Source: Bacteroidales bacterium
GTDB taxonomy: Bacteria > Bacteroidota > Bacteroidia > Bacteroidales > JAADJA01
DNA: 42,744 nucleotides
Reading direction: 5' to 3'
Assembly (NCBI GenBank): GCA_020438135.1
Contig: JAGQVF010000187.1
Location: 1-42,744 of the forward strand
In this document: piece by piece, positions 1 through 42,744 of the stretch
Position numbering within the stretch: position 1 is the first letter of the stretch
Layout of the letters: every line of letters starts with the position of its first letter
Notes under the pieces: model-generated
Seen by the model: the letters and a program-made list of their open reading frames with translations, nothing else
What the model was told of the DNA's origin: nothing
Database searches by the model: none
Made by a program: the position numbers and the translations under genes

Positions 1-43
1 ATTATCATTTGGATTTTGGAATTTTAAAAGATTGGATTTTCAT

Positions 44-1831
44 CTAATCCAACTTCAGAACTGCCAAAAACGCCGATTGGGGAACTTCCACATTCCCTAC
101 CTGCCGCATCCGTTTTTTCCCTTTCTTTTGTTTTTCAAGGAGCTTCCGTTTACGGGTGATGTCGCCACCGTAACACTTGGCGGTTACGTCCTTGCGAAGT
201 GCTTTTACGGTTTCGCGGGCAATGATCTTTGATCCGATGGCCGCCTGAATCGCTACATCAAACTGCTGGCGTGGGATCAGCTCTTTCAGCTTTTCGCACA
301 TGCGCCGACCGAAATTATAGGCATTGTCGATATGTGTCAAAGTAGAGAGGGCATCCACGGTTTCGCCATTGAGGAGGATATCGAGTTTGATCAGTTTGGC
401 GGTTTGATAACCTTTCTGGTAATAGTCGAACGATGCATACCCTTTGGAAATGCTTTTCAGTTTGTCGTAAAAATCAAAAACGATCTCGCTCAAAGGCATC
501 TCAAAAGTAACCTCCACACGATCCGAACTCAGATAGACCTGGTTTTTTAAAACACCCCGTTTGTCGATGCAGAGGTTCATGATCGAGCCGACATACTCCG
601 ACTTGGAGATGATCTGAGCTACGATCACCGGTTCTTCAATATAGTCGATAAATTTTTGTTCGGGCATGCCTGACGGATTGTGCACTTCGATCACCTCCCC
701 CTTGTTGTTGATCACATTAAAAGAGACGTTGGGCACCGTGGTGATCACATCCATATCAAATTCACGGTCGAGGCGCTCCTGCACGATCTCCATATGTAGC
801 AGGCCGAGAAAACCGCAACGGAAACCAAATCCAAGTGCTGCCGACGACTCCGGTTCAAAACTGAGGGAGGCATCGTTCAGTTGCAGCTTTTCGATAGAAG
901 CACGCAAGTCCTCATAATCATCTGCATCCACCGGGTAGATTCCTGCAAACACCATTGGTTTCACATTTTCGAAACCGGCAATGGCCTTGTCGCTGGGCCG
1001 TTCCACATGGGTGATCGTATCCCCCACTTTCACCTCTTTAGATGTTTTTATGCCCGAGATAATATACCCCACCTCACCGGCGCTCAGCTTTTTGCGCGGT
1101 TCCATTCCAAGACGAAGAATACCGATCTCATCTGCATTATACTCTTTCCTGGTGGCCATAAATTTCACAAAATCTCCCTTTTCGAGGGTGCCGTTCATAA
1201 TTCTGAAATAGGCCACGATTCCACGATAACTGTTAAACACCGAATCGAAGATCAATGCCTGGAGAGGTGCATCAGGATCACCTACCGGATGGGGTATTTT
1301 TTTGATGATACGGTCGAGGATCGCTTCCACACCATAACCTGTTTTACCACTTGCTTCAAGGATATCTTCATGATCGCAGCCAATCAGGTCGACGATCTGG
1401 TCTTTCACCTCATCGATCATGGCCGCTTCAAGATCAACTTTGTTGAGTACCGGGATGATCTCGAGGTTGTGTTCGATGGCAAGATAGAGGTTGGAGATGG
1501 TTTGCGCCTGAATCCCCTGGGTAGCATCCACGATCAGCAGTGCTCCTTCGCAGGCAGCAATGGACCGCGACACTTCATATGAAAAATCGACGTGACCGGG
1601 GGTATCGATCAGGTTGAGGAAATATTTTTCGCCTTCATGCTCATATTCCATCCGGATGGCATGACTCTTAATGGTGATACCACGCTCGCGTTCAAGGTCC
1701 ATGCTATCGAGCACCTGATCCTGTTTATCGCGGTCGTCGAGGGTGTGGGTCATGTCTAAAAGCCTGTCTGCCAGGGTACTTTTACCGTGGTCGATATGGG
1801 CTATGATGCAGAAATTGCGGATGTTCTTCAA
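44..1831 (-). CDS. lepA: Elongation factor 4 (LepA), ribosome back-translocating GTPase
   Basis: This is a translational GTPase that acts on the ribosome and is related to EF-G. Visible GTPase motifs are AHIDHGKST (G1), DTPGH (G3) and NKVD (G4). The C-terminal part carries the LepA-specific region rich in Lys/Arg, ending near [20 protein letters not shown]. Length of about 595 residues is normal for the family. The open frame runs upstream to 1861, but that TTG lies inside a TAnnTTTG promoter box, so it is unlikely to be translated. I chose the TTG at 1831, which gives the usual family start (M)KNIRNF. No in-frame ATG exists between 1861 and the G1 motif. It is transcribed alone, away from the barrel protein gene at 2041. 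The last 43 bases of the window on this side show no clear terminator. Identification is secure; the exact start is inferred. Confidence 0.97.
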
Positions 1832-1858
1832 GTTGTTTGAGCATTTTAAATTTGGGTG

Positions 1859-1866
1859 CAAAGATA
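1859..1866 (-). promoter_or_regulatory. Likely -7 box of the lepA promoter
   Basis: The minus strand reads TATCTTTG, a full match to the Bacteroidota -7 consensus TAnnTTTG. A TTTG -33 element at the usual distance is not visible. It would give a leader of about 20 bases before the TTG start at 1831. Confidence 0.4.
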
Positions 1867-2017
1867 TGAATTTGTTTGAAGAATATGGCGAGGTGCGGGG
1901 TGCGGGGTTGTTTGGTTAAATGTTGAATTTGGTGAATCGGGGGCCGGCTGCATACTCGAAAGAATAAAAAACTATCACAAATGGTAGTATTGAGTTTAGA
2001 ATTATTTAAAAAAGTTT

Positions 2018-2025
2018 TACATTTG
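2018..2025 (+). promoter_or_regulatory. Possible -7 box upstream of the barrel protein
   Basis: TACATTTG matches TAnnTTTG and lies 15 bases before the TTG start at 2041, so the leader would be very short. A TTG at 1990-1992 is too far upstream (25 bases between elements) for the usual -33 spacing. Confidence 0.35.
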
Positions 2026-2040
2026 AAAAAATAAGAGATC

Positions 2041-2748
2041 TTGAAATATATTAGCCTTACCATAGTATTTGTAATTTTCAGCCAAATACTCTTTTCTCAG
2101 GAACCAGAAGTTAAAAAAGGAATTTTTGGATTTTCAGCAGGTTTTGCATTCCCTACCGGTAAATTTGCCGACGAAAAAGACCGGGTAGACAATTCGGGTT
2201 TCGCACTAACCGGCCAGCACTATGCACTTAAATTTGATTACCTTCTATCCGATAATTTTGGTATTGTCGGAACATATGGCCGAAGCATTTGCCCAATCAA
2301 TGAACATGATCTGATGACCGAAATATATGCATTGAATCCATTGGCATCATGGGAATTTGATGAAGGAGAATTTACCAGTTCCAGCTTTCTTGTTGGATTT
2401 AATATTCAGGGGATCGACAGGGGTTTTGGGTTTGATATGCGGTTGATGCTGGGTTTGGCATATGCCAGTCTGCCAAGGATCACTGCCGAAGGAACCGGAT
2501 ATGATGTTCCGGCTTATCTCACCATGCGAACATCCGGATCGTCATCCTTTGCCTATGACATCGGATTGGGCCTGAAATTTTACATCGGGAAACAAATAGC
2601 AATAATTACAGATGTTGACTACCTTGGATATAAACCCACATATGGTTTAAGCACTACCAGTAATTTTGGGTTCCAGTCGCAATCTACCTACTCCGAAAAA
2701 GTTAACCTTATAACCTGGACCGCCGGAATCGGTGTAAGATTCGAGTAA
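2041..2748 (+). CDS. Secreted outer-membrane beta-barrel-like protein
   Basis: This 235-residue protein begins with a signal peptide (MKYISLTIVFVIFSQILFSQ). The mature part alternates short amphipathic strands rich in Gly and aromatic residues: FGFSAGFAFP near the N-terminus, then DYLLSDNFGIVGTYG, MLGLAYASLPR, AYDIGLGLKFYIG, and a final strand WTAGIGVRFE ending at an aromatic/acidic terminus. This is the usual look of small 8-stranded barrels in Bacteroidota (porin-family or OmpA-like fold). The start codon is TTG; it is the only one that keeps the signal peptide, and no upstream ATG is available. No enzymatic motif is seen, so the cargo or role is unknown. It stands alone, divergent from lepA, with the permease gene starting about 160 bases downstream. 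Confidence 0.75.
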   Translation: MKYISLTIVFVIFSQILFSQEPEVKKGIFGFSAGFAFPTGKFADEKDRVDNSGFALTGQHYALKFDYLLSDNFGIVGTYGRSICPINEHDLMTEIYALNPLASWEFDEGEFTSSSFLVGFNIQGIDRGFGFDMRLMLGLAYASLPRITAEGTGYDVPAYLTMRTSGSSSFAYDIGLGLKFYIGKQIAIITDVDYLGYKPTYGLSTTSNFGFQSQSTYSEKVNLITWTAGIGVRFE

Positions 2749-2907
2749 AACGAATTTGATCCTGATTCCATTTGAAGTTTTTATATGGCCTGACAATCAT
2801 TATTTCATTCAATACAGCCATATCCGATTTGACGTTTGGAATTATGTAATTTTATATTTTCTTCTGATCACGGATCATACATTGTAATTTTCAAACATAA
2901 ATCTATT

Positions 2908-4191
2908 ATGAATAAAAAGATCAATCTGCTATCGGCAATTTCGATTGGTGTTGGAGGTATGGTAGGCGGCGGTATATTCGCTGTTCTCGGACTGGCAGTT
3001 TCTTTTTCCAGAGGAGCCACCCCGGTTTCGTTCCTGGTAGCCGGCCTCATTGCATTGATCACCTCCTACAGTTACATCAAATTATCCACAGCTTATCCCG
3101 ACCGGGGCGGAACCGTTAAATTTATCAACCAGGGTTTCGGGGAAACGATTTTCAGCGGTGGCATCAACAACTTGCTTTGGATCAGCTATATTATCATGCT
3201 TTCCTTATACGCCTCAGCTTTTGGATCGTATGCTCCCAACCTCTTTACAATTTATGGAAATGATATTGATTTTCATCTGTATGTCAGTGGAATCATTGTG
3301 CTTGCATCGATTATCAACTATGCGAGTATCAAAATTGTAGGAGCCATTGAGTCGTATGCTGTTTTTATAAAGGTTGTGATACTGATCGCGTTTGTTGGGA
3401 TCGGTCTGTATGGTTTGATCGGAAACGCTAACCTCGAACAGCTCAATCCCGACAACTGGGCCACCCCAATCAAAATTATCGGAGGAGGAATGGTGATATT
3501 TGTTGCATATGAAGGATTTGAACTCATTGCCAACGCCGTTCCGGATATTAAAAACCCCGAAAGGAATATTTCCCGGGCTTATTATTACTCCATTATTTTT
3601 GTAATTGTCCTTTACATCGTTATTGCCATTGTAACGGTTGGATCGCTTTCATACAGCGAAATTGCCAAAGCCGAAGATTATGTGCTTGCAGAGGCTGCCA
3701 AACCGATGCTCGGTCGAACAGGCTTCACAATCATCACCATCGCGGCGCTCATTTCTACATTTTCAGCTATTAATGCTTCACTTTACGGAGGTTCGAGAGT
3801 GAGTTTTGAAATATCCGAAGACGATGAATTACCGCATCAGTTAACTTTTAATTTATGGAATCATCCGTTGGGCTTGATGATCACTGCGCTTGCAACCTTG
3901 CTGATGGCAAACCTGTTGAAGCTTGAGAGTATCTCCACGGCGGGCAGCGTTGGATTTCTTCTCATCTTTTCTGTGGTAAACCTGGTGGGATTTAAGCTTG
4001 CCGAAAAAACACACAGCAGCAAATCAATACCCCTCATCGGTTTTCTGCTTTGTGCCACAGCCCTTGTGGTCCTTTTTCTACAACAGGCTTCATCCAATAT
4101 ATCGGGTTTAATCATTCCGGTATCGATCGTAGCCGGTTGCTTCATTATCGAATGGATATATAAAAAAACAGATCATACAAATAAGCACTAG
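2908..4191 (+). CDS. APC-superfamily amino acid permease
   Basis: This is an inner-membrane amino acid transporter of the APC (amino acid-polyamine-organocation) superfamily. The diagnostic first-helix motif GVGGMVGGGIFAVLG sits at about residues 14-28, followed by roughly eleven further hydrophobic stretches. A charged loop with NAVPDIKNPERNISRAYYYS between helices 6 and 7 matches the conserved 'P(E)(R)xIPRA' segment of the family. The length of 427 residues is typical. The open frame extends to 2836, but the added residues are not part of the family, so I start at the ATG at 2908, directly before MNKKINLLSAISIG. The substrate cannot be read from the sequence. It precedes the proton ATPase by 250 bases and may or may not be functionally linked to it. 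Confidence 0.85.
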   Translation: MNKKINLLSAISIGVGGMVGGGIFAVLGLAVSFSRGATPVSFLVAGLIALITSYSYIKLSTAYPDRGGTVKFINQGFGETIFSGGINNLLWISYIIMLSLYASAFGSYAPNLFTIYGNDIDFHLYVSGIIVLASIINYASIKIVGAIESYAVFIKVVILIAFVGIGLYGLIGNANLEQLNPDNWATPIKIIGGGMVIFVAYEGFELIANAVPDIKNPERNISRAYYYSIIFVIVLYIVIAIVTVGSLSYSEIAKAEDYVLAEAAKPMLGRTGFTIITIAALISTFSAINASLYGGSRVSFEISEDDELPHQLTFNLWNHPLGLMITALATLLMANLLKLESISTAGSVGFLLIFSVVNLVGFKLAEKTHSSKSIPLIGFLLCATALVVLFLQQASSNISGLIIPVSIVAGCFIIEWIYKKTDHTNKH

Positions 4192-4442
4192 GTTTTACGG
4201 CTTGTACCAAATGATTACAATTGTTGCTCAGCATGACAATTGTTAAATTTTATGATTAACTTTCAAAAGCCTATCCTTGCCGATCTGTCAGTTAATATCT
4301 TTCTGAATCTAATGTTATTCCTTTTGATAGCAGACGTTTCGTTGCCTTTTTATAATTGTCAGGAAACGTTAAACAATCTTAATAATCAGACATTTCCGGT
4401 TTAACGGAATGTATATTGATCCGGTGATCGAAAATTGAAGCT

Positions 4443-6878
4443 ATGCAAACAAAACGCAGAATTTCAATTGACGAAGCGTACCGCCAATATGAAACCTCAA
4501 ACAAAGGACTTCACACCGATGAAGTAAATTCAAGGTTAAAAAAATACGGACCCAATCAAATCGCTGAAAAAAAGCAAAGTCCCATCCTCAAATTCCTGAA
4601 ATATTTCTGGGGGCCCATTCCATGGATGATAGAGGCTGCTGTGATCCTTTCGGCTGTGGTAGCTGACTGGACCGATTTCGGAATTATTCTGCTATTACTG
4701 ATCACCAATGCTGTAGTTGGGTTTATTGAAGAATTCCAGGCCGATAACGCGGTGGAAGCTTTAAAAAAATCGTTGGCAGTAAAGGCCAGGGCACTTCGCG
4801 ACGGAAACTGGAAAACCCTCGACGCTTCAGGGTTGGTGCCGGGCGATATCATCCGTGTACGTTTGGGTGATGTTGTTCCGGCAGATGCCCTGATCATCGA
4901 CGGAGAAAACATACAGGCCGACCAATCTGCTTTGACCGGAGAATCTCTACCTGTTAAAAAAGAAAAATCCGATGAAATTTTTTCAGGGTCCATCATCAAA
5001 CAGGGTGAGGCCACCGCTTTGATAACCGCCACCGGGATCCATACCTTTTTCGGAAAAACCACTTCTTTGATGGAAGATGCCCATACCACCAGCCATTTCC
5101 AGAAAGCAGTGCTCAAGATCGGGAATTACCTGATCATCATTGCCCTCGTTTTAGTTGCTACCATTCTTGCAGTAAGCATTTTCAGGGGAGATGAATTTTT
5201 AACTATCCTCCGGTTTTGCCTCGTGCTGACCATTGCTGCCATTCCGGTAGCCATGCCAACGGTTTTATCGGTTACGATGGTTGTAGGGGCCAAATTATTG
5301 TCGAAAAAGCAGGCCGTTGTGCGTAAACTGTCATCCATTGAAGAAATGGCAGGTGTAGATGTGTTGTGTTCGGATAAAACAGGAACCCTTACTAAAAACA
5401 AACTGGAAGTCGGTGAGATAATCAGGCTGAATGGTCATCCCGGAGATGAAATCCTTTGTTATGCAAAGCTTGCTTCCCGGGCTGAAAATGACGACCCGAT
5501 CGATACGGCAGTTTTAAATGCAAATGCGGGAACCTCGGCACAAAAACATTTCCAAACACTGAATTTTAAGCCATTTGATCCGGTAATCAAACGAACCGAG
5601 GCAAAAGTGAAAGACGATAGAGGGCACACTTTCCTGGTTTCGAAAGGAGCTCCACAAGTGATCCTTGATCTGTGCAAGCCGGATGAAAAAACTTCTGCCC
5701 ATGTGAAAGATGAGATTGATGAACTGGCCGGCAGGGGTTATCGTTCGCTGGGTGTTGCTGTTGCTGACGATGAAAAACACTGGCAATATCTGGGATTGCT
5801 ACCATTGCTTGATCCACCGCGAGAAGACAGCAAAGAAGTGATCGACCAGGCTAAAAAAATGGGAATAACGGTAAAAATGGTTACGGGCGACCAGGAAGCC
5901 ATTGCCCGTGAAACCGCTTCAAAACTTGGTATTGGGAACAACGTTCTGAATGCCGGCCTTTTTAAAGATACCAAACACCATGAAGCCGGCCGGATGGAGG
6001 ATCGAATCGAAGAGGCCAATGTATTTGCTGAAGTTTATCCCGAACACAAATACCACATTGTGGATGTGCTGCAAAAGAAAAATCACATCGTAGGCATGAC
6101 CGGCGATGGTGTAAACGATGCTCCAGCGCTGAAAAAAGCCGATGCCGGAATCGCCGTTTCGGGCGCTACAGATGCAGCACGGGCAGCCTCAGCCATGGTG
6201 TTGCTCACCCCTGGATTATCAGTCATTATCGATGCCATCAAAGAGAGCCGCAAAATCTTTCAACGGATGAACAGCTATACCATTTACCGGATCACCGAAA
6301 CCATACGGGTGTTGTTTTTCATGACTTTATCGATACTCACTTTTAACTTTTACCCGGTAACTGCGGTTATGATCGTATTACTGGCCCTGCTTAATGATGG
6401 AGCTATCATCTCCATCGCCTACGACCGGGCCAAAAGCTCAATGCACCCCGAAGCCTGGAAGATGCCGCTGGTATTTACCTTAAGCACTGTGTTAGGGGTC
6501 ATCGGCGTCATTGAATCATTCGGGTTGCTCTATATCGGGAAACAATATCTTGGTATGTCGCAGGAAATATTGCAAACCCTAATCTACCTGAAACTTTCGG
6601 TTGCTGGCCACCTCACGATATTTGTTACCCGTACCCGGAAAAATTTCTGGACAGACCGTCCTTCAAATACTTTGCTTTTTGCCGTGATCATTACACAAGC
6701 CATAGCTACTCTCATTGCGGTGTACGGACTTTTTATGACTCCCTTGGGATGGAAACTTGCCGGGATTGTTTGGGCCTATTGTATTGCCTGGTTCCTGGTG
6801 GAAGACGCCGCCAAAGTGATGATCTATAAAATGGTGGAATCGCATAACCCGCTTGCTAAAGTGATAAACACAAAATAA
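4443..6878 (+). CDS. Plasma-membrane proton-efflux P-type ATPase (type IIIA)
   Basis: This is an 811-residue ATP-driven cation pump that most resembles the plant/fungal proton ATPases, which export protons across the cytoplasmic membrane. Visible signatures are TGES in the actuator domain (165-168), the phosphorylated aspartate D311 within CSDKTGTLTKNKL, and TGDGVNDAP (553-561). In the sixth membrane segment, ALLNDG places D652 where plant AHA2 has its proton-carrying Asp (D684, known from that family). An N-terminal cation-ATPase domain is present (residues 5-70). The regulatory C-terminal extension of the plant enzymes is absent. A HEAT-repeat gene follows after 32 bases and is probably co-transcribed. 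Pump class is well supported; proton specificity is inferred from similarity and D652. Confidence 0.92.
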   Translation: MQTKRRISIDEAYRQYETSNKGLHTDEVNSRLKKYGPNQIAEKKQSPILKFLKYFWGPIPWMIEAAVILSAVVADWTDFGIILLLLITNAVVGFIEEFQADNAVEALKKSLAVKARALRDGNWKTLDASGLVPGDIIRVRLGDVVPADALIIDGENIQADQSALTGESLPVKKEKSDEIFSGSIIKQGEATALITATGIHTFFGKTTSLMEDAHTTSHFQKAVLKIGNYLIIIALVLVATILAVSIFRGDEFLTILRFCLVLTIAAIPVAMPTVLSVTMVVGAKLLSKKQAVVRKLSSIEEMAGVDVLCSDKTGTLTKNKLEVGEIIRLNGHPGDEILCYAKLASRAENDDPIDTAVLNANAGTSAQKHFQTLNFKPFDPVIKRTEAKVKDDRGHTFLVSKGAPQVILDLCKPDEKTSAHVKDEIDELAGRGYRSLGVAVADDEKHWQYLGLLPLLDPPREDSKEVIDQAKKMGITVKMVTGDQEAIARETASKLGIGNNVLNAGLFKDTKHHEAGRMEDRIEEANVFAEVYPEHKYHIVDVLQKKNHIVGMTGDGVNDAPALKKADAGIAVSGATDAARAASAMVLLTPGLSVIIDAIKESRKIFQRMNSYTIYRITETIRVLFFMTLSILTFNFYPVTAVMIVLLALLNDGAIISIAYDRAKSSMHPEAWKMPLVFTLSTVLGVIGVIESFGLLYIGKQYLGMSQEILQTLIYLKLSVAGHLTIFVTRTRKNFWTDRPSNTLLFAVIITQAIATLIAVYGLFMTPLGWKLAGIVWAYCIAWFLVEDAAKVMIYKMVESHNPLAKVINTK

Positions 6879-6910
6879 AATATAATGAAAACGCTTAAAA
6901 ACTAAATACG

Positions 6911-7453
6911 ATGAAAACAAATGAAATTCATGAAACAGGAATTAAAGAAGAAAAATTACAACCCGAAGTAAGGGCATTATTGAACGACCTCATGTCGGGA
7001 AACACCATCAAACGGAAAGAAGCCAGGCACTGGCTGGAATCGCAGGGAGAGGATGTGCTTGACGACCTGCATTATTTGTTACGGGCAAAAGATCATCAGC
7101 TACGTTGGGAAGCTGCCAAAGCACTCGAAGACATCGCTTCTTCCAAAAGCATTCCGGTATTTATTAAACTGATGCATAACCACGAAACCGAATTTAGATG
7201 GATGGCTGCGGAAGGATTACGCAAAATTGGAAAAGAAAGCATCCCGGCAGTACTTGAGCTGGTTGAAAACAGTGGACAATCGGTACATATCCGCCAGGGA
7301 GCGCATCATGTTTTGAATGCATTGTATTCCGAACAGGAAAAGCTGGAACAGAAAAACCTGATGGATGCACTCTCGAACAGCAACGAACTGGGCGAAACCG
7401 CTCCCGTGTGGGCGGAAGAAGCACTCGAACGGTTATCAAAACGTATTGTATAG
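6911..7453 (+). CDS. HEAT-repeat protein linked to the proton ATPase
   Basis: This 180-residue cytoplasmic protein has no signal peptide. It is built from helical HEAT-like (PBS-lyase type) repeats of about 30 residues, recognisable as LRWEAAKALEDIAS, FRWMAAEGLRKIG and IRQGAHHVLNAL, each preceded by a helix such as IPVFIKLM or IPAVLELV. Such repeats form protein-binding solenoids and have no catalytic activity by themselves. The gene starts 32 bases after the ATPase stop and is followed by a terminator at 7490-7520, so the two most likely share a transcript. A role in regulating or scaffolding the pump is a context-based guess. Confidence 0.85.
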   Translation: MKTNEIHETGIKEEKLQPEVRALLNDLMSGNTIKRKEARHWLESQGEDVLDDLHYLLRAKDHQLRWEAAKALEDIASSKSIPVFIKLMHNHETEFRWMAAEGLRKIGKESIPAVLELVENSGQSVHIRQGAHHVLNALYSEQEKLEQKNLMDALSNSNELGETAPVWAEEALERLSKRIV

Positions 7454-7489
7454 CTTCGGATAACTTTCAACGCTCGTTCACACGGATGA

Positions 7490-7520
7490 CTAACTGCCCT
7501 ATAAAGCAGGTAGTTTTTTT
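7490..7520 (+). terminator. Rho-independent terminator after the ATPase/HEAT unit
   Basis: Arms CTAACTGC (7490-7497) and GCAGGTAG (7506-7513) pair with one mismatch around an 8-base loop, followed by seven T residues (7514-7520). Confidence 0.75.
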
Positions 7521-7558
7521 CGGAATAAAAAAATCATGAAACCTGAAAATACATTCAA

Positions 7559-8704
7559 ATGAAAGATCTTGATATTTTAATTGTGGGTGCAGGTATTGCC
7601 GGGCTAACAGCCGCTGCATTGTTAAAAAAGGAAGGAGCAGAACCAACCATTATCGAAAGAGAAAAAGCAGAAGATTATAACAGATCGGGCTATATGCTGG
7701 GTTTATTGCCGCTTGGTGGAAGAGTTTTGACAGCCTTAGACCTGCAAAATTCCTATTTCAACCATAGCATTGAAATGCAACAATATGAAATTCACAAGGA
7801 AGATGGCACCTTAAACAAAGCATATTCACTGGATTTCATCAATAAAACTTATGGTTCATATCGCGGTATTGCGAGGCAGGAACTGATTGATATTTTGCTC
7901 AGCAAGCTAAATAAAACCAGGATAATTTTTGGAAATACGGTAAAAGAAATCGAAAATACAGATCACAAAGTACAGGTAAAATTTAGTTGGGATGAGTTTT
8001 CAGAATATGACGTGGTAATCATTGCTGACGGTATGCACTCCGAAACGAGGAAATTGCTTTGGGATCATAACGAATATGAATATGTTGACACCCATTGGGG
8101 TGGATGGGTTGAGTGGCTTGAAGGACATGAACTCAAAGCCTATAAAGAATATTGGGGAGCATCATCATTTATGGGATTATATCCTGTAAAAGATAAAATC
8201 GGGGTTTTCCTGGGAGGCCCGGTCAAATTGATAAAGAAAGAAGGTGTCGCGCAATTTTCAAAGAAAATAAAGAGAGATGTTTTACCCGAATATAAAATCC
8301 TGCAAAATGCCCTCGAACAGTTTCAAAAATCTGACCATCCTTTCTTTTGGGAATTTTATGATGTAAGGACCCCTGAATGGAGAAAAGGGAAGGTGATTTT
8401 ATTGGGCGATGCAGCCTGCGGTTTTTTACCGACGGCCGGTGTTGGTGCATCCATGGCGATGGACTCAGCAGCAGCACTGGTGGATGAATTGACCAGAACT
8501 GATAAACATCACATCGAATACGGATTGCGATTATTTGAGAAAAGACAAAAGGAACGAGTTGAAAAAGCTCAAACCGACTCCCGTAATCTGGGTAGTTTGA
8601 TGTTTGTAAAATCAAACGTGCTGGCAGGCATTCGCGATTATGCCATCCGGTTCTACACTTTAAGAGAATTGGTGAAAAACATCAGTAAAACAATGGAAGG
8701 TTAA
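7559..8704 (+). CDS. FAD-dependent monooxygenase (UbiH/PHBH/TetX-like family)
   Basis: This is a 381-residue single-component flavoprotein of the para-hydroxybenzoate hydroxylase fold. The nucleotide-binding motif GAGIAG lies at residues 10-15, with E33-R34 at the end of the second strand binding the ribose. The family 'DG' motif is D157-G158, and the second FAD motif LGDAACGFLPTAGVG holds G283-D284. Family members hydroxylate or oxidise small aromatic or polycyclic compounds using NAD(P)H and O2, and some (TetX) inactivate antibiotics. The substrate here is unknown. The C-terminus ends near residue 381 with a helix after KSNVLAGIRDYAIRFY. It is monocistronic: a terminator lies before it and it converges on the 1800-residue gene. 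Confidence 0.88.
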   Translation: MKDLDILIVGAGIAGLTAAALLKKEGAEPTIIEREKAEDYNRSGYMLGLLPLGGRVLTALDLQNSYFNHSIEMQQYEIHKEDGTLNKAYSLDFINKTYGSYRGIARQELIDILLSKLNKTRIIFGNTVKEIENTDHKVQVKFSWDEFSEYDVVIIADGMHSETRKLLWDHNEYEYVDTHWGGWVEWLEGHELKAYKEYWGASSFMGLYPVKDKIGVFLGGPVKLIKKEGVAQFSKKIKRDVLPEYKILQNALEQFQKSDHPFFWEFYDVRTPEWRKGKVILLGDAACGFLPTAGVGASMAMDSAAALVDELTRTDKHHIEYGLRLFEKRQKERVEKAQTDSRNLGSLMFVKSNVLAGIRDYAIRFYTLRELVKNISKTMEG

Positions 8705-8941
8705 ACAAAAAATTGTTTGAGTGAAGGCTGGCCAATAACCAGGTTATTCTTTTCCTTTCTTAAGGTAAAAATAAGCAATATCCTCATTTACACCTGCCCG
8801 ATGCTGAGTTATTGTACAAACCATACATAATTACGGATGAAAGGATACCCTGAAAGGATAAAGCGATATACCCGGCCTATAGTATTTGTTTGCCCAAAGA
8901 AACGTTTTCTTTGCAAAACTCAACAAATTGTATTGATTGTT

Positions 8942-8975
8942 TAATAACTATTGTATTGAATTTTCATAGTTATTA
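8942..8975. repeat. Perfect 10-base inverted repeat in the convergent intergenic region
   Basis: TAATAACTAT (8942-8951) is matched exactly by ATAGTTATTA (8966-8975) across a 14-base loop. It is A/T-dominated with no U-tract next to it, so I do not call it a terminator. Confidence 0.6.
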
Positions 8976-9123
8976 TTCCCATATTTAATACCTATTATTC
9001 TTATGTTTAATATCTTTCATATTTCTTATAGATATTAATGAACCTACGGATGCACCGGGTTCTGTTGATCAGGCAATTAGGAGGCCTGCTCCATAATATC
9101 GTTCGACTTCCCTAACCTTAATT

Positions 9124-9157
9124 AAAAAAAAACAGCCACCCGGTCGGAATGGCTGTT
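9124..9157 (-). terminator. Rho-independent terminator of the 1800-residue protein gene
   Basis: On the minus strand the arms AACAGCCA (9157-9150) and TGGCTGTT (9138-9131) pair perfectly around an 11-base loop and run into a T tract (plus-strand A's 9124-9132). It begins 9 bases after the stop codon. Confidence 0.85.
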
Positions 9158-9165
9158 CAGTCGTT

Positions 9166-12100
9166 TTACCGAATGATAAGTCGCTTTTTATATTTACCTG
9201 AATCGGTATTGATCCTTAGTAGATACAATCCTTTCTGAAACCCGTTTATATCGATAAAGTAGTTTTTCTCACCCGGTGAAGCATTGTAAACATTTTCACC
9301 AAGTGAATTATACATTTCGATGCTGCGGATTATATCCATCGATTCAACATTTACCTTATGATCGGCGGGATTTGGATAAACATTAATATTACCGGCAAGC
9401 AAATGCTCAATGTTATCGATAAGGATCAATACCGTATCGGTCGATCCCGATTCGCCTTCGTCGTACATGGCCGTAACAAAATATTCGTGTTTCGTGCCAT
9501 TGCCGGTTGCATTTAGGTGGATGAAACTGGTGTTGGTAGCATAAGCAAGCTGGTTGAACCCTGCATTGTTCAGGCTGTAATAGATCTTATAGCCGTTACA
9601 CGCATTTCCTGCTGGCTGCCCCCAGTTCAAATGGATATCCGGCAGGATAATATCAGCCGTGAGATCAACCGGAGGTTCAAGCATTGACGGAATGTAAATA
9701 TTAATGCACGAGGGATTTGATTCACCGTTTTCACAAACCGTGGTAACACAATATTCATAGGTAATGCCGGGTGTAAGCGAATCGGTGATCATGGTTCCGT
9801 TTGTGATAAAACCAACCAAATTCCCATTGAGGTGTACATTAAAACCGAGGGTCGTTCCTACAAGTGGCGGATCCCATGTTAGCTCAAACTGATAAGGATT
9901 GACAGGTACAGCAGCCAGGTTCTCCGGTTGTCCGCAGGGTTCATCTATTGTTACAGTGGCAATATTGGAACAGGAAGACTCGCCTTCATCATACATCGCT
10001 TTGATGCAATAGTCGTATGTGCCCGGAGCAAGATTAAAATCAGTATAAAACGTAGAGAATGCGTTACCAATCAAATCTCCATCACGGTAAATGTTATAGT
10101 ACAATAAATCTTTTGTACCTTTTTGCTTAAATACCGCAGATGGTGAAGAAATACCCATTTCTTTGGCTGAAACAAATTGTGGTTGCGAAGGAAAATCCGG
10201 AATAGTTTTGGGAACCGGCTTAGTGATGCTGGATAAACTTTTACCACCTTCCACAAAAGCAGCAAGGTTCCAGTTATAATCCAAACTTGGACTTATATCA
10301 GTGAGGGGGCTCCATGTAATGGCATCGTTAGAGATCATATCACCTTTGGAATAAACAGACGGACCATCATCACAACCGGCAGGGAAAGTTCCCACATCAT
10401 GTGTTACAGCATATCCAAACCACAATTCTTCGGAGGCATCGATAATAACAGGATTATCCAGTTCAACCTGATTAAACTGATCGACGGTATAAGAATTTAC
10501 AGGTTGCGACAAAACCAGCGTTTGTGCATTGGCTCCGGTCCATATCATTATTTCAAATTCTGCATCAGTGTACTCATTGGGGAAGAATGAGATTTCAGTG
10601 ATCTGCAATCCGTTATAATCAACAAGATCTTCAGGCAGCCAATGGGAAGCAACATAAAAGGTTCCACCACTGGTTAATCCAATTCCGTTTCCATTATTTA
10701 CTCCCAAATCCCAACGGATCCATTCCATGAATCCACCTGAAGGGGCGTCCCAATGAAGACCAACATTATTACCCGTAACCAATGCGGTAAGATTTTCAGG
10801 AGGATATAGTGTTTCTTGTATAATAACCTGTTCAATATTTGAAGCATCAGACTCGCCGGTATTGTATACTGCCGTAACATAATAATTGTATGTACCCGGC
10901 TCAAGTTCCATATCTTCAAAAGTTGTTAAACTGGTATAACCCAAAAAATTGTCGTTTCGATACACCTTATAATTGTTTGGAGAACCGGAAGCGGGCGGAT
11001 CCCAATCAAGGGTTACGTTGTTCTGTTCTAATACGGTAGCTGTAAGATTGGTTGGTGGCATCAACCCGGTGGCCTGGGTGAGGCTGAAATCCTGTGTTGT
11101 AGCATTACCGGCTGAAATCGTTACCGTTTCAGAAGCATTCAGGTAACCCATCCTCGAACAGACTGCGGTATAATCACCCGGGGCTATATTATTTATAAAG
11201 TACTGACCGTTGGCCAGGCTGGTACCGGTAATGGAAGTACCCGACAAGGAGACGGTAGCTCCTTCAATTGCACCACCTCCGGTTGCATCCGTCACGATAC
11301 CTTCCAGCATTCCTCCGGACACAACCGGAATAAGATCCGACTTCAACACCGGCACATACTGAAAATAGTTATCGGTAATCGGGTCCTCATCACCCCTGAC
11401 ATGCAAACCAGGCTCATTGTCTTCCATAAAAAGCAGATGAATATAATCATCGCTTGAAGGAGAACAGGAGGGAAATACACATTCACTGAAATAATAAATC
11501 AGGTCTGCATTCAAATCGACGAAATCGCCCCAGGTTTGTCCTCCATTGTTTGAACCCCGAGCCCAGATGTGCCTGTAATTCTGTAAACCGTTATCGTAAC
11601 CTTCGGTAACTGAAGAATAAAGCAAGAATACATTGTTCATCTCATCAATTACCAGTTGTGGCATCGACGAAAACCCGACATAATAGAGCCCCTGATCACC
11701 AAGGATATCCAAAACTCCGTTGTTGTTCAGATCCTGCGACCAGCCGATGAGGTTATAATCCTGAATTAATTCTGTTCCCACACCGCCATAAGGATTCAGG
11801 GCATTCAGGTTATCAGAAAATGTGGGCATATCTTCGTTCCAGTAGGCAACACCATCTACCAGTGGAAACCATGACATGGATATACCATCGCTCATGGCCC
11901 GGTTGATGCCAAAAGCAACATGCACTCTACCGGTGTTATCGAAGGCGAGGCTGTGGGATCCGTCGGAACAGTAAAAAGTATCGGTAACGATAGCATTATT
12001 GGGATCGAATAACGGGTAAGGGTGTTCCCAGATCACTGTTTTTGTCCAGTTATCACCGTTATCGGTTGATTTCATCAGTACCAGGTCGGTCCAGTCGTCA

Positions 12101-14568
12101 CCCACCAGGAAAGCGACAAGGTTATCCCGTGCGATGATATCATACGAATCGCCGCTAAAACCTACATAATCATCAGCATCGATCCCATCCAGCAAAACGT
12201 GTTCATGATCCCAGGTTTGTCCCCCGTCGGAAGATCTCGAATACAATAGTGCGCCGTCCATTCCCTGGTAAACTACCCCACCATTCGAAACAGGGGCTGT
12301 AAGTGCGATCACATGAAGATCGTTATGATCAACGCCCCCGGTTGCTGCCCTTGGCCAGAGATAATAAGCATCGACAGTCGGTCCGATATAATTCGAAGAA
12401 TTCCAGCTACCTGATCCTTTGTTTGGACGGGTGTTGATCGAAAGCCCATCGAGGGAGGTACCTGAATAGTGCGAAACCACCATTTCACCGTTTGCTCCCC
12501 ATGGAACATAAGAGGGCCATCCGGCACGGTAGGGCTCAACCGTGGTGGTAGGCTGAGGGTCCCAGTTTGTACCGTCGAAATAGTTATACCCGGTACCCCG
12601 GTCGGAAAAGTTTGCATTGATACTATATATAAAAGTTGCTCCGATGGTTCCATCCGGGTATTTATAAATTCTTCCGGGCTCACTACTGTTTGTTTGGAGG
12701 TCGTACCAGGTCATCCCAATAGCACCTTCAAGAGGAACTGACACAGGTTCGAGTGTAAATGAATGAGAAGTGGTTTGACCTTCATATATATTTACCAATA
12801 CGGATTCTTCAATATAACCCGGGCGTGAGCATGAAACCCAGTAAGTCCCTTCAGGGATGTCGTCGATAAAGTAAAATCCTGTAGAACTGCTGGTGGCACT
12901 TAACGCTGTGCCCTGAACTTCAACCAAAGCTCCCTGCAAAGGAGAGCCAGTGTTTTGATCGGTAATATATCCTTCCAGGTATCCCTCCGAAGTAACATTG
13001 AAGAAAATATCCATGTCGGTCAACAAATAAAGCATGTTATTCAAACCATAAGGATCTTCATCTCCTCTCACTGCCAATCCTGGTTCAGAATCTTCCTGGA
13101 AGATCATATGAATGTTACCATCAGAAGTTGGCGAACAGGAAGGAAAAACACATTCACTGAATATATAGATCAGTTCATCATTTAAATCGAAGAAATCGCT
13201 CCAGGAGGTAGTTGCATTTTGAAAACCCCGTGCCCAGATATGCCTGTAATCCTGTATTCCATTATTATAGGTTTCGGTTATTGATGAATAAAACAGGAAT
13301 AGATTATTTGCATTGTCAACTATAAGCTGGGGCATGCTTGAAGTACCAACAAAATATAACCCAACATCACCCATAATATCGAGTGTGCCGTTTCCATTTA
13401 TATCCTGCATCCAACCCACCAGATTGTAATCCTCCACCAGTTCAGTGCCCGGGTCGCCATAAGGGCTTAATGCATTAGGGTTATTTGTAAAGGCAGGCAT
13501 GTCTTCATTCCAGTAGGCTAAACCATCCACCAGCGGAAACCAGTAAACGATATCACCATCGCTATAAGCCCGGTTTATGCCGAAGGCCACATGAATTTTT
13601 CCTGTATTGTCGATAGCGAGGCTATGCGCACCATCGGCACAATAGAAAGTATCTGTAACATATTGATTGTTGGGATCCCATTGCGGATAAGGGTGATCCC
13701 ATATGACTGTTTTGGTCCAGTTGGTACCGTTATCGATGGATTTAAACAAGGCAAGTTCCTGCCAATCTTCACCAACAAGAATTGCGACTGTATTATCTTT
13801 CCCGTAAATTTCATATGAATCGGCCCTGATACCTGAATAATCTGCTGATCCCGCTCCGGGTAGAATGATATGCTGTATATCCCAGGTGTTGCCGCCATCC
13901 TGCGAACGGGAATACACCAACGCACCATCCTGCCCCTGGTAGAGGGTTCCGCCGTTGTCTACCGGAGTTGTTAGGGCGATCAAATGAAGAGTATTATGAT
14001 TGGTGCCGCATGTAGAAGCTCGTGGCCACAACAAACCCGTTGCCCCGGCAGGAGGATTAACCGAAGATTCTGTCCAATTTCCAGCCCCTTTATTCGAACG
14101 TTTGGAAATAACGAGCGAATTCGTAGTGTGAGCCACCACCAGTTCCCCGTTCGTTCCCCAGGGCATGTATGAAGGCCAGCCGGTTCGTACCGTTTCGATA
14201 CGTGATGTTGGGGGAGCATCCCAATCAGACCCGTCAAAATAATTATAACCGGTGCCGCGGTCAGAAAAAGATGGATCAAACATTCCGTACGTAAAGGTGG
14301 CTCCGATAGTACCATCAGGATAAAGATGAATCCGGTTCTGACAACTGGCATTGGATTGGAGATCGTAGATGGTTTCACCGACATAATCCGCATATTTTAA
14401 GGAATTTGCGTTTTGAATAATTGCAGGTGAAAGATTTTCGGTTTCGGCTGTGGCGGTTTTATTTATCACCGCTTTGTTTCGTAAATTTTCAGGAGCATAA
14501 ATCCTTTGACTATATCCGGACTGCAATGTTATTATTGCTACCAGAAACATCATAAACAGTTTTTTCAT
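9166..14568 (-). CDS. 1800-residue T9SS-secreted protein: two Asp-box propeller modules, carboxypeptidase-regulatory-like and FN3 domains
   Basis: The signal peptide is MKKLFMMFLVAIITLQSGYS. Two homologous modules of about 460 residues follow (about 55-520 and 615-1075). Each contains Asp boxes such as SQDGGNTW and SIDNGTNW in the first, and SSDGGQTW and STDNGDNW in the second. Such boxes mark sialidase-like beta-propellers, but I see no sialidase FRIP motif, so the activity is unknown. Each module is followed by a carboxypeptidase-regulatory-like (CarboxypepD_reg) domain, at about 528-612 and 1083-1165. Fibronectin III domains fill about 1170-1715, one of them interrupted by an inserted module (about 1280-1480). 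The protein ends in a T9SS sorting domain (NINVYPNPADHKVNVES onward, about 1718-1800), so it should cross the outer membrane by type IX secretion. It is transcribed alone from the region at 14569-14939. Architecture is clear; substrate or ligand is unknown. Confidence 0.9.
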   Translation of the reverse strand: MKKLFMMFLVAIITLQSGYSQRIYAPENLRNKAVINKTATAETENLSPAIIQNANSLKYADYVGETIYDLQSNASCQNRIHLYPDGTIGATFTYGMFDPSFSDRGTGYNYFDGSDWDAPPTSRIETVRTGWPSYMPWGTNGELVVAHTTNSLVISKRSNKGAGNWTESSVNPPAGATGLLWPRASTCGTNHNTLHLIALTTPVDNGGTLYQGQDGALVYSRSQDGGNTWDIQHIILPGAGSADYSGIRADSYEIYGKDNTVAILVGEDWQELALFKSIDNGTNWTKTVIWDHPYPQWDPNNQYVTDTFYCADGAHSLAIDNTGKIHVAFGINRAYSDGDIVYWFPLVDGLAYWNEDMPAFTNNPNALSPYGDPGTELVEDYNLVGWMQDINGNGTLDIMGDVGLYFVGTSSMPQLIVDNANNLFLFYSSITETYNNGIQDYRHIWARGFQNATTSWSDFFDLNDELIYIFSECVFPSCSPTSDGNIHMIFQEDSEPGLAVRGDEDPYGLNNMLYLLTDMDIFFNVTSEGYLEGYITDQNTGSPLQGALVEVQGTALSATSSSTGFYFIDDIPEGTYWVSCSRPGYIEESVLVNIYEGQTTSHSFTLEPVSVPLEGAIGMTWYDLQTNSSEPGRIYKYPDGTIGATFIYSINANFSDRGTGYNYFDGTNWDPQPTTTVEPYRAGWPSYVPWGANGEMVVSHYSGTSLDGLSINTRPNKGSGSWNSSNYIGPTVDAYYLWPRAATGGVDHNDLHVIALTAPVSNGGVVYQGMDGALLYSRSSDGGQTWDHEHVLLDGIDADDYVGFSGDSYDIIARDNLVAFLVGDDWTDLVLMKSTDNGDNWTKTVIWEHPYPLFDPNNAIVTDTFYCSDGSHSLAFDNTGRVHVAFGINRAMSDGISMSWFPLVDGVAYWNEDMPTFSDNLNALNPYGGVGTELIQDYNLIGWSQDLNNNGVLDILGDQGLYYVGFSSMPQLVIDEMNNVFLLYSSVTEGYDNGLQNYRHIWARGSNNGGQTWGDFVDLNADLIYYFSECVFPSCSPSSDDYIHLLFMEDNEPGLHVRGDEDPITDNYFQYVPVLKSDLIPVVSGGMLEGIVTDATGGGAIEGATVSLSGTSITGTSLANGQYFINNIAPGDYTAVCSRMGYLNASETVTISAGNATTQDFSLTQATGLMPPTNLTATVLEQNNVTLDWDPPASGSPNNYKVYRNDNFLGYTSLTTFEDMELEPGTYNYYVTAVYNTGESDASNIEQVIIQETLYPPENLTALVTGNNVGLHWDAPSGGFMEWIRWDLGVNNGNGIGLTSGGTFYVASHWLPEDLVDYNGLQITEISFFPNEYTDAEFEIMIWTGANAQTLVLSQPVNSYTVDQFNQVELDNPVIIDASEELWFGYAVTHDVGTFPAGCDDGPSVYSKGDMISNDAITWSPLTDISPSLDYNWNLAAFVEGGKSLSSITKPVPKTIPDFPSQPQFVSAKEMGISSPSAVFKQKGTKDLLYYNIYRDGDLIGNAFSTFYTDFNLAPGTYDYCIKAMYDEGESSCSNIATVTIDEPCGQPENLAAVPVNPYQFELTWDPPLVGTTLGFNVHLNGNLVGFITNGTMITDSLTPGITYEYCVTTVCENGESNPSCINIYIPSMLEPPVDLTADIILPDIHLNWGQPAGNACNGYKIYYSLNNAGFNQLAYATNTSFIHLNATGNGTKHEYFVTAMYDEGESGSTDTVLILIDNIEHLLAGNINVYPNPADHKVNVESMDIIRSIEMYNSLGENVYNASPGEKNYFIDINGFQKGLYLLRINTDSGKYKKRLIIR

Positions 14569-14701
14569 GTTACTTTTTTTTAGGTTAATAAATGAGCGAA
14601 CATCGTTAATTCGATCTTTCGCTATAATTATAAATCATAGATATTTGTTTAAATGGTTCACGGTATGTTGAATGGTGTTCGGGAATCTATTTTAGTACTT
14701 C

Positions 14702-14709
14702 CAAAGATA
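14702..14709 (-). promoter_or_regulatory. Candidate -7 box for the 1800-residue protein gene
   Basis: The minus strand reads TATCTTTG. A TTTG at 14726-14723 is only 13 bases upstream, closer than usual. The leader would be about 130 bases. Confidence 0.3.
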
Positions 14710-14868
14710 AATATTATGATGGCAAAGAATAAAGCATTCTAAAATTTAGAAGTATTCTAAATAGACAGCTTTCCGGCTCATTAAGATGACTCAAACCAGT
14801 AAAACGAAAAATTAATATTGCTTTCAGATAATGAACTAACCAATGTCGTCTTTTAGGTTAAAAAGAAA

Positions 14869-14876
14869 TACTTTTG
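14869..14876 (+). promoter_or_regulatory. Candidate -7 box for the GH106-like lipoprotein gene
   Basis: TACTTTTG matches TAnnTTTG. It overlaps the upstream TTG (14874) that would extend the open frame, which supports using the ATG at 14940 as the start. Confidence 0.4.
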
Positions 14877-14939
14877 ACAGACGCTTGGGAACATAAAAAA
14901 ACATCATCAGGAAAATTGAAGAAGCGATATCAACTAAAT

Positions 14940-16904
14940 ATGATTAAAACATCATTTAAAACAATCATTTTCTTTCTTCTTTTCAGCGCTTGCCAGGCAC
15001 CCCAACTGAAGCAAAATCCGTCAGGAGATAACCCTGATACAAATTCTTATAAACCGCTTGCCCGCTATTGGTGGTTTGCTTCGGAAATTAAGAAAAAAGA
15101 CGTCCGGTACAATCTGAACTGGCTGAAGGAAAATGGCTTCGGAGGTGTGGAACTGGCCTGGGTTTATCCATTAAATGCCAGAAAAAAACCGGTGGATACT
15201 GTCTATACACCCAGGCAACCCTGGCTTTCACCTGCCTGGCAGGAGATAGTTGAATACACCATGCATTATGCCGATAGCCTGGGTTTGCAATGCGATTTTA
15301 CATTGGGAACGTTATGGCCATTCGGCGATTCGTATGTGCTGCCGGAACAGGCTTCCCGAAATTTCTCCGGAGATATTCAAACCATGCGGCTTACATGGGA
15401 ACATCCCAAGCAGGGTTATGTGGTCGACCATTTAAACAGGAAACATTACCTCGCCTATCTCAGGAGGATGATCGATTCGTTGCCTGATCCGGGAACTGAG
15501 TTTAAACATGCCGGTTTTATCGATAGCTGGGAAGTTAAAACGGAGCTTTTGTGGACCGACCATTTAGATGATGATTTCACGAGCATTTACGGCTATGACA
15601 TCAAACCCTGGATGGATCAATTGTATGAACCGGAAAACAGGGATGTTCTTTACGATTACAGGAAACTGATCTCAGAAAAAGTGATCCGCTTTTATGCAGA
15701 TTTCGACAGCATCTTACGTGCTTCCGGTTTCCAATCGAGGGGCCAGTGCTCAGGGGCACCCTGCGACATTATTTCGGCCTATGCCAACATCGCTATTCCC
15801 GAAGGAGAGGCGATGTTATATGAACCTGAGTACAATCAAATACCTGCTTCTGCTGCGCTGCTTTCCGATAAAAAGTTTGTTACCGCCGAAACCTTCACCT
15901 GTTTGTACGGATGGCCCGATAACTACATGAGGCAGGAACAGACAGCCGACCTGAAGCTGGTTGCCGATGCGCTTTTTGCCAATGGCATCAACCGGATCGT
16001 TTGGCACGGAAAACCCCATAATCCGGCAGACTACGATACTGTGAATTTTTATGCAACGGTGCATCTCGGCAAAGAGGGGGCACTGGCCTCAGAACTTCAG
16101 GCTTTTAATGGCTATCTGAGCGAAGTTTCTGCATTTATGCAACAAGGAGAACCTTATACAGATATTGCTGTTTACCTGCCCACTGAAGATGCCTGGATGA
16201 AAGGTGAGATGCCCAAAGAAAAGCAGTTTATCTGGGCAAAAGAGTATTATGAAATGCGCTACATCTATCTCCCGGAAGTTTTGGCCGGCTTTCAACCGAC
16301 ATGGATAAATAATGAATTTCTACAAAAGGCTTCATATAAGGATGGAAAACTGTATTGCGGACAAGGCACATTTTCGGCTTTGTACGTGGGAACTGACCAT
16401 CTCGATATATCAACGCTGCTAAGTATACTAAAACTTGCACGAGCCGGTTTACCGGTTTGCCTAACCCACCGACCTGAGCAGGCCGGGACTCTTAAACACC
16501 CCGGTTGGGACCGGTTTGTGGATCAACTCCTGGACCTTCCACATGTGAGCAGCGAATTTGATTTTAACATTACACCACTGGTTCAGGGGGAAAAGTGCCC
16601 TCCGTTCCGGGCACGTAAAACCGATAATTCATTGTTTATCTTTTTTGCCCATCCCAATTCGAAAGGTTTAAAATTCCCACTTGAATACGGACAATCATTC
16701 ACTGTCGATACGATTGTAATTCCGGTGACTATTCATTATCAAAACCAGGAATACCCGGTTGATCTGACGTTTTTACCATACCGGGCTCTGCTTTATAGCC
16801 TTGAGGATGGTAAACTCAAACAGGTTGAACTTTCGTTTGAACCAAAAACACCTGTAGTAAAACCACGTCCGAAAGATTTTGAAGAGCGGTGGCTGGTGAA
16901 ATAA
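14940..16904 (+). CDS. Lipoprotein resembling GH106-type glycoside hydrolases
   Basis: This 654-residue protein starts with a lipoprotein signal (MIKTSFKTIIFFLLFSAC), giving a lipidated Cys at about residue 18. The segment RYWWFASEIKKKDVRYNLNW followed by GFGGVELAWVYP matches the start of the catalytic barrel in alpha-L-rhamnosidase family GH106 and related uncharacterised 'glycosyl hydrolase' proteins. A GTLWPFGDSYV segment follows, where that group has 'GxGWPxGGP'. Most GH106 enzymes exceed 1000 residues and carry C-terminal beta domains; this one is much shorter, so it may be a minimal relative with a different sugar target. No SusC/SusD pair, regulator or other glycosidase lies beside it. 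The frame could start at TTG 14874, but the signal peptide and promoter position favour 14940. The family call is moderate and the substrate is unknown. Confidence 0.6.
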   Translation: MIKTSFKTIIFFLLFSACQAPQLKQNPSGDNPDTNSYKPLARYWWFASEIKKKDVRYNLNWLKENGFGGVELAWVYPLNARKKPVDTVYTPRQPWLSPAWQEIVEYTMHYADSLGLQCDFTLGTLWPFGDSYVLPEQASRNFSGDIQTMRLTWEHPKQGYVVDHLNRKHYLAYLRRMIDSLPDPGTEFKHAGFIDSWEVKTELLWTDHLDDDFTSIYGYDIKPWMDQLYEPENRDVLYDYRKLISEKVIRFYADFDSILRASGFQSRGQCSGAPCDIISAYANIAIPEGEAMLYEPEYNQIPASAALLSDKKFVTAETFTCLYGWPDNYMRQEQTADLKLVADALFANGINRIVWHGKPHNPADYDTVNFYATVHLGKEGALASELQAFNGYLSEVSAFMQQGEPYTDIAVYLPTEDAWMKGEMPKEKQFIWAKEYYEMRYIYLPEVLAGFQPTWINNEFLQKASYKDGKLYCGQGTFSALYVGTDHLDISTLLSILKLARAGLPVCLTHRPEQAGTLKHPGWDRFVDQLLDLPHVSSEFDFNITPLVQGEKCPPFRARKTDNSLFIFFAHPNSKGLKFPLEYGQSFTVDTIVIPVTIHYQNQEYPVDLTFLPYRALLYSLEDGKLKQVELSFEPKTPVVKPRPKDFEERWLVK

Positions 16905-16931
16905 AAAAACCCGGCGGAAATCCACCGGGTT
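16902..16931 (-). terminator. Terminator of the cohesin/dockerin operon
   Basis: Arms AACCCGG (16931-16925 on the minus strand) and CCGGGTT (16914-16908) flank a short loop with two extra G-C pairs, and run into a tract of seven T's on the minus strand. On the plus strand the T tract is poor, so it works mainly for the minus-strand operon, though the hairpin also closes the converging lipoprotein gene. Confidence 0.8.
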
Positions 16932-16959
16932 GATAAAAACAAGTCATTCATTTTCACTG

Positions 16960-19344
16960 TTAATCGGGGACTTTATCTGCAATGCCATTATTTGGCAACC
17001 AATAGTTGTTTTTATCGGGGTTATTCACCTGTGTGTCCATATTCATATCACCACCGAAATACCCGCTTTTACCGGCAGAGGGGTCCCATTTTCCGGTAAT
17101 ATCTGTAGCGTTGATCGTTCCGTTACCATCTGCATTTCCGGCATATAAGCCATACTTCCCTCCTCCCAGACTGACCTGACCATTCAGATATGCTTTCGAA
17201 GCTGCGGTTGTAAAATCATAGCTGTAAATTCCTCCATTGGATGTGAGGGGTACGGACGACATCACTGCCAGGTGATTGCGATGCCATATCACCACATATA
17301 GATTTGCAGACGGTGTAAACCCAAATATCAGATCACTGGAACCATCCACTGCTGTGATGGTACCGTCACTGAGGATGAGTGCCGCTTTCCTGCCAACCAT
17401 GGTTGCGGGAGTTGCCGTTGATGCCGCACCGGTGGTTTGCCTGAGTTCAACCAATACCCAGTCCGTTACCGAAGCATTTGGGATCACCCAAAAACTTTCC
17501 GAACCGGTATAAAACCACGGGGTGTTGCTATAAGGTTGACTTTGAGAAATAAACCAGGGATTCAGATCGGTGGTCATGGATGATGTTTCAAAAGGTCCCT
17601 GCAACAGGGCTTTCAGATCGACCACAATTCCACCGGTTCCGATAATTCCGCCATTTTGCAGCAAAGGCAAAGGAATGCCCTCATTAAGCATCAGGTTATT
17701 GAAATTGACAAACGCGAATTCTCCGTTGGTTAAATCCGGATTCAGTTGGAAGCGAAGCTTAAATAACACCCCCTGTGTTGCAATTCCGGCAGTTCCGGCG
17801 CCTGCAAAGGTGATGGTATTTCCGCTGATGTTTTTCACAAATGTCCAACCCGAGCAAAGCGTTCCGGTGGTGATGATATCCACAACCGTCAATTCAGGAG
17901 TATCATAGCCGATGGTCCCCTGCACTGAAAAAATCTGTTGTCCGGCCGGAATGGGTCCGATGGAAACCGGCATATCATATACTGAACCCAGGGTTGAATT
18001 AACCGTAGGAACACCCACCCATGTATCATAAACCGAAATGTTACCGCTATTGCCTGTAGCTCCCACATTATCCGTAACATGCAGTTGAATAACACCGCTT
18101 TTATAAGCTGTCAGCAATCCGGTATTATCGATAGAAGCCACCGATGGATCTGTGGAAGTCCAGGTGTATGGGGGAATGCCGCCACTCACCGAAAATGATT
18201 TGGTTTGACCTGCCACAATGGTATAGGTAGCAGGTGAAATGCTCAGGTTCGGCAGGGTGATCATATTAAACACCCCGTCGACTGTTTTGGCAGCCAGCGT
18301 TTCATTAAAAGTTGCATAAGTGAAATGTAAACCCGTGTTTCCTGAGTATATGGAAGATACATCAAAGACAAGCCTGATCAATTCACCGCTTCCCGTTAAC
18401 GGAGCCGTACCTGCAAAAGCAAATGTAACCTGTCCGGGCACGGTGGTATTCAGTATGAGGTTGGAGTTTCCCTGCAGCATTGTCCCGGCCGAATTATAGC
18501 CTGTTGGAGTCAGGATATTGCTGCTGAAGGTAAACCGGAATTCACCCGCAAGGATATTAAACCCTGAAAGCGTTGTGGTGTTGATCGGAATTTCAACCGT
18601 ACCCCCCTGCCATTCACTTACAGCAGGAATGGTTAACTTCATGGCCCGAACTTCAACAACACCGTTCGTTTCGTCGAGGATGCCATTGTTATCCTGAACC
18701 AAAACCTTTGTGAATCCAACACCAGTAGCTGTAAATAATCCGGAAGATCCAATATTTCCGGTTGCAGGATTGGTCAAACTCCATCCGTAAGGAGCAGTGC
18801 CTCCGGATACTGTGAACTGCTGTGTTTCACCCACTGCCAGGAGGGCGGTATTGGGATTAATGGAGATGGTTGGCAAGGCTGTGACGTTGATCGAGCCGTT
18901 ATCAAATACCATCACCGGTGTGCCTTCATTAAAAAAGTTGGACGTGCTGCCGTTGTTAAAAATGAGGCTTGACCCTCCGGTTCCGGTACAGGTGAAATTG
19001 AGGTACAATAAAACACCCGTCCCTGCAAGCGGCGTACTTCCTGCATGAGCAATACCCAAAATGCCAGGTGTTGAAGTATTATAAACAGGATTTCCCCACC
19101 CCGATGACATGGTACCGGATACAGTTACGTTGTTGGCTGTTATCACATTGCTATTGTAGGAGATTACCAGTTGATACGAATATACGTTCAATCCGGTGAG
19201 GGTGTTGTCGACATATACCGGAATACTGACCACATCGCCATTAACGGCTGTCGGATCAGGAATCCGCATCTGAATGGTCTGCGCCTGGAGGATTGTCCCG
19301 GTCAGCACCACCAGAAGGCCCATTAGTTTTCTGATTCTTTTCAT
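16960..19344 (-). CDS. Secreted protein with three cohesin-like modules, two Ig-like domains and a C-terminal dockerin-like pair
   Basis: From the ATG at 19344 the signal peptide is MKRIRKLMGLLVVLTGTILQAQ; the frame also opens 12 codons earlier, at 19380 (residue numbers here use that longer frame). Three cohesin-like modules are visible at about 36-168, 246-375 and 453-582. Each has a strand of the type VVSIPVYVDN (or TVEIPINT, DMPVSIGP), a paired strand like FRFTFSSNIL, and an ending like FNNGSTSNFFNEGTP. Two BIG2-like Ig domains separate them (about 169-245 and 377-451). A region at 586-735 with VIWHRNHLAVMS matches a cassette I remember from other Bacteroidota secreted proteins. It is followed by two EF-hand-like loops, NADGNGTINATD (749-760) and DMNMDTQVNNPD (778-789), as in dockerins. 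No T9SS sorting domain follows. It starts 44 bases after the upstream gene (8 with the longer start), so they form one operon. Confidence 0.88.
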   Translation of the reverse strand: MKRIRKLMGLLVVLTGTILQAQTIQMRIPDPTAVNGDVVSIPVYVDNTLTGLNVYSYQLVISYNSNVITANNVTVSGTMSSGWGNPVYNTSTPGILGIAHAGSTPLAGTGVLLYLNFTCTGTGGSSLIFNNGSTSNFFNEGTPVMVFDNGSINVTALPTISINPNTALLAVGETQQFTVSGGTAPYGWSLTNPATGNIGSSGLFTATGVGFTKVLVQDNNGILDETNGVVEVRAMKLTIPAVSEWQGGTVEIPINTTTLSGFNILAGEFRFTFSSNILTPTGYNSAGTMLQGNSNLILNTTVPGQVTFAFAGTAPLTGSGELIRLVFDVSSIYSGNTGLHFTYATFNETLAAKTVDGVFNMITLPNLSISPATYTIVAGQTKSFSVSGGIPPYTWTSTDPSVASIDNTGLLTAYKSGVIQLHVTDNVGATGNSGNISVYDTWVGVPTVNSTLGSVYDMPVSIGPIPAGQQIFSVQGTIGYDTPELTVVDIITTGTLCSGWTFVKNISGNTITFAGAGTAGIATQGVLFKLRFQLNPDLTNGEFAFVNFNNLMLNEGIPLPLLQNGGIIGTGGIVVDLKALLQGPFETSSMTTDLNPWFISQSQPYSNTPWFYTGSESFWVIPNASVTDWVLVELRQTTGAASTATPATMVGRKAALILSDGTITAVDGSSDLIFGFTPSANLYVVIWHRNHLAVMSSVPLTSNGGIYSYDFTTAASKAYLNGQVSLGGGKYGLYAGNADGNGTINATDITGKWDPSAGKSGYFGGDMNMDTQVNNPDKNNYWLPNNGIADKVPD

Positions 19345-19388
19345 ACCTGTCGGTTTAATGATTACATTTTTCATTTTCATGATCCATC

Positions 19389-22300
19389 TTACCTGACAAG
19401 CTGAATTTTTTGAGTTTCCACCGAATGGCTGCTGATCCGTTTAACAAAGTACAAACCTGCCGGTAACAATGAACCCCGGGAATCGGTGGTATTCCAATTC
19501 AGGCGATATACCGAAGCATCATGTATACCATTCACGATCTCAGAAACCAATTTACCGGTTATGTCATAAACCCCGATAAAAACATTTTCATTCATTGAAG
19601 AAACAGCATAACTGATTGTAACAAAATCTTTCGCCGGATTAGGATAACAATGAAGGCTACCGTTAGATGTTTTATTTAAATCGAGACCCGTTGAAATACC
19701 ACTGATCATTATGGTTCCCGGATGAATATTTTCCGACAGATCGGTTTCATTGGCTAAAAAGTCAGATGCAGAAATAAAGGTTTGTCCGATCAGCATAACA
19801 TCCGAGGCTTTGAACTTCAGGTTGATCACATCCAGCGAACCCTGCAACTGACTAATCCCTGCGATGGCCACACGGATCACTCCTTCATCCTCTATAACAG
19901 TGTAATTCACGTTCATTCCCGGAATCAGGTTTTCAATATCCGGGGCTTGAATATATACAGGATCATACTGAAACTCCATCTGCATTGAAAATACTCCGGA
20001 AGCATTGGCCAGGCTAACGGGAACTATAAATTCCTGACCGGGCTGAACATTCACATTGGCGATCATCAGCTCGGCTTCCGCCTGATATTGCGGAACAGGT
20101 GAAAGCAGTTCGGCCGGGAAATAAGAAATCAGATTAACCACATACTGCAGGATCAGGGATGCATCAAAAGCAGTGGCACCGGACGATCCCGAAACATCAG
20201 CAACGACCAGTTGCTTTGAACTCAGGAAGGGCGTTACCACATGCTGCAGTACCAGGGAGGCATCATAGGCTTGAATAATGCCATTAAGACTTACATCACC
20301 CATGAGGGGGTTAATCACCCCGCTTGTACCGTAAGGCAGGTAATCCACCGAATTGGTAACCGGTTCGCCGGTTCCTCCCGGATTTCCTGAATGGGTTGGT
20401 CCTGTATTGCTTCCCCACCAGCAGTTTTCGGCATTGATTACAAAAGATTGGTTTACATTGTTGACGCCATAACTGCTCAGGTTATAAAAATCGCAATTAT
20501 TGATCAAAGGATTAGAGGCAGCTGTAGCATAAACCCCATGAGAGCAATTATTGAAGTTGCAATTTAAAATCGAAGGACTTGAACTTATGGTCCGAATCGC
20601 TCCATAGGAGCCATTGGCATAGCGGAAAATACAATTTTCAAACCTGGTTAACGGATCGAGTGCAACATCGTTTATAGTTATTCCCGACCAGGAATAGTAA
20701 TTATAAGGAGTAGCCGTTCCATCGGAGTTTGAGTCACCGCCATGAAAGTCATCGGTAATTGTTGTGAATACAATATTTCCGGCATTGGTAGCCGATCCTT
20801 CAGCAATTAAACCATTGTTAACCGTTATTCCACCACTGCTCCAGAATTTACAAACTACTCCCGGACTGATGGTGAGTGTAACGCCCGTGCCAATGGTGTA
20901 ATAATCAAAGAAATAGGGAATGTTGGTTACACCGCCAAAGTTTCTTTTTGGTAAGGTAACATCCTGTGTCAGGGTTTCATTATTCACCTTAATACATTTA
21001 TAGGTAGTACCCGATATGATATTTCCTGAGGAGGATGCCGGGTAAGAAACAAGTGATATACTCAGGGGAGCGTAGTACAGATCATTAAAGGTATTATTAT
21101 TGATCACCGGGGTACAAACGCCTGAATTGGTGATCCCGTAATTCATTTTATAGAAGGTACTGTTGGTAATGGAAGGGGAAGCACTGTTAAGCCTGATCCC
21201 GTTTCCGGTATATCTCATCAGCATATAGTTGATTGTACTCGCATCATCGCTCACGTCATTGAAGGTAATATAAGCACCTGAATTATTTGGAGCTGTGGCT
21301 GATCCGTTTTGTTCTGTATCCAACGGATTTCCATACGAATCATCTCTGTAATCGGTGAAAACCATCCTGCTTCCTGAACTTCCGGATATGGTGAGTTTAC
21401 CATTTACAGCCAGCTCATACTGACTAGTGCTTTTAAATACGGTTCCTGCCGGAATGGTAATGGTTGTCCCGGAATTGATGGTCGCTCCATAGAACATATA
21501 GGTGATGTTGCTGTAACCTGCGAAACTTCTTTGTGGAATGCTGGCGGTTTGAGAATATGTTTCAGGCTGAATACCAATGGCCACCAAACCGATGTTTGAA
21601 ATGGAATTATTTGAAAATACGGGATTTGAAAACATGGCCATATAAACCGGCTCATCATCAAAGTTATATATCTGGCAATTGCTGATCGACGGATTAGCTG
21701 AACCATAAATACCAAAGGCACTTAAATACCCTTGTTGCAAAACGGTATGATCGATCTGCGCATAGGCATCTTTAATCCTTACGGCACCTTTGGTTGAGTA
21801 AGATCCAAATACATCCGAATAACCACCACCTGTGTACCTGATCTCTGAGTATATTATTTTGTTGTTTGCATCCGATGATTCGGGATAGAATATGATCCCA
21901 TGCCAATCATTGTTGCCCGGAATTGAACCGTTGCCATCATTATTGGTATCCCCGCCCACAGAGTCATCTTTCAGGGAGGTGAAATAGATCTTCTGGCCGG
22001 AAACTCCGGTTGCATTCAGACCTCCGTGAACAAAGATCGCCTGAAATCCCGAGGATTGCATCTTAATAATAATCCCTGATTCAAGCGTTAGAACGGCTCC
22101 TGAAGCAATATTCAGAGCCCTTATGATGTAAGGGATATTGGTGAAACCGGCCACATTTCTTTTCACGAGCGTGGCATTGGATGACAAAGTACCGTTGTTC
22201 CCTTCAATAATCCGGATTCCATTGCTGCCGTTGGCACTGAAACTGATATTGGTAAAAGTAGGATTGGAAGTAAGCGACATGGCAATCGGATCAAGATTGC

Positions 22301-24764
22301 AATTCTGAATGGCAAGGGTATTGAATAATGGCGCTGAATTTCCATCCACATATACACCGTAATAGGAATGATCAATCAATGAATTGCTCAGCGTTGGCGA
22401 GGCATTCAAAGTTTTGAAGACGCCTTCATTGGAGTACCCACCGAAAAGGAAATTTGTATAGGTAACCGTATTGAATACATCATCGCTGTTGTCGCGGTAT
22501 TGTATGTAAGCCCAGTTTCCCGTTGCCGGAGCCGTAGCATTACCATCGCCATTGGTATCCATTGGATTTCCAACATTGTCGTCATATAAACTTGTAAAGA
22601 TTATTTTTTCCGAAACAGTACCACTGCATTTGAACCCACCATCCACATAAATAGTTTTGTTGTACATTTTAATAACAACTCCGGGATCAATGGTAAGATT
22701 CGTCAGGTTTTTAACAGTCAGGTTTTCAAGCAATACATAGGTTATGTTGGTGTAACCGGCAACGGTTCTTTTAGAAATCGTTCCGTTCACAACCACATTG
22801 TTGCCAATGAGTCCCAGGGCATTCATGGTAACATTGGTAAAGGTATTTCCTGAAAAAGTAGGATTAGCCGAGGCCGAAATGGCAAAAGGCGTATTGGTGA
22901 TATTAATCATTGCATTATTTGAAATGATCGGGTTTGATGCCTGGTAGCAACAAATTCCGTAAGTAAGATCCCTGAATTCACAATTGGAAATGGTGGGGCC
23001 TGCCGGTGTGGGAACCGTTGGGTTAATAACTGCTACGGCACTTGTGTAAATATAGTGGTTTTCGCCGCCATTGGGATAATAATAGCTGTTGGCCTGTGCA
23101 TATTTCATTCTCACATAATCCATCTTCGAGGTAGGATCATACCCGCTGGCAAAAATGATAGCACCCACATCACCCAGCGACGGCGAAGTGATGGTTCCGT
23201 CCTTGTTGGTGTCCATAGGATTTCCAAAATTATCATCCTTAACTGAGGTTAAAGTGATCCATTCCGATGATGTAGCATCAGCTGTAAGTTTCCCCTGAAC
23301 TACGATCCGGTGGCTACTGGAAGAATATTTAATTACAATTCCCGGGGCAATGGTGAGAGTCCGGCCTGCCGGTACAATAATATCCGCCAACATCACATAG
23401 GTAATATTGGTAACGGTTGTAAAATTACGTTTGATCAGGTTCGCATTGGCAGTAAGTGTGCCCCCCAGCAATCCGATAGCATCATAGGTATTATCGGAAA
23501 ACGAAAGTACATTGTTGCTGAAGGTGGGATTGGCTTCGAATGACATGGCAATGGGCGTAAGTTCACTCGAACCGATGGTATTATTGGTAAAGTTGGGTGT
23601 GGAAGCATACTGAAAATAGGCTCCGAAATAATTTTGCTGCAGTTCACAATAGTCGATCGTCGGGCCTGCATCATAGAGGCTGATACCTCCGATATTGCCG
23701 GCACCGGCGTACCGCAGCAAACATCTGCGCATGACTGAGGCATCGTTGCTTTCATTGTAAAATTTTATACCAGTCCAGTTCCGGCTTGCAGGTGCTGTAT
23801 TGGTTCCATCATTGTTGGTATCACCGCCCCAGTTATCATCCCTTTCCGATGTGAAATAAACATAATGACCTGCCGAAGGATTAGCGGTAAGGGTTCCATA
23901 GACATTCAATACATCATTTAACTTGAATTTTAAAATGTTATCAGCCCCGATGACCAGGGTACTCCCATTATTAACCGTATAGCCATTATTGAAATAATAG
24001 GGCACCGTTGTAGTTGGCAAAGTCCATGTTCCCGAATGACTGCCGTGGTTAACATAAAATGCATCATAGGTATTTCCGGTGAAATTACAGGTTCCACTAA
24101 CTGATAACGAAGCTGCACCCGAATAATAAACCGGATATTGGTTCAGATTAAAATTACAGGAGGTTATATTTGCCTGGGCTCCGGCAATTAAATTAATACC
24201 CGCAAAGCCATGAATGATGGTGACGGAATTCAGGGTTGAAACTGAACCACTGGCTGTTGTTATTCCATTTCCAGATGAAGAATAACCTGCCATATCGATC
24301 ACACCACCGGTCATGTTCAAAACGCCCTTGTTTTGCACGCCGTAGTAATACACATACTCGATATTGGTTCCTGAAAGTGTGGCTGTTCCGTTTTCGATGT
24401 AAAACTGCTGGGCATAACGCAGGAAGCAGTTGGTAAGGTTGACAGTAGCCGCATAGGTTCCGTTTCCCGTTTGGATAAACTGCCAGTCGCCCGGTGCAGG
24501 AGTGGCAAGGTTGGAAGTGAAAGTTGCAGAGGTTGCATTTAATGTTCCCAATACAATCAGCTTTCGACTGCTGTTAAATTTCACTACCACATTGGCGTCA
24601 ATAGTTAGGGTAACTCCATTGTTGACGGTGATATCACCCGTTACAACATATGGACTTCCGGCCAGGTTCCAGGTCGTATTGACAGAAATCACGCCTGAAA
24701 CATCAGTACTCATTGCATACCCGAACAGGGCCATGCAAAACAAAAGTGCATAGAATTTTTTCAT
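19389..24764 (-). CDS. 1791-residue T9SS-secreted beta-helix protein with dockerin-like and cohesin-like modules
   Basis: The signal peptide is MKKFYALLFCMALFGYAMS. Residues about 20-1480 are a right-handed parallel beta-helix made of six long repeats of roughly 200-220 residues. Each has a strand pattern like TLTIAPGIVIKYSS, a 'FTS..DD' segment and an Asp-rich loop such as GGDTNNDGT or GNPMDTNKDGT (near residues 305, 507, 725, 931, 1140 and 1336). A dockerin-like pair follows at about 1487-1550: GDVSLNGIIQAYDASLVLQH and ADVSGSSGATAFDASLILQY. A cohesin-like module lies at about 1565-1700 and a T9SS sorting domain at about 1710-1791 (LHCYPNPAKDFVTISYAV). No pectate-lyase or other catalytic motif is evident. 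It is the first gene of the operon. The beta-helix, dockerin and sorting domain are clear; the cohesin is likely; the role is unknown. Confidence 0.9.
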   Translation of the reverse strand: MKKFYALLFCMALFGYAMSTDVSGVISVNTTWNLAGSPYVVTGDITVNNGVTLTIDANVVVKFNSSRKLIVLGTLNATSATFTSNLATPAPGDWQFIQTGNGTYAATVNLTNCFLRYAQQFYIENGTATLSGTNIEYVYYYGVQNKGVLNMTGGVIDMAGYSSSGNGITTASGSVSTLNSVTIIHGFAGINLIAGAQANITSCNFNLNQYPVYYSGAASLSVSGTCNFTGNTYDAFYVNHGSHSGTWTLPTTTVPYYFNNGYTVNNGSTLVIGADNILKFKLNDVLNVYGTLTANPSAGHYVYFTSERDDNWGGDTNNDGTNTAPASRNWTGIKFYNESNDASVMRRCLLRYAGAGNIGGISLYDAGPTIDYCELQQNYFGAYFQYASTPNFTNNTIGSSELTPIAMSFEANPTFSNNVLSFSDNTYDAIGLLGGTLTANANLIKRNFTTVTNITYVMLADIIVPAGRTLTIAPGIVIKYSSSSHRIVVQGKLTADATSSEWITLTSVKDDNFGNPMDTNKDGTITSPSLGDVGAIIFASGYDPTSKMDYVRMKYAQANSYYYPNGGENHYIYTSAVAVINPTVPTPAGPTISNCEFRDLTYGICCYQASNPIISNNAMINITNTPFAISASANPTFSGNTFTNVTMNALGLIGNNVVVNGTISKRTVAGYTNITYVLLENLTVKNLTNLTIDPGVVIKMYNKTIYVDGGFKCSGTVSEKIIFTSLYDDNVGNPMDTNGDGNATAPATGNWAYIQYRDNSDDVFNTVTYTNFLFGGYSNEGVFKTLNASPTLSNSLIDHSYYGVYVDGNSAPLFNTLAIQNCNLDPIAMSLTSNPTFTNISFSANGSNGIRIIEGNNGTLSSNATLVKRNVAGFTNIPYIIRALNIASGAVLTLESGIIIKMQSSGFQAIFVHGGLNATGVSGQKIYFTSLKDDSVGGDTNNDGNGSIPGNNDWHGIIFYPESSDANNKIIYSEIRYTGGGYSDVFGSYSTKGAVRIKDAYAQIDHTVLQQGYLSAFGIYGSANPSISNCQIYNFDDEPVYMAMFSNPVFSNNSISNIGLVAIGIQPETYSQTASIPQRSFAGYSNITYMFYGATINSGTTITIPAGTVFKSTSQYELAVNGKLTISGSSGSRMVFTDYRDDSYGNPLDTEQNGSATAPNNSGAYITFNDVSDDASTINYMLMRYTGNGIRLNSASPSITNSTFYKMNYGITNSGVCTPVINNNTFNDLYYAPLSISLVSYPASSSGNIISGTTYKCIKVNNETLTQDVTLPKRNFGGVTNIPYFFDYYTIGTGVTLTISPGVVCKFWSSGGITVNNGLIAEGSATNAGNIVFTTITDDFHGGDSNSDGTATPYNYYSWSGITINDVALDPLTRFENCIFRYANGSYGAIRTISSSPSILNCNFNNCSHGVYATAASNPLINNCDFYNLSSYGVNNVNQSFVINAENCWWGSNTGPTHSGNPGGTGEPVTNSVDYLPYGTSGVINPLMGDVSLNGIIQAYDASLVLQHVVTPFLSSKQLVVADVSGSSGATAFDASLILQYVVNLISYFPAELLSPVPQYQAEAELMIANVNVQPGQEFIVPVSLANASGVFSMQMEFQYDPVYIQAPDIENLIPGMNVNYTVIEDEGVIRVAIAGISQLQGSLDVINLKFKASDVMLIGQTFISASDFLANETDLSENIHPGTIMISGISTGLDLNKTSNGSLHCYPNPAKDFVTISYAVSSMNENVFIGVYDITGKLVSEIVNGIHDASVYRLNWNTTDSRGSLLPAGLYFVKRISSHSVETQKIQLVR

Positions 24765-24893
24765 GATGGTAAATTTGACTTTTAAGAATTAGTTTGTACT
24801 AATTTGTGTTCTTTGCAATAATTTAGCTGCCGTGGGTAACAGGCATCTTAAATTAAATAGATAAAACATCCAACCTTTCGACGTAAAACCTAC

Positions 24894-24901
24894 CAAAGGT
24901 A
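24894..24901 (-). promoter_or_regulatory. Candidate -7 box of the cohesin/dockerin operon
   Basis: The minus strand reads TACCTTTG, a full match to TAnnTTTG. No -33 TTTG is seen at the expected distance. The leader would be about 130 bases, similar to that proposed for the 1800-residue gene. Confidence 0.3.
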
Positions 24902-25053
24902 ACCATGTTCGGAATTATATAGTATATTTTTATATATTTTGGTGAACTACATAATTTAAGAAAAGTGAATTAGAATGCATTTCAAAACCTTTACAGACAA
25001 GGGCAATGCTACTGTAAATTGAATTAAAACTGATCAGAACTTTTGTATGAAAC

Positions 25054-25082
25054 AAAAAAGGCTGTTCAGAAAAAGAACAGCC
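25054..25082 (-). terminator. Terminator of tRNA-Pro
   Basis: Arms GGCTGTTC (25082-25075, minus strand) and GAACAGCC (25067-25060) pair perfectly and are followed on the minus strand by six T's. It lies just beyond the 3' end of the tRNA. Confidence 0.85.
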
Positions 25083-25090
25083 ATTTGAAG

Positions 25091-25163
25091 TCGGAGTGGC
25101 GAGACTCGAACTCGCGGCCTCTTGACCCCCAGTCAAGCACGCTACCAACTGCGCCACACCCCG
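25091..25163 (-). tRNA. tRNA-Pro (anticodon GGG)
   Basis: The minus strand folds as a cloverleaf of 73 bases. The acceptor stem CGGGGTG pairs with CACTCCG (one G-U). The anticodon stem CTTGA/TCAAG closes the loop CTGGGGG, giving anticodon GGG followed by G37, typical of proline tRNAs. The T arm contains the usual GTTCGAGTC. The terminal CCA is not encoded, so it must be added enzymatically. It decodes CCC and CCU codons. Confidence 0.95.
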
Positions 25164-25357
25164 TTATTAAAATTCAAAACGTTTAAATTCCAAAAACCAA
25201 TGATGATTACAAATCTGAAAAATTAATTTCAATATTATGGGATTCAAAATTTAACCCATTGCGATTTAATGGGGCTGCAAAAGTAAATATTTTTACAATG
25301 AAATTCGAAAATTCCACGCTTCATTTTGAATTTATCTGACTTAACTCCCCTCAAACT

Positions 25358-26971
25358 TTATTCCCATGCAAACTGTAATTCAGAAAAGGTGGTCAGGTGT
25401 GAAGCGATGATGATCTTCATCCAGGTTTCAAAATAATCACAGGCATCAGCATCTGCTGAATAATTATTAACACAATCAAGATAAACCCCCATGCCAACAT
25501 AACTGGTAACCAACTCTGGCATGTACATAATTGCATTGCTGTAAAACCTGCTTTCGTTATTCACAAGTAGTGTGATGTAGGATGAAATCAGGTAGTTTTG
25601 TTGATCCAACTGGTTGTAGTACGGATAATTTGCGTCAAGCACAATCCATCCTAAATCCGTAACGTCTGTATAAGTCTGGTTCAATGCAATGCCCTTATAT
25701 GCGCTGGAAGAGGTAAAGTCTTCATTGATGGTCCATCCACCTACTGTTTGGCCCAAAACACTCAAATTCATATTGTTGTAAAGTTCTGTTCCTGAAGCGA
25801 TCCAGGTCGATCCATAAACATTGTCGTCACCTCCAAAACTCAGTGAGTACCAATCAGACATGGGTAGGCCTGAAAGGTCAACCATAAAATTATTTTCGCT
25901 ATCCAAAACCAGTGGCATGCCTTCCGGAACAACGATTATTATTTCTTTGAGCGGATCTTCATATACATCGAATTCAAACGTTGAATAATCCAGGTGCAGC
26001 CCCATCGATTCAATTTCTGTGATCAGCATGTCGATGTTTTCCGTATCAAAGGAAGTTTCATATAATTCTTCGAATGTCCTTGTTTTCACATAATAAAATT
26101 CAAAGATACCATTGCTTTTTCCGGCATAAACCTTTTCGATGATCTCAAAAGCATCTTCTGTATCCAGGTTAACCGGATTTTCGTTGTTTTTAACATATTC
26201 TTTTTTGGTACTGATCTGTACTTTACTGCTATAATGCATTGGGCTGTTTTCGATACCTGCCGGAATATGTTTGTGTTCGGAAAGCTCAAGTTCAGCGAGG
26301 TATTTTGCAGGAATTCCCCAACTTACACTTTTGGTACCTGCATCCAACCCTCCTTCACCAATGGCAATCAGACTGCCGTCTCCATCCAGAAATACAGGAG
26401 CCCCGGAATAGCCGGGAAGAAGTGAACCATCAAGCATGATGATATCCAGATAAACATCAGGAACCTGGTATTGCGACAGGGTGGTAATCACATCGGGAGG
26501 CAGGGTATTGTATAGATTTTCCGGGTTTCCGGCTTCGGCCCTCGTTAATGGCTTTGAAACGCTTTTTCTCGCTCCACGGTTATATCCGATAGCGGTGATG
26601 TTTGTGCGATATGGAATCTGGTTTTCATTATATTTTGTTAAAGGAACAACGTTTGAGGGAACTTCGCTGCCATCCCTAACCTGCAGCAAAACCAGGTCAG
26701 CTTGCTGGTGAGTCTTTTTTATATCCGCTTTAAACCATTCTTCACCATTATATAAAACTAAAATTTCACCTTGTGGATGCATGGCATGTAGTGAGGTTAC
26801 CACCCAGTCTTTTTGTTTCCAAAGAAAACCGGTACAAACCGAAGGATCCGAGCCGGGAACTTTTACCATAATTTGAACGATAGACCTTCGTGCTTTGTCG
26901 TGGTCAATCTGGCTATGTGTTACAGTTGAAATAAAAAACGTAAATAAAATAGCGGATACAAGTTTATTCAT
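25358..26971 (-). CDS. Secreted trypsin-like serine protease with an unrecognised C-terminal region
   Basis: From the ATG at 26971 the protein has 537 residues, starting with a signal peptide (MNKLVSAILFTFFISTVTHS). The trypsin-like catalytic triad is visible: H62 in TSLHAM, D92 in QADLVLL, and S189 in PGYSGAPVF. The domain ends with GIPAKYL at about 222, in keeping with short bacterial S1-type proteases. The last 300 residues do not match a family I recognise; they contain a beta-rich part (YEDPLKEIIIVVPEG) and a helical Tyr/Asp-rich end with DCVNNYSADADACDYF. The frame also opens 4 codons upstream. The ATG at 26971 overlaps the last 8 bases of the upstream membrane-protein gene (ATGAATAA), so translation is probably coupled. 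The protease call is strong; the substrate is unknown. Confidence 0.85.
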   Translation of the reverse strand: MNKLVSAILFTFFISTVTHSQIDHDKARRSIVQIMVKVPGSDPSVCTGFLWKQKDWVVTSLHAMHPQGEILVLYNGEEWFKADIKKTHQQADLVLLQVRDGSEVPSNVVPLTKYNENQIPYRTNITAIGYNRGARKSVSKPLTRAEAGNPENLYNTLPPDVITTLSQYQVPDVYLDIIMLDGSLLPGYSGAPVFLDGDGSLIAIGEGGLDAGTKSVSWGIPAKYLAELELSEHKHIPAGIENSPMHYSSKVQISTKKEYVKNNENPVNLDTEDAFEIIEKVYAGKSNGIFEFYYVKTRTFEELYETSFDTENIDMLITEIESMGLHLDYSTFEFDVYEDPLKEIIIVVPEGMPLVLDSENNFMVDLSGLPMSDWYSLSFGGDDNVYGSTWIASGTELYNNMNLSVLGQTVGGWTINEDFTSSSAYKGIALNQTYTDVTDLGWIVLDANYPYYNQLDQQNYLISSYITLLVNNESRFYSNAIMYMPELVTSYVGMGVYLDCVNNYSADADACDYFETWMKIIIASHLTTFSELQFAWE

Positions 26972-27935
26972 GACAGAGTACATTTACGAGTGAAACAATA
27001 ACTTTGTGTTGATGTTTTTTATCTATTTTTTCGTTTAGAATGGTTAAACATTGGTCCCAAAAGGGATCCGCTTTCTGGAGTTCAGATTTAAGTTCTTTTA
27101 ATGGCATGTCGTGGAGTGAATCCCCAAAATCGATACACTTAATTTTATAAGCGGATTCCTGGGTTAGGTTGCAGATCACATCCCTGACTGCCAGCAGGGC
27201 ATCAACCCTTGCCTGTTCAGGTACATCCGGGTCAATATTTTCGGCCAGTTCTTTCCAGGTTCCACCTGAATTGGTGAAATTTCGTTTGATTTTATTAAAA
27301 GGCATATCCGCTCGTGAAGTTTCAAGCATCCGGCACTCGCCAATTTGCACGGTTGAAGAGAAAAGTACATTGTTTCTTTTTGCCATGTTGATTTGATTCC
27401 GGTCAGCCATCATAGGAGTTTTCCCTTTTTCATTTTTTCCATCTTTGTCAGTGGCAGATGCCTCATTCGAAACAATCAAACGATCCTTCCATTCCGGTGG
27501 AATAAGTCCAAATTCCTGGTAAACAATAAAATTATTGGCTTCCTTTTCGGAATATCCAAGTGCTTTGTACTCTTCCTGCAATTCATTCAGTGAGGGTGCC
27601 AGGGGATTGTGACTCCGGATGTACAGTCCGGAAAGAATTCCGACCACTGCAAACACACCAAAAGCCCCGATCCGAACACTCTTAATGGTATTGAAATAGG
27701 TTTCTTTAAGACCTATTAGCAGGATCAATAAGGAGGACAAAGTTCCGATAAATGCACTCACGACCGGCGAAACCGCCAAACCAAGCAGCAATCCAAGCAA
27801 CAACCCAACTCCCATTCCATTGAATAGTGCAGCTAAAAGCGCAGATGTACCGGATGATCCTGATCCGGAAATTTTTTCAGGGATAACGTCATTCGCCTCC
27901 AACGATGTTTGAAGCGTAGATTTATCATTTTCCAT
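26964..27935 (-). CDS. Membrane protein of unknown function, coupled to the protease gene
   Basis: This 323-residue protein is not one I recognise. A Ser/Gly-rich N-terminus (about 1-32) is followed by two tightly packed hydrophobic segments (about 33-56 with GLLLGLLLGL, and 57-76) and a third at about 86-106. Residues after 110 are soluble and charged: first a helix of the type LQEEYKALGYSEKEANNF, then a Lys/Asp-rich linker (160-175), then a domain with the cysteines C201, C244 and C254. No signal peptide cleavage site is obvious. The stop codon overlaps the start of the trypsin-like protease by 8 bases, so the two proteins are probably made together. It could anchor, sense or inhibit the protease, but nothing in the sequence proves this. 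Confidence 0.7.
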   Translation of the reverse strand: MENDKSTLQTSLEANDVIPEKISGSGSSGTSALLAALFNGMGVGLLLGLLLGLAVSPVVSAFIGTLSSLLILLIGLKETYFNTIKSVRIGAFGVFAVVGILSGLYIRSHNPLAPSLNELQEEYKALGYSEKEANNFIVYQEFGLIPPEWKDRLIVSNEASATDKDGKNEKGKTPMMADRNQINMAKRNNVLFSSTVQIGECRMLETSRADMPFNKIKRNFTNSGGTWKELAENIDPDVPEQARVDALLAVRDVICNLTQESAYKIKCIDFGDSLHDMPLKELKSELQKADPFWDQCLTILNEKIDKKHQHKVIVSLVNVLCHE

Positions 27936-28142
27936 AACGTAGGGATATAGTTTATTTATAACTGGTTTAACAACAGATCCATCAGGTAACGAGATATTTT
28001 TGACGAATCGATTAACGTAATTAACACCAAATCATATGCAAATAAACAAACAGGGAATAGATTTGTTGCAACGGCTTAGTTTACATGCGTTTCAGGAAAT
28101 ATATGACGGCTTAAAATAAACAGAATAGCTGAGCAGCTAGGT

Positions 28143-28844
28143 TTACTCCAAACCTTTCACGCGGGGTATTCCGGCAATAAAATCTTTCAAATAAAAAGGT
28201 TCAAAATAGGCTGTGTCCTCATAATTTTTTGCCATATAGGCTTCAAGGGCAGGCTTAACCAGAAAAGCTGCAGATGGATTGATATGATCGATAAATATTG
28301 CATTGGGATGTGCGATGGTACCCCTGCACTTATCTGATCCATTACCAAAAAAAACTACCAGGTGCTTTTCAAGGTATTCGAAAAAAGAGTTTTCATCGAT
28401 GATTTCAGCTTTTGTTTCACGGACCATTTTACCCTCTCCATCGAAGAGAGCATCATACACTTCCATTCTCCGGGCATCGATCATCGGACAAAAAAGATGG
28501 TTTGTCGTATTCCTATCATGCAACCCCGCTATCATTCCGGAAGCCATTGAGCTAAGTGTATTGATAGCTATCAGCGGGATATCGCCTGCGTAGCACAGCC
28601 CTTTTGCTGTGGAAACCCCGATTCGTAATCCTGTATAGGAGCCTGGTCCTTTACTAACAACAACAGCATCAAGGTCCTTTACAGAGAGATGATTTTCCTT
28701 CATCAGGGAATCAATAAATACTGTAACGACCTCGGCATGTGAATTTTTTCTGACCGATTCTTTTATCGAAATGACACCCTGTTGATCAGCGATAGCAACA
28801 GAACATATTTCAGAAGCCGTTTCAATACAAAGGAATACCGGCAT
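28143..28844 (-). CDS. tsaB: TsaB, subunit of the tRNA t6A synthesis complex
   Basis: TsaB pairs with TsaD and TsaE to attach threonylcarbamoyl to A37 of tRNAs that read ANN codons. The 233-residue protein has the ASKHA-type N-terminus (FLCIETASEICSVAIAD), the characteristic SKGPGSYTGLRIGVSTAKGL segment (residues 65-84) and MIDARRMEVYDALF in the second half. Length is normal. TsaB is a degenerate paralogue of TsaD and lacks the metal-binding His pair. The gene lies only 6 bases after the adaptor gene, so the two are co-transcribed, which is an unusual partner for tsaB. No convincing U-tract terminator follows; a small hairpin sits next to the stop (28123-28139). Confidence 0.95.
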   Translation of the reverse strand: MPVFLCIETASEICSVAIADQQGVISIKESVRKNSHAEVVTVFIDSLMKENHLSVKDLDAVVVSKGPGSYTGLRIGVSTAKGLCYAGDIPLIAINTLSSMASGMIAGLHDRNTTNHLFCPMIDARRMEVYDALFDGEGKMVRETKAEIIDENSFFEYLEKHLVVFFGNGSDKCRGTIAHPNAIFIDHINPSAAFLVKPALEAYMAKNYEDTAYFEPFYLKDFIAGIPRVKGLE

Positions 28845-28850
28845 AAATAA

Positions 28851-30197
28851 TTAATCTTCAGTAAATAATTCTTTTCTGTCGACTTTTTGTACCGGGTCTC
28901 CATCTTTGAGTTTATCAGAAACGGCACGATAGGGTCCGGTAATGATCTCATCCCCCTCATTTGCTCCATCCAAAATACGAATGTACATATTGTCCTGCAC
29001 TCCTGTTTTCACCTTGCGCATCAATGCTTTACCCTCCTGAAACAGAAATACTACTTCCACGAGGTCTTCCTTTTCAGCGGATGAGTTTTCTCCCGAAACT
29101 TTGCTTTGCTGCCGGTCGTTTTCTTTGTTTGCCGTATCGGGTCGGGTAGTTACAGCCTGAATCGGAACCGTTAATATATTGTTCGCGGTTTGGGTTTGAA
29201 TTTCAACAGTAGCTGACATACCCGGACGGAACGGAGACCTTATTACCATGTTGCCTGATAATAAATGATCATATGAATCTTCGAGAATGAGAATTTTTAC
29301 TTCGAAATTAGTAACCTGATCGGCACTCACACCGGTAACATTGGCCGAAGTAGCCATTTCAAGCACCACTCCCCTGAATTTTTCTTCGAGATAGGCATCT
29401 ACTTCAATGATACAGGTATCTCCATTGCTTACACGGACAATATCATTTTCATTAACTTCAACCAACACGATCATCCGTGAAAGATTTGCGATTCGCATTA
29501 TTTCTGTACCTGCTGAAAACTGTGAAGCCCCTGTAACACGTTCCCCTTTTTCGACGCTAAGTCTGCTTACAGTACCATCATCCGGTGCATAAATCGCGGT
29601 TCTTTTGAGGTTTTCACCGGCTTCACGTAAAGTTGCCTCCGAGCTGCTCACCGAAAACTCCGCTGCTTTCACATTTTCTTCAGCAGCTTTCACCTCAGCT
29701 TTTGCTACTTCGAATGCAGACAGTGCACCGTCATAATCAGATTGTGAGATCACCTGCTGTTCGAACAGTTTTTCGTTTCGTTTGAAGTCCTCTTCAGCTT
29801 TCACAAATTGTGCATTAGCCTGCGCCAGTCGGGCCCTTGCATTGGCAAGATTTGCTTGTTGCATTTTCAGCGATGCTTCAATTTGCTCGTAATTGGTTTT
29901 ATAGATTTCCGGATCAATTTTAGCAAGTAGATCGCCTTTTTCAACTTCATCACCTTCTTTTACATACAAATCGACCACTTCACCTGAAATATACGGACTG
30001 ATTTTAATATCTTTTTCCGGTTGAATTTTGCCATTGGCTGAAACGGTTTCAACGATGGTTCGTTTTGTAACTTGTTCCGTTGTAACCTTGATTTCCGGAC
30101 CACCTTTTTTCTGAGTGACAGCAATAAGTAATAAAATGACTAACAGGCCAAGGGCACTCCAAAGTAAAATCTTGTTACGTTTCGATTTGTTTGCCAT
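28851..30197 (-). CDS. Periplasmic adaptor (HlyD/MacA family) of a tripartite efflux system
   Basis: This is a 448-residue membrane-fusion protein that bridges an inner-membrane pump and a TolC-type channel. One N-terminal membrane helix (about 10-26) is followed by the lipoyl half GEVVDLYVKEGDEVEKGDLL (about 70-89), a long coiled-coil hairpin rich in Ala/Glu (about 95-200), the second lipoyl half (YAPDDGTVSRLSVEKGERV), and beta-barrel and membrane-proximal domains up to about 440. The architecture fits MacA-like adaptors, which usually work with an ABC-type MacB pump. No pump gene lies next to it: tsaB follows after 6 bases and TolC precedes it beyond a terminator. It may use a pump encoded elsewhere. 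Confidence 0.9.
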   Translation of the reverse strand: MANKSKRNKILLWSALGLLVILLLIAVTQKKGGPEIKVTTEQVTKRTIVETVSANGKIQPEKDIKISPYISGEVVDLYVKEGDEVEKGDLLAKIDPEIYKTNYEQIEASLKMQQANLANARARLAQANAQFVKAEEDFKRNEKLFEQQVISQSDYDGALSAFEVAKAEVKAAEENVKAAEFSVSSSEATLREAGENLKRTAIYAPDDGTVSRLSVEKGERVTGASQFSAGTEIMRIANLSRMIVLVEVNENDIVRVSNGDTCIIEVDAYLEEKFRGVVLEMATSANVTGVSADQVTNFEVKILILEDSYDHLLSGNMVIRSPFRPGMSATVEIQTQTANNILTVPIQAVTTRPDTANKENDRQQSKVSGENSSAEKEDLVEVVFLFQEGKALMRKVKTGVQDNMYIRILDGANEGDEIITGPYRAVSDKLKDGDPVQKVDRKELFTED

Positions 30198-30268
30198 GAA
30201 TAGTTTTTTTAAGGTGAAAACCTGACGGCTAAATTACTGAATTTTCCCACGAAAACTTTTGATTGTTT

Positions 30269-30304
30269 TAAAAAAACAAAGCACAGAAACGGGCCTGTGC
30301 TTTG
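30269..30304 (-). terminator. Terminator between tolC-like and adaptor genes
   Basis: Minus-strand arms CAAAGCACAG (30304-30295) and CTGTGCTTTG (30286-30277) pair perfectly around an 8-base loop and lead into an eight-base T tract. It would end or attenuate the TolC transcript before the adaptor gene. Confidence 0.85.
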
Positions 30305-30328
30305 TTTGATTTATTTTCAATATACTCA

Positions 30329-31762
30329 TTATCTTTCGAGTGTGAGCGGTCTACCCAGGTAGAAATCAATCACGGTTGTTCGGAAAACAAAATCATATTT
30401 GGCTTGAATTGCTTCCGACAGTGCATTGTTATATTCCTTTTTTGCATCATTGTATTCCACTGAATTGATAAGCCCGACATTGTATTTTTGTTCGGCATAT
30501 TTAAAAGACTCACCGGTTGCCTGCACTTTCTTTTGTGCCGATTTATGTCTGTTGTGTGCAGCAACAGCATCGTTGTAAGCCTGCTGAATGGTTTTATACA
30601 AGTTATTCTTTTGCAAGGCGAGGTCAAGATTGGCATTTTCAATTCCGATTTTCGCCTGGGCTACTGCTGACCGGCTTGCCCAACCATTAAATATCGGAAT
30701 ACTGAGATTTAAACCAACCGTTTCGTTCAGATTGTCTTCGAGCTGATCTCCAAAAGGTTTGGGTTTAAATGAACCATAACTCTGGATCATTGTGTATACG
30801 GGCGTATTGTCAGGTTTAAGATAACCTATTTGCAACTCTTCGAAATACGAATCCTGACCAATTTGATTTGCACCTGAATATCCGGAACCGATCGAGCCAT
30901 TCAACGAAAGCCTCGGATAATAGGTGCCCCTGGCAATTTTCAGTTGTGTAATGGCACTTTGTACATTCATCTCTGAGCTTTGAATTTCAGGACGAATTTC
31001 AACCGCCTGGTTAAAGATCTTTTGAGGAGTAAAAATTTCGGGCTGTTCAATAATTCCCAGTTCAGGCTTTTCAATCTGGAATCCGGTGGGCGTCTCCAGT
31101 TCCATCAACTGTGACAAATTAAGAAAGGCCAAATCAAGATTATTTTGAGCCTCTACCAACGACAGTTCCTCAGATGCAAGCTGTGCTTCGATGATCAGGA
31201 GATCACCTTTGGCAAGTGTGCCGGCATCAACGAGTTTGCCGGTCCGGTCGGCCTGTTGCCTGGTAATTTGTAATTGATTTTCAGCGATGGCGACATATTC
31301 CATATAATATAATGTTTGAAGGTATTCGGTGGCTACGGATATGGAAATGTCGTCTTTATAGTAATCATAATCGTATTGGGCCTTCATCAGGTTAAATTTA
31401 TTTTGTTTAACAGAATTAACTTGTTGCAAACCGCTAAACAAATTAACATCTCCCGATACATATAGATTATTCGACCGCACCCTGTCGGTTGCAAACTCGT
31501 TGGTAAACGGGTCGATACGCTGGCCCCAGTTGTAACCATGAGAAGCAAAAGCATTCAAACTGGGCAATAAATCCAGTTTGCTTTGCAGCAACAGTTCTTC
31601 CTGATATTCAATATTCAGGTACTGTTTTTTAATGTTAATATTGTGCTCAAGCGCATAATCGATACATTCTTCCAGATTCCAGACTTTATTTTCCTGTGCC
31701 TGCAAACCTGTAAAAAGAATAAAAGATAAAGACAATACCAAAAGCTTTCGATAAATCCTCAT
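30329..31762 (-). CDS. TolC-family outer-membrane efflux channel
   Basis: This 477-residue protein has a signal peptide (MRIYRKLLVLSLSFILFTGLQAQ) and the two-fold repeat of TolC proteins, each half with long helices. The first half opens with WNLEECIDYALEHNINIKK (about 30-48), the second with FNQAVEIRPEIQSSEMNVQSA (shortened here), and helical parts are rich in Ala, Asn and Gln such as SYDYA- and YNDAVAAHNRHKSAQKKV-type stretches. The segment LNLSIPIFNGW is the typical strand before the second helical half. The open frame extends to 31840, but the added residues would disrupt the signal peptide, so I start at the ATG at 31762. It sits upstream of the adaptor gene but is separated from it by a terminator. 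Confidence 0.93.
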   Translation of the reverse strand: MRIYRKLLVLSLSFILFTGLQAQENKVWNLEECIDYALEHNINIKKQYLNIEYQEELLLQSKLDLLPSLNAFASHGYNWGQRIDPFTNEFATDRVRSNNLYVSGDVNLFSGLQQVNSVKQNKFNLMKAQYDYDYYKDDISISVATEYLQTLYYMEYVAIAENQLQITRQQADRTGKLVDAGTLAKGDLLIIEAQLASEELSLVEAQNNLDLAFLNLSQLMELETPTGFQIEKPELGIIEQPEIFTPQKIFNQAVEIRPEIQSSEMNVQSAITQLKIARGTYYPRLSLNGSIGSGYSGANQIGQDSYFEELQIGYLKPDNTPVYTMIQSYGSFKPKPFGDQLEDNLNETVGLNLSIPIFNGWASRSAVAQAKIGIENANLDLALQKNNLYKTIQQAYNDAVAAHNRHKSAQKKVQATGESFKYAEQKYNVGLINSVEYNDAKKEYNNALSEAIQAKYDFVFRTTVIDFYLGRPLTLER

Positions 31763-32068
31763 GAGTGCTATTTTTTTGAAAATTTGATAAAACTTATCTG
31801 ATTTGATCATATTCCTGCTATTCATGACCAGGTTGTTCAATGAGTTCAGATTTTAACTAATAATATGCCAAGCTTATAACCACCTGAAAACTAATCAAAT
31901 TAAAATCCCGCTCCGATTGATGTAGATTTTATATGTTCAGATAATTACAGGATTTGTTCAGTTATGAACATGTAAACATCCAAAGCCGTATTATAGTATT
32001 CAAAAGTAAAAGTAATTTTTGAGAACTTCGAAAAAGTATACATTTGTCCGTCAACAATTTTTATAAAT
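31763..32068. other. Divergent promoter region between the tolC-like gene and adenine deaminase
   Basis: About 306 bases, AT-rich, with no coding frame. A promoter for adenine deaminase is visible near the right end; I see no TAnnTTTG box for the tolC-like gene. Confidence 0.6.
32018..32046 (+). promoter_or_regulatory. Promoter of adenine deaminase
   Basis: TTTG (32018-32021) and TACATTTG (32039-32046) are separated by 17 bases, close to the Bacteroidota -33/-7 spacing. The start codon is 22 bases further. Confidence 0.5.
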
Positions 32069-33703
32069 ATGAAAACACAGTCTTTCGAAGGCAATATTAT
32101 CGATGTTGTAAATAAGGAGATCTTTCCTGGGGTTGTAACCATCTCGAACGGGTATATCAAATCTCTGGAGAGAAAAAAAACAAACAGCAACAAATACATA
32201 TCTCCTGGTCTAGTGGATGCCCATATACACATCGAAAGCTCCATGCTTATTCCTTCGAGGTTTGCTGAAATCGCTGTGAAACACGGAACAGTCGCAACAG
32301 TTTCCGATCCGCATGAGATTGCAAATGTGCTTGGTACAAAGGGAATTGATTTTATGATTGAAAACAGCAAACAGGTTCCGTTTAAGTTCTTTTTTGGTGC
32401 ACCCTCTTGTGTTCCTGCAACCAGTTTTGAATCTTCCGGAGCTGTGATTGGTGAATACGAAATTGAAGAATTGCTGCGTCGAAAGGATATCAAATATCTT
32501 TCTGAAATGATGAATTATCCGGGTGTATTGTTCGACGATACAGAGGTAATGGCAAAGCTGAAACTGGCCCGGAAATACGGGAAACCCGTGGATGGTCATG
32601 CGCCCGGCCTACAGGCCGGGGAAGCAAAAAAATATGTAGAAAGCGGAATTTCAACCGATCACGAGTGTTTTAACCTCGAAGAAGCTCTCGAAAAAATCAA
32701 ATACGGAATGAAGATCCAGATCAGGGAGGGTAGTGCTGCAAAAAACTTTGAAACCCTTATCCCTCTAATGAAAGATCATGCCGGGGATATTATGTTCTGC
32801 TCCGACGATAAACATCCTGATGACCTGATCCGGGGACACATGAATGAAATTGTTAAACGAACCATCAATAAAGGATTTGATCCATTGGAGGTCATTCGTG
32901 TTGCGACTTATAATCCCATCCGGCATTACGACCTGGAGGTTGGGCTATTGCAACCTGGTGATCCGGCCGATTTTATCATCCTTGATAATCTGAACGATTT
33001 CAATGTACTTGAAACCTACATAAACGGACAAAAAGTTGCCGGGAAGGGCAACAGCTTCATTTTGCCAGAATACAGTGAAAAACCCAATATTTTTGAAGCA
33101 GAGAAAATTGAAGAAAAGGATATTGAGGTTTTTGATGAAAAAAGAGAAATCCGGGTCATCAAAGCGATCGACGGAGAATTGATTACTGAAAGTTTTACTG
33201 CATCCCCTTTGTCCATTCATGGAAAAGTTGTGAGTGATGTTTCGAGAGATATCCTGAAACTGGTGGTATTAAACCGTTATCAAAAGACAGCTCCTGCAGT
33301 TGCTTTTATTAACGGTTTCGGGATCAAAAAGGGAGCCATTGCTTCAACGGTAGCACACGACAGTCATAACATCATCGCAGTCGGCACCAGTGATGAAGAA
33401 CTGGTAAATGCCATTAATCTGGTGATTGATTCGAAAGGTGGAATTTCATTGACCGAGGGTGAGATTAACCAGATTTTGCCTCTTCCCATAGCCGGTATTA
33501 TGTCTGATGAAAATGGATACAATGTTGCCGGAAAATATGAGAAACTCGATAGCACTGCAAAAAGTTTACTAGGCTCCGGATTAAAAGCTCCTTTTATGAC
33601 CCTTTCCTTCATGGCTCTGCTCGTGATCCCGGCACTAAAACTGAGTGATAAAGGTTTGTTTGACGGGAACTCGTTTTCCTTTACTTCGCTTTACGCTATA
33701 TAG
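32069..33703 (+). CDS. ade: Adenine deaminase
   Basis: This cytoplasmic amidohydrolase converts adenine to hypoxanthine and ammonia in purine salvage. The metal-binding HxH motif is in VDAHIHIES (H52, H54), and further metal or active-site candidates are HAPGLQ, STDHECFN and CSDDKHPDDLIRGH, the last containing the metal Asp. The C-terminal half has the family-specific region NGFGIKKGAIASTVAHDSHN. Length of 544 residues is slightly shorter than B. subtilis AdeC but complete. It has its own promoter. A small ArsR-type regulator gene follows after 78 bases, with its own promoter-like sequence, so a regulatory link is possible but unproven. Confidence 0.95.
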   Translation: MKTQSFEGNIIDVVNKEIFPGVVTISNGYIKSLERKKTNSNKYISPGLVDAHIHIESSMLIPSRFAEIAVKHGTVATVSDPHEIANVLGTKGIDFMIENSKQVPFKFFFGAPSCVPATSFESSGAVIGEYEIEELLRRKDIKYLSEMMNYPGVLFDDTEVMAKLKLARKYGKPVDGHAPGLQAGEAKKYVESGISTDHECFNLEEALEKIKYGMKIQIREGSAAKNFETLIPLMKDHAGDIMFCSDDKHPDDLIRGHMNEIVKRTINKGFDPLEVIRVATYNPIRHYDLEVGLLQPGDPADFIILDNLNDFNVLETYINGQKVAGKGNSFILPEYSEKPNIFEAEKIEEKDIEVFDEKREIRVIKAIDGELITESFTASPLSIHGKVVSDVSRDILKLVVLNRYQKTAPAVAFINGFGIKKGAIASTVAHDSHNIIAVGTSDEELVNAINLVIDSKGGISLTEGEINQILPLPIAGIMSDENGYNVAGKYEKLDSTAKSLLGSGLKAPFMTLSFMALLVIPALKLSDKGLFDGNSFSFTSLYAI

Positions 33704-33737
33704 ATTAATTCTAAATATCTACATATTTATTTTCCTG

Positions 33738-33759
33738 ATATGTTTTTTCCATATATTTG
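33738..33759 (+). promoter_or_regulatory. Candidate promoter and operator of the ArsR-type gene
   Basis: TATATTTG (33752-33759) matches the -7 consensus. The inverted repeat ATATG (33738-33742) / CATAT (33750-33754) overlaps it, and another, AAATAT/ATATTT (33713-33718 and 33723-33728), lies upstream. Either could be an operator for self-repression. Confidence 0.35.
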
Positions 33760-33781
33760 CCCAAATAATATTTAATCAGTT

Positions 33782-34081
33782 ATGGGAAAACTAGTTCTTG
33801 ATATCACAAAACTGGAAATGGCAGCCAGTAAACTGAGGGCTATTGCACATCCAATGAGGATTGCCATCATTGATTTGTTGAATGAGAAACCTAAGATGAG
33901 TGTAACCGAAATCTACAGCAAACTTGATATTGAGCAGGCGTCGGCGTCACATCACCTGAATATTCTCAAAAACAAAGGAGTTTTAATTAGTAAAAGAGAA
34001 GGTAAGAAAATCTTTTATTCCCTGAAAAGCGTCACGCTCACTGAGATCATCGAGTGTATTAACCGATGCAATGAGGAATAG
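33782..34081 (+). CDS. ArsR-family winged-helix transcriptional regulator
   Basis: This 99-residue DNA-binding protein has the ArsR fold: KLRAIAHPMRIAIIDLLN (about 17-34), then the recognition region SVTEIYSKLDIEQASASHHL (about 40-59, SASHHL marking the recognition helix), then the wing KREGKKIFYSLK (about 71-82). ArsR proteins repress operons as dimers and often sense metals. The classical ELCVCDL metal site is missing and the protein has only the late cysteines in ECINRCNEE, so the signal may be another ligand or redox state. The gene follows adenine deaminase and converges on rsmA with a 23-base gap. Confidence 0.88.
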   Translation: MGKLVLDITKLEMAASKLRAIAHPMRIAIIDLLNEKPKMSVTEIYSKLDIEQASASHHLNILKNKGVLISKREGKKIFYSLKSVTLTEIIECINRCNEE

Positions 34082-34104
34082 AAGGTAACAGAATCAGGTC
34101 TTCA

Positions 34105-34872
34105 TCACGATTTCTGAACAACGAGACTGGTTAACAGCTCAAAATCTTGCACGTCCAATTCTTCTGCTCTTCGTCTAAGAAGAATGTCGAGCTTTGAATC
34201 GGATTTAAAAGCATATCTGCTTAAAGCATTTTTTAATACTTTCCGACGTTGATTAAACGCAGTTTTCACCAATTCAAAAAACATCCGTTCATCACAAGTT
34301 AACTGCATTGTTGAATTTCTGCGAAGTCGAATCACAGCCGATTTCACTTTTGGTGGCGGAAAAAACACCCCTTCATTTACTGTGAATAAATATTCAATAT
34401 CAAAAAATGCCTGGATCAACACACTCAGTATTCCGTATTTTTTATTCCCTGGCGCAGAGGCAATTCGCTCTGCTACTTCCTTTTGAAACATGCCCACAAC
34501 CTCATCCACCTGATTTTTATGTTCAAGTATCTTAAATAAGATCTGGCTTGATATATTATAGGGGAAATTGCCGATCACAGAAAAACGATGCTGAAACAGA
34601 AGACTTAAATCGAGGGAAAGAAAATCATCCTCTATGATATTTTGCTGCAATCCGGGATAGGTCAGGCGCAGATATTCAGCAGATTCAGAATCGATTTCTA
34701 CCACCCTGAAATCCTTCACATCTTTGGCCATGATCAAAGCAGTTAAAATACCTTTTCCGGGTCCGATTTCGAGCAAATTTTCCATGGGAAACCGCAAGCT
34801 CTCAACAGTTTTTCGGGCAATATTTGGGTCCGTCAGAAAATGCTGGCCAAGATGTTTTTTGGGACGAACCAT
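34105..34872 (-). CDS. rsmA: 16S rRNA dimethyladenosine transferase RsmA (KsgA)
   Basis: RsmA dimethylates two adjacent adenines (A1518 and A1519 in E. coli numbering) near the 3' end of 16S rRNA during small-subunit assembly. The 255-residue protein opens with the family signature PKKHLGQHFLTDP, then the SAM motif LEIGPGKGILT, an acidic residue VEIDSESAEYL binding the ribose, and the catalytic NFPYN motif (the NxPY site). The C-terminal domain (about 180-255) with FNQRRKVLKNAL is complete. It lies 21 bases after the TPR gene and should be the last gene of the serS-TPR-rsmA unit. Its loss commonly gives kasugamycin resistance in other bacteria. Confidence 0.96.
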   Translation of the reverse strand: MVRPKKHLGQHFLTDPNIARKTVESLRFPMENLLEIGPGKGILTALIMAKDVKDFRVVEIDSESAEYLRLTYPGLQQNIIEDDFLSLDLSLLFQHRFSVIGNFPYNISSQILFKILEHKNQVDEVVGMFQKEVAERIASAPGNKKYGILSVLIQAFFDIEYLFTVNEGVFFPPPKVKSAVIRLRRNSTMQLTCDERMFFELVKTAFNQRRKVLKNALSRYAFKSDSKLDILLRRRAEELDVQDFELLTSLVVQKS

Positions 34873-34893
34873 GAGACTATACTACTTATAGGA

Positions 34894-36828
34894 TTAATTT
34901 GGATCGAGGTTAAAAAGGAACTTCTCCTCATCGGTAAGGGTCTCTTTTTCGAAGTCTCCCCTGAGCAACCTGAATTTTTTCCGGGCCTCAACCGTGTAAA
35001 GACTCGAAGGATAGTCATTCAATAGCTGCTGATAAAGTGTTCTTGCTTCTTCCTGATTATCCAAGTGATTTTCATATAAACCGGCCAACATAAACAATGC
35101 ATCATCGGCGGTAATATCCCATGAATAATCTGCGAGTAATTTCTTAAGCAACTCCGACGCTTCAACGTATTTACCCTGACTGATCCTGATTTCAGCTTTT
35201 TTCAGAAGAACTTCATCGAAAATCGGATGATAATCCGCGATTTCAAAAATCGAATCCAGGGTTGTAATGGCTTCTTCTTTCTGATTCCGGAACAAAAGCA
35301 GGTCGGCACGGGCATAATAATCAAGGCCTACTGTGGTTGAGTCAGGGTCGATGTTCTCACCGATCAAAACCGATAACCGTAAGGCATCATTGGCAATCTT
35401 TTTTGATGTAGCCGCTTTCAGGACATCCAACTGGGCCTTTGCCCATTCGTATTCTCCAATGTAAAAAGAAAGTTTGGCATTTTTATATTTGGCTTCAAAT
35501 CCGATCGGGTCGTGTTTAAAGGTTTTTTCAACCTGCGCGTAATAGAGTTTGGCATCCCAAACGTTTCCGGAGAGTAAAAGTACATCGGCCAGCTCTATTT
35601 TACAGGCGCAAACATTGATTTGCGAAGCATTCGGAATTTCAATGGCTTCGGTGAGTATTGCAATGGCTTCGGTTGGTTTGTCGAGATAGAATCCCTGCAA
35701 ATGCCCGAGATATTGCATGATGGTGATCGTATTTGCGTTTCTGCCAAAATCATCAAGGGCTAAAATGTATTCCTGTTCCAGTTGCAGAAGGTCAGATTCC
35801 TTGTAGTTATTCGAATTGGCGATTTTCAAATAATGAGAATAAAGCAATCCGATACGTGCATCGATGTAATAAATATTATCTTTCCCTTTTTTTAAAACAT
35901 ATCGATAAGCTTCTGCTGCCACATCATACTGCTTATTTGAAAGCGCTATATCAGCCAGTTCAAGCACGCGGTTCCCGCTTTCGCGCATACGCCTGTCGAT
36001 CGCTTCGGCCTGCTCAAGGGCCATCTGATAGTTTTCTTTCTGAATAGCCAGCCACATTAACATTTCAGAAAAATAAACCTTATTGGGATCCTTCTGAATT
36101 CTGGTTAACAACGCGACCCTCAGATATTCACCGACCTTATCCTCAGGATCATCATCCAATACACGTTGCAGTTTATTTTGTACGATTTGGGTATTCAAAT
36201 AATCAAAATCAACATAATCGAGGTAAGCATCAACCATTTTAGATAAATTCCCGGTTTGCCTGTAAAGATCACCCAGTTCAAGATAAAACGGGTATCCTGT
36301 GACTTCACTTCCCCTGATATAGACTTCAGCTGCATAATCAGGTTGCCCCCGGTAAAGAAATGCATTCGACAACTGAATAACCTGTGCTTTATTTTCATCA
36401 ATACTTCGCAGGGCCGACTCGAATTGCTTTTTTGCTTTTCCCTGGTCACCTGATTCACTATAAACATAACCCAGATCAACTTCATATTTCGCCAGTCCGG
36501 GATTTTCCCTGATTTGCTTTTTTACAAGTTTTTCGGCATCCTTAAATTCACCCAGTTCGATAAGGCAATACAAATAATAGGTGTAATAAACTGAATTGGG
36601 TTTCTCTTCATACAACTTTTCATACAGGATAATTGCCTTGTCATACTCACGGTTTCTGAAATACTGCGCAGCTAGTTGAATATCACTCTCCTCCTTCTCC
36701 TGTTTTACTTTACCCGGATGCGGAGGCGTTACTTCAACCGGCTTCAGTATTTTATCGATTTGAGAAAATAGCGGCGATCCAGTAATGAATAATCCAAAAA
36801 TTAAAATGTATGTAAGGATTTTCGACAT
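34894..36828 (-). CDS. Secreted tetratricopeptide-repeat protein
   Basis: The protein has 644 residues from the ATG at 36828, which gives a clear signal peptide (MSKILTYILIFGLFITGSPLFSQ); the frame opens 19 codons earlier. A short linker rich in Pro/Lys follows. Residues about 50-640 are a solenoid of TPR and TPR-like helical pairs, for example EYDKAIILYEKLYEEKPNS, GDQGKAKKQFESALRS and NQEEARTLYQQLLNDYPSS. The last repeats resemble those of the outer-membrane/YbgF-type assembly proteins. TPR solenoids bind partner proteins or peptidoglycan-associated complexes, but the partner is unknown. The gene is 65 bases after serS (8 with the longer start) and 21 before rsmA, so the three are probably co-transcribed. 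Confidence 0.88.
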   Translation of the reverse strand: MSKILTYILIFGLFITGSPLFSQIDKILKPVEVTPPHPGKVKQEKEESDIQLAAQYFRNREYDKAIILYEKLYEEKPNSVYYTYYLYCLIELGEFKDAEKLVKKQIRENPGLAKYEVDLGYVYSESGDQGKAKKQFESALRSIDENKAQVIQLSNAFLYRGQPDYAAEVYIRGSEVTGYPFYLELGDLYRQTGNLSKMVDAYLDYVDFDYLNTQIVQNKLQRVLDDDPEDKVGEYLRVALLTRIQKDPNKVYFSEMLMWLAIQKENYQMALEQAEAIDRRMRESGNRVLELADIALSNKQYDVAAEAYRYVLKKGKDNIYYIDARIGLLYSHYLKIANSNNYKESDLLQLEQEYILALDDFGRNANTITIMQYLGHLQGFYLDKPTEAIAILTEAIEIPNASQINVCACKIELADVLLLSGNVWDAKLYYAQVEKTFKHDPIGFEAKYKNAKLSFYIGEYEWAKAQLDVLKAATSKKIANDALRLSVLIGENIDPDSTTVGLDYYARADLLLFRNQKEEAITTLDSIFEIADYHPIFDEVLLKKAEIRISQGKYVEASELLKKLLADYSWDITADDALFMLAGLYENHLDNQEEARTLYQQLLNDYPSSLYTVEARKKFRLLRGDFEKETLTDEEKFLFNLDPN

Positions 36829-36893
36829 ATTGCTTTTCACAGACTTGAAAACGTCTGTTTCATATTGTTTATTTTCAGTAAACAACCCCCGTT

Positions 36894-38162
36894 TCAGATT
36901 GTTTCGAAACCGGTATATGGTACCAGCACTTCAGGGATTTTTATTCCGTTTTCGGTTTGATTGTTTTCGAGCAGGGCAGCAACGATACGGGGAAGTGCCA
37001 ACGCACTGCCGTTTAATGTGTGGACCAGTTGCGATACACCGTTTTCGTCTTTGAACCTGAGTTTCATCCGGTTGGCCTGAAAACTCTCAAAATTTGAAAC
37101 GGAGCTCACTTCGAGCCATCTTTTTTGTGCTGCCGAATACACTTCAAAGTCATAGGTAAGTGCTGATGTAAAACTCAGATCACCACCGCACAGTCGTAGT
37201 ATCCTGAATGGAAGTTCAAGATCGCGAACCAGTGAAGCAACGTGTTCACGCATTTCTTCAAGCACTTTGTAAGAACCTTCGGGATGAACGATATGAACGA
37301 TCTCCACTTTGTCGAACTGATGCAATCGGTTGAGGCCGCGAACATGCGCTCCCCACGATCCTGCTTCTCTTCTGAAACAGGAAGAATAAGCCGCATTTTT
37401 GATTGGCAGATCGGTTGCCTTTAGCAATTCATTCCGGTAAATATTGGTGATGGGCACTTCTGCAGTCGGCACCAGGTAGAGGTTATCACCTTCCAGTTTA
37501 TACATTTGCCCGTCCTTGTCGGGTAGTTGCCCGGTGCCATATCCTGAATCTTCATTCACCATCAATGGAGGCTGGAACTCTACGTAACCGGCATCCAGTG
37601 CTCTATCGAGAAAAAAGTTGATCAACGCCCGTTGAAGCTTCGCTCCTTTGCCTTTATAAAATGGAAATCCGGCGCCGGTCACTTTATTCCCCAGGTTAAA
37701 ATCAATGATGTCGTATTGGGTAATGAGCTCCCAGTGAGGCAAAGCATTTTCAGGAAGTTCAGGGATTTCTCCTTCTTGTTCAACCACTTCATTATCCTCC
37801 TCTCCTTTTCCTGGAGGCACCGAATCATGCGGGATGTTCGGGATCAGGATCAACTGATCGTGAAGTGCTTTGGTAACGATCTCCAGTTCCTCATTGAGGG
37901 ATTTGGTCTGGCTTTTTAGTTCGGCGGTTTTGGCCTTCATCTGTTCAGCTTCATCGCGTTTACCTTCTTTGTACAACCTACCGATATCCTTCGACAAAGC
38001 ATTGGCCTCTGCCAAACCTTCATCCAATTCCTTTTGTGTTTTGCGTCTCTTTTCATCCAGATCAATCACAGCATCAATGATGATGGCTGCATCAAAATTC
38101 TTGACTTTTAATCTTTTTACAACTTCGTCCCTGTTTTCCCTGATAAAATTAACCTGTAACAT
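36894..38162 (-). CDS. serS: Seryl-tRNA synthetase
   Basis: This class II aminoacyl-tRNA synthetase charges tRNA-Ser with serine using ATP. The 422-residue protein has the long N-terminal coiled-coil arm that contacts tRNA-Ser (about 30-100). The class II motif 2 is in FRREAGSWGAHVRGLNRLHQ, and motif 3 is GSALALPRIVAALLENNQ. The serine-binding TAEVPITN segment is also present. Length is normal. The upstream promoter is suggested at 38183-38190. The gene starts a probable unit with the TPR protein and rsmA. Confidence 0.97.
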   Translation of the reverse strand: MLQVNFIRENRDEVVKRLKVKNFDAAIIIDAVIDLDEKRRKTQKELDEGLAEANALSKDIGRLYKEGKRDEAEQMKAKTAELKSQTKSLNEELEIVTKALHDQLILIPNIPHDSVPPGKGEEDNEVVEQEGEIPELPENALPHWELITQYDIIDFNLGNKVTGAGFPFYKGKGAKLQRALINFFLDRALDAGYVEFQPPLMVNEDSGYGTGQLPDKDGQMYKLEGDNLYLVPTAEVPITNIYRNELLKATDLPIKNAAYSSCFRREAGSWGAHVRGLNRLHQFDKVEIVHIVHPEGSYKVLEEMREHVASLVRDLELPFRILRLCGGDLSFTSALTYDFEVYSAAQKRWLEVSSVSNFESFQANRMKLRFKDENGVSQLVHTLNGSALALPRIVAALLENNQTENGIKIPEVLVPYTGFETI

Positions 38163-38182
38163 ATGCTTTGATTTTAAGCATG

Positions 38183-38190
38183 CAAAAGTA
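38183..38190 (-). promoter_or_regulatory. Candidate -7 box of the serS promoter
   Basis: The minus strand reads TACTTTTG, a full match to TAnnTTTG, about 20 bases before the serS start. No TTTG is present at the usual -33 distance. Confidence 0.35.
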
Positions 38191-38372
38191 GTGTTTTCAT
38201 TTGAGTATTAAAGCCCTCCACCACAATCCGTATAGAATGAAATGTGTGGTGTGATTTACCTATTTTGTAAAAATTAAAGGACACCAAAATCCAGGTAAAC
38301 TTTCATAAGTTTTAATATTTCAGCTATTTAGATTCATGGCACTTATATAGATGATCCCGGCAAAAAACAGAT

Positions 38373-39896
38373 ATGCAAAAAGCAATTCGGTTTACATTTA
38401 TTGCGCTTTTGTTATTTGGGATTATAACTGCAGTAGTTATTTGGCCGGTATATGGCTTTTCTGTTTTGGCAATAGGGATACTTGCAATTGGTATTTATGA
38501 TATCGCTCAGAAACAGCATACCATTCTCCGGAATTTCCCGGTAATTGGTCACATGCGGTATTTGCTTGAACTGGTCGCCCCCGAAATTCATCAATATTTT
38601 ATTGAAAGTGATACGGACGGAAAACCGATCGACAGAAACCACAGAGCATACATTTACGAGCGGGCCAAACTTGTAAATGCAACTCACCCCTTCGGCACCG
38701 AACTCGAAGTATATGAAGAAAACTATGAATGGATGCAGCACAGCATTTATCCTTCTTCTCAATTTGATAAAATACCGAGGGTAGTGATCGGTGGTCCTGA
38801 ATGCAAACAGCCTTACCGAGCAAGTTTGTTAAATATTTCGGCCATGAGTTTTGGAGCTTTGAGCAGCAATGCTATTAAAGCGCTCAACCTGGGAGCCAAA
38901 GCCGGAAATTTTTACCACAATACTGGGGAAGGGGGCATATCAAAATATCATCTTCAGGGAGGCGACCTGGTGTACGAAGTAGGAACCGGCTATTTTGGTT
39001 GCAGGACAGAAGACGGTCATTTTTCAGAAGATAAATTTAAACAACAGGCCGGAAGACCCGAAGTAAAAATGATAGAGCTTAAACTTTCGCAGGGAGCTAA
39101 GCCCGGTCATGGCGGAATACTTCCAGCCAAAAAAAATAACCGCGAAATTGCTGAGATCCGCGGTGTTGAACCCCACACCACCGTTTGGTCACCTCCAGGT
39201 CATTCAGCCTTTGATGATGCTAAAGGATTGTTGCAATTTATTACAAAGATGAGGGATCTGTCAGGAGGAAAACCGGTAGGATTTAAGCTATGCGTAGGAA
39301 GCAAAGGAGAATTCGAGCAAATCTGTAAGGAAATGGCCCGAACCGGATTAAAGCCCGATTTTATTACCGTTGACGGAGCCGAAGGAGGTACAGGTGCCGC
39401 CCCCATCGATTTTTCCAATTATGTGGGAATGCCCTGGGAACAGGGGCTCATTTTTGTAGTCGATTGCTTAAATGGATACGACCTGAAAAAGGACATCAGG
39501 GTGATCACTGCCACGAAGATCATAACGGCGTTTAATATTTTTAAAGCGATCAGCCTGGGTGCCGATCTCTGCAATTCGGCCCGGGGAATGATGCTGGCGC
39601 TGGGTTGTATTCAGGCCCTCAGGTGCGACACCAACAACTGCCCCACCGGCGTAACCTCCAACAAACCCAAGTTTAAGCGCGGACTGGTGGTGGAGGAAAA
39701 ATACAAAAGGGTGAAAAACTATCAGCACGAAACCCTGAGTGATTTCGCATCGCTGTTTGCAGCATCCGGTTGTACAGAACTGGATCAGCTCAACAGAAGT
39801 TTTGTGTATAAACAAATCAACAACAAAACGGTGCCCTTCAGCGAAATCTATCCCGAAGTGGCGCAGGGTTCCTATTTGCAAAATTTAATGACATAA
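38373..39896 (+). CDS. Membrane-anchored FMN/[3Fe-4S] glutamate-synthase-like protein (YerD type)
   Basis: This 507-residue protein has two N-terminal membrane segments (about 6-26 and 28-44), then the FMN/2-oxoglutarate barrel of the GltB large subunit. Barrel signatures are ISAMSFGALSSNAIKALN, GAKPGHGGILPAKK and DFITVDGAEGGTGAAP. The three cysteines of the [3Fe-4S] cluster of glutamate synthase are retained with the exact spacing C-x5-C-x4-C (C412, C418, C423). The N-terminal glutaminase domain and the C-terminal glucan-like domain are absent, so it cannot make ammonia from glutamine itself. YerD of B. subtilis has a similar layout; its function is not settled. The gene starts 210 bases after serS (divergent) and ends 4 bases before a PoxB-like gene, so the two are surely co-transcribed. 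Confidence 0.9.
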   Translation: MQKAIRFTFIALLLFGIITAVVIWPVYGFSVLAIGILAIGIYDIAQKQHTILRNFPVIGHMRYLLELVAPEIHQYFIESDTDGKPIDRNHRAYIYERAKLVNATHPFGTELEVYEENYEWMQHSIYPSSQFDKIPRVVIGGPECKQPYRASLLNISAMSFGALSSNAIKALNLGAKAGNFYHNTGEGGISKYHLQGGDLVYEVGTGYFGCRTEDGHFSEDKFKQQAGRPEVKMIELKLSQGAKPGHGGILPAKKNNREIAEIRGVEPHTTVWSPPGHSAFDDAKGLLQFITKMRDLSGGKPVGFKLCVGSKGEFEQICKEMARTGLKPDFITVDGAEGGTGAAPIDFSNYVGMPWEQGLIFVVDCLNGYDLKKDIRVITATKIITAFNIFKAISLGADLCNSARGMMLALGCIQALRCDTNNCPTGVTSNKPKFKRGLVVEEKYKRVKNYQHETLSDFASLFAASGCTELDQLNRSFVYKQINNKTVPFSEIYPEVAQGSYLQNLMT

Positions 39897-39900
39897 AAAG

Positions 39901-41574
39901 ATGAAGTTCCTATATAGTAAGATGATTGAGATCTTGTCGCAACACAATGTTGAACATATTTTCGGAATCGTTGGGGATGCCATCAATCCTATGGTGGAAG
40001 CGATAAGAAAGCAGGACAAGATAAAATTTATTCACATGGTGCATGAAGAATCCGGGGCCTTTGCGGCGAGTGCTGCATCAAAACTCACCGGTAATCTTCA
40101 GGTCTGTGCCGGTACGGTAGGTCCGGGAGCCATACATTTATTAAATGGTTTATATGATGCGAAAAAGGATCATACCCCGGTTTTGGCAATTCTGGGACAG
40201 GTGCCAACCCCTTTCATCGGCACGGATTATCACCAGGAAGTTCACCTTGCATCGGTGTTTGAGCATGTTGCGGTATACTCCGCTGAAATTACCGACAAAA
40301 GCCAGTTTCCGTATGTTTTTTCAGAAGCATGCAATACGGCTATTGGTGAAAAAGGGGTTTCCGTTATTATTATTCCGCATAACATCGGTTCTGTAAAGGT
40401 GGAAGATGAAAAATCGGGTGTTATCGAAAAAGAAGAGATGGGTATGATCAATCCCCGCCCGGAAAGACTCAGGAAAGTGATCGACCTGATAAACACGGAA
40501 GAATCGATCTCCATCCTGGCAGGAGAAGGATGCCGTAACAGCAAAGAGGAAGTACTGGCTCTGGCGCGGAAAATCAATGCCCCCATCATTACCAGTTTAC
40601 GTGCAAAGGATATTTTTCACTACCGTGACGAAATGGTTGCCGGAGGTTTAGGACTTTTAGGCAGCAGAAGCGGAGTGTATGCCATGAACGAATGCGATGT
40701 TCTGCTTGTTCTCGGTTCCGACTTTCCTTACAGGGATTGGTATAACCAAGAGGCACAAATCGTTATGATCGACAACAAAGCTTCTGCGATGGGACACCGG
40801 GTAAACGACATTTACACGGTTCATTCGGATGTGCTTCCTGCTGTGGAAATTCTTTTGAATAATGTCGAAATTAAAAAAGACAAGATTCATTTAGATGAAA
40901 CCCTGAAAACAAAAAAACTGTGGGACAAATTCCTTCACTGGCAGGAATCTGCTGATCGTAGCAAGGATACCATACATCCGCAAACCCTTTCGAAAACCAT
41001 TTCGGAGGTAGCTGACCACAATGCCATTTTTACCTGCGACACCGGTGAGGTTACGGCCTGGGCAGCACGGCATTTGTATTTAAGGGGTGAACAGAGGTTT
41101 TCCGCCAGTTTTAACCTGGCGAGTATGGCTTATGCCATGCCGGCAGCCATCGGGGCCAGCCTTACTTATCCCGATCGGCAGGTGATCTCGCTTTCAGGAG
41201 ACGGAGGTTTTAATATGTTGATGGGTGACTTCCTCACTGCCATCAAATACAAACTCCCGATCAAGGTGGTTATCTTTAACAACCATAAACTGGGATTGAT
41301 AAAAAATGAACAGGAAGTGGAGGGTTACCCTGAATTTGAAACCGGTCTTGTTAATCCCGAATATAAATTATTGGCTGAAGCACTGGGTGGTAAAGGATTT
41401 AAAGTGACCAAACCCACCGATCTTGAAATTACATTAAAAGAAGCATTTACGTTGCATGAGCCGGTCATTGTTGATGTGGAGATAAATCCGGATGAGTTGA
41501 CCCTGCCCCCGAAAATAACCGCAAAACAGGCAATGGGATTCGGGTTGGCCAAGATCAAAGAGTTGTTTGAATAA
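39901..41574 (+). CDS. poxB: Pyruvate oxidase / pyruvate:quinone oxidoreductase-like thiamine-dependent enzyme
   Basis: PoxB-type enzymes oxidatively decarboxylate pyruvate to acetate and CO2 using thiamine diphosphate (ThDP) and FAD. The catalytic Glu that activates ThDP is E49 in HMVHEESGAFAAS. QVCAGTVGPG and NGLYDAKKDHTPVLAI follow as in E. coli PoxB, and the ThDP-binding motif is GDGGFNMLMGDF to IFNN. The central domain should bind FAD. The sequence ends at FGLAKIKELFE, about where E. coli PoxB has its conserved QAKGF region, so the E. coli-type membrane-binding tail is missing. The 557-residue length fits this. It starts 4 bases after the FMN/[3Fe-4S] gene, and a terminator follows. Related enzymes such as acetolactate synthase are less likely from the PoxB-like signature. 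Confidence 0.82.
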   Translation: MKFLYSKMIEILSQHNVEHIFGIVGDAINPMVEAIRKQDKIKFIHMVHEESGAFAASAASKLTGNLQVCAGTVGPGAIHLLNGLYDAKKDHTPVLAILGQVPTPFIGTDYHQEVHLASVFEHVAVYSAEITDKSQFPYVFSEACNTAIGEKGVSVIIIPHNIGSVKVEDEKSGVIEKEEMGMINPRPERLRKVIDLINTEESISILAGEGCRNSKEEVLALARKINAPIITSLRAKDIFHYRDEMVAGGLGLLGSRSGVYAMNECDVLLVLGSDFPYRDWYNQEAQIVMIDNKASAMGHRVNDIYTVHSDVLPAVEILLNNVEIKKDKIHLDETLKTKKLWDKFLHWQESADRSKDTIHPQTLSKTISEVADHNAIFTCDTGEVTAWAARHLYLRGEQRFSASFNLASMAYAMPAAIGASLTYPDRQVISLSGDGGFNMLMGDFLTAIKYKLPIKVVIFNNHKLGLIKNEQEVEGYPEFETGLVNPEYKLLAEALGGKGFKVTKPTDLEITLKEAFTLHEPVIVDVEINPDELTLPPKITAKQAMGFGLAKIKELFE

Positions 41575-41610
41575 AAAAATCTCCCCTGTGTAGCACAGGA
41601 GAGATTTTCC
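41572..41610. terminator. Bidirectional terminator between poxB and rpmA
   Basis: Arms AAAATCTC-CCCTGTG and CACAGGA-GAGATTTT pair with one bulged/mismatched position around a TAG loop. A-tract and T-tract on both sides let it work for both converging genes. Confidence 0.8.
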
Positions 41611-41632
41611 AGTTTTCAATCACCCTGACGGG

Positions 41633-41908
41633 TTAATTTGCTTGTTCTGCGTCTTCGAGCGGAATCACGTTCACGTAAGACTTATCGTCTTTCCTTCGCC
41701 TGAAATTCACTGTTCCGTCAACCAAAGCATACAGGGTATGATCTTTACCAATCCCCACATTTTCACCCGGGTTATGTTTTGTTCCTCGCTGTCTGATCAA
41801 AATATTCCCTGCTTTCGCAAATTGACCGCCATATATTTTTACGCCTAAACGTTTACTTTCCGATTCTCTTCCGTTTCTTGAGCTACCAACTCCTTTTTTG
41901 TGTGCCAT
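41633..41908 (-). CDS. rpmA: Ribosomal protein bL27
   Basis: This 91-residue large-subunit protein reaches the peptidyl transferase centre with its N-terminal tail. It starts [20 protein letters not shown], the conserved beginning, with no cleavable extension of the Firmicutes kind. [18 protein letters not shown] and [16 protein letters not shown] are the core signatures. It lies 49 bases after bL21 as usual, so the pair forms the rplU-rpmA operon, ended by the bidirectional terminator. Confidence 0.98.
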
Positions 41909-41957
41909 AGCTTTTTAATTTAGATTGTCGATTTTTAGATGGACAATGTATTTCTGA

Positions 41958-42617
41958 TTACTTTTTTTCTTCGCTGTCTTCGGATTTCTTGTCAGCCTTT
42001 TTATCTTCGGCTTTTTCTTCCGTTTTTTCAGCTTTTTGGGTCTCATTTTCTTCAGAAGCTTTTGCTGTTGCTGTCTCCTTTTTGGCTTCAGCTTTAGGCT
42101 CTTCCTGTTTTGTTTCCTTTTCTGCTTTTGGTTCAGCAGCTTTGGTCTCTTTCTTTGTTTCTGCCTTGGGCTCTTCCTTTTTAACTTCCGCTTTGGGCTC
42201 TTCTTTTTTGGCTTCAGCTTTCGGTGTTTCCTTTTTCGGTTCAGCCTTTGGAGCTTCTTTTTTTGCTTCTGCTTTTGGTTCCTCTTTCTTAGCAGCTTTT
42301 TTGGCACCGGTAACAATATCTTCAATCACCAGTTTGCTGAGGAATTGACGGTGGCCGTTTTCCTTCTGGTATCCTTTTCTGCGTTTTTTGTGGAAAACGA
42401 TCACTTTGTCGCCTTTCATATGCTCAACGATCCGGGCTTTCACCAACACACCGTCGACCATTGGATTTCCTATATCGATTTTTCCGTCGTTGTCAAAAAA
42501 CAGCACGTTGTCGAACTCGATGGTTGATCCGGCTTCGCCTTCCAAACGGTGAACAAAGATCTCCTGTTCTTTCTCGACTTTAAACTGTTGCCCTGCTATT
42601 TCTACTATTGCGTACAT
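41958..42617 (-). CDS. rplU: Ribosomal protein bL21 with a long repetitive C-terminal tail
   Basis: bL21 binds 23S rRNA in the large subunit. Residues 1-103 are a normal bL21: MYAIVEIAGQQFKVEKEQ at the start and FHKKRRKGYQKENGHRQ before the end. The tail of 116 residues (104-219) is composed almost only of Lys, Glu, Ala, Pro and Thr. It contains five consecutive nine-residue units of the form KKExPKAEx (residues 110-154), then a looser Lys/Glu-rich stretch. It is probably disordered and alternates strong positive and negative charge. I chose the ATG at 42617, since the frame opens 13 codons earlier outside the conserved start. Most bL21 proteins lack this tail. Confidence 0.96.
   Translation of the reverse strand: MYAIVEIAGQQFKVEKEQEIFVHRLEGEAGSTIEFDNVLFFDNDGKIDIGNPMVDGVLVKARIVEHMKGDKVIVFHKKRRKGYQKENGHRQFLSKLVIEDIVTGAKKAAKKEEPKAEAKKEAPKAEPKKETPKAEAKKEEPKAEVKKEEPKAETKKETKAAEPKAEKETKQEEPKAEAKKETATAKASEENETQKAEKTEEKAEDKKADKKSEDSEEKK
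42156..42290 (-). repeat. Five 27-base tandem units encoding the bL21 tail
   Basis: The five consecutive units of nine codons (KKEEPKAEA, KKEAPKAEP, KKETPKAEA, KKEEPKAEV, KKEEPKAET) fill 135 bases in frame. Such in-frame tandem repeats can gain or lose units by slippage without shifting the frame. Confidence 0.85.
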
Positions 42618-42653
42618 TGTATATAAAATTCTTTGTTGCTGAAAAATGGAGTG

Positions 42654-42683
42654 CAAAATTAGAAAAATTTTTTAACGTGCAAA
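42654..42683 (-). promoter_or_regulatory. Promoter of the rplU-rpmA operon
   Basis: Minus-strand TTTG (42683-42680), an 18-base spacer and TAATTTTG (42661-42654) match both Bacteroidota promoter elements at near-ideal spacing. The start codon of rplU is 36 bases further. Confidence 0.75.
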
Positions 42684-42744
42684 TGTTTTCTAAAATTAAT
42701 TTAAAAACAGTGGATTAACCTCATTTTCCAGTTGCCTTAAACTA

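Follow-up and report, generated by a model that had tools for sequence, protein, structure and literature searches.

What kind of structure is built by two adjoining genes whose secreted products each combine cohesin and dockerin-like modules, in a bacterium with a type IX secretion system (T9SS)? The window (the whole 42,744-nucleotide stretch of Bacteroidales DNA that was analysed) carries two such open reading frames on its minus strand, and their coordinates, Pfam matches and ortholog profiles bear out an earlier sequence-only reading that had described both as carrying cohesin-like and dockerin-like modules. The operon comprises the following features:

19389-24764, minus strand: gene P2, 1791 aa, with signal peptide, beta-helix, dockerin, cohesin and T9SS tail
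20310-24701, minus strand: right-handed beta-helix of P2, six repeats (Pfam Beta_helix 130 bits, six stretches)
20106-20309, minus strand: type I dockerin of P2, aa 1486-1553 (Dockerin_1 27.1 bits, genome scan)
19695-20084, minus strand: cohesin of P2, aa 1561-1690 (PF00963 53.1 bits, genome scan)
19392-19646, minus strand: T9SS type A C-terminal sorting domain of P2 (PF18962, Por_Secre_tail, 38.9 bits; TIGR04183 28 bits)
16960-19380, minus strand: gene P1, 806 aa, with signal peptide, the order Coh-Big2-Coh-Big2-Coh, and the module xdoc
18883-19275, minus strand: P1 cohesin 1 (44.8 bits, genome scan; profile match 3ul4)
18658-18873, minus strand: P1 Big_2 domain 1 (PF02368)
18265-18651, minus strand: P1 cohesin 2 (35.2 bits, genome scan; profile match CipC cohesin 2vn5)
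18043-18249, minus strand: P1 Big_2 domain 2 (PF02368)
17629-18039, minus strand: P1 cohesin 3 (37.7 bits, genome scan; profile match A. fulgidus cohesin 2xdh)
16963-17628, minus strand: P1 xdoc, a domain of about 155 aa followed by a dockerin-like pair, ending in VPD
17160-16963, minus strand: dockerin-like pair of calcium loops within P1 xdoc (profile match to 2vn6)
16908-16931, minus strand: GC-rich intrinsic terminator downstream of P1, with a stem of 10 bp and a T tract

P2 and P1 are separated by 8 bases, or by 44 if P1 starts at the downstream methionine at 19344, the likely start, where orthologs align. This short gap and the terminator at 16931-16908 are compatible with a single transcript, and promoter-like matches were no more numerous than in shuffled sequence. 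The operon context proposed from the sequence thus held, with gap and terminator both present and the pair conserved in synteny. A GH106 alpha-L-rhamnosidase-like gene (14874-16904, plus strand) lies convergent with the operon, and a second large T9SS protein of 1800 aa is encoded nearby (9166-14568, minus strand), with CarboxypepD_reg and fn3 domains and, by NCBIfam, an S-layer-glycoprotein-like stretch.

In the genome scan, each of the four cohesin modules exceeds the PF00963 cut-off of 24.1 bits. P1 as a whole matches the family three times with 94.9 bits. With an AF2 model of the P2 cohesin (pLDDT about 80-90), Foldseek retrieved many solved cohesins at TMt 0.70-0.77, including 2xdh of Archaeoglobus fulgidus, and the P1 model retrieved CaCohA2 (TMt 0.74-0.77); the predicted models are those of cohesins and not of a plain Ig fold. 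When full-length P1 was modelled, the cohesins (pLDDT about 90) and the Big_2 domains (47.3 bits in total for PF02368, over two stretches) were confidently predicted and xdoc poorly, probably because only four sequences of the alignment carry it. The AF2 monomers were uninformative on any cohesin-dockerin interface.

The dockerin of P2 shows the two F-hand calcium loops with helices of a type I dockerin. Its PF00404 score was under the cut-off of 22.9 bits when the protein was scanned singly (19.6 bits) and over it in the genome scan (27.1 bits), and a profile of its orthologs matches solved dockerins over the full length (4uyq, E 1.7e-10). The calcium ligands D1490, S1492, N1494, D1501, D1523, S1525 and D1534 are invariant in nine orthologs. 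Both PF18962 and TIGR04183 exceed their cut-offs at the C-terminus of P2, which confirms the T9SS anchor expected on the larger protein; P1 has no T9SS sorting domain detectable with Pfam or NCBIfam, and the T9SS setting is therefore supported for the operon but not by a recognised tail on P1. The helix of P2 is 46-71% identical to that of orthologs, where they retain it, and a DDxxG..D(T/S)NxDG-like loop occurs in every repeat (aa 305, 506, 724, 929, 1137 and 1334). The D(T/S)NxDG-like loops of this region (20310-24701) resemble a calcium site and are kept across phyla.

The P1-P2 pair is a conserved operon. Relatives of P1 with 35-55% identity were found at twelve named loci, in records labelled Bacteroidales, Paludibacter, Ignavibacteriales, Chlorobiota, Cloacimonadota and Neomarinimicrobiota, and P2 lies upstream of P1, on the same strand, in all 11 that have upstream DNA; both Cloacimonadota loci hold an extra single-cohesin gene between P2 and P1. 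Among 395 surveyed Bacteroidota genomes, P1 was present in 22 and P2 in 14, every genome with P2 also having P1 (Fisher p 1.6e-20 for co-occurrence), and at all 16 P2 loci of these 14 genomes P1 adjoins it on the same strand. A diverged P2 also adjoins P1 in three genomes with a weak P1. At the survey loci, every P2 ortholog carries a T9SS tail, and P1 likewise ends in one at each of the 14 where its ORF is complete. At one locus (L097, genome G240), a TAG stop interrupts P2 and its N-terminal part forms a separate ORF. The distribution is patchy, with the operon in 2 of 118 Cloacimonadota genomes, and a P1 tree of 26 sequences is compatible with transfer or loss as the source of the cross-phylum spread.

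In some genomes the operon accounts for all detectable dockerins and cohesins, where detectable means matched by Pfam, which divergent modules could escape. In G385 (99% complete), the sole Dockerin_1 match is that of P2 and all three cohesin matches lie inside the operon. The only detectable dockerin and cohesins of the drafts G399 and G402 (completeness not given) are also found there, and G120 (100% complete) has no dockerin match other than that of P2, with four of its five cohesins in the operon. Several other operon genomes contain additional dockerins, 16 of them in G401. Where dockerin and cohesins are confined to the operon, the partner of the dockerin is probably located within P1 or P2.

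The operon is best explained, and probably so, as coding for a cohesin-dockerin assembly of the outer cell surface that is self-contained and non-cellulosomal. The T9SS would export and retain P2, presumably at the surface, where the protein may present a long beta-helix that has many putative calcium loops and, at its base, the dockerin and the cohesin. P1 would act as a three-cohesin connector into which the calcium-loaded P2 dockerin is predicted to plug, so that up to three P2 could be gathered per P1, and the cohesin of P2 itself would permit further linking. Such an assembly may play a role in adhesion or in the building of surface fibres. More tentatively, in the window's lineage P1 would most likely dock through xdoc to an anchored cohesin and have no anchor of its own. 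Based on the conserved synteny and on the genomes with operon-only cohesins and dockerin, the non-cellulosomal, self-assembling surface scaffold that had been suggested from the sequence is likely.

Alternatively, the P2 dockerin could bind the cohesin of the next P2, giving a polymer in which P1 serves as cap, branch point or base. Dockerin and cohesin do adjoin each other in P2 of the window and its orthologs, and a lone operon would suffice here as well, but of all modules in the operon the P2 cohesin shows the lowest conservation (32% mean identity between orthologs, compared to 40-47% for the P1 cohesins), unlike the dockerin that it would have to match, which is the best conserved one (mean 64-66%). 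As every P2 found also had P1 beside it, such homotypic chains appear unlikely. The conservation of the dockerin above all other modules further argues, along with the co-inheritance of P1 and P2, the predicted cohesin folds and the full-length dockerin match, against a reading in which the cohesins are mere Ig-like spacers and the dockerin is a calcium-stabilised end cap that docks to nothing; this reading is considered highly improbable.

The C-terminus of P1 is formed by xdoc, a module of about 220 aa for which Pfam yielded no dedicated family and which in P1 holds a divergent dockerin-like pair at its end. Against PF00404 this tail reached 10.5 bits, under the cut-off, with a best E of 0.0056 among 10 members, so that a search with Dockerin_1 recovers the pair in P2 but not in P1. 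A profile of the last 66 or so residues of the family nevertheless matches, at E about 5e-4, the C. cellulolyticum dockerins 2vn6 and 2vn5 over the two calcium loops, and profile comparison with the P2 dockerin gave no relation and no alignment. As xdoc aligns with solved dockerins and not with that of P2, two dockerin types are likely. The dockerin-like pair previously ascribed to P1 thus finds support in the alignment with solved dockerins, but belongs to a separate family.

About 50 copies of xdoc occur on secreted proteins of the window's genome (G000), examples being L029:2202-7397, L024:5008-7947 and L021:155-1834, and profile A1 found the module in 42 of the 395 Bacteroidota genomes. 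In most of 48 xdoc ORFs of the window's genome it lies at or a few residues from the C-terminus, and none of the 48 carries a type A T9SS tail, which is found in at least 150 places elsewhere in this genome. Peptidases and binding domains make up most of the recognised cargo, which also includes some glucan-related modules. Peptidase partners belong to C25, the gingipain type (four), M14 (two), S8, C1 and M1, and further partners include a Porphyromonas-type peptidyl-arginine deiminase, nuclease/phosphatase folds, PKD and GEVED. The absence of linked catalytic domains noted from the sequence is therefore true of P1 and P2, but many other xdoc copies of the genome are attached to enzymes.

In the window's lineage, xdoc stands in for the usual T9SS tail of P1. 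Genomes in which P1 ends in xdoc contain about 50 copies (G000, that of the window), 10 (G395, L064), 31 (G396, L065) and 32 (G402, L071), and 0-2 copies were found in each of the seven other genomes of the named records, where P1 lacks xdoc. Cohesin matches occur in 20 of the 42 xdoc genomes vs 74 of the 353 others, which is above expectation (p 4e-4, with genomes that are related and not independent). A strict linkage of xdoc and cohesins across genomes was rejected, as the other 22 xdoc genomes, some with 3-5 xdoc copies, have no cohesin match. Three more clusters of adjoining cohesin genes occur in the window's genome (C11 in L021, C95 in L022 and C384 in L025), and a single cohesin-xdoc protein is encoded in each. 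At C95 the neighbouring protein combines a cohesin with a T9SS tail over the cut-off, giving an anchored cohesin next to a cohesin-xdoc protein. The tail of the neighbour is borderline at C384, where a Dockerin_1-like neighbour is also present, and no such pairing was detected at C11.

Perhaps, in the window's lineage and possibly alongside the self-contained assembly, the cohesins of the operon and others of the genome hold dozens of xdoc proteins, many of them peptidases, in a cellulosome-like cargo complex, with the operon supplying scaffoldins for surface proteolysis. The dockerin resemblance of the xdoc tail, its C-terminal position in some 50 copies free of type A T9SS tails, the peptidase, deiminase and nuclease-like cargo and the cohesin co-occurrence above expectation are consistent with such a complex, as is the way in which the xdoc number of a genome follows the tail type of P1; G402 has 32 xdoc copies, and its detectable cohesins are confined to the operon. 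The many xdoc genomes without a cohesin match, the failure of P2 dockerin and xdoc tail to align and the export of the xdoc proteins, which is not accounted for, speak against it, and the cargo complex is regarded as possible, though doubtful. The genomes without cohesin matches would rather suit a role of xdoc as a different kind of C-terminal signal, for sorting or retention, in place of the type A tail, with calcium loops that just stabilise the fold. Here, xdoc occupies the position of the T9SS tail of orthologs, the two never occur together in the 48 ORFs, and the module is found on typical T9SS cargo types such as C25 and the deiminase, but P1 has no Pfam or NCBIfam T9SS tail, and the dockerin resemblance and the cohesin enrichment also count against this role, which is likewise regarded as possible, though doubtful. 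That xdoc is instead a dockerin-based surface tag, and that the lineage has shifted dozens of secreted proteins from T9SS tails to docking, can be put forward only as a rather doubtful proposal.

The self-contained assembly has relatives in several known systems. Among the nearest are AF2375 and AF2376 of A. fulgidus, which we take to be adjoining genes, one encoding a cohesin and a dockerin and the other one cohesin. These are noncellulosomal as well, and the cohesin structure 2xdh is matched by P1 cohesin 3 and the P2 cohesin, but they are archaeal, lack T9SS and beta-helix, and the partner has a single cohesin where P1 has three. Coh76-Doc75 of A. fulgidus has served as a binding pair (PMC9705933). 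ANME archaea encode noncellulosomal proteins in which a dockerin is combined with multiple cohesins, in other organisms, with other accompanying domains and not in this operon (PMC9012536). Cohesins and dockerins in a T9SS organism are not without precedent, as a cellulosome-like system has been proposed for Candidatus Stygibacter of the Cloacimonadota; in the accessible parts of its description, a cohesin scaffold has a T9SS-type C-terminal domain and dockerins occur on peptidases, including C25, and glycosidases (PMC8542988). Unlike P1 and P2, the scaffold described in these parts is one scaffoldin of 3,755 aa with CBM2/CBM3, and no two-gene operon of beta-helix and tri-cohesin proteins appears in them (PMC8542988).

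With the clostridial cellulosome, the proteins share cohesin and dockerin modules, the logic of anchoring and adaptors and a dockerin-like C-terminal tail with an extra domain before it. However, a cellulosome entails a CBM-carrying scaffoldin together with carbohydrate-active enzymes that bear dockerins, and neither P1 nor P2 has a CBM or catalytic domain; anchoring is by T9SS instead of SLH or sortase, and the operon is the only cohesin source in some genomes. The operon is a variant of known cohesin-dockerin systems, with the cellulosome excluded. In a literature search with most subscription journals outside its coverage, neither the operon nor xdoc was found described.

To our knowledge, no clear function has emerged for noncellulosomal cohesins and dockerins in the decades since they became known. 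The operon, with four cohesins and one dockerin, offers a minimal testable case, being the sole source of detectable cohesins and dockerins in some genomes. If xdoc is indeed a surface tag, the cohesins for its clients would be anchored by the operon and its relatives, and the lineage would possess a proteolytic equivalent of the cellulosome, anchored through the T9SS, with gingipain-type peptidases among its tail-less clients. With the swap of T9SS tail for xdoc and the genome-wide expansion of xdoc, docking vs T9SS anchoring of secreted proteins becomes testable in a Gram-negative lineage.
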